Shown here in pieces: positions 1 through 64,000 of a stretch of DNA of 64,000 nt. The stretch spans positions 5,679,938 to 5,743,937 of the forward strand of contig FN649751.1 in assembly GCA_000310025.1 (NCBI GenBank). Direction: 5' to 3'. Position 1 is the stretch's first letter. The number at the start of each line of letters is the position of its first letter. Origin of the DNA: Ectocarpus siliculosus. Taxonomy: Eukaryota > Sar > Phaeophyceae > Ectocarpales > Ectocarpaceae. Under the pieces are notes generated by a model. That model ran no database searches. It saw nothing but the letters and a program-made list of their open reading frames with translations, and was not told where the DNA came from. The position numbers were made by a program, and so were the translations under genes.

Positions 1-496
1 GCACAAAGCCTGCCCGAAACACGATGATAACATGCACTACACGCCTGCCCGTAGCTCCCTCCCCCACTCCCCCACCAGTTTCCTCTAACGCGACGGGCGG
101 CACCTCCGTACAGAGGAGCATCCTGCATAGGCCAACCGTTTCCAAGCTCCCGCCATAAGCGGAAGGCTCGCACTCTCGCTCATCTCCCCTTGCTGGGGAC
201 GCCAACGGCAGTCACGCGTATACCGCCGGGCACTGAACCTTGTCGCAAGTTACTTGGTGTGTCGCACCCACACCCCGTCTTTTTCGACTGCATATCATCC
301 GGTGTGCCCCCCATCCCCTGGTGATGTGCTAGCCTGGTCCGGTGAAAACCCTACTACGCCCTGGTTTCGTAGGGACGCGAGATTAATGGTCTAACGACTA
401 TAGCATGCACGGCTATGAATAACCTCCCCCTCCCACAAGCTAGGAATTGAAACAGCACGGAGCCTCCCCAACCTAGCTACACGAAGGACATGCCGT
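1..496. other. Intergenic, 3' of the inositol monophosphatase gene
   Basis: I see no gene here. The stretch is the downstream flank of the minus-strand inositol monophosphatase. It holds one copy of the dispersed tRNA-like repeat (about 335-430), listed separately. The remainder shows no structure I can name. Confidence 0.6.
335..430 (+). repeat. tRNA-like dispersed repeat, copy A
   Basis: The core reads GGACGCG, then a short variable step, then AATGGTCTAAC, a variable step and GCATGCA, ending in a C-rich run. The same ordered blocks recur at about 8080-8155 and 9445-9540 on this strand, and at about 38815-38950 and 32540-32625 reversed. On the opposite strand the block reads TTAGACCATTGACC, which resembles a tRNA A-box arm. 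A SINE origin is an inference. Confidence 0.55.
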
Positions 497-1437
497 TCAC
501 AGCTGCGGAGTCGAATCCGGACGCGTAGCCTTGGCCTCCACCAAGATGTGCCGAATCTCCTCGTGCACCAGCTTGTTGCTTCCGATTATGGCTCGAGTCG
601 ACAGCGAGTAGGGGCCGCCGAGGATGTCGGTCATCTCCCCGCCGGCTTCCTGGATGAGAAGCGCTCCCGCAGCGATATCCCACGAGTTCTGACGCGTTTT
701 AAGCCCGGACAGCATATCAGGCGGGCCCCGGAAAATGAGGATTGGTCCAATGAGTGAGCGTGGAAAACGTCGGTACCGGGGGTAGCTGATACCAATTGAT
801 GTTGAGACTGGTCAATGGACTAACTGCTGGGTGTCTGAGGTGTTCGACAACGACAGCACATAAGGCCGGTGCCTCCCTTCCTGGTGCCGTCGACACATAC
901 ATAACATACCGTAAGAGGCGGAGAGATGGCACCCCTCCCTGGATCGACTTTCAAAGCTCGATTGCTCCAAAAACAAGCTTGCGCCAACACCAAAATGGTC
1001 TTGAACATCTCGTCGAGGGCTTTTCGTAGACAGACGTATGGAGCTCTTTCCGTGTACCCACTTGGTTGTGGAGAAATCGAGTTTTGAAAGTCGATATAAG
1101 GGTGGTGCCATCTCTTCGCCTCTTACGGTATACGTCCGCGACTTGGTACCTACCGACGTCTTCGCCGAGAGCAGTGAGCGTCACTGGGGTTGCTTAGATA
1201 TCAACGGCAAGAGCCACCCGCACTATTAGGCCGAGGAGAAAGCGTAGAACGCTGCACAAACAGTTAATAGACAGCGGCAGTCACCCCGCCACACAAATAA
1301 ACTTTCATCTGTCTCGCCCCTTCCTCACCAGATCAGGCTCCCAGTAGCACGTCAACCGTCCGCAGGCCACCCAGGCAAGCATGATGGCTGCAAATGGCGG
1401 GCGGTGCAGCATGTAGCCGAGACAGAGAGACAGACAC

Positions 1438-1478
<41 letters not shown>

Positions 1479-4247
1479 GACCCACACATCAGTTCGGGCG
1501 GCGCCAGCGTAGGTCTTAGAAGTGGGAGGAGGTAACGGAGAGGCTGCATGGAACAAAACCTCAGGTCTAGCTTCGAACCCTCTTTACCGCCCGTGTTCGA
1601 TGGTCCAGCTCAAAGGTAGCAAACACTAATATCATCCTCGAACAACGTGTGCGCCCGAGAAACAAAGGAGCGGCGGAGCGAGCGAGATTCTTGTGAGGCT
1701 CCACGATCACTCTCCAGGCATCGAAACCTCTCTCAACTGCGGTTGGTGAATCAAATGCAACCAAGAATCGCCTCTGGACCGCAAACGCGCGTGCTCAAAC
1801 CGCGGTCCGTCCTCCGAGACATGCATCTCCACCTCATGCCGGAGCAAACTACAGCAGACTCCAAATTTTGACACGCAATAACTAGGACTCGTTTCTACTA
1901 GTGTCGCGGGGGGTGCGCCTCTTTTCTTTGTACGATTCGCCCAATCAACACTTGAAGCGTGTCCACAAGAAGACCGACCAACCCCTAGCGTAGTTCTCCC
2001 CGATCATGAAAACGCACACCAACAATGCAACCGCTCACGCCCTCCCCAGATACGATATGCGACGCATGCATGCAACAGAGAAAAAAACTATCACGCGTCG
2101 GCCTACAAAAAATATATAGCTAGCTCACCGGCAGACCCCAACATTCGGGTTGTTCTGACATGAGGAGCAAGCGCCGCCATCCCTCGCACGCACGGCCCGA
2201 GAGCCAGCACCCCTGGGGGGGCCCCGCAGGCTACCGTCGCCTCCCCGATGGTCTCCTGGTCGCCGACCTTCATCTTCATGCCGTTCAAGAAAGCGCCGTT
2301 GCCGCTTGTAGCCGTGAACAGCTCGTCCCGGAACGGGTCATAGATGCAACCTGGGGGGGGGGGGGTCATGGTCAGAAACAATAAAAGTGTGCACGGTCGT
2401 CAGCGTCGCCAGTTGACTATTGATTCGTCAGTTTAGTATTGTGCCAGAAAAGATTCCGATTACAACTCGTTCTGCGTCAAAGTTGTCTTCTTCACACAAA
2501 AGCAGAGAAAGTTAGAGTCACCCTAGAAACGACAGCAGCACTCGCGTTTTTCTCACCGACAACCACCTTCCCGCGGTAAGCCACTCCGATCGACACAGCG
2601 CTGAGCGGGATCCCGTGAACGAAATTTGTCGTCCCGTCGATCGGATCCACGACCCACAGCCATTCCGCCGCCCCCCCCCCATCCAGGGCGTCGGAGAGCG
2701 CCACCGTCGAGGCCTCCGCCCCGGGCTCCACGTTCTCCTCTCCGAGCAACGCGTGGTCGGGAAACTGCTTGGACACGACCTTCTCGATGACCCGCTGGCA
2801 CTGGCCGTCCACCTCCGTGAGGAGGTCCTTGGGGTTGAACTTGGTCTTGAGGACGTCCGCCCCGACCTTGGCCTTCATGAGCGCGCCCGCCTCGCTTGCC
2901 GCGTGGACGGCGGCGGCGAGAACCTGGCGTTATAGTTTTGGAGCGGAGGAGCAGGGGTGTGCAGTTCGGGCTGCATAAAAGACTGTACACAGATTTGTTA
3001 TAGTTTCTCAAGAATCTCAAGAAAAATCTTTGGGCTGTACCAGGTTTTGTAAATTTTTCTTTGTGATTTGTTGAGGTTCGCTGGGCTCTTCGGGTCAAAA
3101 CGCGCCAGCCGTGTGAGCGTTTGGTCTTGGGAAACGTCACAACCAACAAATAACAGCTGGCAGCCAGCTGTAGGCTGGTTCTGCTGCCTGCCTTCGTTGT
3201 GTCATCTTGCATCACCCCCCTCGATGACACCGCTACGATCTCATGAGCCCTCTCCAGCACGTATGGTACAGCAATGTAGATTTATCATTTTTTTTATGTT
3301 CTTTCTACGTCGGCAGGTCTTTCCCTAGTGGCAGGACGGTGGGGCGGGGCGTAGGCAGGCGCTCGAATTCCTTGCTAAAGGAGGCACCACAAGTGAATGG
3401 GTAACTTTTCCTCTCCATGTGTGTGTGTGAAACATTATCTCATCCGCACGGACGACGCAAAAAAAAACGCTCGTGTCGAAAGCGAATCCAACATTCATAC
3501 GGGATCTTGCAAGGCTCTCTTCGTCTGGAGGAGGAGGAGGAGGAGGAGGAGGAGGAGGAGCAGGAAGAGGAGGAGGTAGGGGTGAGGTGGTTGTGGTGGC
3601 TATGATAGCGGGTGAGGAGGTCGGGGGGTGTAAGAAGCGTGATGTGTACATACCATGAACACATGAACCATGAACGCAGTGTAGCTTCTCAGCCTATGCT
3701 CCCATTCTGCACCGAAACGGTGCAACTCTGCAGGTTTACTTGCTGCCGTTACAGACTATTGGACATTTCCCTGCTTCTACCCATTCTCATACTCAACCCA
3801 CCCAATCTCTATGTCACAGCCTTTTTTCTCGCCTTCAGCCACTCCGGCAGAGATAGGGTTGCACAGCAGTACACTTCCTCTCTCCTCCCCCCGAGTCGCT
3901 ACTACTGCTGTCTTCGTAGAACCAGAACACGTGCAATCTACTGGCTGCTGTGAAGGTATTGGTACCGACATGAGGTCGACGGTAATGTGAATGTAGGTGT
4001 AGTGTAGCGAGAAGTGGAATGATAACCTCACCTCCGACAGTGTCTGCGAGTCCGGCACTACTCCTTCCGCAGCAGTGTCGGGTGCCCGCTGGGATGCAAC
4101 ACGCGACAGCAGCGCGTGGCGCGTAGGCTGCGACTTCGTCGGGTACCGCCGCATGGCGGAATGGTCGGATCTACTGCTGCTCAGGACAAAGGCTGTGCCG
4201 CCCGGCAAGCTCAGGAGTGCCACGGTGAAAGCGGTCGCACTCTTCAT
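497..4247 (-). CDS. Plastid-targeted inositol monophosphatase
   Basis: This is a Mg-dependent, Li-sensitive-type phosphatase that hydrolyses inositol monophosphates, and in plastid forms also related sugar phosphates. Exons are 4247-4032, 2923-2557, 2350-2129, 1387-1329 and 688-497. All introns are GT-AG and all phases agree, giving about 351 residues. Family motifs are GEE (about residue 133), DPIDGTTNF (165-173) and SWDIAAG (about 290), so the metal-binding residues are all present. The first 72 residues are absent from cytosolic enzymes. They start with a hydrophobic signal peptide ending GGTA, followed by FVLSSSR and a Ser/Arg-rich stretch, which matches the heterokont plastid leader (Phe at the cleavage site). 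The closest relatives are probably plant IMPL1-like enzymes. The start is the only in-frame ATG that gives this leader. Intron 3 contains a GA/CAGA microsatellite and an inverted repeat. Confidence 0.9.
900..1134. repeat. Imperfect inverted repeat in an inositol monophosphatase intron
   Basis: The left arm at about 903-966 (GTAAGAGGCGGAGAGATGGC to TTTCAAAGCTCGATT) is mirrored by the right arm at about 1076-1134 (AATCGAGTTTTGAAAGTCGA to CGCCTCTTACGGTAT). The spacer is about 110 bp and the arms differ at several positions. A MITE or a hairpin from a decayed insertion is possible. There is no coding content. Confidence 0.75.
1430..1482. repeat. GA/CAGA microsatellite
   Basis: A run of GA dinucleotides passes into CAGA tetranucleotides inside intron 3 of the inositol monophosphatase gene, close to the 3' splice site of exon 4 (acceptor at 1388-1390, minus strand). 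Confidence 0.9.
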
Positions 4248-6042
4248 CCTTTCCTTGCTGCTGTGACGAGCACACAGCCTTTCCTACTGGAGCTGCGACC
4301 GACGTGTCCGTCTGCTGGTTAGAAGTAGCAAACGCAAACAGCGTTGTTGCTGCCGCGCTGGCGCGCTGGCTCCCGGGGGATCCGCGAAAGAGAGGGTATA
4401 TGCCGCTTCGGAGATGTGTCCTAGCTGGGTACCTCTCCCACGCCACTCCTACTGCTGCTCCTGTTGCTACGCTGCTGCTGCTGCTTGGCTGTGCTGTGCT
4501 GCATATCGATACGCTCTCAAGCTCGGAGGAGGTACATTCCCACCGGACAAACCGCACGTGAGTGGTCTTGTTTCATGCTCCGAGGAAATGCTCCCGTGAG
4601 AGACAAATTGTGCAGCATGTGTTCTTCCAAAACGGCGATTGTTCACGCGTCCGTTACTGCTACAGCAGTGTCCTCGTACTTCGTCCATACCTACCCTGTG
4701 TTTCTTTGGGGGGGTGTAGCACTTACATCCCGTTTTGCGAGAGTGTACAGCAGGAGTATAATTGCATATCGTCGGTGTGTGGGTTCAAGTGGGAGCCCGT
4801 GCTCTAGTTATCGTTTTCACCATCACATCCCTGTCTGTGGGAGTATCCCGGAAACCTTGCGTGTATACTGTATATGATATGCATACAACACTTTTCTACT
4901 CCGAATGATCCATGTGTCCGCCCACATTCCACCGGTTCGCATTTCATTTCCTCTTGTATGCATATGCATACGGTAGAACAACACCGGTCGGCCCGGTGGC
5001 CTGGTAGATAACCTCGTAAATCTGCTAAGTAGCAGCAGGTCGTCACTTGGATTCTCTCTCGTGTAGTGAAAAATAATTGCAATTTTTGCGGTGAGTCTTA
5101 CAATACTCGGGTACAAGTACTCTGGAGGGTACCAGGTACAGCAGTAGCAGGTTGTAGAATTCATGACAGAACGGCAGCGAACCCTTTCGATGAAAGATCA
5201 AGTTAGGCAAGCACCGCAGGAGGAAAGGTGGGGCATCAAAACAATCTCATCCAATAGCTAAAGCTCTGCGGCCTTCTCCTGTGTGACCCCCCCGGCTGGT
5301 CATCCAATCATCTATCTACACGGAAGGTGTGTAGACTGGCGCCAGAATACTGTATTGTAGATACATCAAGGGACGAGTACACAGAGCAGTAGTCAGATAC
5401 ATCAAGGGACGAGTACACAGAGCAGTAGTCACGCTTCAAGCTCCTCTAGCAGAGGACCTTTACACCCAACGCTCTTGTGTTTTTTGCGCTACCTCTTGTC
5501 GGTGCTATTTGACAGGGTTGCTTCTATCATTACCATTCTTGAGGAGTAGTAAAACGCGTGTACCAAAGAGATGCCGCCATGTCCTGTATCACGCGCGACG
5601 TTTTGAGTGCGTGCAATACACATCATCAATGTCGGCGTCCGCCGCCATCTTTCAGTCTTTCAGAATCCAAGAAAAGAGTCCCAACGAAGAGTTGTTAATC
5701 GTTTGCGGGATGCACCAAACTTTGAAAAGCCTTGACTGTTGATCGATTGCTCGCCGACTCGACTCCGCATGAAGCTAACTCCAAAAATTGGAGTTGCGTT
5801 GTAAGCAATACTTCTGAACAGCGATGTACCCCCGCCCTTTGTTTGTGCAGAGCGCCCTTGTACTCTGGTGTAACCCACACTAGACTGCGGCTGTGAACGG
5901 CGCCAGGTGTTTGAGAGACGGACACTTTAACTCTACTGCTGTCGTCCTACACCCGCTGCTGCTGCCTCTACTGATACTGGTCTACATCAACGCAGGGCGA
6001 GGCAAGGGCCCCACGTCCTCCGGGTTTGCTCTCGAGGGTGGT
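4248..6042. promoter_or_regulatory. Divergent intergenic region between monophosphatase and transhydrogenase
   Basis: These 1.8 kb separate two outward-pointing starts (4247 minus, 6043 plus), so they should hold both promoters and 5' UTRs. I found no convincing TATA box. A GCT-rich triplet stretch lies at about 4448-4500 and a 36-bp tandem duplication at 5360-5431. No gene is recognised. Confidence 0.45.
5360..5431. repeat. Perfect 36-bp tandem duplication
   Basis: Two identical 36-bp units (5360-5395 and 5396-5431) begin GATACATCAAGGGACGAG and end GCAGTAGTCA. They include the widespread CAGTAGT motif. The duplication is probably recent. Confidence 0.95.
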
Positions 6043-9000
6043 ATGCTAGGCAGAAGGCACTTGCGCCTGGGCGAGGCGCTCAGCCGAGGGCTGCAGCGCC
6101 ACGCGCCCTCTTTGTGCGGGCGAGCGTCCAGCACCCAAGCAGCAGCCCTAGCGAAGTCCTCGGCCCACTACGACCTGGTCATCGTAGGGTCTGGGCCGGC
6201 GGCGCAGAAGTGCGCCATCGAGAGCGCCAAGTACGGCAAGAGCGTGTGCATCGTTGACAAGTCCAGCCAGCTGGGAGGGGTCTGCGTCCACACGGGGACC
6301 ATCCCCAGCAAGACGTTCAGGCGAGTCTCCCGCCGTCTCTCGCTCTTATCCCCCGCGCAAGGCTCGCGTAGTAGCAGAGCCGACTGCCCAAGAGCTCTGT
6401 GTCCAGTTAGCGTCCGCGGGAGAAAGCGAAGGGGGGTTTTGGTTGCACGAAAGGGTCGAATGTTGTTGAGAATTCTTGGACAGATGGCAGCGCACAAAGC
6501 AGTGCCCGTGTGCGCACCCGCGTGTGTTGGAGGGCTGGTATTGTTCCGGCAAGGGCACATCAGCGGATCCCGCTGTCACGTGCTGGGCTCTCTGGTGAAA
6601 CCAGTGTTGCCGGGAGACTGCTGACACGGATCGTATGGAAGGGCGCCGGCCGCACCCTGCGCATTAGTGCCGGTTCATCGCACGCGCCGCCGTCACCGCC
6701 GCAGAAGTGACTGCTGTGGAACCCTCTTGGTCTCTGAAGAGCCGTCTTGTTGGTTTCTTCGCCTCATAGTCTAAGTCGACAAGCTTTGCCCTTCTTATGA
6801 TGTCGCACTCCTTTTTCCAGGGAGGCCGTCCTGCATTTGACTGGGTGGAGGCATCAAGGGTTCTACGGCCGGTCTAGCCAGAGGGCAAGGGCGGCAGTGG
6901 CGATCCCTGACGTGCTGGCCAGGGTGCAAAAGGCGAGCCTATCCGATTTGGGGATTTACAGACATATCACTGCTCCGATGGTGCTTTTTTTTTACTGTTT
7001 TTTTAAATACTAAGCACCTCCCTACTGTTATTCTGCCTCAACACGGCCAACCTCCAATTAAGGAGTGCATTGCAAGGTCCGTTTGATCAGCCAACAGCAG
7101 TGATGTTTTCGCGGGTGTGATTATTTTTTGTACAGTGTAACCGGGGGCGTGTTCTAGGCAGACAACACAAGGGTCGGTTGAGTCCTGCTGCTGGCAGCGG
7201 ATCGTTGCTCTCTTGCAGCCGGGACAAAAATAGCAAAACCGCTGGGGGTGCGTGTCTCCGTGTATTGTTACCCAGCTGATCACCGATCGCTGCTACACGT
7301 CATCCGAACGGTATTATTGTATTTTTTGGTCCGGGGGGGGGGGAGTAGTGCGCGTTACGGCTGACCGACCAAAGCGAAAGAGCGTAGGTGAACGATAGAT
7401 TACGATTTCTAGTAGTTACGAGTTGGACAGATGTGTGCAAAGTCCCTGATTTTGATGGGCGCACCCCCATCCCAATTCGACAGCGACAATCTCTAAATCT
7501 TGGACACACCCATCCAGACCAGTGGAGTTTTTTTATTGGCTGAACACTTTGACGGTGGTGTCCAGGTTGAGGCGAAGGAGACCGAAGTGGTGCGGGACCA
7601 GCTGCAGCGGGAGGGCATCGAGCTCATCTCTGGGACGGCGAGGTTTTTGCCCGGGTCGGAGGGAGAGCCCCACCGTGTGATGGTCCTGCGGACCAGCGAG
7701 AAGACGGAGGCGAAGACAAGGTCAGCCTGGCGTGGCTGGCTGGCTCTCCAGTCGATGGAGTTTTTGTCAATCCTTTCGGCGAGCTTTTGGCACCAACGAC
7801 CAGAGTGTGGTGGATATTGAGATAGACGACGCATGACCGAGTGCTAGAAAGGCCGCGGGATCGAGAGGGGTTGACGGCGACAATGTCGTCCCACCTCTCC
7901 ATCAATATTCTCTTCCCCGGACGTAAGGCACACCCACGTTCGCTCTAGGCCTTTCCGCAGACACCAACTATCTGTCTCTCCTCTCACATATCTCCCCCTT
8001 GATGCCGGCGATCGATGGTAAGAATACGTCGTTTTTGCCATGATTCTCGCGTGACTATCCTCGCCCCCCCCACCCTGACCAATCCTCCGTCCTCTCGAGG
8101 ACGCGTGGTCAGTGGTCTAACAGCTAAGGCATGCAAGTCATGAGAGTACACCCCCCCCCGCCCCTGACCGCCCCGAACTTCAATGACATGCGTGCGACCC
8201 ACGTTATGCAGCGTCTACCGTCACATCGAGGCGTCCCTTCCCAGCGTGACCCTCTCGGCCGACCGTTTCCTGGTGGCCTGCGGGACGCGGCCGCTCCGGC
8301 GACCGGACGTCCCCTTCGACGGCTCCCGCGTCTTCGACTCCGACCAGCTGCTGTGGGGAGGGGTGGACAGGGTGCCCAGGGACCTCATCGTCGTAGGGGC
8401 CGGCGTCATCGGCATGGAGTACGCGAGCATGATCAACGTCATTCCGGGCACCACGGTCACGGTCATCGATCCGAGGGACGAGGTGCTGGGGTTCGCGGAC
8501 CGGGAGGTCACGCAGGCGCTGTGCTACTCCATGCGGAAGAACGGCGCCAGGTTTCTCCTCGGGGAGAAGGTACGGGCAGGCGGTCAGGGGAGCATGGGTC
8601 GGTCTTGGACATTGGGGCAAACCCGGCGGGCGCAGTTGGACGTGGTGATGGTCCGCACCCTCTCCGAAACAATGTGGTGCTGGACACCCGACAGACAACA
8701 GCCTTTCTCCCGTCTGTTTGCTTGCGCGTGCAGTTGAGTACCCAGCGTGGCCGCCTCATTTGGCTCCTTTGTTCCCGGTAGTCTATCGTCGTTTTACCCG
8801 TCTGTCTGCAGTGTCGAGCCCCTGTGAAGTACCAACTCCACAACACCCCGCCTATTATGCTTTTGTCTCTCACAGCTACTGTAGAACCCACTCGCGTGTG
8901 GAAGTGCACCAAAAGTGAGCGTGACGTGCGAAGAAAAACAACGAAAATTCTGCCGCAGGTGAAGAGCGTGGAAAAGATGGCCGACGGCACGGTGGTGGTG

Positions 9001-11887
9001 GCGCATCTGCTCAGCGGCAAGCGGGTAAAAGGGGACGCGCTCCTGTACGCGATGGGACGCCTCGGAAACACTGACTCGCTGAACTTGGAGGTGCGTGTGC
9101 CGGCGCGCAGCAGAGTGTTTTGTGGGATAGTCCTTCGCATTGCGTTCGTGTGGTGCGCCGTGTTTTCCGTTGCGTGCCCGCCACGTACACGTGTTGCTCA
9201 CAAGAAGATTGATCTGGGATGGGCTGAATTAGATCTATTTTGATGGTGAGGCACACATGTGGTTGTTCTCAGACGAGGTTCGGTGGCGGCTTGGCCTACC
9301 TTGCTCGGCGCGCTCGGGTTGGAGCGCATCGATTTGCCAGAGCGAGCTTAGGCGCCGGCAACGGACAGCCTGCGTGTGTCGAACGTTGGCAACTGGTATC
9401 CTCGTCTTACCCCCCCATCCCCCGATTGGCCATCGGTGATCCGTCCCGTGGGAACAATGCTCCGTCCTGTCGAGGACGCGCGGTCAATGGTCTAACCGCT
9501 AAGGCATGCAAAACATAAGAGTGCGCCCCCCCCCCCTCCCGACGCCTGAAACACCGCGACAATCCATCTCCTCGTGCTCGATTGCCGTCGACGTTTGGGC
9601 TGCTTGCCGCTGGCGGCGACGCAAAATCAGGCGATCGGGGTGGACCCGGACGAGCGCGGACTGCTGAACGTCGACGACTCCTACCAGACGGCCCAGGCAG
9701 GAGTGTACGCGTGCGGGGACGTGATCGGCTACCCGGCGCTGGCGTCAACGTCCATGGAACAAGGCGTGCGGGCTGCACATCACATGTGGAGCGACCACGT
9801 GTGTTTTTTCGTGTGTGTGGCCTTGTTGTTGGCATGAGCCGCGTTTGACCAATGACAAGACGTCAGTCTCAAATGCGGTAAGAACGAAAAATAGAGGCCA
9901 TGATCTGGGACCCCGTGAGGTGCGTGTGTGTGCGAGGGCTAGCTCGGCGGTGTCACAGCAGTTGATACATCCTCCTTCTTGCACGGAATCAACGCGGTTG
10001 CGTTCCAGTCGCGGTCTCGTTTTGCCGCGTGCGCCTCTACCGCGGGAGCTTCACGACGGCCTTGCCTCTGCATACGCTCCGTTTTTCCCGGGTACCGTGC
10101 AGGGAGCTCTCGCGACAGATGCCGCCGCCAAGGCCGCAGCGGCAGAAGGCGCTATAGAGGACAGCACCGGCAGCGTCGGCGACAGGTGATCCGCCAGATG
10201 CTTGGAGCGAGACACGAAAGCGAGAACGCCACTCTTGGGTCAATCGAGCGCTTGTGTATGTAGAGAGCGATGGGAACACCGGTGCTTGCCCTTGCACGGG
10301 GGTGTGCGAATGAATTATTTCACCATCCACGACGGAAGGTGGGTGCCGCCTGCCCGAGACCCTACATCGGCCGTCCCTTTTGCACTGTTTCGTTTACTCG
10401 TCTCCTGCAATCCTATTCAATTCCGTCCCGAACAATACGCAACAGTAGCGACAGCGATGGCGATAGCGATAGCGATAGCGATGTGGAGGAGGCGGGAATT
10501 GAAGACGGGGAAGAAAGGGGGGCTTTGGAGTCAGCAGCGACGGTGGCAGCGGCTTCACAGCCGTCTCAACAAGACCCCGTGGCCGCCGCAGGCACGACCA
10601 CTCTGAACGAAGCAACCAGCAGCACGGGGCCGTATGGGAGCATTCCCATGGGCCTCCTCGATCGTTCCTCGGAGCTCCTCTTCCCGTACGGTGAGGAAGT
10701 GCTTGACATTCAACATGCTCTGCGATAACCGGACACGAACAATGAGTTCCTCCTCAACAAAGGTTCATCGGAACACGACGCCGTATTCCTACCCTACGCG
10801 CTGGCGGCGACCGCTAGGGTTGACTCGATGCTACTTGCTGCACTAGCCTTGAATATGTGTTGCCCCCGGTTGCCCTGAGTTTGGTGCATATATCCTGACG
10901 AGTCCTGACGCGCGTTCCGCGCCGGTTCGCGGCAGGCATCTACACCATCCCCGAGATATCCATGGTTGGGAAGACGGAGGCCCAGCTTACGCGGGCGCAC
11001 GTGAGTTAGGAGGTGGTTCTCGGGGACTACCGAGAGGTGGGTTGAGGGGAAACGAGGGGGGGGGGGGGGGCGCCACTCTTCTTGCAGCCGCACTCTTCGC
11101 GCACCCACTGCTGCATGCGTCTCGAAAGGACGGGGTTGACTCGTAGGCGAAGGCCACTGGCTGCTGCCTGCCGTGTTCTTTGCTGCGCGCGTCTGCTGTG
11201 CGGTAGGCAGGGGCACACTTTTGGGGGGGAGGGACCACCGATTGAGCAAGGAACTTTGGTGCGCAGATAAACACCGGCAAGGTTTCTGAATTATGTTGGC
11301 GTGTTGCCTCGGTTCGAGAGGCAAAGGCGTTTGTTCTAAGTAGCGCCCTATGGAATTCCCCTTTTTTGCTGTGTTGGCCATCTTGCTGTTGCGCTCCTCT
11401 TGCTGCTGCAGCTCGCCAAGGGTCAAATGCTGGGAGGGGTGGACGGTTTCTTGAAGCTCTTGTTCGACACGAACACGCTCAAGCTGCTAGGGGTGCACGC
11501 GTTCGGCGAGGGGGCGACAGAAATCATCCACATCGGCCAGGTGAGCGGAGGAAGAGGAGAGAACTATTTGTGTACTGCGGGAGAAGAAAAAGGGGCCGTC
11601 GTAGGTGTTGCACCGATCGTGCACGAGGAGCGAGAGAATTTAATTCCCCCTTTGAAAGCAGGAAGTAATTTAGTAGAAAATATGACACCGCCGCTGACGA
11701 TGCGATCGATCGTGCTCCGTTTTTCGCTTATGGCCGCGCGACGATGCCTCTGGGCCCACGCCAGGTCGTCATGGCCCAGGGGGGCTCCGTGGATTACTTC
11801 CGGACGGCGGTGTTCAACTACCCGACGCTGGCGGAGGCTTACAACGTGGCCGCTAGAGACGGCTTGAGGAAAGTCGGCATCATTTAG
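6043..11887 (+). CDS. sthA-like: Soluble pyridine nucleotide transhydrogenase, mitochondrial type, with an in-frame TAG
   Basis: This flavoprotein transfers hydride between NADPH and NAD. Exons are 6043-6320, 6821-6932, 7566-7720, 8212-8569, 8959-9090, 9631-9798, 10103-10185, 10449-10690, 10936-11036, 11412-11540 and 11765-11887, phase-consistent throughout, 627 codons. The Arg-rich start ([15 protein letters not shown]) looks like a mitochondrial presequence. The FAD motif [10 protein letters not shown] is at about residue 46, [12 protein letters not shown] has only one redox Cys as in bacterial SthA, the NAD motif [13 protein letters not shown] is at about 243, and [12 protein letters not shown] and the dimerisation end [12 protein letters not shown] follow. 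Introns 1 and 2 use GC donors. Exon 8 is an acidic insertion not found in bacterial SthA. Codon 534 (11007-11009) is TAG. The start of exon 4 could also be the nearby CCCAG. The enzyme may be truncated, rescued by splicing, or affected by a sequence error. Confidence 0.85.
6321..6820 (+). other. GC-AG intron 1 of the transhydrogenase
   Basis: The exon ends ACGTTCAG and the intron begins GCGAGTC; it ends CTTTTTCCAG. Only this GC donor joins TTC AG with G GAG to give the conserved Phe-Arg-Glu-Ala after TIPSK. A shift to any neighbouring GT breaks the frame. Confidence 0.8.
6933..7565 (+). other. GC-AG intron 2 of the transhydrogenase
   Basis: The exon ends GTGCAAAAG and the intron begins GCGAGCC; it ends GGTGTCCAG. 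With this donor the stretch from [10 protein letters not shown] into VEAKETEV has the same length as bacterial SthA as I recall it. An upstream GT donor (after CCAGG) is in frame too, but it would drop three residues. Confidence 0.65.
8080..8155 (+). repeat. tRNA-like dispersed repeat, copy B
   Basis: It shares CTCCGTCCT, TCGAGGACGCG, TGGTCTAAC, GCTAAGGCATGCAA and a terminal poly-C run with the copy at 9445-9540. It lies in transhydrogenase intron 3, just upstream of exon 4. Confidence 0.7.
9445..9540 (+). repeat. tRNA-like dispersed repeat, copy C
   Basis: This is the closest relative of the 8080-8155 copy, with the same ordered blocks and poly-C end, in transhydrogenase intron 5. Read on the minus strand it gives GCCTTAGCGGTTAGACCA, reminiscent of a tRNA D-arm/A-box. 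Confidence 0.7.
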
Positions 11888-14414
11888 ATATCGTTAAAGG
11901 CTGGATTGTTGATGTAAAGAACGCAGGGAGAACGCGGCATCCACTCTGTACCAAAAATAATAAGCCGTGTTCATGTTTGTATTATCTCCCGTGTAGCATA
12001 TTGGGCGCCTTTTGATGTCAAGGCGGGCGGGCGAGGGAAGGTTGGCTTGTTCTCTCCCGCTCGTTTTGTACCCCCAGTACAGCGGTATTGTAGGAGGTGG
12101 GGCCTTTCCCTTTGAGATGAAGTGATCGACCACCGTGCGCAGAAACGCGTTGGGCTCGCGAAAAAAGACATGACGAGAATGTACAAAAAGATGAGAGACA
12201 GGCAATTCCACAGTAGTTTATGGTCTCGATGCATCGCCCCTCTCTCCCCTTTTTTGCCCGCTTTAGTCGCTGACGTTGTCGGAAGTCTGCTGCAAGGACG
12301 CAAAGGACTGTTTTTGTCCGGTTCTTGACGGGGGAACGCTGGAACCCCAACGGCGTGTGCCCCAAAATCAAACATCACTCTACAAAGGACGTCTTCGCGT
12401 TCGGGTCGGGGATACCCGGTAAACGTTGCCCAGCTCTCCTTGAGGTAAAAGGAGGGAGGGGGGGGGGGGCGTAGGCTAGTACAACGAGGGCCTGATCAAA
12501 TAGGTTGCGTCGAGCACGGAGGACTAACGAGGAATGAATATTATACGTATGTGAGACACATTGTTGTTTGAGAACCTCGATGCCGGCGCTACTGTCTGTA
12601 TGGCGTTTGCCCAACCGGTTGCTTTGATTTGTTTGCAACAAGTGGCATCACAGAGGTAGGGTTTGCTCTAAAGGTAAGGTGCATTAAACCTCCAAGCTTT
12701 GTTGGCGTTGAGCTAAATGCCCAAGGCTTGCGTTGTCCTTATCCGCGGTGCCACAACAACATGGACGGATTCACGTGCTGGTGCGATGGAATCAAGCGAG
12801 TTGTGCTGGTACAAAATCTGGTACGCGGCCCGTGCCTGGTGACGAGCAGCTGTTGTTGCGATGAGTCGAGGGTCCTTTCTAGCGTCCGCACAAAAAAGGC
12901 AAGAACACGCAGTGCACGGTGGCATTGCGGCAACCGATGGCCGCATGTGGCAAGCATTCCGCATGTGGCAAGCATACCTGCGCGTTCTTTGGCCGCAGAT
13001 TGCGCCGTACAAATTTCCCCCCCCAAGGTTTCGCCAAAGCGCAACATATTTACATGTATTGACACCGGGAGCCGTTTAACGGCCACAAAAAACCAAACAC
13101 GATACGGCATAGAGTTGCAACAGGCACGCGACGACGGTACAGCAGCCGAGGTCCCCCAATGTGAATTTTCTTCAACGACTGACCGACCTGATACTGCTAT
13201 ACCCAAACCACGCCCCACCACAAAAGCACCACGCGCACCGTCCCCAGCACCAACGATACTCAAGCTCAAAGTTCAGCACGCCTTACCGAAAGCGGGTACA
13301 CAGTACTTGGTTGACGCCAGGTAGTAGGCCAACCAAGCCGCCACGCAACCAAGACGCAATTCGCAACTCCCAGCCTAGTAGAATACCGCATGGGAAATCC
13401 TCGACAGGAAACTACACGAGTTTTTCTTTTTCCAGCGCCGGAAGGAAATCCCAACCCAACAATTTTTAGGGGGGGGGGGGGGAGAGAACGAGGCACCTAC
13501 AAAAACACGACGTGCTGTCACCTTTCCCGCCGCATTGGCCATAAACCTACCCTGGCGTGCCAGTAGCGACGTCGACAGAATGACTAGCTGCACCCGCTTA
13601 GCTACATCCGCTTCAGCCAACTACTTCGGCATATGGCGGAGTTGTGTTCGCCAACGGGCACGAGATGGGTGATCCGAGCTCCGTGATCCAGACGCAGCCG
13701 GGGCGGGCGGCGCTCCATCTTCCCATCGAACTACACCGCCCCCCCGCCCCGCGCAAAAGCTACAACAGCGGCCCCCTGTCGTTGCTGCTTGCTGCGGAAC
13801 ACTACCAGAAAAAAGGTCACGACCGCCTTCCCTCCCGTACGGGAAATGAACCAACGCGGCTGCTTGCTACATCCGAGGGATGTGGTGCTGAGCAGGGCCC
13901 GCCCAGTATCCACCACAACCCTCCATACCTCAGCAGTAGTAGTGGCGCTCACCAAAAAATGCCACACGAAGCCTCAACTCACGCTCCCCGCGGCGGGCAG
14001 TGCTCCTATCCTCCTCTGGCAGCGTTAACCCCCGCACCCTCCCAAGCCTTCGTCATGGACCGCTCCTCTCGTCATAAGGGTACATGCATCAATCTCCTCC
14101 GCCACCTTTTTGGAAAAAAAACAGCCAGTTGCTCCCGGAATACCCCGCACAGAAGTCCGCTCGTGCGCTAGCTCCCGTCCGGTCACCGGTCCACCAAACC
14201 GTGCGCGACTACAGCCCCCCGCCCATCCCGTGTGGCGCTTTTGTAGCTCGTTCGTTGGGTCCTTCATCTGACCCTCCGCGCCTAGCTGATTCTCGATCTC
14301 ATAGTAATTTAGTCACGCGTGGGGCAACTGGCAGCCAGCGGTACACGCAACTCCTCGCCGACCCTCATACCACGCCCGCGCGCGACCCCCCGTCTGAGTT
14401 GTCCTATCCTATCC
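11888..14414. other. Convergent intergenic region, no gene recognised
   Basis: This 2.5-kb region lies between the stop of the plus-strand transhydrogenase and the stop of the minus-strand ORMDL gene. Open frames here (for example 12739-13269 minus) show no familiar motif and no consistent splice pattern. An 18-bp tandem duplication (CCGCATGTGGCAAGCATT) lies at 12941-12975, and poly-G tracts lie at about 12459-12469 and 13469-13482. Confidence 0.6.
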
Positions 14415-17400
14415 TCACTCCTTCTTTACGCGGTCGTCGATGCCGGTGGTGGCGTTGATGTCGAGTATACGCACCCTGTGCATGAGGGGGGACTTTGCCA
14501 AGAGGAGGATACAGCACACCGGCAGGTTAACCGCTAGGTATCTTGGTTGGTAATCGCTAACCACCAGCGGGATCAGACACCTGAAAAAACACACATGCAC
14601 ACACAAACAAGCGCAAAGTTCGGGGGGCACGAAAATCAGGACGAAGCTGGGGAAGCAGCCGGTGAGGGCGGGCGAGGAAGGACTGAGGAGAGGTGGGTGC
14701 ATGTCATGCTTTTGGTGGCCTATCAGACGGAGGTACGCGGTGTTGCAGCGATCTCAAGTGTCCAAACTATAACGTTGGCACGATGATAAAAAAAAAGAGA
14801 CACACAGAAATTCGCAGCAAAAAAATAAAAGAAGGCATTTCTACTTCCTGCACACAACGCAACAAAAGCATGATTGCTTGGGCAAGATTCAGCGACGATC
14901 TGTAGGGCGTAAAATATACCAGGTAGGAAATAGACAAAAGTGAGTATATCCACCCCCTTTCTTAGACAAAAGTGGGTACAGTACTCAAAATTTGCTTTGC
15001 GTTGGCCGCTCGTGACAGGGCACAACCACTCAAAATATCGTTCCGATGCATAGAAAACATGCGCAGGGTCCATGCACAGGATGAACCTTCGACAAGCAAT
15101 TCTCGTGCTTGACAAGAGAAGGTATGTAGCACATCGCAAGATTCCGCCTCTATGTGGACCAAGCGTAGCATTCGCGGCAAGCCTGTTTCTGAAACCTCGA
15201 CAGCCCGTGGAGCACGATTTCTACCAATTCACAAGCAGAGCATGCCATGAACCCAAGACCCCTCATCCCGAGGCGAAAACGACGCCAATGCTTCACCACT
15301 GCTGCCTTCCATGAGAAAAATGCTGCAAAACACTATTACTTTGACTCACAAGACGGTGGGTACGATCATCATAAACTTTTTGGTCTTCGTCCACGGCACC
15401 CCTGCGTCAAGCTGCTCCCAAAACGTCAAGCCGTTCCACTCCCCCTGGGTGAACTCGTCCGGAGATCCCTTCGTCCAATGAAAGAAGTAGAACGTAATCT
15501 GGGTACCCGTTTTAAACGGATATATAGCAAAACGCGCGGGTGGGCACGAAAACGAAAACAGGAGTGCGGGGCAACAAACGGCCTTGGTTTGCGGACGGAT
15601 CGGTAGCACAAATCCAGAAAGTACATTCTGCTACGATGATCGAACCGAACTGCTGTTCAAAAACTTGAAGACAAAAAACGGAGGGGCAAGTCCACGCCAT
15701 ATACTGTGTGTGCAGCAGTTCCGGAATAGTAAATACTCGACCAAACAGCAGGTATGCCAAGATGTTTTCATATTCCAAGCTCGGCGCAAGTGCGGAGGAA
15801 AAGCAAGCGACAGACATGGCATCATCGGACAGGGGTTGTACGCGGCAGACGCCCGACCTCACGTAGGAAAGCGCCTGGCCTGTTGTTCATGTCTCCAGTA
15901 GGAGAAGGATTGGTGCTCAGTCTGGAAGGGATGCATGATCTGGTCAAACGAATAAGGAAAACAAGGAACTGTAACTCCCATAACCGCCCCCCCCCTCCCC
16001 CCATTTAGTTCGGCCAACTTACCAAGCCATGTACCACGTTCACCATTGTCGTAGACTTTGCGACGCTGAAGATCTGGGTCATGTGCACCACGCCCCAGAT
16101 GGTTGCGATAAAGAGGACATACATCACCTGCCAGAACGTGTTATATGTCGTAGCAGGAGACACAGCCATGAGAGGGAGGGTTGCGGGAGGTTGTGGCGTG
16201 CATGAGCAGCTACAATTCATACTTCCAACACAAGAATTGTCCACGTAAACACGAGTCAGCAGACTTTCAGATTCCCTGTGTGTCCGACCAAGAACATGCT
16301 TCTTGCCCCCATCGCGAGGTGCAGAGAACGTACTATGGTGCAGCTTCGTGGATAGGAATAGTGATTGTATTGTACAAACATAACAGAGAATACCGGGCCG
16401 TGAAATACCTCTTGTGACAACTGTACCCCATGCACCATATTGCCTACTTTGCTCGGTCGTTGCAGAAAACAGACACTACGAAGTACAAATATAGAGACTA
16501 TTCAAGATCCCCGTACAAGTGGACTCATCAAGAGTTCAATATACTCACCACCTTGGTGCGCGTAAGTGTCGTGTCGTCTTCGTTCAGATCCTCAATATAT
16601 TGCACACGGATACTTTGCACGGACAATATTAATAATAAATCTCTTCGATCAACGCACGGGACCCGGAATATCCGACGAACTGGCGGACGACGAAAGACAA
16701 CAAACTTTTTCGAAATATTTTGCGTGAAGTGTTCAAGCAATGCGAGAGCCTGAATTGCAAACACGGCGGCAGCGTTTAGCTTTTTTGTCGTCCGCTCCGT
16801 GAGAAGCTAGGCGACGTCCGGCCGGGCTAGTACTAAGATGGGAGACAAGGATAGAACCGTGATGTTGGCAATGATTGGTGATCTCGGTTGTGCGACAAAG
16901 CAAACATCACGATTGGACCATACTGCCTTATGACCACTTTGACCACTTTGGGTCCAAAAAGTCTTGTCCCGCGACTGCGTGAACACGGTAGTGTCTGTCT
17001 TAATCAACGACGCCACGGAGTTTGAGAATACGCCACACCACTAGCGTCCAATCTTGCATATTTCCCAGTTAGACCTAGCGAGTGGGTATGGTGGTGTCGA
17101 AATGCATCACTGCTCGCTTTGCGGACTACACACGTTTGATTTGCTTCACGGGGAACCAACCGTCGAACACTCTCCGCCTTTCGCACGTGTTGCCACCAAA
17201 GCACGCCTAGAGGAAACGGCAAGCGGCTGAAACGTTTTTGGTTGTGTTGGGTAGGCTAGGCTGTCACACAAGCAGAATGTCAAGTTATGGTGGCACGTTT
17301 TTTGCTGCATGCTGCGTTGGCGTTTTCATTGACGGGGCGTCCGTGGGCTGGGCCTGAATAGTCGAAGTTGTGTTTATGGGCCTTTGCGGATAACAATCTT

Positions 17401-18872
17401 TAGGAGGACTCATAGTGCTGATGATTTTAAGGAGAACGGTCACGAGCAGGTACCATCTCACCTGCTATAAACAGTATTAGGTGTTCATGCAAGTTCTTGG
17501 TTCAGAATTACTTACGATCAGGGTAGGCTAATGTGGTGAGAGTGGCTTTCAGTCTAGTCTTCAGGGCGTTATCTTGGAACTACGAACAACTGTCAGCATA
17601 TTTTCTGCGCACATAGACAACTGGACCGACCTGTGCAGGGCAGTAGATAAGGACCAAGGGTACGGTAGGATGATGTGGTGACCAAGGGCAGTTCTCAAAT
17701 GTAATATATAAGCCAATAGCTGCAAGGTGCACCACCATAGGCACAAGTTGAACCAATCAGAGAGCAGAGTTGAGGCATATCATAGATGATGACGTAAGTC
17801 TCTGTAACGACATTTGAGGTGGGACCATCCGGAAGCTTGGCTCTGTTAAGCCTCGCTCACATGACGATGACTCTTTGCTCTCTACCCTCAGTCTGACACG
17901 TCCAGAGCTGTGTGCAGAATCGCCGCGATTCGCAATAAGAGACGAACTGCCGGGCCAAACAACGCTTGAACGCAAGTGCATGCACACATCCAAGCTAGAA
18001 CCTGCAGAAGTAAAGAGGAGGAACTACAGTAGGTCTCCCCTATAGGTGGGTTTCGGATTTCTCGTTCTCATGTAGGCGTTTTTGTTACGGGACATAACCT
18101 TGGCCTTGAGATTTCGGAGAGACCCTGTTGGCCTACCGAGATATCCACGTGTTCCACCATGGACAAACGTAAACAGTGTTCTCCCTTCGTCTCAGAATTG
18201 TACTTATTGTGGGCACAGCTTAGATCTGCAGTACCACACAAGTACAATACAATAGCAGTCTCGGGAGTTACCTTGCAATGCGCAAGTCATGCGTGCCGCA
18301 TCGATGCGGCTCTCGCAAACATCTCAAGGTCATGTGTTAAACAGATTGTTAACGCACAGGTGACATACACAAAAAGCTTAGACACCACCCCCCCCAACGC
18401 GCTCTGGTTCAGGTGCACAGAGTGAGGCAGGAGAGCGCGGCACCTAAAACTTACCGGTAGCAAATGTCGAGGAATCCGCTGGCTGGGAACGAACGCGAGA
18501 ACGTTGCACTATTTTTCGTCAGGGCGGGGGAACTACAAAATGCATGGACGTCCAGCGAGAGGGAGGAAGGCCCGTTTTTTTGTGTTTAATGGTATGTAGA
18601 AAATTAACAATTGCAGCAAACCAGCAATTACGTCAAGTAGGAACCCTGTGCGTTATGTCCTCCAGCCAGCAGCAGTACTATCGAACGCATCCAAACAGCG
18701 CAGAGGAAGCAAGGAGGCAACTCAACTCACTCACCCACGTATACGAGTTCTGCATCCACTCGGTGTTCTTGTTCGACATTCCCCCCGCTGAAATGTCGCC
18801 GTGAAGAGAGTGGTCTCCGTCCGAGCTGACAGCATACTTTCGCTGGTACAAGAGGTCTTGCTCCGACGACAT
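14415..18872 (-). CDS. ORMDL: ORMDL-family ER sphingolipid regulator
   Basis: ORM/ORMDL proteins are small ER membrane proteins that restrain serine palmitoyltransferase. Exons are 18872-18735, 16127-16023, 15498-15350 and 14580-14415, all GT-AG, with total length a multiple of three, giving 185 residues. Family marks appear in order: NKNTEWMQNSYTW (the NxNTxxM...W pattern), a transmembrane stretch from VMYVLFIATIWGVVHM, MVNVVHGL, FHWTKGSPDEF, LTFWEQLDAGV, FMMIVPTVL, then NLPVCCILLLAKSPLMHRVRILDIN. The core aligns without gaps to animal ORMDL as I recall it. About 30 extra residues precede the core at the N-terminus. The start is the first ATG in the open frame (MSSEQDLL), though the frame stays open upstream, so a longer form cannot be excluded. 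Intron 1 is 2.6 kb and contains no gene I recognise. Confidence 0.9.
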
Positions 18873-19557
18873 CGAGCGACCTCCTAGCCTGCCAGCTATG
18901 CTTGGCCTCCTCCACACAGGTAGTAGTTGATGCCGATGGGAGCTTGCCCCGTCTTTAGCGGTAAGCAGAAGAGTAATCGACGCGTTGCCGCGTGGTGTTT
19001 GGTATTATTGTAATGTCAACTTCAATCCTCTTTGCTCTCCTCTTCGGAATCCTCTCCGTCCCAATTTCAGTGGCAGGCACTTCAAGTCCTTGCCCCTTGT
19101 GATTTGCAAAGATGCCAATGGATGGATACTTGGACCCCACGACAGAGAGGAGAGACAAGCTACAGGCCAGCAGCAGGAGAGCAGTGTTGCAAGCTGGTCA
19201 AGCTATGTAGGAGCTTGGGGGCTCCGGTGCACAATCCTGAAACCCCCCCCCCCCTGCCCAATCAAAACCATGTGGAGTTTTTTCGTTGTGTTTTGTATGA
19301 CCTATCTCTGATCGGGTACTACTGAAGCGTCGCTCGTTATCGCGACCTACCCTCTGCGGCCTTGCGTCCCTAGCTCCGATCATACAGAGGGAATATTCTA
19401 TGGTACATGTCTGTCTGTGGCTTCAGGTTTGAACGCGACAAGGGTTCCTCAGCCAGCGGTTTACAGCAGTAAGTAAGCCTAACGTACTACAAGCATACAC
19501 GGGATTCATCTTGAAAATTCATGGGATTTTTTTCAACACATCTAAACAGTGTCTTAC
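18873..19557. other. 5' flank of ORMDL, no other gene seen
   Basis: This holds the presumptive promoter and 5' UTR of the minus-strand ORMDL gene. I see no core-promoter motif I would defend and no coding exon. Confidence 0.5.
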
Positions 19558-19629
19558 CGCTTAGCTGGTTCCCGTAGAGGTACAGATCTTGAAGCGCTGC
19601 GAGCTTTCCCAGCGCCGGCGGCTTGGGAC
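19558..19629 (-). pseudogene. Solitary leucine-rich-repeat exon, 24 residues
   Basis: A 72-nt stretch with a CTTACAG acceptor and a GTAAGAC donor encodes exactly one plant-type LRR (PPALGKLAALQDLYLYGNQLSG) in phase 1-1, so it can be inserted or removed without changing frame. In Ectocarpus, LRR receptor-like genes are built from such one-repeat exons. I found no second LRR exon, kinase or ROCO domain on either side. This is either a remnant of exon shuffling or an exon of a gene whose other parts I cannot identify. Coding origin is near certain; current function is doubtful. Confidence 0.75.
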
Positions 19630-21537
19630 CTGTAAGTGGAAGAAGGAAGACGGAGTGGTGATGGTTGCGGGTCAAAACAAAAAAATGCCCCGGCTAGACC
19701 AAGTGACTACTACTGCTGTACATACATACATACTGCGGCTGTCAATAATTAATTGTACGCCCCTATACACTCAAACGAGACTTGCTTCGTTTACTGCCTG
19801 TTACTACATAAGATGGGCACTATTAATAGGCTACTCGTAATGAATATATAAATGCAGAATATCAGTACAAAAACAGATGGGGGTAGAGTAGATCACTCGG
19901 TAGACTATACGTGTGAGGAAGCGCAACAAATAATAAATGGCCTTCTTCTAGAGCTAGATTTAGACTAACATCGGGCGGGGTTGGCTCCTCCATGCAGTGG
20001 TTACCACCACACATTTTGATTGTCTCATTGGCGTCAAGCAAGCAACACCCACCACCTTCATATATATGTAGCTTTCAGATTCTTCTTCACAAAAAAGAAC
20101 AGCAGTAATATGTAACAGCGCATTCGCTCAATCCACTCACTCATCACTTACTCCCGATCGATGTTGTTGTGGTGAATCTGCATGTATGTGTGTATGTAGT
20201 GTGGAGTAGTACCAGGGAACGAAATAGAGTGAGTGAGTGATGATGACTAAATGCCTGCCTGTGTCCTGTAACCAATGACTAGGTTACGAAGTGAAGGATA
20301 ATAGCGTAGAGGAGACCGGCGGGTAACACACAACCCTACTAGCAGCTACAGCAGGGTAACGCCTTACATAGCTGTTGTTAATTCACCCACGAATATTATT
20401 GAAAGCGTATAGTTTACCCAAGAGAAACAATACAAACCTTTTCCTTGGAAGCTCTTTCGGAGTCACAGGCTTGTTGTACTCCGTGCACCAACGTACTGCT
20501 ATTACGTAATTACGCGAGATGCTAGCGCATGGCATCATCCATCTCGGCCACGGCATCTTTTGGCATCACCCAGCAGCACACGTAGGACGTTTCGTGGCTG
20601 GCTGAAAATAATATTTCATGATATATCACGTGAATATAATTAATTAAGGGTATTCGGATATATGGTAAGCACGCGCACCAAAGGACTCGCGAATCACCGG
20701 CCACCAACAGCAGGAATACCTATCTGCCGGCTAGCTAGATAATATGACTGTAATAATGTAGAGGGCTAGGCGAACGCTCCGCCGCGGGACCAAACGCGAA
20801 GGAAGCCCCTACAACACGGCGGCACCGTTTTTAATACCAACCCGAAACACACCATTCCTGCATGCAAAAATCTACCGTTGACGGTTACATATATATGCCA
20901 GTCGCACGCAAGATCGCCAGCCAACAAAGTTAGCTGAGCCTGTCTCATCGGTATGCAAAATACATCGCGTTTTTTTAAGTTCAATGTAGATTCCATTTAA
21001 AGTATATTATTATTCGTCGCTACGCTGCTGTCAACACCGCTGGGGACCACCGAAAGCCGTAGAGCAAAACTCCGCATGAACAGGGAAAAACTCACACCTA
21101 CTTTAAAACACTACCACCCAGCTGCACCGCCACCAAAAATCACGCTCCTCCATGATGATTCTTTTGTTTCTACAAAACTACAACCTCTTAAATAAGCAAT
21201 TAAATAAACCATTTAGGTCCGGCCTACAGATGAGGTGAACGATCGCCAAACGAAGCGCCCAGGCGTGCGAAAATTGGGAGAAGCACAAATCCATGAGTGG
21301 AGGACAAGAAAGATAAAAACAACGTGCTTCCGTCGCCCGCATTCCTTCCCTCTTCTAACCGTCCGTTCGCCCGTCCGCTTGGTTCGCTCGACGGCATGTG
21401 CATGATGAAACTATTATACCTACCAACGCTCATCGTACATACCTGCCAATCAATACCGACCTTAACCATGTGCGTGCTGATGCACGTACGCTTCAAACCC
21501 ATCCATTTTGTGCCCCCCCCCCCCCCCCCCCCCCCCC

Positions 21538-21617
21538 NNNNNNNNNNNNNNNNNNNNNNNNNNNNNNNNNNNNNNNNNNNNNNNNNNNNNNNNNNNNNNN
21601 NNNNNNNNNNNNNNNNN
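21538..21617. other. Assembly gap (80 N) flanked by a repeated read end
   Basis: Eighty N follow a long poly-C run. The sequence after the gap (21618-21690) repeats the sequence before it (about 21459-21537) almost base for base, from CTTAACCAT to TTTTGTGCCCCC. The second copy is degraded toward homopolymers, as a poor-quality read of the same locus would be. Confidence 0.85.
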
Positions 21618-22832
21618 GCCCTTAACCATTGGGGGGGGGATGCAGGTTGGTTTAAAACCCCTCCTTTTTGTGCCCCCCCCCCCCCCCCCCACCGCCCCGC
21701 CCCGCCCCGCCCCCAAGGTCCTAGGTAGCAAGCTCTCCAATCACTAATTGCGAGGAAACCATGGGACACGATTCAGCCCACACGACGTCAAGAAAAGCAA
21801 TATTTCAGTTTGCGTATTCTAGCTTGACGTGTAGGGGTGGGCAAGAGAGAGGGACCTTAAGTTCCGCGCAAAGCCGCCCACTGACTGCGTTTTCTTGTGG
21901 TTCCGTGCTTTTCGTTGTATTACCATCATGAGACTAGAACCCACCAAAACTCACAGATCGCAGTTATGATAACTTGTTATGTTGTGTGTCTAGGACATCG
22001 GTAGAACGCCGGTACACAAGTCATGCTTCCAACAAGGCCCCAGCTACCACAACCTCTTTGCAGTACATATTGGCAACTGAGCTGCACTCGCACCAACGAC
22101 GCGTGCGCGAAGTACAGATCAGAACAAAAAAGGAAAACAACTCGGGCCTTTTCATGTAGCCAACCACAGCAAGCGCAAAAGTGCGGCTACTACTATCGTT
22201 CGCTCCCAACCCTTTTATCCCCCCCCCGAATCATCATTAATTCCCGCTTCCCGCACCATTTATTCCAAACGGGAAACATGTTCGTAACGACTTCGTAAGT
22301 TCCAAGTTGAGCACACACACTCCGCAAGAAGCACTCACCGTATATCTTAGCAGGTGAACCGCCACACACACACAGGTACGCCATACCACACGCACTCCAG
22401 ATTACCCCCCCCCTCCCCCCGCAACCTGTCTCTCGCATGAGACTTTTATGGTGTTCCAAGCGATATCGCGGGAACGTACCAACGCCACCAACATACATGC
22501 AGACCCCCGGCCCAAGCAAGCAATCGCACAATTCTTGGTGCAACGCTGCTTGCCGTGGAGAGGGCAATAGGCCCACCCGGGCAACGAGTAGCGTGCGCAC
22601 GTGCCGGCTGCCGGCTTTGAGACCGTCGCGCAGCGGCGTACATTCCTCGCCCCCGTTCAGGTAACCATCTAAGCAACACACACACGATACACCACCCTAC
22701 ATCACAACGCTTGAAAGCGCTTTGGACTTGTCCCGTATTAGTTTTTCTTCCCTCTCCGCCGCCCCATCTCAACTTGACCCCCACGCTACGCTCTTTGCAT
22801 GACACCTCACACTGTTGCGGATTTGGGTGGAG

Positions 22833-22896
22833 ATGCCGTTGCCCAAATCATGGAAACATCACTCACAAACCGCACAGACGCGCAATGCCAACACAG
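22833..22896 (+). CDS. Myb/SANT-like exon, partial
   Basis: The reading DAVAQIMETSLTNRTDAQCQHR resembles the recognition helix of a Myb repeat, whose signature is R-T-x-x-Q-C-x-x-R-(Y/W). The exon ends CAACACAG before GTACAC. The conserved Trp that should precede it and the rest of the repeat were not found in phase on either side, so the remaining exons are missing, unrecognised, or the gene is broken. The acceptor at 22831-22832 is a guess. Confidence 0.35.
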
Positions 22897-23481
22897 GTAC
22901 ACGGTTAGGGGTGATGTAGTAAAATGCATGAAACTTCTCTTCTTCGCCCTCCCCCCCCCCCTCCCCTTCCCCGCCCCCGGCTCCCTCACGACGCACACTC
23001 ACACGTAACCACCGCACAAAGCATAAGAAAAGAGAAGGCTTGTCTTTGGCCCTCACCTGCAATCGAAGGAAAAAAGCACATCACCCAGCAGCTCACGGAA
23101 CAACGAGAACGGAACCAACACTATCCGGTTTGCGGCCTCTGCCGGCCATTCCCTTTCTCCACACACCACTGCACAAAACACAAGCCCTCTCATCCTTAAC
23201 CCAGCTCACGAACGAGGGTATCGTGCCAAAGCGCACTGACTTGTCTATCTCGGACGGAATGGGGGGTGGGGGGGGGAGAGGGAGATAGAGGAGGAGTCAA
23301 GAAGCACCAAAATCATCCGCCCTCTTGTCTCTCTCTCTCTCGTGACGCGGTCCTACCTGGAGTTCACCACAATCAAATCGAAATCATCCTCTCGACCCCG
23401 CGCCCTTCGTCTCGGACCTTTCTTTTCGTCGGGGGTCTTGTTTTCTTTTCATTCTTTCTACCGCCGCCTGAGCTGTTGCAT

Positions 23482-26400
23482 TCAGGTGCGGCTGGCAGGC
23501 CCGAGGCCTCCTTTCCTCACGTCCTGCAGAGAAAACGACGGCCCCTGTCCTCCTTGGCCTGGCCCGGGCCCTTGCCCCTGCCCTCCCGAACGACTCGCTG
23601 GTCCGTACATACCACCGCCGCCGCCTCCGCCGCCGCCGTTCCTTGATCCACCGACGCGGGCGGCGCGGCCCCCGCCGCCAACACTGGTGCCGCCGCTGGT
23701 ACTACCGACGGCGCTGGCGGCACCTCCCGAGAGACTGAGCTGGGAGAGGTCATTGGCGAGCGCACTGGGGTCCTGCTGTAGATAGAAGGGGGGGGGGGGG
23801 TCGATGGGTGTCAAAATGCGAAAATTGCGGGCCTCCCAGGCATCGCGGAAAGAGATTTAGGGTCACAAGGTCGAGCGACAAAAGCAGCAACGACTATGCG
23901 GACAAACACAAACAGCAACAGTCAATCGTTTTCAAACGACTATATCCGGTTTGTGCCTCTCCATGACTGCTGCTATGTGATTTTTTAAATTCGCTAGACG
24001 ATGTCGCTCATCGCGAGAGGAGGAAGAGGCACAGGTGTGCTAGCAACAACAACATTCCTCTAGTCAAGACAAATGTTTTCAACAACGCAGTCTGTATGGA
24101 TAAAAAAAACAAAAAAATTCATGCGAAAAAGCAGGCACGCACCGCGTAAGCAGTGTTGTTCCCGTTGAAGCTCGTGTAAGCCGCCTGCTGCTGCGCGGGG
24201 TACTGCTGGAAGCCGAAGCCCTGGTACGGGGCGTACGACTGCTGCGAGTACGGCTGCTGGGCGTACTGCTGCTGCGCGGCCTGCTGCTGCTGCTGCTGCT
24301 GCTGCGCCGCCACCTGTTGCTGCGCTTGCTGCTGCGCCGCCTGCTGGTGTTGGTGCGGCTGCTGCGGTTGCTGCGGCTGCGGGAGCTGCTGTCCCGTCCC
24401 GGCGGCGGCCGGCGGGGGGAGCCCTGGCTGCTGCTGGCCAGGCTGCGGGTAGGCGCCGCCGTACACGGCGCCCGCGGGGAATAGATTGGCCGGGTACGCT
24501 CCGTTGAAGGACGCATACGACTGGGGGTGACCGTACAGGCCGGAGAACGGGGCCCCGCGGGCGGCGGCCGCGGCGGCGGCAGCGGCGGCGGCGGTGGGCG
24601 AGGACTGGATGCCGCCCATGCCCATGATGGGGTCGCCGCCGGCTCGCTCGCGCTCTCGGTCGCGGTCCGCACGGCCGGACTTGCCCCAAGAGAGGCGCAC
24701 GCAGCTGCCGCAGACGGTGGTGCCCTGCATGTTGTTGATGACGTGCTCGGCGCTGGCGCGGTGCGCGAAGGTCACGAAGGCGCAGCCGCGGCCGGGGGGC
24801 GTGGTGACCGTCTGGATCTCGCCGGCGGAGTTGAACGTGTCGCGGAGCACCTTCTCGGTGACCGAGTCGTTGATGCCGCCGACGAAGACGGTGGTGTTGC
24901 TGGGGTCCGTGGCGTGCGCCCCGGTTTGCCCTGCCATGTCGTCGTCGCGTTGTGCGGGCGGGGCGTGTTCCGTGGGTAACGAACGTGAGGCGACGGCAGC
25001 GCAGGGAAACGAAGGGATCCATATTCCGCTGCCGGGTTTCATGATTCATCACATGACACGACTATAGGTAGATAACCTACACGCAGCAGCCGAAGCCTAC
25101 TACTGCTGTAGAAGTACTTGATCTACACCTGAGTCGGAGAGGACTACCATACACGTCAGTGACAAGACAGCAGTGTCTGGAATAGCGATGCATCTCATGT
25201 TCGCAGGTGCGCATTGGGCTGGATCCCGCCGACTGCAGTACATTCCGACGACTAAAAGTTACTGCATCCTTTAGTCGGGATATAATGTTCTTGATTTTCT
25301 AGCAACAAGTATGTAGAACGATGGAGCCCGGCACAAAATCAAAGGGTTTGGATGCCAACCATCCGCACCTAGACTAGGATGGATGGATATGCGTACCCTA
25401 CAGGCGCATGCAAAAACAGTGTTTTGTGTTCCGACAACTCAGCTAAAAATAACTCGCTAAGTATGCAGAAAATAAACGTGTGACGACGTAGGAATGCAAT
25501 CGTCCAAGACAAACATGCGTATGCGTATGTATGCATAGATATAGATACAAAAAAATTACGGTGTGGAAAATTTGAACGAAAAGCACCAGCATCAGCACAA
25601 CCATAGTCTTGTGAACAGAGAATCTGTCCCCACTTTCATGGTAGCATACATACCTTTACCGAAAAACACACGTCCGACAAGGAACAATTTTTCATCCGGT
25701 CCTGAAGTCTAGAAGGAGAGAGATCAACATCCCTTGCGTTGGCTCGCCACATGCCTGATACGCACACACACATACCTTGAACGCTGGTGCGCTTGGTCGC
25801 GGGCGCCACGCGGATCGGGCGGCCGCAGCACTCGGCGCCGTTCATGGCCGTGAGCGCCTCATCCCGCTCCTGCTCGTCCCCGAAGCGGATGAAGCCGAAG
25901 CTCTTGGATGATCCGGTCATGGGGTTGGTTACCACCTTGGCGCCGAGGACGGACGTGTACTTGCCGAGGAAGGTGGCCTTGAGCTCGGCGTCTGTCACCT
26001 CGGGGGACAGGTCCCCGACGAACACGGAGTACTCGGGAGCCTGCTCTATGCGCTTGCCGCCCGCGCCCCAGTTCAGGCGGTAGCGCAGGGAGGTTCCCTC
26101 TGTGGACAAACACACAAAAAGACCATGAACAAATTAAAAGGCAGTCATGTGTATTACATCTGCTGTGTGTCTAGTTCTGTGTGCCTGCTTGATGTGCGTT
26201 TGTGGGTCGAAGGGAAGACGGGCAGTTTTTTGGCAAGTGCGTATGTCCACGGATAAGCCGCCTCCGCAGCAGCAGCACACTTGTCATACAAAAAGGCTTG
26301 AAATCGAATCCGCATTCGGGTTGATGCTGCATGCAGCAGCAGTGTAGGATTTATGGTCATTATGGAAATGGGCGGGTGACAGACAGGCACCCTATGTGGA

Positions 26401-27586
26401 GTTTGGAGACGAGAAAGTAATTCCTCATGAAAAAATAATGCTGGTGCTGGTTGAACAGGCCAACTACCGATGCAGGAAAGGTTCTGCCGCCTGTTCCCTG
26501 GCTCTACCAGGCTTTATTATGGCCGACTTTCACCCGACTCGTCTACCCAGGATCGTGGAGCATTCGCTGGGGTACAACACGCTACAGCGACACGGCAGCA
26601 GGCGTGCCCTTCGACGAGAACCCGATTCATTTCTCCCCCGCCCTGTCCTCTTTTTCTCCGCCAGTACCCCTTTGTCTCACCAATGGGCTTTCCGTTCAAC
26701 GAATCCAGCACAAGCTGAGCCGTCTCATGGTTTCGGAAGTCGATGAATCCGTAGCCGGCCACGATCCCTCTGTGCCTGTCGCGAATGAGCTTGACCTCCA
26801 GCTCTTGTCCTACTACAGGTCACCGGGGAGCGGGAGCGTGGCACGACGCCGAATGTGTAGCAAAGAGGGGGAAGAGAGGGGATGGCATGATGATGGAAAC
26901 GGAAACATATGAAGGGGTTTTTTTTTTGGGGGGTCTGAGACAACGGCATCTTGCTCGGGGGCGTTGGCGCCGGCGGGTAAAGCCCGCCGCGGATCCACTG
27001 CTCTGGAGTGTTCGTTCTTCCGACGCCACACCATCCCCGCACTGGCACCACACACACAAAACGAACTCACCTATACTGCTAAACAAACTCTCGACGTACT
27101 CCTCGGTCCAGTCCGGCTGCCACGCGACACGGTTTATGGTACCAAACAGGGGAGAGGACGGGGAAAGCGGCGGGGTTAAACGAAACACACAAACAGGAGG
27201 AGCGGGCACAAAAATGACGCATGTTGTGATTACACAAAACGCCGGCCATCGCTGCTGGGGACATAAACGAGGGGCTCTCTTTGCCCGCTGCCGCACCGCC
27301 GCCGACAAGCGGAGAATCGGCCCCATATCGCGTATCCTGCGCGTTTATCCGCAAAGGTTTGCTTGTAGTGAGCAACCCAACCAACAAACGGACCGCGACC
27401 CTCGCCCTCTCCGGTGTGCTGCTCTCGCTGCCTTACCAGCCACATCCCTTTGAACCACACAACACACAACAACAACGAACTGCAACAGCTTGTGTGCCTT
27501 CCCATCCGACCCACCTGGACATCGCCCAACCACAAAGTCTTGGCGGCGGAGCGATTCTCATCCTGGTACTGCTGGTCGTCAGCCAT
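23482..27586 (-). CDS. Three-RRM RNA-binding protein (RBP45/47, TIA-1-like)
   Basis: Proteins of this class bind U-rich or poly(A) RNA and act in mRNA processing, stress granules or turnover. Exons are 27586-27515, 27116-27071, 26809-26681, 26099-25776, 24930-24143 and 23775-23482, phase-consistent, 550 residues. RRM1 has TLWLGDVQ and GYGFIDF, RRM2 has YSVFVGDLS and SFGFIRF, and RRM3 has TTVFVGGIN and GCAFVTF; these are the RNP2/RNP1 pairs in order. The long fifth exon then encodes an Ala run, a Pro/Gln-rich tail with several Q tracts and Tyr-Gln motifs, which is likely disordered and prone to assembly. A Gly/Ser-rich tail closes the protein. The domain order and spacing match plant RBP45/47. 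The last acceptor is CAGCAG, so one Gln may be optional. The exon 3 acceptor could be either of two adjacent TAGs. Confidence 0.9.
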
Positions 27587-30237
27587 CGTGCGCGCACTTC
27601 CCTCCGCGCGCCGGTTCAGTGCAGTGCAGTCCAGCCCCCGTGGCCAGTGAAGGAACGGGCGTTGTTGGTTGTTGGTGGTCCACAGCAAGTACCACAAAGC
27701 GAATTCCCTGCCCCTGGCGGTTCGTGTCAGGTCGGGCACACTTCGCTTCCCCAAGGTTCGGTGGCAAGTTGGCGTGTACAGGGTGGGCGAGCGCTCTGCT
27801 CTACCTGGTGGAAGGGAAGCTGCCACGGATGTGATGCACTCGGTTGGGCTGAAATGTCGGGGACAACAAAAGTGTTGGTCGCAGCGGCGGTGTGGTTGTG
27901 CCAACTAAAATAATTGCTTCTTCCCTCCCTCTCTCTCTCCCCCGCCCCGTCTCTTTTCCCAATAACCCAACAAGTTGCTCAACACGAAGTTTAAGTCTGT
28001 ATAATCTCCTCGCAGCCAAACGGCTCTATTCTTCATCCACGGTGTTCTCAACGATACTTTTAGGAAGCCAAAGTTCATCCGCCAAGGGAGATCTTTATTT
28101 CTGAATATCTTCACGTCTGGGTATTTCTTCGGATATTTACCATGGTTTTCAGAGGGCCCGGTAGATCCGCGGCGTGCCAGGGATGGTTAGGTGGAAACAC
28201 GTGTCACATAAGCAGGCGGGCGACGTTCAGAGCACACCATGGGAGCTTGTATCCAAGGTACACACAGAGAGAGAATCTTCTAGCAGAAGCTAACGGAGAT
28301 TTTTGTAAACACACGGAGCGGCCAAAGGAGGCAGGCTATTATTGGGTATTCTCTGTGCCTACAGTACATAAAAAAAAAAACTAATGCAAGCTAATAAAAC
28401 GAACCCACGCCAGCCACGCGCGTTCTATGTTTGTTTCGAGGATCGCCAAGCAGCGGGCTATTATTGCCCTCTGTTGGTGGTTCGTGGGCTGGTGGCGGCC
28501 GTTCCGCCGCCCGCTTTTTTCCACAAGATGTGCCCGTGGCTTTGTACTTGGCTGAGACGCAAAGAAGTCTATTACAATAACCACCGAGAGAACACCTTCG
28601 ACCATCGGGGCGGTGATGTGTTGCGCCTACGTACGGGTGGTGAGGAAATTGAAATATTTCCATGATGAACGACGCAGCCAGCCAGCCATCATCACCGTCA
28701 TTCATGGTCTCCTTTGCTTGAAAGATCGTTATTGTATGCGTACAGAATCGTAGTTTGTGTTTGTTGTATTTCCAAATTAATCATCGTCAATGTCGCTCGG
28801 TTCCTTCCCGCATATATATGATACAGCCAGCCTACCGATCGATGATGCCCTTGTTCACGAAGGATAGACATGACATTTAGTATGTAGTAGTACGACATGT
28901 TGTTGTTCATGTATGATGTACGTCGTACATAAGCATAGCAAACCACCACCAAGAGGGAGCACCGGCCGGACAGAGCTTTCCCACCAGATCCATCAGTCAT
29001 CAGTCTAGACTATCGATTCACCGTCTAGATCTAATCTAACCTTGGTTGAGGAGATAGATGGACTATGTTCGTTATCTCCTTTTACTGGTGAATAAGGCGT
29101 TTGGTTGTTGCGCATATAATATATATGCAGACACACACACGTGTTTGTTGTTGTTGTTGTCTTCACATTATAAACCGTTCCGTTCTCTCTGCCCAGTACC
29201 TTCTTGTGTCCGTACCTCCGTACTACCGTACGTGTAGAAGCGAGAAAAGATCCTCCATAGACGTGTATCCAAAGTAGTAGCCGTAACCCTACCGGCGGGT
29301 GGCGAGTCGATTGACCACCTCTCTTTTTCATGTTCTTCTTGGGCGGGCAGGTACGTGATATCCGAGGGGGGCGCACCACGTCCGTCCGCCACTGCATCCC
29401 ACCGAAGTGTCACAAGTTAGAACTGTTTTTGGTGCCGCATAAATGAAGACTTGACACTGGACCGGCCTTTCCACGGCCTTTACTTAGGTGTGTACAGTCC
29501 CCGCCTTTTGATCTTTCATGCAGTACCGCTCGCAGGCAAGGTAAAAAAACAGTGGATCCAGGCGTTCTCTTCTCGCATATCATTCAATGTGTTGGGGTTT
29601 CAGAGAAACATTGTCCTCCACGAGGCTTTGGTCCCCCAGCGGACGGAATAGTAGCGTCTGTGACCATACACTCCTACAAGCTCCAAGTACTGCGTGTTAA
29701 ACGTTCTAGAAAGAGGAGTTTTAGATGTAGGTTCGCCCCGCTTGGCAAGAAAACTCACAACACAAGTATAGAAATAACACAGACAGACAGGTAGCAGTAT
29801 CAACCAAGAACACGTGCCAAATTCTAAATTCTGCATCATCTCAACCGAGACACCCGAAGTAAAACTGTGAGAAAGAGAGGACAGCCAGAACACCATAGAA
29901 TCCGCCGAAAACCACACGAACGACAACATCAACTTCGACACGATGCGCACAACATATATATGCATGTATACTCTTCATCAGCACTTTCTTAAAGACTCAC
30001 GAGCTCCTGCCGTTTCAAGCTGCGTTTTTCACAATCAGGAACAACCACAACACAAACACACGACGTCAAATTTCTACGACGAAGAACGACGAGAAATATC
30101 GTTAAACTATTAATTTACCACCTACACAGCGACTACATGTATGCATACGACCACTACAGAGCGAGGTGCGTAAAAGCCATTACAGAAACATACAACCACG
30201 ACGTTCCGCTTTCCTTTTCGGCCGATCTTGACATTTC
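27587..30237. other. Intergenic, no gene recognised
   Basis: This 2.65-kb stretch lies between the start of the RNA-binding protein gene and the stop of Kintoun, both on the minus strand. It should hold the promoter of the former and the 3' UTR of the latter. Open frames are short or low-complexity. Part of it (28700-29160) is AT-rich. Confidence 0.5.
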
Positions 30238-33200
30238 TCATTCGATTTCATACGCCAACGAATTGCGTAGGACATCGGTCTGTGCCGGCGGGCTACCCTC
30301 GTACCCTGGAGCGGGCGGGCCCTGCTCTTGTACACCCCCCCGTGCCACCGCCTCCGTCTCCCGAGGCCCCGCCGCCGCGGCTGCAGCGATGCCTAGAAGG
30401 TCGTCGATCTTTCTGGCCACCTCTGTGGCTTTCGTCGGGGTAGGGTTCGATCCCCATTCGTGCTCGGGCGCCTTGACCATCTTCAGCACCAGGTTGTCTT
30501 CGGCAGTATCGTGGGAGCACTGAGGGGAACAAACAGAGGGAAGGTGGGGGTAGCGGCTTACATGTGAATGAAAGGTAGGAACGCATGCAGTTTGGAACAC
30601 TCCCGGCACCGCGGGAAGTCGAGAGGCGTCGGGCGGATAGTGGATGATTCCTTCGCCACGTTGGGAACTTCCACCACGTAGTCTATACGGGTCTTTACTA
30701 CTGTAGTCCTGAATCCAACAATTGTAGGTAGGGGGAGCGGAAGTCTTTTCCCACCAAATCCAGACATCCCACGCGGACGCCAATGTGAATGGAGGAAATC
30801 GTCGTCAACAGGCGTTGGGGAGATGATGCCGTTTTTCGAGCTCATCTCCACATGTACATGCCGTTGTTGTGGCTTTTTTCAAGCGTTCTTCTTGTCGTTT
30901 CCTTGTGGCCAACAGAGTCGCTCCGCACATTCACCAGCCAAGTACCCAAGAGTTACATGTGTGAAGACATGACACAAGAGTCGCTGGGTGTACGTTGTAC
31001 GCTGCAGGCTGTTCGGCGGCGGTACCGATGACCGCTTCCGCACAGTAGGAAGCACGGTATGGCAGTACGTGCGAAGAGGGCATCTGTTTACGCATCCACA
31101 CGTGAGGGCGCTCTTCTTTCCACGTATCGTCTTAACGACAAACACCTAACGCGAGACTTGACCACGTGCCGTGCACGGCAAATCGAAAAGCCACCTTAAA
31201 GAAACCGCAGCGTGATTTTTCTTCCACCGGTGATTGATACAATGCCCCTGCCCCGCTGCGGACGACGGCAGGAGCACGACCCAGTGCCGCTGCTGGTTGT
31301 GGACGGATCTATACTAGATAGGGGGGAGTAATGAGCCGCAAGTGACGAGTCAATACCTTGTAGTAGTCTATCTGCGATGCTGTGCAAGGTGTGAGACACT
31401 CTGCGTGGAAGTTTGTTGAAAATATGTTACTCCAAATATATCAACAGCGGAGGAACATGCTCGCCTCGCAACACAACAGCAGTACCTCCGAGCTGGTACC
31501 TCCAACAATCGGCACCTAACAGCAGCACTGACACAGACACAAATGAACATAGGCATTGCACAGCTTACACAAATGCACTTGTAGTGCTGCTGCTTTGCTG
31601 TAATGGCAATGACTCCCATCTCTCATACTTAATTCTATTCGGCAGTGCATGCATGCGGGAAAAACGCCATGGATGGCGCTGGGCACCAACAAGGCTCTCT
31701 GCTTTTTTGCCCCTTGGACAGCAGCAGTTTTGTTTCCGGGCGACCCCCCTCCTGACACACGAAAGTAACACGGTTAACAAATGCATCCGCCACGAGCTGT
31801 GTCCATGGTCCGCTTGTGTGGAGACTAACACCGACGAGGAGGCTGTCGCACGCTCAGAAACGCGAGCGTTTGGCACAGCCTGCAAAAAAAAACGGCGAGT
31901 CTGTCTCTGCTGGGATCATCAGAGTTCGTTCGTAGCTTTTTTGACCCGGGCGCAAAGGTTTCGTTTTCCCATGATCCCTCTCCCCACACGCCAAAGCAAC
32001 AGCAGTGGCGATGATATCCCCCACGACCTGTGTGGCTTCCTTCCCTCGCCAATGCGGTCTTGCACCCCGAGCGGTGTTGCGTGTATAGCTTACTGAGTGC
32101 TTCCTCTGTGTCCCCTGGCGGGTTGGAAATCGAGCAACTAACTGCTGTGTGTGGGGGGGAGATATCCGCCTTTGTGTTCCTTTACCTCTCGTCCAACTCC
32201 CCGGGACGTTTCGATGATGTTGGTAACAAATGCGTGTCAAGCACGGCCATCTGTTGTCAAAGCGCGATGAAGCCGTTTTGACGGAGAGTGCCCTAATTAG
32301 ATTCCTCCTCACAACCCGGCACATCGTAAATCGGTGCTCTATAGACCTTGTTCTCTTCAAATAAAGGGATAATATTGTTACGTACGATTCCCCGGGGGGT
32401 TTTGCGGAAGGGTCGCTCTACAGCGCGATGGTTGAAAGATCCCGATATTTAGAGCCTTTTTTTCCCTCCTGGGGATGAAGGGAAAAAATGTCGCGCTTCG
32501 CGCTCCGCGGCTCATTACTTTTTTTTAATCCTCTGCTATCCCTAGTCGTTGGAACATGCACCTCGCATCCCTGCAATGCCGGGACGGAGCGAGATTCAGG
32601 CTTTTCGCCGGCCAAGGCAATGTTTCACAAGGATGTATCATATGCAGGAACCAAACCGAACATGCCATGTGTTGATCGGCCATCCCGGCTAACCGAGCGC
32701 TTCACGTTCGGTAGGCACGACTATTCTTCAAGTACCGCAAGGGACTTCAATCTTTGCCCACCAGCACACAACAGGCGCGCCACACACTGCGAACACGTCG
32801 CTTCGTGTGTGATACACTTGGAGCATAATCATTTTAGACTGTGTGATCCATGCACAACAATATGGTCCAGCACAGCTTACACAAATGCACTTGTAGTGCT
32901 GCTGCTTTGCTGTAATGGCAATGACTCCCATCTCTCATACTTAATTCTATTCGGCAGTGCATGCATGCGGGAAAAACGCCATGGATGGCGCTGGGCACCA
33001 ACAAGGCTCTCTGCTTTTTTGCCCCTTGGACAGCAGCAGTTTTGTTTCCGGGCGACCCCCCTCCTGACACACGAAAGTAACACGGTTAACAAATGCATCC
33101 GCCACGAGCTGTGTCCATGGTCCGCTTGTGTGGAGACTAACACCGACGAGGAGGCTGTCGTACGCTCAGAAACGCGAGCGTTTGGCACAGCCTGCAAAAA

Positions 33201-35608
33201 AAAACGCCGAGTCTGTCTCTGCTGGGATCATCAGAGTTCGTTCGTAGCTTTTTTGACCCGGGCGCAAAGGTTTCGTTTTCCCATGATCCCTCTCCCCACA
33301 CGCCAAAGCAACAGCAGTGGCGATGATATCCCCCACGAGCACCAAGGTACACTTTTCTCGGGGTAGGGGTGATTGTCCGGAAATCGAAAGGCACCGTCAA
33401 ATGCCCTGTCTCCAGGCGCAACTTTCTAAGGAAGACTTCTTGTACGGAAAATAGTTTTTACCCGAGAAAAACTGGGATATTTTTCATCGTTTCGTTGAGG
33501 CGGAGGCACTTTATCGTGCGCGAATATCTCTCAACAGATTTGGTCAGCTCTCGGAGTGTGCCCGGGGTATTGTTTTCCGAATATAACATTCGAAAAACTG
33601 AGCGAGATGCTGACCAAAACCTGGATCTGGAAGCACATTCTCCATCGGCTCGTTCGGGAAATGCAACCATAGGAATGAAAAAACAAAATGCGGCCAAAGA
33701 TTCCTCTCGCCAATCCCCCGGGGTGGTGCTTGATGAAGGGGTGATGTTTTGGCCTTTGCGAAAATGTCACCGGGTGTCGTATTCTGTAGGGGGTGTGATA
33801 TCCAGGGGTGTGATATCACTACCGCACAATTGCAGAGACCGAAGTTGTGTGGAAACTAGGGCCTGTGTTAGCACCGCCTGCAAATAACTACCTACCGTGC
33901 CAGCGGCCACACATGCAGGGGTCGAGGTATTGCGGGGGTACTGTAGCACTGCATGCAAAGAACCAACGCACATGGTGGGGGGATAAGGGGGATAAAACAA
34001 ACTTTATTAATATACTAATATTTAGAACCGTTGGCTCAGCCGTTTCGCGTGCTAGTTCCGGGCTCACCTTGTTCGCGGCTACCCCTCCCGCCAAGACCAA
34101 CTCCGTCCTGTAGCGATCCACCCGCGCGTCTCCACCGTCGGACTGCCCCGGGGTCTCTGCGTCGAACGACAGCACCATCCTGTTCTCGGCGAAACCGTAG
34201 TAGACGGAGGCGTCCACGATGTTTGGCACGTCCACGACACCGCATACTGTCTGAGGAGCGAGGGGGGGGCAGGACGAAATGGGAAGAGGGGAGAGATGCT
34301 TGCCTCATCCATTTTATCACTGGCCGTGCATCATTCGAATATTGAGAGACGGAGTTTCCCTGCGAATGGCTTGCCCAAGATAGCGATGCGCTCACCACCG
34401 GAGTTCCGCCAAAAATAACACTTGTGGCTTCTTCTCCTGCCAACCCCAACACAACGGCCATTATGCAGGTGGTGGGTTTTGACCCATCTCCACGCTTCAA
34501 CTACACCAACACATTTATCATTTCCACCTCAACGTTCTCATTCCCACGCCCTTCACTTCACGATTATCAGCATCTTTCACCCACACCGCCATATCAGGTT
34601 TTCCCATCGAGTGCTGTGCTGCGCAAACGCGCGCACCTTGATGTTCTCGTTCCACGAGATGGGGGGAACCTTCTTACGGGAATCGTCGCGGTAGTACCCG
34701 CAGCCCTGCGGTACACGGAGAGAATCCAGCCCGGTCCCAGCCCACACCGGCAGGCGGCGGACGCGGTAAATTCGGTCGTCGCAAGCAGAGGAAAACACAA
34801 ACGAGACACGGGCGCAGGTTACAAAAAGAAGGGGGGCACGCAGGCGAGTAAGGGCGGGTTGGGCGGCGGCGTGGCGGAGGTTATGGAGCAAACAACGCCG
34901 CGTGTGCATCCTTAGGTTCATCTCCCGTTGCCGCGGACTTCGATTCGAATGGGAGAGGAAGAGGGCCAGGGTGGCGTTATCGAGGGAAAGCAAGCTGATG
35001 CGCTTGTCTATCAGTTGGAGGCACGTACAGTACAGTTATCGAGGGAAAGCGAGCTGGTGAGCTTGTCGAACAGTTGAAGGTATGTACTGCAAGAAATATT
35101 CCACGTGGCCCCGTGACCGAAGGTGGCCAGCAAGGCCGTACGGTAAGTGAACACATGCACGAGATGGCACAACAAAAGATTGCATGAAAAAAACACGGGC
35201 AGCACCGACACCAAAATCTATACACAAATTCAAATACCTACAGGGGAGGTAGGACAACACCCACTACCGCAATCGCCTGTGTGTGCTCGGCAGGAAAATA
35301 CGAAAAAACCATGTCTTATCCTTCAAGCGCGGACACATACGAGACAAGCACATATCCCTTTGAGAGCGCGAAAAAAAAATGCTAAGTACGCAGGTTCGTC
35401 TGGCGGGGCAGTACCAGCACAAGGAAGTGTGCGTGTTTTCGAGTCATGCACCTCTCCAGGCGTGCAGCGCGCACCTTGGCTCCAGTCTTAAACTCGTAGC
35501 CGTCCACCTTCCTGATGAAGCGCTCGGACTGGATGAAAAGTTTGTCCTTATCCTCTGCGAGCTGTGCTTCCAGGTCTGATGGACAGGACCAAGCCAACGA
35601 CGTTTGAC

Positions 35609-35641
<33 letters not shown>

Positions 35642-38600
35642 ACCCCAAACGTGGGCGGGGGTCTACTCATCGTCTGGTTTCTTGTCTTGATCAGAAACAA
35701 ACCTTAGAACCACCAACTTCTTGCTTGGGCCCAAGCGACGCTCCGATTCCTTCGACTATCGTACACATGTAAGATTGAGTGGTGGGCATATTCGCGGAAT
35801 TGTCGTGCTCTCGTAAACATTGGTATCCACATGGTTTCTTCACGTGAGATGCCATCTTCTGCATGCGTCTCCTTTTCGAGGCAGTGTTTGCACTCGTCTT
35901 GATTCTGTTGCACCCCGAGAGCACATCTAGGGACAAAACGAACGGTTACACGCTTACCGTTCTCCTCCTGTTCCTCCTTCTGTTGCTGCCGCCGCCGTTG
36001 CTGCTGCTTCTCGGCCTCCTCCTCGTGCTGCTGCTGCTCAGCCTCCCCGTGCTGCTGCTGCTGCTGTTGCTCTTCTTTCTTCTCCTCCTGCTGCTGCTGT
36101 TGCTGTTGCTCCTCCCCCTCTTGCTGCTGCTGTTCCTGCTGCTGCTCCGTCTCCTTCCCCTCCTTCTCTTGCTGCCCCTGCTCCTGCCCCTGCTCCTGCT
36201 GCTGCTCCTGCTGCCCCTCCTTCTCCTCCTCCTCCTCCTCCTCCTCCTCGTGTTGCTGCTGTGAAACGACCCCCGGCGTTTCCGCAGCACCGGGGGGCAG
36301 CGGCGGCGCCGGCTGCGGCGGCAGCGGGGGGGTCGGCAGCAGCGAGCGCGCATCCCCTTGCTCCTCCGGTGGCGCTGGCAACGCCTCCCAAGGCTTCTGC
36401 AGCACCTCACTCTGCGGGGCCTCCTCGACCCATCGGGAGTGGTCCGGCTTGCGCTTCGGTGGGCAAGCGAGGGCGGTGATTTGGGGTACAAAAATTCAGG
36501 GTGAGATGCGAGATCAAGGTGCAGCCCCTTCCGAGCGTCGAGGCACAACCACGGTCAAAGATCCTAGGAACGATCCTAGGAACGATCGGGCAGCCGTGGC
36601 GTCTATGACGTCACGTCGCCTAAACCATGGGTTCCGCAGCCGACCACGCTATTAGGCATTGGTAATCGGCCACCTCGGGGGGGGTCCACGCAGACTTCGC
36701 ACCAAAAGTTCGGGGTCGGTGGTGGGGGTGGGTGGCTGGCGTTATTAGTGGTGTCTCGAGGCGTCGTTGAAAGAGTTGTGGGCATAGACCACTGTGCTCG
36801 GCGTGTTGCCTGTGTGCGTTCGCCGGTCGGTTCCGAAAACTCGTCTTTGGGCGTTCACTCACAAGTTAAATCGAACCGTCACACGAAACTCGTTTACACC
36901 CTTAGCCGGAGCCTGCACGCAGTCCGCGTCAGACGTACAGACGTCGTCGGCTGTCGTAGGATTCCCACAACAACACGCGCTCTTCTAGATACTTGATTGA
37001 GGTTTGGTCGGTGGTTAGGGAGGGGAACACGGGGGGCGGGTGGCGGGCGTAGTGCCTGTAGTGATGGGGCGCAAACCACTTCACCCCCCCCCCTTCAGAC
37101 GTGCAGTTGGGCCACTTTGTGTCTCGATACTCGGCTTCGCCCAAGAGATATAACAGGCTAAACGACAGACGGATATTGCTTGTGCTAAGAGTGGTCAGAT
37201 GGACCTCCAATACGTTGGATGGCACACACACAAGTCAGTTCTCGCCAGCAAATGTCAACAGGTACCGCGTGGGTGGCGAAAATCGTGCCGTCAAAAGTGC
37301 CCCAGGGGCATTGGGAGGGGGGTATCCATCGTAAACAATGCGGCGAAATGCAAGGTCTTACATCGGACGCGAGGCTGAAGAGGAACGTCGTACACGGCCA
37401 AAACGACACTGGCTGTTGGTTGCCATTCAACTTTGCATTGAGTGACTTGTGCAATCAACGACGAAGACGCTGAGGGATTCAAAACCATCACCGCCATAAA
37501 AAAAAAAGCACATCCTCATCAAAGACGGCCACGCTTAAGTTGAAAAAGCGTGCCTACCTGCTGAGTCGTGTCAGGGGATGCACTCGTCTGTTCGGCCTTG
37601 CTTGTGGTGATGTCGTGCTTCAACTCCTCGTCGGGGAGGGTTTCCTAAAAACGCGGGTTTGGGTGGGGCGGGGGCGGTTGCTTAATTATTACCACCGGAC
37701 TCGGAAGTGTGGAGTGCGCTTTAATGAGCCCACAAAATGGAGCCCAAGCAGCCCGGTCTTGGACACACCTAGAGTAGGACAGCACTTATTCTGCGAATGA
37801 AACCACACAACTTGGGAAGGCGGCAATCGGAAAAGACATGCCGACGACGATGGCAGCGACAGGACACAGTACGAGCAAGACGCCTACCGTCCAACCGAAG
37901 GTGTAACGCAAGCGCACTAGCTCCCGCCTCGCCACCACTCGGCAACAACAGGCTATACCGGAACCTCCTAGGGCTGCACAAATAACACGTCAAGGGTGCG
38001 ACCACAGCCGATTGATCGCAACACCCGTACCGTGCCGTACAACCCGTGGAAGAAAGACACGCACGACGACTACCCAACGGGTTACGGTCGATTTTGTCGT
38101 CTCAACCAAAAAAAAAAAACTTCGATCGAGAGACCGCAGCAGCAGCAACAACAACAACAACAACAACAACACTGCTGGTGTCTGACCGACAACAACTTGT
38201 GACCCAAACGTGTACACTCACTACCACCGGAGACACACGACCCCGCTATCCGCGTTGTTTTCGTCCGACGGCCCCCACCACCTCTTCTAGTGCCCCGTCC
38301 CCTCGACGTATTCACGTAGGGCCGAAAGCACCACCAAACCCTCACGTCCGTTCACAAATGTTAAAATTGATGTCTCTCGCGGAACGCAGCAACAAACCCC
38401 ACCCTCCAATCGGCCGAGCGCCAGATACGACAGAGAAGAAAACGAGAAAGACACGTCCAGGTTTTTTATTGAGGTATTGCTAGTTCGCGCACACGATGGT
38501 ACACACAGCACCACACCCGACGTCCAGCCAAACCCGCAGCGAGATTTGGTCCAGAGGCACAAAGGACAAATCAAAAACACCGAGCAGAAAAAAAAACAAG

Positions 38601-40936
38601 CATCACCCCACGTCGTTAATTGGTCGAGAACGGCCTGTCACAAAAAAAAAAGACGCTAAAAAAGAAAAGAGAGTCTCAACCAACTCACCTTAAAACCAAT
38701 TCCAACACACCTTAAACCAACTCCGACACGTCTAGGCGGTATAGCTTGCACACGCGCGGCTAACCCCGGCAGCAAACAACGCCGTCTCTGAATTTTCTCT
38801 GTGTGTGTACTCGTAGCCATGCATGCCGTAGTAGTCGTTAGACCATTGACCTCGCATCCCTACAAAGCCGGGACTGAGGACGCCGGGTTTTCACAGGACC
38901 AGGTCAACATAGCATATCACCAGGCGCGAAGTGCCGTGAGGTATTTGGGGGGGGATTTCTACCCGCTGTCCCCCGGATTACACCTTGGAACAGATGTCCA
39001 AAGATCTTGAGAGTGCTGCCTACGCGCACCTTCTATAGGCTCCTCCTCCCACAAGGGAAGCCTTTGACGCTCCAAAAAAATAGTAAACACATCGTTCGCG
39101 TCTTATCTCCCAATAAAGGACTGACGCCTTTTCATTGGTCAGCTTAGCGTGGCCGATGCCAATTTGGAGAAACGCACACACACACACACACTGCCTGCCT
39201 TCAATTCGGATAGTCACCTAGCCTCCCCAATGACGCTCCTTCCCCGGACCCCCCAGACCATGGCCTTTAAGAACGTTTTTTTGTTTTCAGCGGCTTGAGA
39301 CTGACGTATTTTCATTGGTCAGCCGGTTGGCGCGGTTGATGCTAATGACAAAAGACGCACACACGCACACGCGGCGGAGGATTTTGCCACAAAACACCAC
39401 CGCACAAACCCCGACCACAGGGGTAAGAGTCAAGCACACGCATACAAAAAGCTAGGAAGCCGGCGAAAAGCTTTGTGGCAATGTTTGCGTGGGTCACACA
39501 CACACGCACTCACACCAAGACGGGGTAGCAAATATGAAACACCAAGCACCAAGACAAGGCGCACCAACATATTCAAAGTCTGAATGCATCGGAAGAATCA
39601 AGAGTCCAAGACAGCGAGGACTGTCGGGGGGCGGAGGCGGCGGTGGCGGCGGCAACGGCAGTGATCGCCGAGTAGACGCCGCAACGCACTCTCGGAACTC
39701 AAGAAAGGGAAAGAGAGGGCATCGGAAAGATCGACCTAAAATACAAACAACAAAACCCAGCAACGTGATCATCATACAAGGCAAAAAGAGCGCGGTGTAC
39801 TTATGGAACACACGACACGGCTGCCACACGCGCCACTGCCCGCGACGAGCTGCTCTTCGAGATCACCCGTCGACTCGCTTGCACAACAGGGTATGTAAGC
39901 GAGAGGAAACCGTCTCCACGAACGGGAGCGCCAAAGCACCACGCCCCAAAACTCAACACAAGCGAACATTCCGTTTGGACAGCGAATAGCCCGTGAGCCA
40001 CCTCCCCCTCGCTACATATCCCCACCGCCTGGCTACTGCTGTAGTGCGCAACTTTTCCCAACGTCGCCTTCCCCTACATTTCTCCTTTGGCAAAACGTAG
40101 GCATCTAAAGGAATACGACGCTGACATTTTTTCAACTAGTGTTTCAAGGCCGTTAAAGGCCGTTATAGTACCTTGTGCTCCTCATAATCGTCATCGATAT
40201 CGGTGGCAGCGGCGGCACCACCCCCGCCTCCATCACTGCAACCCCCCGCCGCAGCCGCCGCCGCCGGTGGTGGTGGTGGCACGGTTAACGGCGGTGCAGC
40301 GGGTTGCTTGACCGGCATCGTGATCTTGAGCAGGCCCGACTTGTCGCGGGCAGCCGAGCACTTGGACTCGTCTTCCACGTCGTACGGCAGCGGCAGGTCG
40401 AGGTATCTGGCAATTAATACAGCAGAGTAAATAAAAAAAATTAAAAAAATACGTCGTCATCACACGGACAGGCAAATAGTCACTCGCCAGTGGCGCGTCG
40501 AGGCATCTAACAATGACAAACACAAAACAAGTCTAGTAACACACACGTTGTCGGTGTAGGCACACAGGAGGTGGGGAAGGCCAGAGTTAAATTTCCTGAA
40601 CTTTTCCTCTTGACATCAGCACGACATTGAGTGGAATCTTCCCCCGGTTGGTCTCAACGTTGCCAAAGAAAATATGGCACCCGTGTTTGTGGTGTAGGAA
40701 ACATAGATGCAGCTAAATTGTTAATAGCCGCCAGCCATCATTTAGTAGTACCGGGTGTAACTGTACATGGCAAAGAGACGTTGAATCAATCAACACAGGG
40801 ATAAATCAGACAAAAAACAAAAAAAGAACACATGTCGCGTGCATGCAGCGATCACCAACACCACGCGCGACAAGCGTGAGCTTCCCACGGGTGCAAGCGG
40901 GTTCGACAAGCTCGCTCACCCGCAAAGAAAAGAAAG

Positions 40937-41008
<72 letters not shown>

Positions 41009-44000
41009 ACTTGTGCGCGATACTGCGATATGAGGCGACACCAGAGTTTCATCGCTCCGAATGAATACCTATCGATTTTCTCGTCAATTACACTTGTAGT
41101 TCAAACCCGAGCCACCTTCAGCCGCAAATAAAACCCTTAGCCAGTACGCAAGGGTCGCAGCGGAGGGGCACCAGTCAAGCTTCGTGTGCGAGTCTTTGAA
41201 GAATGTAATATCCAATCCAGCAGTGAGACTACCGTTTCCAGATATTACGTCCCCAAAACCGAAAATTGAAAAATACCAAAAAACAAAAATACCCAAAACA
41301 AAACACACCCAACACTTCCATAGTCAGCCTGCACACATTTGGTCGAGAGAGCATAAATACTTTTATTTGCCATAAACGTAGGCATGTGTTCAAATCTTCC
41401 CAGTAGTGAGTGGTACACAAAAAACCTGCTGGTCACTGGGCTCATCTTGAGTCTGTTTAAACCTACAAATATAATTAGGATCACATCAGTGCCAGTCGGC
41501 ACGAAAAAAAAAACTTCAAGCCGTGGAGGTCACGCGTCCACACCTGGGCGAGCTTCCCTCTGGGTCGCTGAGGACTCCGATGGTCAGTCTCCTCACGGCC
41601 ACCACCACGTCCAGCTTGCGCGTCGGCCCCTGCAGGCGGACGAAGACGGAGGCACGGCAGACAGGAAGGCGGGTACAACGGCCCGTCCGTGACACGGGAG
41701 GGCGAGAGCCCCGACCAATCAGAAACAAACGCATGTAGCGTGGCATGTCTGTCGTCGTTGACCAACCAGCAGAACAAACGAAAAAAGGATGACAACAGTA
41801 GTTCTGACATCCTTCACCAATCAGAACCGACAACATAGCACGGCATTTCTGTCGTCGTTGGTCCACTATCAACAACTAGCAGTTGCACGGGATGCTCTAG
41901 TAACGCTGTACGTAGGCGTTTGGGGTTCCGGCTGGTATCACCGACTGCTCAGTGTAAAACGTAAAAAAACAGACTCAAACAAGTCCCGTATCATCAGCAG
42001 GTGACCCTCTCTCTGCGCAAGGCTTCAGCACACCCCTCCGAACGGGCTATTTTCTCGAAAGCCTTTCGTTCATGTGTTACGACTATTCTCTGAAAAGCAC
42101 AAAACACACACGGTCGCACCATGGCCGCACGAAACGGACGGGAAAAAGTCGGCAAAAGGTGGGCTCCGCAAAGGGGGAGAACTGGCTGCTACGCCGTTGG
42201 CACCGCCACGTCGTGCCGGTGCAACCGAGGCCGGGCTATTTTATTTTATTTTATTTTATTTTTTTAACGGCGGGTTACGTCTCTCCATAATGTTGGGAGG
42301 AAAGACGCGGTCCGTCTCGGTTCCACGTAGAGTTTGTTAACACCAACAACTGCTGCGTCAGGCGCGAACAGGTCGAAATAAAACAAACAGCGACTCCACA
42401 TACCCGCAACAATGTTGCCCAATAGACGCTCCTGGCAACACAGCAGGCGCGCAATACCTGCTTCACAAGACAGGGGTTCGATGCAAGGGCATAATGTGCC
42501 CTCTCCAGACATCATACCCTTGGCCATGAAACCACCCGCCACAACCACAAGCAATACACAGGAGCTCCGCTGCGGTGCCTACCCCCCCCCCCCCCCCCCC
42601 CTTAATTTCGAAGAAACAAATCTCACCGCATCCGCGGGGAGAGTGACCGTCACGACCAGCGTGCGCGGCGTCGGTGTCTGCCTGACTCTGTCGGTCGTGT
42701 GGTCCGAGATCTCGAAAGCCCCGCTCTCGACGAGCTTGTACGTCGCGCCCCCGGAACCTCTCCTAAGCCCCGGCGCTAGCTGCTCCGCGGGCGTGCTTTG
42801 CTCCTTCTCCGCCGGGGCAGAGGCAGGGGACGGGGATTCACCGTCCCCTGCTTTCTTAGGCTCCGCTGCTGCGCCAGCGGACCGCAGAGCCGCGCCATTG
42901 TCATCGGCGACGGCGGAGGTTTGAGGCCGATTTGCCTTCGATTTGATTTCTTTCCCCGCGTCTCTCTGAGAGGTCTGTTATTGTTGTGGGAGCGGCGGTG
43001 TGGGGATGGGGTGGGTTCCAGAGAGATGTGTGTTTGTATCGAGGGGTCCTCCAAAAGGTGAGCACCCACCCCTGTACTGCATAGATACTCTGGTCGAGAG
43101 GGGGGGGGAGGCGGGGGGTACGGGCCTAAATGCCCCTCGGGGATGAATAAGTTGAGGTTTCATACAACTTCCGGGGAAAAGGAGGACGTGTCCGGGAAAC
43201 TGGGGGGACACGAGGTCCTCATCCCCGGGATTAACAACAAAATTGCGTTCATTTGCGCGCGTTGCTGGATATTGGAGAGGGGGCGTCAAGAGGGTACAGT
43301 AGTGACCACCGTTTAATGCCGGTTGCCCGCTATAATGCCGGTGATATCGGCTGGATCGCACGGGCTGTATCGTGTTTGTCATCGCCGTTGTTGTTGCCTC
43401 CACGCACAGGGAAAATCGTTGTGACCCTTACAAAGTACCTCCAACTACTAAGACCAATGGCTTGCTGCGGTCGCAAGCTAGTCGGTGCGTTCGTTCTGCA
43501 AAGTGCTTCCCTAAACTGGACATATTTTCTGGGCCTAGGGGGGAGGGGGTAGAGGGGCCCAACAATTTCTACACGGTTTGCATGGTGGATTGCAACCACA
43601 GAAATCCACTCCCCACCTTGATCTGAACGGAACAAAAAGAACAAGACACAAGAAAATCGAGAAGAATAAAAATACGTTTGAGAAAAACAAAAGAAGGAAA
43701 CCAACCTTTGCGGAGAGAGTGCACCCACCTTGGCTTCTGCTGATGCTGCTGCCGCCGCCACAGGAGGGGCGATCGGTTGGCTATCCGTAGCGCGGTTGAT
43801 GTCGGCTTTGGCTACCATCATCACTGCGCACGGCCCACTCTTGTACTTGACACCCTTCAGGATTCGGTACTCTACCACGAGTAGCGATGGGTGGGCGGGG
43901 GAAGCAGCCGCGGGGGGGCGGGCGAGGTGCACGGGTGTCAGCAACGTGTGGGGGGGGGGGGCGAGCGAAGAGGGGGAGAGCGGTGCCATTGATCTCGCCA

Positions 44001-45679
44001 ACCTTGCTTGTACTCGGCACGCGTACGTAGCGAGCGAATGGTGCCGCACGTCTGCCCGGCTGGGGACGCTCGTTGGACCAATCAAAATCGTACCAGCGTC
44101 CTCGTGTATTCACGTCCGAACGCTTTCGCGAGAATTATATTTTGAAGCTATGAAATAGAGAGGGGGGGGTTCGTATCCCTATCCCTAACTCTAACTCCCA
44201 ACCCCATGCATATGTACCAAGTCGACGTTTTCTTGTGGTGTCGTTCTTTTTCTCTGGCGCGACAGCGTTTTTTCTCACACTTTCTTCTGCATGGCACTCA
44301 GACGGTACATGCATTGCCCGTTGCGTGTGGGGCTCGCTAGGCAGCGGTGGTGCGCGTGATGGCCGCCGAAAAGTCGCTGGCACTGGCTCTATTTCAGGGA
44401 TCGCGATTCCGAACCAAAAAAGCCTCCATAAAACCGGAACCATTTTTTTTTTTTATGTAGGCGGGCTGTGGTTCTTTTCTTACACATCACGGCCACAGCC
44501 CCAGCAGTTACTGTAGTAGTAGACATCCACACAGGAACACGGTGCAAACAAAAGGAAAGTAGGGGTGTGTGGTAGAGCAGCAATACTGTAATTGTAAAAC
44601 GCGCAAGCGCGGCTCTCCCACACAGGCACACAGGTGATGGGTACTGTGTCTGCTGTGGTGCATCACAACAGTGCAACAACAGTTATATAAAAAATCAGAA
44701 CAGTAGTTAGTTCGGGAAGGCCGTATTTCTCGCAGTTCACACACATCACGTTCACCCGTTGTATGCATAGACGCCCACACAACGCGGTGCAAACTCAACA
44801 CGGTGCAAACACAAGATTCAGCAGTAGTGTTATGGTACAGCAGCATTCGCACTGCACACATAGCTAAACGCGGCTATCGCAGGCCACACAGACAGAAGAT
44901 GTGCATACAATGTTCTAAAAAAAAACATAACAATTATTGGCGGGGTATTTTTCGACGCGGTTTCGAACCTCGGCAACGACATTTATTTTTTGTTTTGTTG
45001 AATTTTTTTGCTGGACCCTTCTTACATAGTAGTGTTAAAACACTGCGGCTTTCTCCCTCACGTTCATTACAATACGTACAATAGATCGATTGTTATGCTA
45101 TGTATTTTTTGCATCTACATTTTTGCGAATATTTCCGTAACGTTCTGAGAGTGAGAAGAGACAGAATGTGCATTGCCCCGAACGTGTTATATTTTAGTCA
45201 ATGCCCGATGATAGCGATTGTCTGGCCTCCAAAGAAAAAAGACGGCACAGCAGTTCAGGTGTTTTTTAGGTCTTTTGGTCTTGCGTCACTACCGGGAGGC
45301 ATTCTCCAACATCCCGGCACGGGAAACCTTGTATCCCCTACTTTGCATAAAACCACGCTAAGTCCTCGCTAGGCTACTGTCCGTTCACATGCACTGCTGA
45401 GCACGTTTTTCACTGCTTTGCCAGCAGCGGTGCGAGGCCAATAGCTTTCGGCGTAGGAACCGCCAAACCAGTGGCATACCGCCGTGGCGCGGTCATGACC
45501 AACTCGCTCCAGGTCCCATGGCTAGCAGCAGCCTCCTCTAACGGGGATCCACGATAATTGATCGATCGGTGGGATGATTCCACCTCAAGAGGAGGGACGT
45601 GCCGACTACGGTGAGACAGAGCGCTCTTGAGTGCCGAGCCATTGGGGACAACCACAATCGCAAAGACCACGACAACAAC

Positions 45680-45723
<44 letters not shown>

Positions 45724-48700
45724 GTAAGAAATACAAGGGTGGCGGGCGCGGGGGGTCATAGCCCCCCACGTCCTCCGTTTGTCCTTGAAGAGTGGATACG
45801 AAAGGGTATGTGAGAGAGGGCAGGAGTTGTAGGCGTAAAACGCATACCAAGTGGGAGGCTCTTGAGCTGGTGTACAGAAGAAAAAACAACGATTATAGAC
45901 GAAGCTTCGAGTCGGAAAGCGCTGACATTTTTAGCAAAGCGTCGAGTCCGGGCGCCCACATTCATACGATATCGCGAGTACGTGTGCCACAGCCTGTCGG
46001 TGTTGCAGTTAGCTATGGCCGTAGGGCTCTAGCACAGCAGTAGTACAATAGTCATATGTTTCGCACTCACACCGTGTCCCCCAGGAATATGTATACGAAG
46101 AGAGACTATGTTGTTCCGACAGCCAGACACATTACTCCGAAAATTCCGTCGGGGAATTGAGCGTGGCGTATCGGAAATTGCCGTCCGGCCATCGGACAGA
46201 ATTGGGCGCCATCGGGGAATTGCGTATCGAAAATTGCCGACGGGCCATCGGGGAATTCGGCAAACTCGGCAGGACCCCAGCAGCAGCAATTTCGCCGGCA
46301 GCACCATAGCAAACTTGAACTACACGGCATGGCTAAAGCGCTCATGTAACAACGATTACTGCATGTATGAAAGGTACACAGTAATGTTGCAGTCCACAAC
46401 AACGTTGGTACCACACACCAGACCCCATGCCTCAAGTTCCGGTTTGCATGCACAAACCAGAACAGCATTGTCAAAGAGGTTGTCCAATGAGGCTCGCCCG
46501 AAGAGGTCAGAGGGCAGATGCAGGTGCGAACGAGTCGTTTGCAACGGTTTATACGGCGAGGGCAGGTTGCCCGACGCTCTGCGCCCGGGGCTTCGCGGAG
46601 AGATGGGTCCCGCGGGCTCCGCGAAAGAGGGAGGTCTAACGGCGTCCGCTCGGGCGCTGGACGTGCTCGTGAAGTTATCGTGTCGATTTATCGTGTCGTT
46701 CTCAGAGTTGGTACAATTCTGCAGCCGCGCCGTGAGGCGTCGCGCTGAGGCCTCAGGGCCGAAGTTGAGCCAGAGCAAAGTTCCCTACCTGTATTTATTC
46801 TTGTTGGAAAAAATAAACATATTTTCATAGTAATAAAAAAGAAAAAACAATTACACCAGACCACTACCACTAACAACAACGACAGCAGTAGCAGCATCTT
46901 CTCACTCTTGTCCACCGTGATTTTCTCCTTGGTGCCCCGCAGAAAGGCGTCCTCCACCCTCTCCAGCGACGATAGCACCACCAGGTCGCGGAAGGCGCTC
47001 AGCCGATCGGCTCGCACCAGGGCTTCCGGATGGTAGCAAACATCGAACGTCGTCGTGCTACCGCCGCCTGTTAAGGGTCCCAAGACAAGGAAAGCACCAA
47101 CCAATCCAGGACAATACGAGAAGACAAGGAAATGTGCCGGGGACCGTCATAAAGAAGCCATCAGAACCCGCGGCAGAGAAGATAATGGGAAGGGAAGACG
47201 AGGGGTGCAATGACAGGAAACAAGATTGGGGGGGGGCAGTGGGGCCAGGGGGGGGGGGCAAACGGTTGAGAACACTCTCACTGCTTGTGCACGAAAATGC
47301 GAACGAGGCCCGTCTGTGCTTGGCAAAGGTTGAGGTTGGTTACAGCCAAAGCCAGCAGCAACCACGAACCGGCTAACACCAATACCCTGGCGGTCGCTAA
47401 CAACGGTTGCATGTATCGCAGCTTGCTCGGGTATACTACCTGCTCGGGCGCTACCCATAAAAACCTCTCCGCCCCCCTTCGACCTCTCACCCTTATCCTT
47501 CTCCTTGCGCAAGGGGCCCACAGCAACCGGCAACGACCACGCCTCTCCCCCCGGGCGGGAGTTGGATATCTTGCTGTACGGTTTCGCTAACTTGTCGGAC
47601 GTGACGACGTTCGTGAACAGCTGCAGGGAGACAAGACAAGGACAAAAAACAAAAGAGTCGAGCGCGACCCAAGAAAAGGCGATTGTTACGGCACCGCTTG
47701 AGGAGACCACGGGCTAAAAACAGGCGAAAATGCCTGGGTTGAAAAGAACGTCGAGAGACCAGTTCACCTGAGGAAGTCGGCAGTTTGAAGAAAAGCAGAC
47801 AAGGACAAAAGGTTCAGCAGCTACACCTGCCGCACACCAACACAACTTTCATGGGGCCTTTATTCCTTGCCGCTCCCTTCGCGATGCCTCTCTTCTCGCA
47901 ACCGGAACAGTCTCTTTCTCCCTGCCTACTCAGCTAGCTACTCACATGTTGTCCTTGTGCCGGTGTCACCGTCGTTCAATATCGTTCTTGCCGTACACCC
48001 TCCACAACCCATGCAACTTATAATAACCACACACAACATATCAATAACTGCTGTCAGACACAACTCATAAACTGCCGTCAACAGTTATAATAACCACACA
48101 CAACATATATAATAGCTGCTGTCAAACACAACTCATAAATGAACTGCAGTCAACAGTTATAATAACCACACAAACATATATAATAGCTGCTGTCAAACAC
48201 AACTCATAAATGAACTGCCGTCAACACACAGCTTTCATCAACCTTTTCGGGTTCTGCGTCCTTGGATCCCCGCGTGAACCTGGTCTTGATCACGAAGCCC
48301 GGCAGGGGGTGCACCACCTCCTTCCCCTCGGGCACCCGGTTCTGACTCTCGAGCTCGGAAATATACAGCTCTTGTTCCTGCCGGCCGGCGGGGAGAAAAC
48401 GAGACACAAACACGGGATGATGCAGGGTGTCGTTTGCAGCAAACACGCCTGGAGTCTCTCGGGATTGCAGCATCACAAACCCGCGCGGGACAATTGCCGC
48501 TGGCGGGGGAAAACCGTACGGGAGTATGGTGATCCAACTTGGTGCGGGTGGGAAATGGATCCGAACCAAAACCTGTTCTCAATCGCCATTGAGTACAAGC
48601 GCGCGTGGAAGCCATGAAGCGTGAGGAAGAGTACGGCCGTGGGGGGGGGACTCGGTTGTGCCGGTGTATGTGCCGGCAAATTCTACTGGCACTGCCGGTG

Positions 48701-50613
48701 AAGGGCCCAACCGGAGTATGTGCGGGACCTTTCTAGCCGGAGGATAGAACAGGGCTATTTGCGCCCCATCTTTCTCCGCGCAACCCTAGTAGTGTGGACA
48801 GTATGTCGTGTGTCCTGTGCTTGAAGGCGTCAGGATCACCCCAAAAACCCTACCGCTGCAGGTCCTACGAAATTGACCTATTTAGCCCCAAGTGGGCGAG
48901 ATTGAGACGGACTTGGCAATAAAATCTCGGGAAAACAATCCATCCACGCGAAGGCAACGGGCGACAGCGGTGACCACCTCTCTCTCTCTCTCTCTCTCTC
49001 TCTCCGCTCACCGCTCGTTGCTTGGGGTCCTGCATCTCTTCCATGTAGTCCCTCAGCATGGCTTGGAACTCCGGCTCTCCCAGCGCCGTCTTGAACTTGG
49101 TGGCTTCCTGTCGGTCGACGGCAACGGACGAAGAGACGAAACGAGCAGAGGCAGAAGCACACGTGGCAAGCATAACCACCGGAACGTGTGCGACAACGAA
49201 AGGATCTGCTGCTCGAAAAGAGAGCGATGTCGTTTTCGCGACGGTATATGCTTGTTTATGCGCGCGTTGCCATTCTACACATATCGTTTCAATGGAAGCG
49301 CTCTGCTGGAAAGCGAGGGAGGGAGGGCGGGGGGTGATGGCAAATATAGAGCAAAATCTCACATGCCCCCCAACACGTCTAAAACTGGGGATGGATCGGG
49401 GATGCTGTTGCGATGCCGTCGCCCGTGAATACGCCTGGACAGGCAGGCACCGAACACCTCCGGTACCTGTAGGTGTCTTCATAGTGGCAACAGCGACTAA
49501 GGACCTGCCCAAGGCACACCAACCAAGCACCCACCTCTGATTGGGGTTGGGGATAGGGCTAGAGAGTTGGCGTTAGGATAGGGTCGGGCGCCCGTGGTTT
49601 AGGCAGAGAGCCGGAAACCCTTGCAGGCATGTTTGGGTGTGTGTCTTATCGTCAAGCAACTTGCTGTTGCGTTTTACCTCTGGTTGGGGTTTGGGGCTAA
49701 CGTTTGAGGGATGGCGCTAGGTTAGGGTCGGGCGCCCGTGTTTTAGGTAGAGAACCGGAAACTCTAGGCATGTTTGTGTTCGTGTCTACCTCCAAGAAAA
49801 AACGTCAAGCTGATACATCCAATGGAGAAAGGTTCGTTGTCCTCTGCGTGCCTGTTGATGTTCACACCAGGTAATGTGTTCGAAGTGGCCACTTCGGCTT
49901 GTTGTTGTATCACAGGCGATAATTTTACAGTACGGAACACACTGAGCGCCACGACCTCTCTGCCCGAGAGGTTAATCAAGATTCAACCTCTCAATCGGTG
50001 CGTTCAACCCGCGGACTGAAGGAGAGCGTCGGTGGCCGGGTGGATTCCAGCCTCCCCGAAACAAGCGGAGCACTATATTCGATCGGCAGGAAAGCAGCGG
50101 GGACGACCTCCTTTGTATGCGCATGCACCTATTCAACATCAATCCACGCTCTCAACACTTGGGTTCATAGATTTCTGGTATACCACTACAGCAGTAGCTG
50201 TGTACTACACGCTGTGTACACAGCAGTACAGCAGTTTGGATACACACAATAGAAGCGACATGTTGTGAAACGGATTCCAGCTGGGAGCAAACCGGCGTGT
50301 TTATCAGCTTTGAGCATTGAAAGTGGTGGGGCAACCGAAAGATACCCGGAGAACGCCACAAACAGCAAAGATGAATCAACAATCAGCTTGTGCACAGCAG
50401 GACATGTAACGTCCTACGTTGGATACAACGCACTGCTGTTGTGTAAGGTACGTAACCGGTATATCTCCTCTTCCCTGCGCCTCCTAATCGGTCTCTTTCG
50501 ACGGTAGGCGATCAAACTCTTACTCTTACCTCAGGAGTGATTTCGAAGTCCCTCGTAGGGCCTCCGTCCCTGAGGATGTCATCAAAACTTTTCTGCATCG
50601 TCTCTCCGTCCAT
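30238..50613 (-). CDS. DNAAF2: Kintoun/DNAAF2-type PIH1 protein, axonemal dynein assembly factor
   Basis: Kintoun is a cytoplasmic HSP90/HSP70 co-chaperone that preassembles axonemal dynein arms. Exons are 50613-50530, 49107-49012, 48377-48243, 47620-47491, 47067-46906, 43871-43729, 42974-42627, 41629-41544, 40406-40172, about 36453-35958, 35575-35475, 34705-34637, about 34436-34396, 34250-34068 and 30519-30238, about 863 residues. The N-terminal PIH1 domain shows FEITPEEATKF, HPLPGFVIKTR, NVVTSDKLAKPY, FDVCYHPEAL, FRDLVV and ILKGVKYK. A CS-like domain follows (LVVTVTLPADA to YLDLPLPYDVEDE). Exon 10 is a Gln/Glu-rich linker. The C-terminal third domain has VVDVPNIVDASV and AEDNLVLKMVK. Phases agree except at the exon 12/13 junction, which is one nucleotide off. 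The exon 10 acceptor is uncertain by six bases. Intron content is repeat-rich. Confidence 0.9.
31558..32026. repeat. 469-bp direct repeat, copy 1
   Basis: It matches 32870-33338 with only two substitutions over 469 bp, at a constant offset of 1312 bp, in the last intron of Kintoun. It lacks TG...CA ends and a visible target-site duplication, so a segmental duplication fits better than long terminal repeats. Confidence 0.95.
32540..32625 (-). repeat. tRNA-like dispersed repeat, copy E (diverged)
   Basis: The blocks TAGTCGTTGGAACATG, CCTCGCATCCCT and GCCGGGAC follow the same order as the copy at 38815-38950. It lies between the two 469-bp repeats and is the most diverged member. Confidence 0.4.
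32870..33338. repeat. 469-bp direct repeat, copy 2
   Basis: This is the partner of 31558-32026. The two differences are in the GCTGTCGYACGC and AACGSCGAG contexts. The very low divergence indicates a recent duplication or gene conversion. Confidence 0.95.
35609..35634. repeat. Poly-G tract of about 26 bases
   Basis: An uninterrupted G run lies directly upstream (minus-strand sense) of the acceptor for Kintoun exon 11, so it reads as a poly-C tract in the transcript near the polypyrimidine region. Its length is probably unreliable in the assembly. Confidence 0.85.
35960..36260 (-). repeat. Gln/Glu-rich low-complexity coding stretch of Kintoun exon 10
   Basis: Imperfect CAG, GAG and GAA triplets encode about 100 residues of alternating Q and E runs between the CS domain and the third domain. 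A long open frame in the opposite direction (poly-Leu) is only its antisense. Such linkers vary in length between alleles. Confidence 0.85.
38815..38950 (-). repeat. tRNA-like dispersed repeat, copy D
   Basis: The plus-strand reading TAGTCGTTAGACCATTGACC followed about 35 bases later by CGGGTTTTCACAGG has the spacing of a tRNA A-box and a degenerate B-box. Its reverse complement aligns with copy A along about 110 bp, including TGGTCCNGTGAAAACCC. This copy is the best evidence that the family derives from a tRNA. Confidence 0.6.
39117..39372. repeat. Diverged direct duplication with a CCAAT core
   Basis: Blocks at about 39117-39185 and 39297-39372 share GACTGACG, TTTTCATTGGTCAGC, GCG, GATGC and an ACGCACACAC tail, about 180 bp apart, in Kintoun intron 9. 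The ATTGGTCAG core is a CCAAT-box-like string also found elsewhere in the window. Confidence 0.7.
40939..41006. repeat. AAT trinucleotide microsatellite, about 22 units
   Basis: This is a perfect AAT run in Kintoun intron 8. It is likely polymorphic. Confidence 0.97.
45678..45722. repeat. CAA trinucleotide microsatellite
   Basis: A near-perfect (CAA)n run lies inside Kintoun intron 5. A shorter one occurs at about 38141-38170. Neither overlaps a coding exon. Confidence 0.95.
46137..46265. repeat. Imperfect short tandem repeat built on ATCGGGGAATTG
   Basis: The blocks GGGGAATTG, GTATCGRAAATTGCCG and GGCCATCGG repeat with changes about every 55-60 bp, giving a mirrored AATT-rich pattern in Kintoun intron 5. 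No coding function is inferred. Confidence 0.6.
48020..48232. repeat. Tandem array of about three units of 62-70 bp
   Basis: Each unit runs TTATAATAACCACACA, then ATA-rich sequence, then GCTGCTGTCAAACACAACTC and ATAAATGAACTGC. Units start at about 48020, 48084 and 48157. The array lies in intron 3 of Kintoun, ending just downstream of the exon 3 donor at 48241-48242. Confidence 0.85.
49540..49785. repeat. Diverged 140-bp tandem duplication
   Basis: Two blocks (about 49541-49650 and 49682-49785) share TTGGGGTT, TTAGGRTAGGGTCGGGCGCCCGT, TTTAGGYAGAGARCCGGAAAC and GGCATGTTTG. They lie in Kintoun intron 1. The core contains the palindrome GGGCGCCC. Confidence 0.8.
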
Positions 50614-50833
50614 TGCTACAGGCGTGTGAGCCTCGACCCTCAACTGTCCACCCTAGGTTGGGGTTGCTAACTCTGTGCCAACGGTGTATGATGCTCCCCA
50701 CACACATGAAATACTTGGGGCGTCACTGACGGGACAAAGTGTGGCTGGCGGGGAGGGGTGGGGGCTCCGTGTGCAGAGGCTACCACAGGCAGCCACAACA
50801 CCGGCACATCGGGTCACGACACCGACAGACAGC
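50614..50833. promoter_or_regulatory. Short bidirectional promoter, Kintoun and one-TM protein
   Basis: Only 220 bp separate the minus-strand ATG of Kintoun (50613) from the plus-strand ATG at 50834. Both genes must therefore start transcription from this interval or from within the other's 5' region. It is rich in CACC and GTGTG strings. I see no clear TATA box. Confidence 0.65.
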
Positions 50834-52931
50834 ATGGCGATCTGGAAGAGGTTTACCGGAGCAGTAGACTCAAGCGCTCAGTCGTTTTTGAAAAACAAGA
50901 AGTTCAGCAGGTGAGAGCACCTCCTCCCGCAGCACGAAGAATCGCTGTTCCCGGTAGATAACACCCCCCCCCTGAGTTATACCAAGAAGATACCGCCGCC
51001 AGCATGCCCCTTAGATATGATCAAAGTACACCGTGGAAGTACACGTGGGCACGTCAACAGCACTGCAGCATGTATTTGGCTTACAGCAGTTGTAGTTGAC
51101 TGAATAGAGCCATTCATTTTCGCACAATCTCGATGAACGGAACACACATGCAGTAAATCCAGCACAGAGTAGTGGCAGTTGTATGCATACTTGTACGCTG
51201 TACTCTGCTTGCTGCTGCTGTCGAGTCGTGGATGAAGTACTGCAACAAAACCATACCCACACAAGTTGAACGTTTTCTTAACGTTCGAGAAGTCATTGCC
51301 GAGTTGTGTATTGCGGCTTTGTCATTGCACATGAAAATCTGTCGCCCTTTCGGGGTGGCATCAGTACATCAGAACGCACGGCGAGGTGTGCGATCGATGT
51401 TAGCTCCTACGGAGGTGATGTGTCTGAGAGAGCGATTATGATGTGCCGTTTCGCCGCGGTTCGTTCCTCCTGCCGCTATCTGCTGATCTTGTCGCAGGGA
51501 AAAGAGAAAGTTCACGTGGGATTGGCACGCGTGGAACTTGGCGTTTGTGTCGACCCCGTCCTTGGTGCTAGCCTACTACCTTCACGGTGTAGAGAAGCAA
51601 ATGCTGGAGGACGCGGCCATCCGGGAAGAGATCCAGGAGCGCACGGGTGTCAGTAGCCGCGGCTTCTTGATACCAAAGAAGGAGGTTCGGGAAGAGGTGC
51701 TGGGTATGCTGAGTGCTGGAAACCAGCCCGGAAACGCGGGCGGCGAGGGCGGTGCCGGAGAGGTAAGTTGATCGCCCACTCGGTTGTTCTAGGCAGCACT
51801 GCTGTCTTTTGGTCTTTTCGCATGTCCGTGTTGCTGCATCGTTTGAGCGCCGGAGGAACGACGTGACACATCTTTGCGGTGTGTGGTTTGCCGAACCTGT
51901 GAAGTCTAGTCCATGTGCGGGTTGAGGATGGTGGTCGTCTCTGCCATAACGCGTGTGAAACCTTAGTATTGCGCGGAGGATCAAAACGCCGGAGGACTGC
52001 AGACCTCGACGTGCGACGCAACACCGATCGATTTGCTTCGTCTTTCTGTTGCTCTTTCTTGACGCCGACTCGCGACAGGCCCCCCGAATGACACCTTGAA
52101 CTCTACCATACCTGTCGCTTTCCTTGGTGTTTTCCAATCAATCCGCCAGCAGCAGCTCGGCCATGAACGACACGTGCCGGCGGATAGTGAATCCATCGAG
52201 GGCAGACTGGCCACCATCGAGAGGATGCTTAGCATGCAGGGCGGCTCCAGCTCATCAACACCAGGGGCTGGCATCGACAACGGATCAGGTAATGACGCTG
52301 AGACGTGACAGGCGAAAATGAAGGGGCCATCATGGTGTTTGATACGCGCTCAAAGAGTCTAGGCTCGAATGCTGTCCAACCCCCATACATTTTGACACTT
52401 TCCGTCAACATCGCTCGTGAAAAAATTCGTTTCCAAGCGGCAGGACCAATGACGGACTCCACGCTCAGCGGCACCTCTGGTTCTGGCCAAGGGAAAAGAG
52501 TCCACAGCGCTAGAAACGCAGCGAGCAAGGCGGACAGCAGCTCTGGTGCCGAAGTGTCAACTTTAGATAGGGCAATAGAAACAGTGTCAGCAGCGGGTAG
52601 CTGGTTGCTTCAAACCGGCGAGGCGCAAGGCAAGCGCCTCTTGCAGACCGGTCGGAGTTGGATGGCTGAAGATGAGCGTCAAGAAGACGCAACCCCCTCG
52701 GAAAAACCCGGGTCGAGAAAAATCGGAACCGGGCACCAAGAGCCAGGAGCAAACCATGCGGACGTACGTAGACGAGAAGATCTAGCAGCAAAGGCGCTTG
52801 CAGAGAGGGTGGCCAATAGTAGTGCTGGCAGCACGGGCGAAGAGTCTGCGTTGGTGGAAAGCGATAGCAAGGGGAGCCATAGTGGGGCTTGGCGTCGAGG
52901 GAAGTTGGATGAAAACGACGGTGTACGATGA
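50834..52931 (+). CDS. Unrecognised protein with one membrane segment and a coiled region
   Basis: Exons are 50834-50910, 51498-51762, 52150-52288 and 52444-52931, GT-AG, phase-consistent, 322 residues. I do not recognise the family. The N-terminus is basic (MAIWKRFTGAVDS, FLKNKKFSREKRKF) and is followed by an aromatic, hydrophobic stretch (TWDWHAWNLAFVSTPSLVLAYYL) that could be a membrane segment at about residues 34-56. An acidic and basic helix follows (EKQMLEDAAIREEIQERTGV). The second half is Ser/Gly-rich, with a repeated LLQTGEAQGKR-LLQTGRSW motif, and is probably disordered. The basic start and early membrane segment could suit mitochondria, but this is speculative. It shares a 220-bp promoter with Kintoun, so co-expression with flagellar genes is worth testing. 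The exon 3 acceptor lies in a CAG repeat and may shift by one or two Gln. Confidence 0.75.
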
Positions 52932-53211
52932 CACGCGTCCTTCGCTATTTTTCCGCAGTCGTTGTGCTGTTGGGTGTTTTCGATTTCGCCTCCGCGTGCT
53001 GCTTCGATTGGGCTATATGGGGTGCATTCGTGTGCCAACACTTCCAAGGCCAGCACATGTCAATAATCATGAATTTGACTACATGCCAGATCATCTATTC
53101 TAAACAACCGACAAAGCAGGACCACCATCCGTGCCATCCAGATGCACGCCCGATTCCATCCTACGAAAGTCAGAGAGCAAACACCACTGCACATCGGGCA
53201 ACGCAATAAAG

Positions 53212-54968
53212 CTACGGTGATACAGCAAAGTCATTTGCTCCACGATTTCTCTTTCTGGAGGTCCCCTTCGCCGCTCCCGCACCCCTCGTCCCGCCTTCTT
53301 TCGTGGCTAGCGAGGACCCGCCAACTTGAACGTCCCGGGCCTCCAGCCGTGTGTTCCTCAAGCAAAAAAACGCCACTTTTGGGGTCTCCTTTTTCGCGAC
53401 GACCATGAATCCAATTCGCGAGAGGGTTTCCAAGAAAGACTCTCGCGTAGTCCGTGTGCTCTTCGTGAGGCAGAGGAGGGGGAGAACGAGGAAGAGGTGC
53501 CCGCCGTTGCGAAGGTGACTTCGGTACCCCACCAGCATCTCGTGCCTGCCCTTGGCCGTCGGGACACAGTTGATCACCATGCTGCGTCGGTCAAGAGGAA
53601 ACAGCCAGACGTCCACAACACGTCGCACGTGCAAAGATGCATTGAAACCAATTCTTCCACATGCGATGACCGGATGCGCTCCCTCAAAATCAAGCTACCG
53701 CACTTACAATGAGCAGCATAGTACCCCAACCCAGCGGCAGCAGTAGGGGCATGGTATATCGCAAGTGAACATGCGCAGGGCAGGTGTACACGCCAAAAAT
53801 CCAAGTCTCATCAGACACGGGCGTGCCACCTGCACTTGGTCACTCCAAGGCATGCTTTCTTTCACCTTGAAGAAACCACATCGTATTCTCCCGCTGGCTC
53901 CAAAGAGAAGAAGTCGCGCTCCTCGATCCGTGGGTGCTGCGACTTGAGGTCGATCGCCCTCACGTCCAACCACGGCACGTCCAACAGACGAGTGTTGATG
54001 GCACCCACCTGACCCAAAACGCGAGCAACCGATTCGACGAAAACTTCAGCAGCATCCGACGGCGGGTGGGGGAACGGGGCTACACTCTCGGTACTTTTCC
54101 ACGTCTGTTGTCCATTTTAACCCTGTGGCGGCACGTCCAGAACCGAGACGGACCAGAAGGAAGGGCGGTTCTCGACGATGGGGCAGGGGCCCGGGAAGAT
54201 TGGTCGGAACAACCTAGAAGCTATTAAGCATTTGTTCTAGTCGCATAATGACCTGAATACAGCCGGCTCTTCGTCCGGAAGTATTCTTCTACAAGTAGTC
54301 TCATAATGACCTGAATACAGGCTGTCTGTCCCAAAAACACCAGGGCATCTATTTCTGCTGTTGTACATCTGCCTCATCACCTCAAGCACCCGCAGTGGCG
54401 GTTCTCCGTTGGCCGGCCGTAAGCCCATCTTGCCCGCGAGCTGCTTCGTAACCCACTTTGAAGTGTTGTGAAAGCTGACGCTTAGCAAGCTCGCGCTCTG
54501 GTAAGCCTGCCTCCCTCCCATTTCGTCCAGTTCGCGCTCTAATCGCTCAAGCCGTGCCTGTTTGTCGGGGGCAGTGCTCGACGACACCTCGTCGGCCTCC
54601 TTCTCTAGCTTGTGGAAGGTGGTGACGATCTGCCTCGCTTTTTTCCTCGATCGGATGGCCGGCGGGACCTGGTGCGGCGTTTTGGAGAGAGTAACATATA
54701 TGGGAGATCGGGAATGTTTGGCGTGGCCAGGGATGGGTGTGTCGGCGTTTAGCTACACAAGACCTAGAGTAGGTGGATGGTCGATCCCTTCACTACGTTG
54801 TACGGGCGGAACCAAACTGCATGTAGAATACATAGGCGCAAAGCTGAACAGGCGAGTGTGTGAACAAAAGCATCACCAGCGAGGTTCAGTCCACTGCCTC
54901 CACAACAAATACAGCAAATATGCTCTTACCAAGGGGATTGGTTTTCTCTTGGTGGCCTTGCGCTTCAT
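53212..54968 (-). CDS. BMT2: BMT2/SAMTOR-type SAM-dependent methyltransferase
   Basis: In yeast, Bmt2 methylates an adenine of 25S rRNA (m1A) in the nucleolus. The animal relative SAMTOR senses S-adenosylmethionine for mTORC1. Exons are 54968-54930, 54668-54381, 54008-53866 and 53581-53212, all phases agree, 279 residues. The start is basic (MKRKATKRKPIP), as expected for a nucleolar protein. Family blocks are GGRQAYQSASLLS, LRVLEVGAINTRLL (SAM-binding motif I position), DVRAIDLKSQHPRIEERDFF, YDVVSSSMVINCVPTAKGR, and GGHLFLVLPLLCLTKS near the end of the fold. The tail is Arg/Lys/Gly-rich. The catalytic fold appears complete. An rRNA role is more likely than SAMTOR, given the basic ends, but sequence alone does not decide it. 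Confidence 0.88.
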
Positions 54969-55382
54969 CCTTGTTGGCCCGCCCGCTGCTGTTGGAGCAC
55001 GCCGGGCTGCGGGGGGAAGTCCAAACCAAAAAAAAAGAGTCAGTGCTCTCGTCTTCTGCAAAGCAGGAAAGAGAAGGGGGCTGCGGATGACGTGACACAC
55101 GCAAGCGGGAGGATAGACACCACAGCAGGTACCCCCGAAGCTTGGTTCGTGTCAGGGGATACGAGGGCCTGAATGCGTGTTTGCGTGCACGCTTCCTAAG
55201 GCACGGCGAGGTCAAGGGGACGCACGGATAGGATTGTTACGGACACGTTAAATATCGTACTGCTGGTCGGCGGCCCCCTCCTGTGCAGCCAAGTGACAAG
55301 CAGTTCATGCAAGTGACCGTGCGTGCATTAGCGCACAGCAGGGCAGCAGCAGCCAGGCAGGAGATACTCGCTCACTACTGGC
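54969..55382. promoter_or_regulatory. Divergent promoter region, BMT2 and Siw14-like phosphatase
   Basis: There are 414 bp between the outward-pointing ATGs at 54968 (minus) and 55383 (plus). It must contain both start regions. No specific site is claimed. Confidence 0.5.
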
Positions 55383-57544
55383 ATGTTGAACCATGCCGAC
55401 TATGGGAGGACCTCTGAGTTTGTCGGGCCAGGGGTTGTTGGGAGGGAAGTAGCACCACAGACCGAAATGGACGCTGACGACAAGTTGGAAAATATGACTG
55501 CGGAGGAGGAACCCGGCTACGGCCTTGGTCTGCCGGGCCTGGCCTCGCTTGCGCTGCCATCGGACGGCATGGTTGTACCTCCTCTCAACTTCTCCATGGT
55601 GAGTTTGTCCGTGATAGCAATAGTCCTCGTATTTTGGGCGCGAGCGTGAAGTATTTATCTTCGACGCCCTCGTCTCTGACGACGGCAGCTTGCTGCACCA
55701 GTCCCTGCAGCAGAGCGATACTGAAAGTTGGGACCTTCAAGAAGCAGGGTCCTACAGCGTGGTAACAGAGAGCTCGTCTGTCTCCTAAGCTGGTATGTAA
55801 CCAGTTCAAACTGTAGGCAACACAGCAGTCCGAAACACCAGGCTGCCAACTCCAGCAAAGATATGGTCGCTGGAGAAACGTGTGTCACGCAGTTTCATTT
55901 TCTTCGAAAGAGCCAGCGCTGGCAACCGAATAACCCCGGAAAGATCGCGCGAATGAGTGGTCTCGGCGTAGGTCATGGATTCGAACCCTGGATACTCAAG
56001 GGGGGAAGACCGCAGTATGTCACTTCGTTTTGCTTAGTGACAGGCGTGCTCCAACAGAGTCGTAAAATCTACAAGTATTTTTTTCGTAGTGTGTGTACGC
56101 TTTTGTAAACGGTGCGGTGCTGTCGCTGCCCCTTGTGTCGAAGAACAGCGTATCAGAGGGGGGAGGAATTAGAAATTGGTATTTCTTGGAGTTAGAAGGA
56201 GGCATTTATACTATGTGACGAAGAGGAGATCTGCGTGCTTGTATGAGACAGACGTACGCAGGTCAGTCCTACAGTCAAGTTTTACCACGTCGGCGCATCA
56301 GGGCTAGGAGGAGCACCGGGATAGCTAAAAGTCGAAGGGGCCAACACTGCAGTTGCTGCTATACCTGTTGACCATTCTGTTCCCGAAGCTAGTGTTGTCG
56401 TCTCTTCGTCTACGCTGTGCTCCATGTGATTCGCTTGTAGACTCGTGTATGACGGCAGTAGAGTGTGCGTACTTGGGACACACCACTTCGGGAGCGATCG
56501 AGACAAATCAGTTGGAGCAGACACAGACGGCCATAGCGAAACACACAACATGCAACGGGAGAACGTAGGCACTACCTGCTGGCCCAGCTTTGCCAGTGAA
56601 GCAGAAATGCAGGGAGGACAAAAACCATAGGAGAGCAACAGCAGCGTTGGCAGCATATGATCAAAATTAGCCAGGAACGAAAAACGGGCCCGCGCTATAC
56701 TCGTAGGCTGCAGGCCCCTCCATCAATTTCGCTCTCCCTTACGCGCATCCCACCGCCACTAATGATGTGGCATCACAATCGTGCACCATCGCTTGCCCAG
56801 GTATCAGAAGGCGTATTTAGAAGCGGCTACCCGATAGCTTGCAATTTTCCCTTCCTTCGTCGGCTGGGGCTGCAAAGTATTCTCTGCCTGTGCCCAGAGA
56901 GCGTGCTCCCTGGGTCACTAGAGTGGGCCAAGGAATCCGGAGTAAGCATGGAAATGTGCGATTTAGGAGAGAACAGCCCACCTTTCGTGTCCATGCCGCT
57001 CGCGGCCATGAGAAAAGCGGTGGACTATCTCTCTGGTGAGTGCAAGAACTAGAGTGTAGACAGCTGCCACGGCAGTATCCGCACGGCAATCGCGGCCAAG
57101 ATCACTGCTTTTTGTTTTAGCCGTGTGTGTAGGGTCTTCGTAATAAGCGAGTGAATGTTACACACTTGTGCGAGAAGGTACTGCGTCCTGTTGATCGTCA
57201 ACCACGGCGCCATGCTGCAGTTTTGCCTTTGCCTCAGCAACCACTGTTTGTGAATTGGTGTCCAAGCCATTCAGACTACGACCTACGACAACGAAGTACT
57301 TCACCCCTGCGGTGATCCTCACGACACCCATGTGCTCCCACCATTCCGTGTGCTATCTGCAGATTGTCGAAATCGACCAGTGCTGGTGCATTGCCTCACT
57401 GGGAAGACTCAAACAGGTTGCGCAATAGGCTGCCTCCGGCGAAGACAAAACTGGGCGCTGGGGGCTATCTTCGATGAGTACACGCGCTTCGCGGGACCGT
57501 CGGCAAAACCGTTGGATATGCAATTCATTGAACTGTTCGAGTGA
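55383..57544 (+). CDS. Siw14/PFA-DSP-like phosphatase with a substituted catalytic Arg
   Basis: Plant and fungal atypical dual-specificity phosphatases of this type remove the 5-beta-phosphate of inositol pyrophosphates. Exons are 55383-55598, 56801-57035 and 57363-57544, phase-consistent, 210 residues. Family blocks are PPLNFSMVSEGVFRSGYP, NFPFLRRLGLQSILCLCPE, PPFVSMP, RPVLVHC and IFDEYTRFAG. The P-loop should read HCxxGKxRTG, with Cys and Arg spaced C-x5-R. Here it reads HCLTGKTQTG, so the Cys (57392-57394) is present but the Arg position (57410-57412) is CAA, Gln. A single CpG-type change from CGA would explain it. The enzyme is probably inactive or strongly weakened unless this is a sequence error. 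The first ATG is used; a second in-frame ATG lies 28 codons on. Confidence 0.87.
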
Positions 57545-57652
57545 CTATTTAGCCCGCTGTCGCACATGCCTGGATGCGTGCAAAGACGGCAACGCAAGTG
57601 TTGGTCTGTTTCTGGACCAAACGACAAAGAAGTTTGCTTCCCTACATTTCAC

Positions 57653-59749
57653 TCACACAAGCTCTACTGGTACCACTCTGCCCGGAGTTCTGCCGGCAGC
57701 GAGCCTCGCAAGCCGTGCTGACAAGCTTTCACGTCCTAACTCTTTGCTCTCTGTTTCTGGTTTCGCTCTCAGAAACGGAACAGCTGGAGGTTCGGGGTGG
57801 GTTAGTCCCGGGGCTTGAAATGAACTGATGACCGCGGGGCCACCATGAAGCTCTTGGTCGTCGCGGGTGGTGTGGCCACTGGCAGGACCATTGCGCGCTT
57901 GTACTCGCATGCGTTGTCTTGAGTTCGGGTTCCGATCTTGTGTAGGAAGTCTGTCACGAAGCATCTCGCCACCCTTTGCAGCCGGATAGGACCAGACATC
58001 TCCTGGCGGAAACTTGCTGGGGTCGTTGTTTAGCCGGGCGAAGTCAAGTGGTGGCACAACGGCTGGTGATGTCGACAGGTGGACGAACCGCGAGTCGACG
58101 AACGGCGCGGCCGTAGGTGACCGACCGTTGCCGTAAGCAGGCCCTCGGCGGGCTGGTGCTGTCATGGCTCGATGGTCGTCTTGGTCGGAATCCTTCCGCA
58201 ATGATTGTTCACATTCGCCACACATATGAGAACGGCGGTAGGGCGGTGACGTTCACGCGTTAGAGGTCGACCTCGCGTGGTAGACGGTCTTGAGAAATTG
58301 TCTATAGTAGGAGCGAACACATAAACACTTAGACCTTCGTGCATTAGCAAAGAACATGTTAACCAACTCAGCGCGAGCAAAGGTCATCCAAGGGAGCCAA
58401 CGATTAAACCACCCTGCTACCGCAGAGAAGGCTGGCTTGGGAGAGGTCTCCATCCTGCGAGGTGTTCACGTTCCACTTACCGTTGTTCTCCTGACGCTTG
58501 AAGCTGAACCGTCTCGGACCCGGCGCTGCTGTCCTGGGGGCGTCGGTAGTGATGAGAAGTCGCTGGCTGGCTCCGACTCGAGAAGTCTGCTTGCCTCTTC
58601 TCGAATCGAGTCAATTTCCTCTTTCGGGAGGTTGAAGAGGGTCCTGAGGAAACGAGGCCAGCCCCGCACCGGTGTTATGATGAGAGACGGCTGCTCTTCT
58701 GTGTGTTGTATCATCCCCTTGATATTTTAGTTCTGTGGGCCGCGACCAGCCAAGTATGATCTTGGGACTATTCTGCACCCCCTTGCGGATATCACCACTC
58801 TGTCGTGACTGCTTCGGGTCCCGGTCTGATGGTGTCCCTTGAACGACATGCTTTTGTTCCAGTCGGCGCTCACGTTCCGTGTAAACGTGTATCCAATCGA
58901 GCCTCGCAACCTCTACTACTGAATACATGTTGTTTAGTACACATACTGCAGCTAGCTCTTCATGCAGACCTGAGAGGCACGTTTCCGTCGTGGGGGTCGT
59001 CCCACGCATCTCCGTAGATAGATCTGCCCCGCGCATCCCATCGCTCTTGCGCGCCGTGGAGCAAACGGCCTGCACCCTTGCGCGCCGTAAGGACCAGCCG
59101 ATTGTGCCTGTGGATTCGAGCGCGCTCCTTCAATCTCTGTGCCTTCTCCTCTAGTAGTGCCTGTTATGGTTGCAGAGAGCGCCGAGAAGTCACACGTGCG
59201 CTATACTCACGGCATCGAGCACAGTATCTTAGACGGCCACATAGATGTGCATAGAAAGTCCGTGGCTCGACACGTTCGCAATTCAACCTACTTGGTCGAC
59301 GATCGAATCCTCTGCAACCTACTGTACCATTTGTATGTTGTATTAGGAAAAACAATTACACACACATAGACTTGTATGTGGTAGCCACAATTAGTCTGTA
59401 GCAAGGTTTTTGTTGACGTCGCCACATGGACATCATTCAGCGCACCTGCTGAACGTTGCTTCCCACAGTCTGGACGATGTAGTCTTTGCGAGAGTCGCAA
59501 AAGCTCTACTCTGGACCAAGTAGAGTTTTTCTCTAGCCTCGAACCATTGTGCATCAATTGAGTAAACGTTGCAGCGTGACACATGGAGCTCACCTCCTTC
59601 GCCATCTCTCGATTAATTCGTATCTGGCCGAGCTGTTCTGGGGAGAAAGCATTCGGCCTGGGTCTTCCTTGAAACAAAATACAGACCATCACCAGTACGG
59701 TCAACCCCACCACGATCACGACCGCTTGCATGAGGCCCGATTCCACCAT
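57653..59749 (-). CDS. Unrecognised signal-anchored protein
   Basis: Exons are 59749-59594, 59160-58970, 58910-58874, 58717-58481 and 58192-57653, giving about 386 residues. The 37-nt third exon is the least certain and is chosen because it alone keeps phase. The N-terminus has one membrane segment (AVVIVVGLTVLVMVCILF) with few residues before it, so it is an anchor or uncleaved signal. A helical basic stretch follows (QLGQIRINREMAKEALLEEK, LKERARIHRHNR). The middle part contains WPRFLRTLFNLPKEEIDSIREEASRLL. The C-terminal exon is Pro/Ser/Arg-rich and looks disordered. I recognise no family. The stop lies only 108 bp from the stop of the converging phosphatase gene, so their 3' UTRs must overlap or be very short. 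Confidence 0.6.
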
Positions 59750-62417
59750 GGCACCTCCACGGCGCCGGAAACCGCACCTATTACGTACCGAGCGCTCTTA
59801 TCAAGAAAAAATAAATACACACACAGAAAGACTACCCATTCGAGATATACCCACACATGTTGTAGATCCACCCTGCCTGGTAGACGTGAAATTTATGTGC
59901 CTGTTCGTGTTCTTGAGAACCATCTCCGAGCGGGACAAGCCTCTCCGAAAGAAAGCCTTCCGGTTTGGCGATAATCTCACCGCCTCGGAATGTGAGAAGG
60001 TGCGACAACGTTCCCCTTCTCTCCCTCGGCTCCCAAGCTAGAGCGGCTTTGAGAAATCGGCACATCCTTGCGCCGGTACACATGACTGTGGACTCCCTGC
60101 AAGAAGCCTGGTGAATATTGTGGGTCAACCCAGCCTGGGTGGTGAGTACCAACTACTCAATCCGAGAGCAGGTTTTGAAGACCCTGGTTGCCGCTACGAA
60201 CCACTCTATCGAATGAACAACGAATCACCACCACGTTGTTTGTACAAAGCAGCGCGCTGGTGCATGGTGCGGCCCTCCTGATGATGTTGTCTATCGCCCG
60301 CTCTCACGTGTGTGCCAACGATTTTTTTGGGCTGGAGTATTCCACCCCTCGTTACCACATGTGTGGGGTCCATGGCGTGTGTGGGTCTCGCCGACATTTT
60401 AGCGTCAGGGTGTCAGGTGTGTCCTTATTTTTTGTGTCTCTTCTGCCGGCCACGTTTGACGCCGACCGCCGTATGCACGCACAAGCCGGAGCCGAGCGCG
60501 GCCCGTTCTTCCTCCTGTAACTAAGAATAGACACACGCAACACCACCGCATCCTTGTGAACACTGCGGCAACCAGCGTTGAAGCCCACCCAGCACTACTA
60601 CTAATGCCAATCTGTTGGTGTTTGTTGGTGTTGTAGCGTCCCCCGGGTCGCCTAGCGCCAACCCGTGTAGCCGGAGTCGCGTTCATGCAACTTGCATCTT
60701 GCCAGGTGCAGGATGGCTGTCGCCATGTCAAACTTCGGCTCTTTTGCACGCAAACCCGAAAATCAGCTGCTGTACACCTCCTCGCCATGCGGTAGACTGG
60801 TGTCTATGTCAAGGTATCTCGGATCCCTGCCGCTTGGTTGTTCTCTCGAAGTGTCGTATGTGTCTCCGCGTGGCTGGTGCTAATTATTTTGCTCAGAGAC
60901 CTGGACTTTATTTGCGAGCGTATGTTGGATGCGGGCGCCCTTCATGATGATGAACCTCCCTCTTCGCAGCGAGCGAAAAGATGAAGACTTCGAAGTTGCC
61001 TGTATTTGCAAGCATACGACATCAAACAAGACTATCCGATCGAGTGATATTGCTGTAGTACAAAAGTTTGCCACAAGCGAGTCCTGGCTCTCTACACAAG
61101 ATGCGTGCAATTAACTCCAAGAGGTTTTCAACTTCACAAACTTACGTACAGAGCGTATACCCATGGTTTTGTGTAGCAGCGGTTCACAGCAGTACGGCGG
61201 TTGCGAGCAAACTCGTTGACTTTTGCCTGCCAGCAGGCAACAGATTTGTTCAAGGACTGGTTCGCGCGCTCACTCCTGTCGCGTTGCCATGTCTCCCAGT
61301 CACTCCCGCTCGAAGCAAGCAGGAAGGTTTTAATCTTCGGCGGCCGCCGCTGGTGCTCTCGGGCCTTTGGGAAACATGCGCTGGATCGATACGGTCGCAA
61401 GTTATTTGCCGAGCCTGATCGTCAATCATCTCATCAAACGGTGAGAGCGCGGGCACGGGTAGTACAGATACACATGGCTCTATTTGCACTTGTACAAGAG
61501 TCCGTGCTTGGTCGCTACTTGTAATGTTTATAACTTTTCGCCGTAGAATACCACCGGTGGCTTGATTTTCTGAATACTACGAGTTCAAACGATGGTAATC
61601 GACCCGTGCGGCACAGCTGGTGGGACTACTACAGAACACGTTCTTGGGCACTTGGTCCCTACTATTTACTGGTACCCTGTGTACCATAGCCCCTTGCATC
61701 TGTTTTTTCGCCGTACTGTAAGGTACCGACGTTGCTTTTTACACCTCGCGTGTCGTCGTTCCGTGGACGGTACTGTACGGTCGACGAGGACGACGGCACT
61801 ACTGCTGTACTTCAACTGTGATGTACAACGGTGGACGCGTTGGTTGCTGTCTACAGTCTACAGCCGGTAGCACCGTTAGCACCACACAAGGGATGGTGTG
61901 CATATTGTGCGAATACTGCTGTGCCAAGAATATAGGGGTGACGGAGCACAAGTTGGTTGGTACCTATGGGGTGTGCTGTCATCCAATTTTTTTTCTTGGC
62001 GGCGGTTTTTTACGCCTTCCGATACCATTTCTGGACGCATCAGCCGGGTCACACGGGACGAAGGCTACGCAGATGTTTTTCTCCGCCTTCCTTTCTGCGG
62101 TGGTGCTTGACAGTAATTTTTTAGTTGTATCACGCTCGAGGGGTACGACGAAATAATAATCCGAGCCTCGACCCGAGACTTGAAATCTCATAGCTGCGCG
62201 GACCCCTAATTTTCTGCGTAGCACAAATAGACGTGGAATTCTACGGTCTGTTCCACCGCTTACGAACTCCTTCGTTGTTTCAAGTATCCTACAACTATCT
62301 TTTTACAACACGCGCCGCCTAAAGGCGAGTGTTTCCCAAGAGCGTGGCTGCTCCCCTACCCGCACCTGTAAGTCCGATCTCCCCCCCCCTATATTTACAC
62401 GTCGATCGCTTCGCCAG
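59750..62417. other. Region upstream of the cyclase, exons not identified
   Basis: The cyclase needs N-terminal sequence that is not visible in the first recognised exon, so upstream exons probably lie here, but no candidate passed both motif and phase checks. Open frames at 61068-61418 and 61201-61524 show no familiar motif. Several TACTGCTGTA-type motifs occur at 61040-61920. Confidence 0.4.
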
Positions 62418-63955
62418 CACTACAAACGAGGAGCTCCCCAGCAGACAAGAGTATGACACGGTGTGCCTCTTCGCGGACGTGTCGGGCTTCACGGCCTTGT
62501 CGGAGGCGATGATGTCGTCCTCGGAGGGGGTGGAGGGGTTGGCGAAGCACCTCAACTCTTACTTCGGGCAGATGGTTCGCATCATCGCGTCGGAAGGCGG
62601 AGACGTGTTCAAGGTAAGGAACACCTTCGTTCACGTGTTTTGTTTTTGCTGCTGAACCGCCCAAGTGTTTGGGTGGGGCGCTGCTGGCTGGCGTGTTTGT
62701 TGATGCCGCTCCGCAACCGTGAGCTAAGTCTGTCGCCGGTGCTTGTCTGTCGCTGCAGTTGTTTCTTGGACCAAATACAAAAGGCCAAGAGTGTTTGCGA
62801 AGACGTTTGCGGTGTCCCCACCTGCCCGAAGGGTTGACACCGCTAAGGGGTGATCAACTCTCCAACGGTCTCTCTGCTGTCTTTGCGAGGTTGGCCTGCC
62901 TTCGTCTCTTGGCTCCATCTTGTTGAGCTCTCTCTCACCGTTGCAACATTTTTTTTTCGCCCGTCGTCGCTGCTGTGCCTCGTCTTTTGACCAGTTCGCC
63001 GGAGACGCGTTGATCGTCCTGTGGCCGCCCCCGACCAGGGAAGCACTGACGGACATCTCCATCAAGGGCCGGGAAAAAGAATCTGGCGAGGTATGTACAC
63101 GACGGAAAGTGACTAATACATTCACTCACACGGCAGTACTATTTGTTTTAGTGTCTGGCGAGGTACATTCACTACGGATTGTGAATCCATTGACTCATTC
63201 GACAGTACTACTAGTGTGGGGCAGCACCATCGACCCGAGTAGAGTCTTCGACGGCAGTACTATTATTGCAGGGCAGCACCATCAACCTCGAGTGGAGGCT
63301 GGGGTGGATGCACTACCCGCAGAGGGTGCGGACCTGTCGGTACTGCTCCAGAGGGGTTAAGAAGTCACCCCCAGGCCGGCCGCGTTGAGCGTGTGGTCTC
63401 GTCACACTTGCAGTCACCTTGTCCCGAGGCGGGCAGGGGGCTCGAGCATGGAAGACTTTACCTGCGCAGTCGCGGCCCTCAGCGGAGCTCGGCATTGCTT
63501 TAGAAGCCCGTGTTTTGGCACAACACGTTCGTGAGAGGCCTAGGCAGAACTAGCTATACACATGCCCTGGTTTTCTGCGGCGCAACCTTGTGATACGTGC
63601 TTCGTAGACCCCAATAATCCGTATTCCTCCTGCTCTCCGGTTTTGCTTTTTGAATCCGATGGCCAATCGACGGACGTCTTTGATACGCGATCCTTCTCCG
63701 CGGGGGCAGCGGGAGGGCACGACCCCGATGGAGCGGAGGGTGCGGCGAGCGGCCCAGTGCGCCTTCGCGATACAGGAGTCGCTGCACGACGCGGAGCTCA
63801 CCCAGGAAGTGCGCCTGAGCGTCAAGATCGGGATCGGCATGGGGCAGGTTTCGGTGCTGCACCTCGGCGGAGTGTACAAGCGCATGGAGTACATCGCGGT
63901 CGGCGAGCCGCTCCTGGAGGCCTTCACGGCGGAGCACCACGCTACCGCGGGAGAT
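62418..63955 (+). CDS. Soluble (ADCY10-like) class III adenylyl cyclase, partial
   Basis: This makes cAMP from ATP; soluble cyclases of this type are bicarbonate and calcium responsive and common in flagellated cells. Exons seen are about 62418-62613, 62995-63090 and 63710-63955, all phase 0 at the inner joins. The catalytic C1 domain is clear: LFADVSGFTALSEAM carries the first metal Asp, GDVFKFAGDALIVLW the second, and KIGIGMGQVSVLHLGGVYKR and YIAVGEPLLEAF match the soluble-cyclase class. The last exon ends GGAGAT at a GTGAGT donor, and the gene continues past the window. The 5' end is missing: the first acceptor is placed at CGCCAG because of the pyrimidine tract, but the frame stays open upstream to about 62329. 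Strong family call, incomplete model. Confidence 0.85.
63083..63215 (+). repeat. Imperfect tandem duplication of an exon-intron boundary
   Basis: The string TCTGGCGAGGTA at the exon 2 donor (63082-63093) recurs about 70 bp on, at about 63153, followed again by ATTCACT and CAGTACTA motifs. The duplicate donor lies inside the intron and is presumably unused. Confidence 0.6.
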
Positions 63956-64000
63956 GTGAGTTTGGGGGCGGGGGGGGGGGGGAGGGAAAAGGGGAAGGGG

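What the first reader, a model, noticed from the sequence alone, without database searches (positions are those of the whole stretch)
11001..11009. In-frame TAG in the transhydrogenase, with a perfect donor six bases upstream that would skip it
Codon 534 reads TAG where related enzymes have an aromatic residue ([16 protein letters not shown] against the bacterial pattern xxPYEV). Immediately upstream is CAC|GTGAGT, an ideal donor. Splicing from it to the exon 10 acceptor keeps the frame, removes the stop and deletes 12 residues. So the same bases can be read as a nonsense codon or as a rescue splice. The flanking codons still look conserved, so the change is recent, an assembly error, or a regulated choice.
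Basis: partly seen in the sequence, partly recalled or inferred. Interest (0 to 1): 0.7.

Follow-up and report, generated by a model that had tools for sequence, protein, structure and literature searches.

The report
Stop codon in algal transhydrogenase gene
The only soluble-transhydrogenase gene found in a brown alga's draft genome carries one stop codon inside an otherwise intact reading frame; it is most likely a one-letter change or sequencing error, and the proposed rescue by splicing is weakly supported.

Summary
The in-frame TAG at 11007-11009 is really in the assembly. It lies in exon 9 of an 11-exon soluble NAD(P) transhydrogenase (SthA) gene, the only copy found in a brown-algal genome whose contig sizes resemble the linkage groups of the Ectocarpus siliculosus draft. 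The stop stands where 87 of 87 aligned bacterial relatives have Tyr or Phe. The upstream GTGAGT would keep the frame and remove 12 codons (11 residues and the stop). It is not a perfect donor: it has C at -1 and pairs with this genome's U1 far less well than the normal donor (-5.5 against -9.7 kcal/mol). In this gene 206 of 583 codons have a frame-keeping GT at least as strong upstream in their exon. The stretch it would remove is gap-free in 87 of 87 relatives. Best reading: a one-base change at a Tyr codon, a base-call error in the draft or a recent null allele, not a splice switch. One result resists this: the stretch lies in the most deviant part of the protein (5 of 12 residues unseen in relatives, stop included), so a donor shift in progress is not excluded. 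No RNA evidence was available.

The parts
6043..11887 (+). SthA-type soluble NAD(P) transhydrogenase gene, 11 exons (coding part), only copy found in the genome
   Evidence: splice model; NCBIfam NF003585 531.5 bits vs cut-off 465; no second copy
6283..6300 (+). CXXXXT motif (CVHTGT, residues 81-86) characteristic of soluble transhydrogenases
   Evidence: motif described in PMC9460512 (passages)
10936..11036 (+). exon 9, carrying the in-frame stop
11001..11006 (+). GTGAGT donor-like hexamer, exon side CAC (weak U1 pairing)
11007..11009 (+). in-frame TAG at codon 535, aromatic column in relatives
11001..11036 (+). 12 codons that the alternative donor would remove; gap-free in 87 of 87 relatives; in the most deviant part of the protein
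11037..11411 (+). intron 9 with the strong normal donor GAG|GTGGGT and acceptor CTGCAG
11056..11070 (+). 15-G homopolymer starting 47 nt after the stop; the window's one N gap abuts a 25-C tract
11412..11540 (+). exon 10, open and conserved downstream of the stop
11765..11887 (+). exon 11, open and conserved, ends in TAG

Best explanation
The TAG is a single-base change at what was a Tyr codon of the only SthA gene found: slightly more likely a base-call error in a draft assembly, otherwise a recent null allele of the sequenced strain. Splicing uses the strong donor at 11036/11037. If the stop is real, the protein ends after residue 534, loses about three quarters of the dimerisation domain and is inactive; membrane transhydrogenase (PntB-type) genes elsewhere may make the loss tolerable. 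Shown: the stop, its frame, that no second copy was found, the predicted donor strengths, the PntB matches. Inferred: that splicing is normal, that the ancestral codon was Tyr, that the change is recent, and that error and null allele split about 0.42 to 0.30.
For: The frame is open over 627 codons with one stop, and all ten modelled introns run from GT or GC to AG. Exons 10-11 are conserved and uninterrupted, so the lesion is young or not real. Relatives have Tyr/Phe (87 of 87); this CDS writes Tyr as TAC 16 times and TAT once, both one base from TAG. Contig sizes resemble the linkage groups of the Ectocarpus siliculosus draft (with passages of PMC4333798). The published V2 reference had a contig N50 of 33 kb and 11,588 gaps (PMC11541908 passages). 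A 15-G tract starts 47 nt downstream, and the window's one N gap (80 N) abuts 25 C. Normal donor far stronger than the rescue donor. A frame-keeping GT at least as strong exists upstream in the same exon for 206 of 583 codons of exons 1-10, within 12 nt for 28 of 583. PntB family matches on C2 and C11 (8 matches, 7 over the cut-off).
Against: In the would-be removed segment 5 of 12 residues, stop included, occur in none of 87 relatives; no other place among 368 twelve-residue windows reaches 5 (the five that do overlap here), and one of the five residues is at a column that is Gly in 87 of 87. A lone error or fresh null does not explain that cluster. Without the stop the count is 4, which windows elsewhere also reach. 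Demanding GTRAGT within 12 nt, only 4 of 583 codons qualify, all through this one site. The draft's error rate was not measured here, and that it is a Sanger assembly is recalled.
Confidence: 0.72

Rival explanations
1. Donor shift (exon end turned into intron): the upstream GTGAGT is now the main donor, the protein has lost 11 residues, and the former coding stretch is decaying, hence the stop and the unusual residues.
For: Frame kept exactly; 5 of 12 residues of the segment unseen in 87 relatives, stop included, the highest count in the protein; three of the gene's ten modelled donors pair with U1 less well than the upstream site; downstream exons conserved.
Against: C at -1; the old donor is intact and second strongest of the gene; removed stretch gap-free in 87 of 87 relatives and aligned without a gap even to a dihydrolipoyl dehydrogenase, 3urh; dimerisation-domain score falls from 84.9 to 68.1 bits; [quoted passage not shown]
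Confidence: 0.12
2. Regulated choice: both donors are used, the long form carries a stop and is degraded, the short form is made when the enzyme is wanted.
For: Two frame-compatible donors 36 nt apart; a stop in the longer form would suit decay-coupled regulation (general knowledge).
Against: The long, stop-bearing form has the much stronger predicted donor, so the default would be the null form; the short form lacks a stretch kept in 87 of 87 relatives; no transcript data.
Confidence: 0.06
3. The UAG is read as an amino acid (readthrough, a suppressor tRNA, or editing of the mRNA), restoring an aromatic residue.
For: Aromatic column; downstream exons conserved; in-frame TAG also stands in EsV-1-7 repeat arrays at three loci, at a column where sister repeats mostly have Gln.
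Against: The same gene ends in TAG. A scan for tRNAs with a CTA anticodon was swamped by what looks like one interspersed repeat, and ARAGORN (bacterial setting) found no tRNA in the 30 of 459 matches fetched, so this is untested rather than excluded. The EsV-1-7 cases may be pseudogenes: the commonest sense codon there, CAG, is one step from TAG, and one array also holds a TAA.
Confidence: 0.04

Closest known systems
Si-specific NAD(P)(+) transhydrogenase, SthA/UdhA (NCBIfam NF003585)
   Same: 531.5 bits against a curated cut-off of 465; CXXXXT motif; best solved relative is 9n4y, soluble pyridine nucleotide transhydrogenase
   Different: Interrupted by 10 introns; acidic insert of about 100 residues before the dimerisation domain; in-frame stop at codon 535
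Nonsense (null) allele or consensus base error in a draft genome
   Same: One stop in an otherwise open, conserved frame of a gene with no second copy found
   Different: Clustered unusual residues around the stop
Exon end turned into intron / exitron-like splicing (PMC2740785 abstract; PMC4484396 seen only in a search listing)
   Same: Frame-keeping removal of coding sequence, here containing a stop
   Different: Weak donor next to a strong intact one; no transcript evidence

Membership tests
Soluble transhydrogenase (SthA) | Curated family score | tested here: met
   NF003585 531.5 bits, cut-off 465, with X at the stop
Soluble transhydrogenase (SthA) | CXXXXT where disulphide reductases have CXXXXC | tested here: met
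   CVHTGT residues 81-86; among 87 relatives Thr in 87 and Cys in 62; motif from PMC9460512 passages
Soluble transhydrogenase (SthA) | Complete dimerisation domain in one open frame | tested here: not met
   PF02852 spans residues 509-616 but the frame stops at 535
Functional alternative 5' splice site | Frame kept and stop removed | tested here: met
   36 nt removed
Functional alternative 5' splice site | Donor strength comparable with the competing donor | tested here: not met
   -5.5 against -9.7 kcal/mol on 9-mers with this genome's U1 5' end; a simple pairing energy, no trained splice model
Functional alternative 5' splice site | Product keeps the conserved fold elements | tested here: inconclusive
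   Segment gap-free in 87 of 87 relatives; PF02852 84.9 to 68.1 bits; no structure model could be made
Functional alternative 5' splice site | Transcripts with the junction | not testable with these tools
   no RNA reads available
Base error in a draft assembly | Other assemblies or strains lack the stop | not testable with these tools
   no tool offered a second assembly of this alga; the own genome has one match to the exon

The most novel reading that the evidence does not exclude
UAG is sometimes read as an amino acid in this alga: the SthA stop at an aromatic position and the TAGs at a mostly-Gln column inside EsV-1-7 repeat arrays at three loci would be translated sense codons. A milder novel reading is a donor shift caught while the abandoned coding stretch decays (0.12).
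Probability: 0.04. Interest if true: 0.8.

Novelty: new member of a known kind. Interest (0 to 1): 0.2.

Why it matters
If the stop is an error, the annotation of the alga's soluble transhydrogenase needs correcting and nothing more. If it is a real null, the sequenced strain lacks a redox-balancing enzyme. If the donor has really shifted, it would be an example of coding sequence becoming intron, caught early. One look at a long-read assembly and existing RNA-seq would decide.

Tried and rejected
Looked for a second, intact copy in the genome: none found. Viral contigs scanned for relatives of the C-terminal part: 20 stretches matched a pattern, none encoded a relative. Considered a local frame slip as the cause; by eye, the two shifted readings of 11001-11036 do not resemble the family, so a substitution is favoured. 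Considered exon 9 skipping: exon 9 is 101 nt, not a multiple of 3. Considered that TAG is a general sense codon: the gene itself ends in TAG. Looked for a CTA-anticodon tRNA: the pattern gave 459 matches (13 in the reversed control); the about 100 rows listed look like one repeat family; ARAGORN found 0 tRNAs in the 30 loci fetched. L010 showed a TAG in a stretch of the same domain, but it lies past what looks like that exon's donor. Literature, all in the open-licence library: Ectocarpus with soluble pyridine nucleotide transhydrogenase gave 0 papers; brown alga with stop codon readthrough gave 2, seen only in the listing and off topic by title; Ectocarpus with splice sites and GC-AG gave 2, brown alga with alternative splicing and nonsense-mediated gave 9, Ectocarpus with introns per gene or splice donor gave 33 of which 12 were listed; listings only, plus passages of PMC6337836 and PMC12702839: nothing on this gene.

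Full report
What is there. The window lies at C26:5679938-5743937 of a 189.5 Mb, 492-contig genome. EsV_1_7_cys repeats (PF19114) give 150 matches among the 150 of 880 candidates that were scored, and none in 14 control genomes; that the family is expanded in brown algae is recalled. I saw the sizes of 24 of the first 34 contigs: from 576,333 (C31) to 9,283,201 bases (C2). Contig 34 has 984,112 bases and contig 35 has 17,891. PMC4333798 (passages) gives linkage groups from 578 (printed as Mbp, evidently kb) to 9.36 Mbp for Ectocarpus siliculosus, 32 in one passage and LG01 to LG34 in a legend. The sizes are close, not identical, and some later contigs are larger than C31 (C492 629,064; C476 over 800,000 by its hits). 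I infer that this is that draft; the tool names no organism, and that the draft is Sanger-based is recalled.

The gene. Joining 11 exons from 6043 to 11887 gives 627 codons before the terminal TAG, with one internal stop at codon 535. The boundaries between exons 6 and 8 lie in a poorly conserved insert and are less certain; the donor assigned to exon 6 pairs with U1 at only -2.1 kcal/mol. The protein scores 531.5 bits against the SthA equivalog NF003585, cut-off 465, carries the CXXXXT motif, and its best solved relative is 9n4y, a soluble pyridine nucleotide transhydrogenase. No second copy was found: a 131-base probe hits once, the C-terminal 83 residues hit only the two own exons and a 33%-identical stretch on C1, and of 14 matches to PF02852 two lie in this gene. 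These searches score only the best candidates.

The stop. Eighty relatives from genome contigs and seven from plasmid records were aligned with the window protein, none dropped. At the stop column 57 have Tyr and 30 have Phe. All 87 have no gap in the 12 columns that the alternative donor would remove. The stop truncates the protein inside the dimerisation domain (residues 509-616).

The donor. The six U1 loci fetched carry the canonical ATACTTACCTG 5' end. Pairing energies on 9-mers are -5.5 for CAC|GTGAGT and -9.7 for GAG|GTGGGT, the second strongest of ten modelled donors; three modelled donors are weaker than the upstream site (-5.4, -5.2, -2.1). Among 91 GT sites in the joined exons 1-10 the upstream site ranks tenth. 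Taking every codon of the first ten exons as an imaginary stop (exon 9 included), 206 of 583 have a frame-keeping GT of at least this strength upstream in the same exon and 28 of 583 within 12 nt. With GTRAGT demanded within 12 nt, 4 of 583 qualify, through this one site, the only such hexamer in the CDS. The coincidence is therefore mild by strength and notable only by hexamer. GTGAGT is not enriched on the + strand (11 found, 14.8 expected; 23 on the other strand, no expectation computed).

The result against my reading. In segment 533-544, 5 of 12 residues (stop included) are seen in no relative, against a mean of 1.15 per 12 residues; the five windows of 368 that reach 5 start at residues 530 to 534 and so all overlap this place. 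Val538 stands where 87 of 87 have Gly; only 3 of 62 invariant columns differ in the whole protein. Leaving the stop out the segment's count is 4; with the stop counted, 19 of 368 windows reach 4 or more, some of them elsewhere (from residue 546 on). This suggests relaxed constraint or local miscalls, and it keeps the donor-shift reading alive. Comparison is with bacteria only; no eukaryotic SthA was available, so lineage-specific divergence may be the cause.

Consequences of the splice. The short form keeps a recognisable but weaker dimerisation domain (68.1 against 84.9 bits). PMC9460512 (passages) says that soluble transhydrogenases form octamers or filaments and cites chimera work suggesting that the C-terminal 113 residues matter for that assembly. 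From general knowledge of flavoprotein disulphide reductases the removed stretch is a beta-strand of the interface domain; I could not model it.

Why error or null allele. The draft has its only N run in this window (80 N) against 25 C, and a 15-G tract starts 47 nt after the stop. A later paper describes the V2 reference as having a contig N50 of 33 kb and 11,588 gaps (PMC11541908 passages). PntB-type membrane transhydrogenase matches exist at two places, so loss of SthA could be borne. The split between error and null is my judgement. A neighbouring conserved stretch, inositol monophosphatase at 2576-2929 minus, is uninterrupted; I checked no other neighbour, so the draft's general rate of false stops is unknown.

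Verdict. Ordinary in kind: one stop codon by a one-base change. The splice rescue remains possible but is not the best reading.

Noticed in passing
L112 (G000 C29:376500-380000), L113 (C11:671000-675000), L114 (C72:181800-185000): EsV-1-7 repeat arrays carry in-frame TAG at one column between repeats; 5 of the 150 scored matches are flagged with a stop and all five are TAG (3 in one tandem array, 1 each at two other loci). Sister repeats in these three arrays read CAG 17 times and CAA 3 times there, other sense codons 6 times; the C72 array also holds a TAA. Simple reading: CAG-to-TAG changes in a decaying family; bold reading: leaky UAG.
   Followed up: partly
L117-L146 (examples), genome-wide: A tRNA-like interspersed repeat with CTA where an anticodon would sit: 459 pattern matches against 13 in the reversed-pattern control; ARAGORN calls no tRNA in the 30 loci fetched.
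   Followed up: partly
window 6320/6321 and 6932/6933: Introns 1 and 2 both appear to start with GC (CAG|GCGAGT, AAG|GCGAGC), two of ten introns in the model.
   Followed up: no
window 8077-8168 and 9452-9543: Two copies (85% alike) of a repeat lie in introns 3 and 5 of the gene; by eye tRNA-like, with a similar stretch near 370-430.
   Followed up: no
window 10103-10690: Exons 7 and 8 encode an acidic low-complexity insert just before the dimerisation domain that the aligned 9n4y sequence lacks.
   Followed up: no
window 5359-5430: Exact tandem duplication of a 36-base unit upstream of the gene.
   Followed up: no
window 2576-2929, minus strand: Neighbouring gene encodes an inositol monophosphatase family protein (PF00459, 93.1 bits for this stretch); further exons towards 500 are a guess by eye.
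   Followed up: partly
G000 C11:2658990-2659094: A PntB-family match is listed with an open frame of 11008 residues, perhaps a run of N read as open.
   Followed up: no
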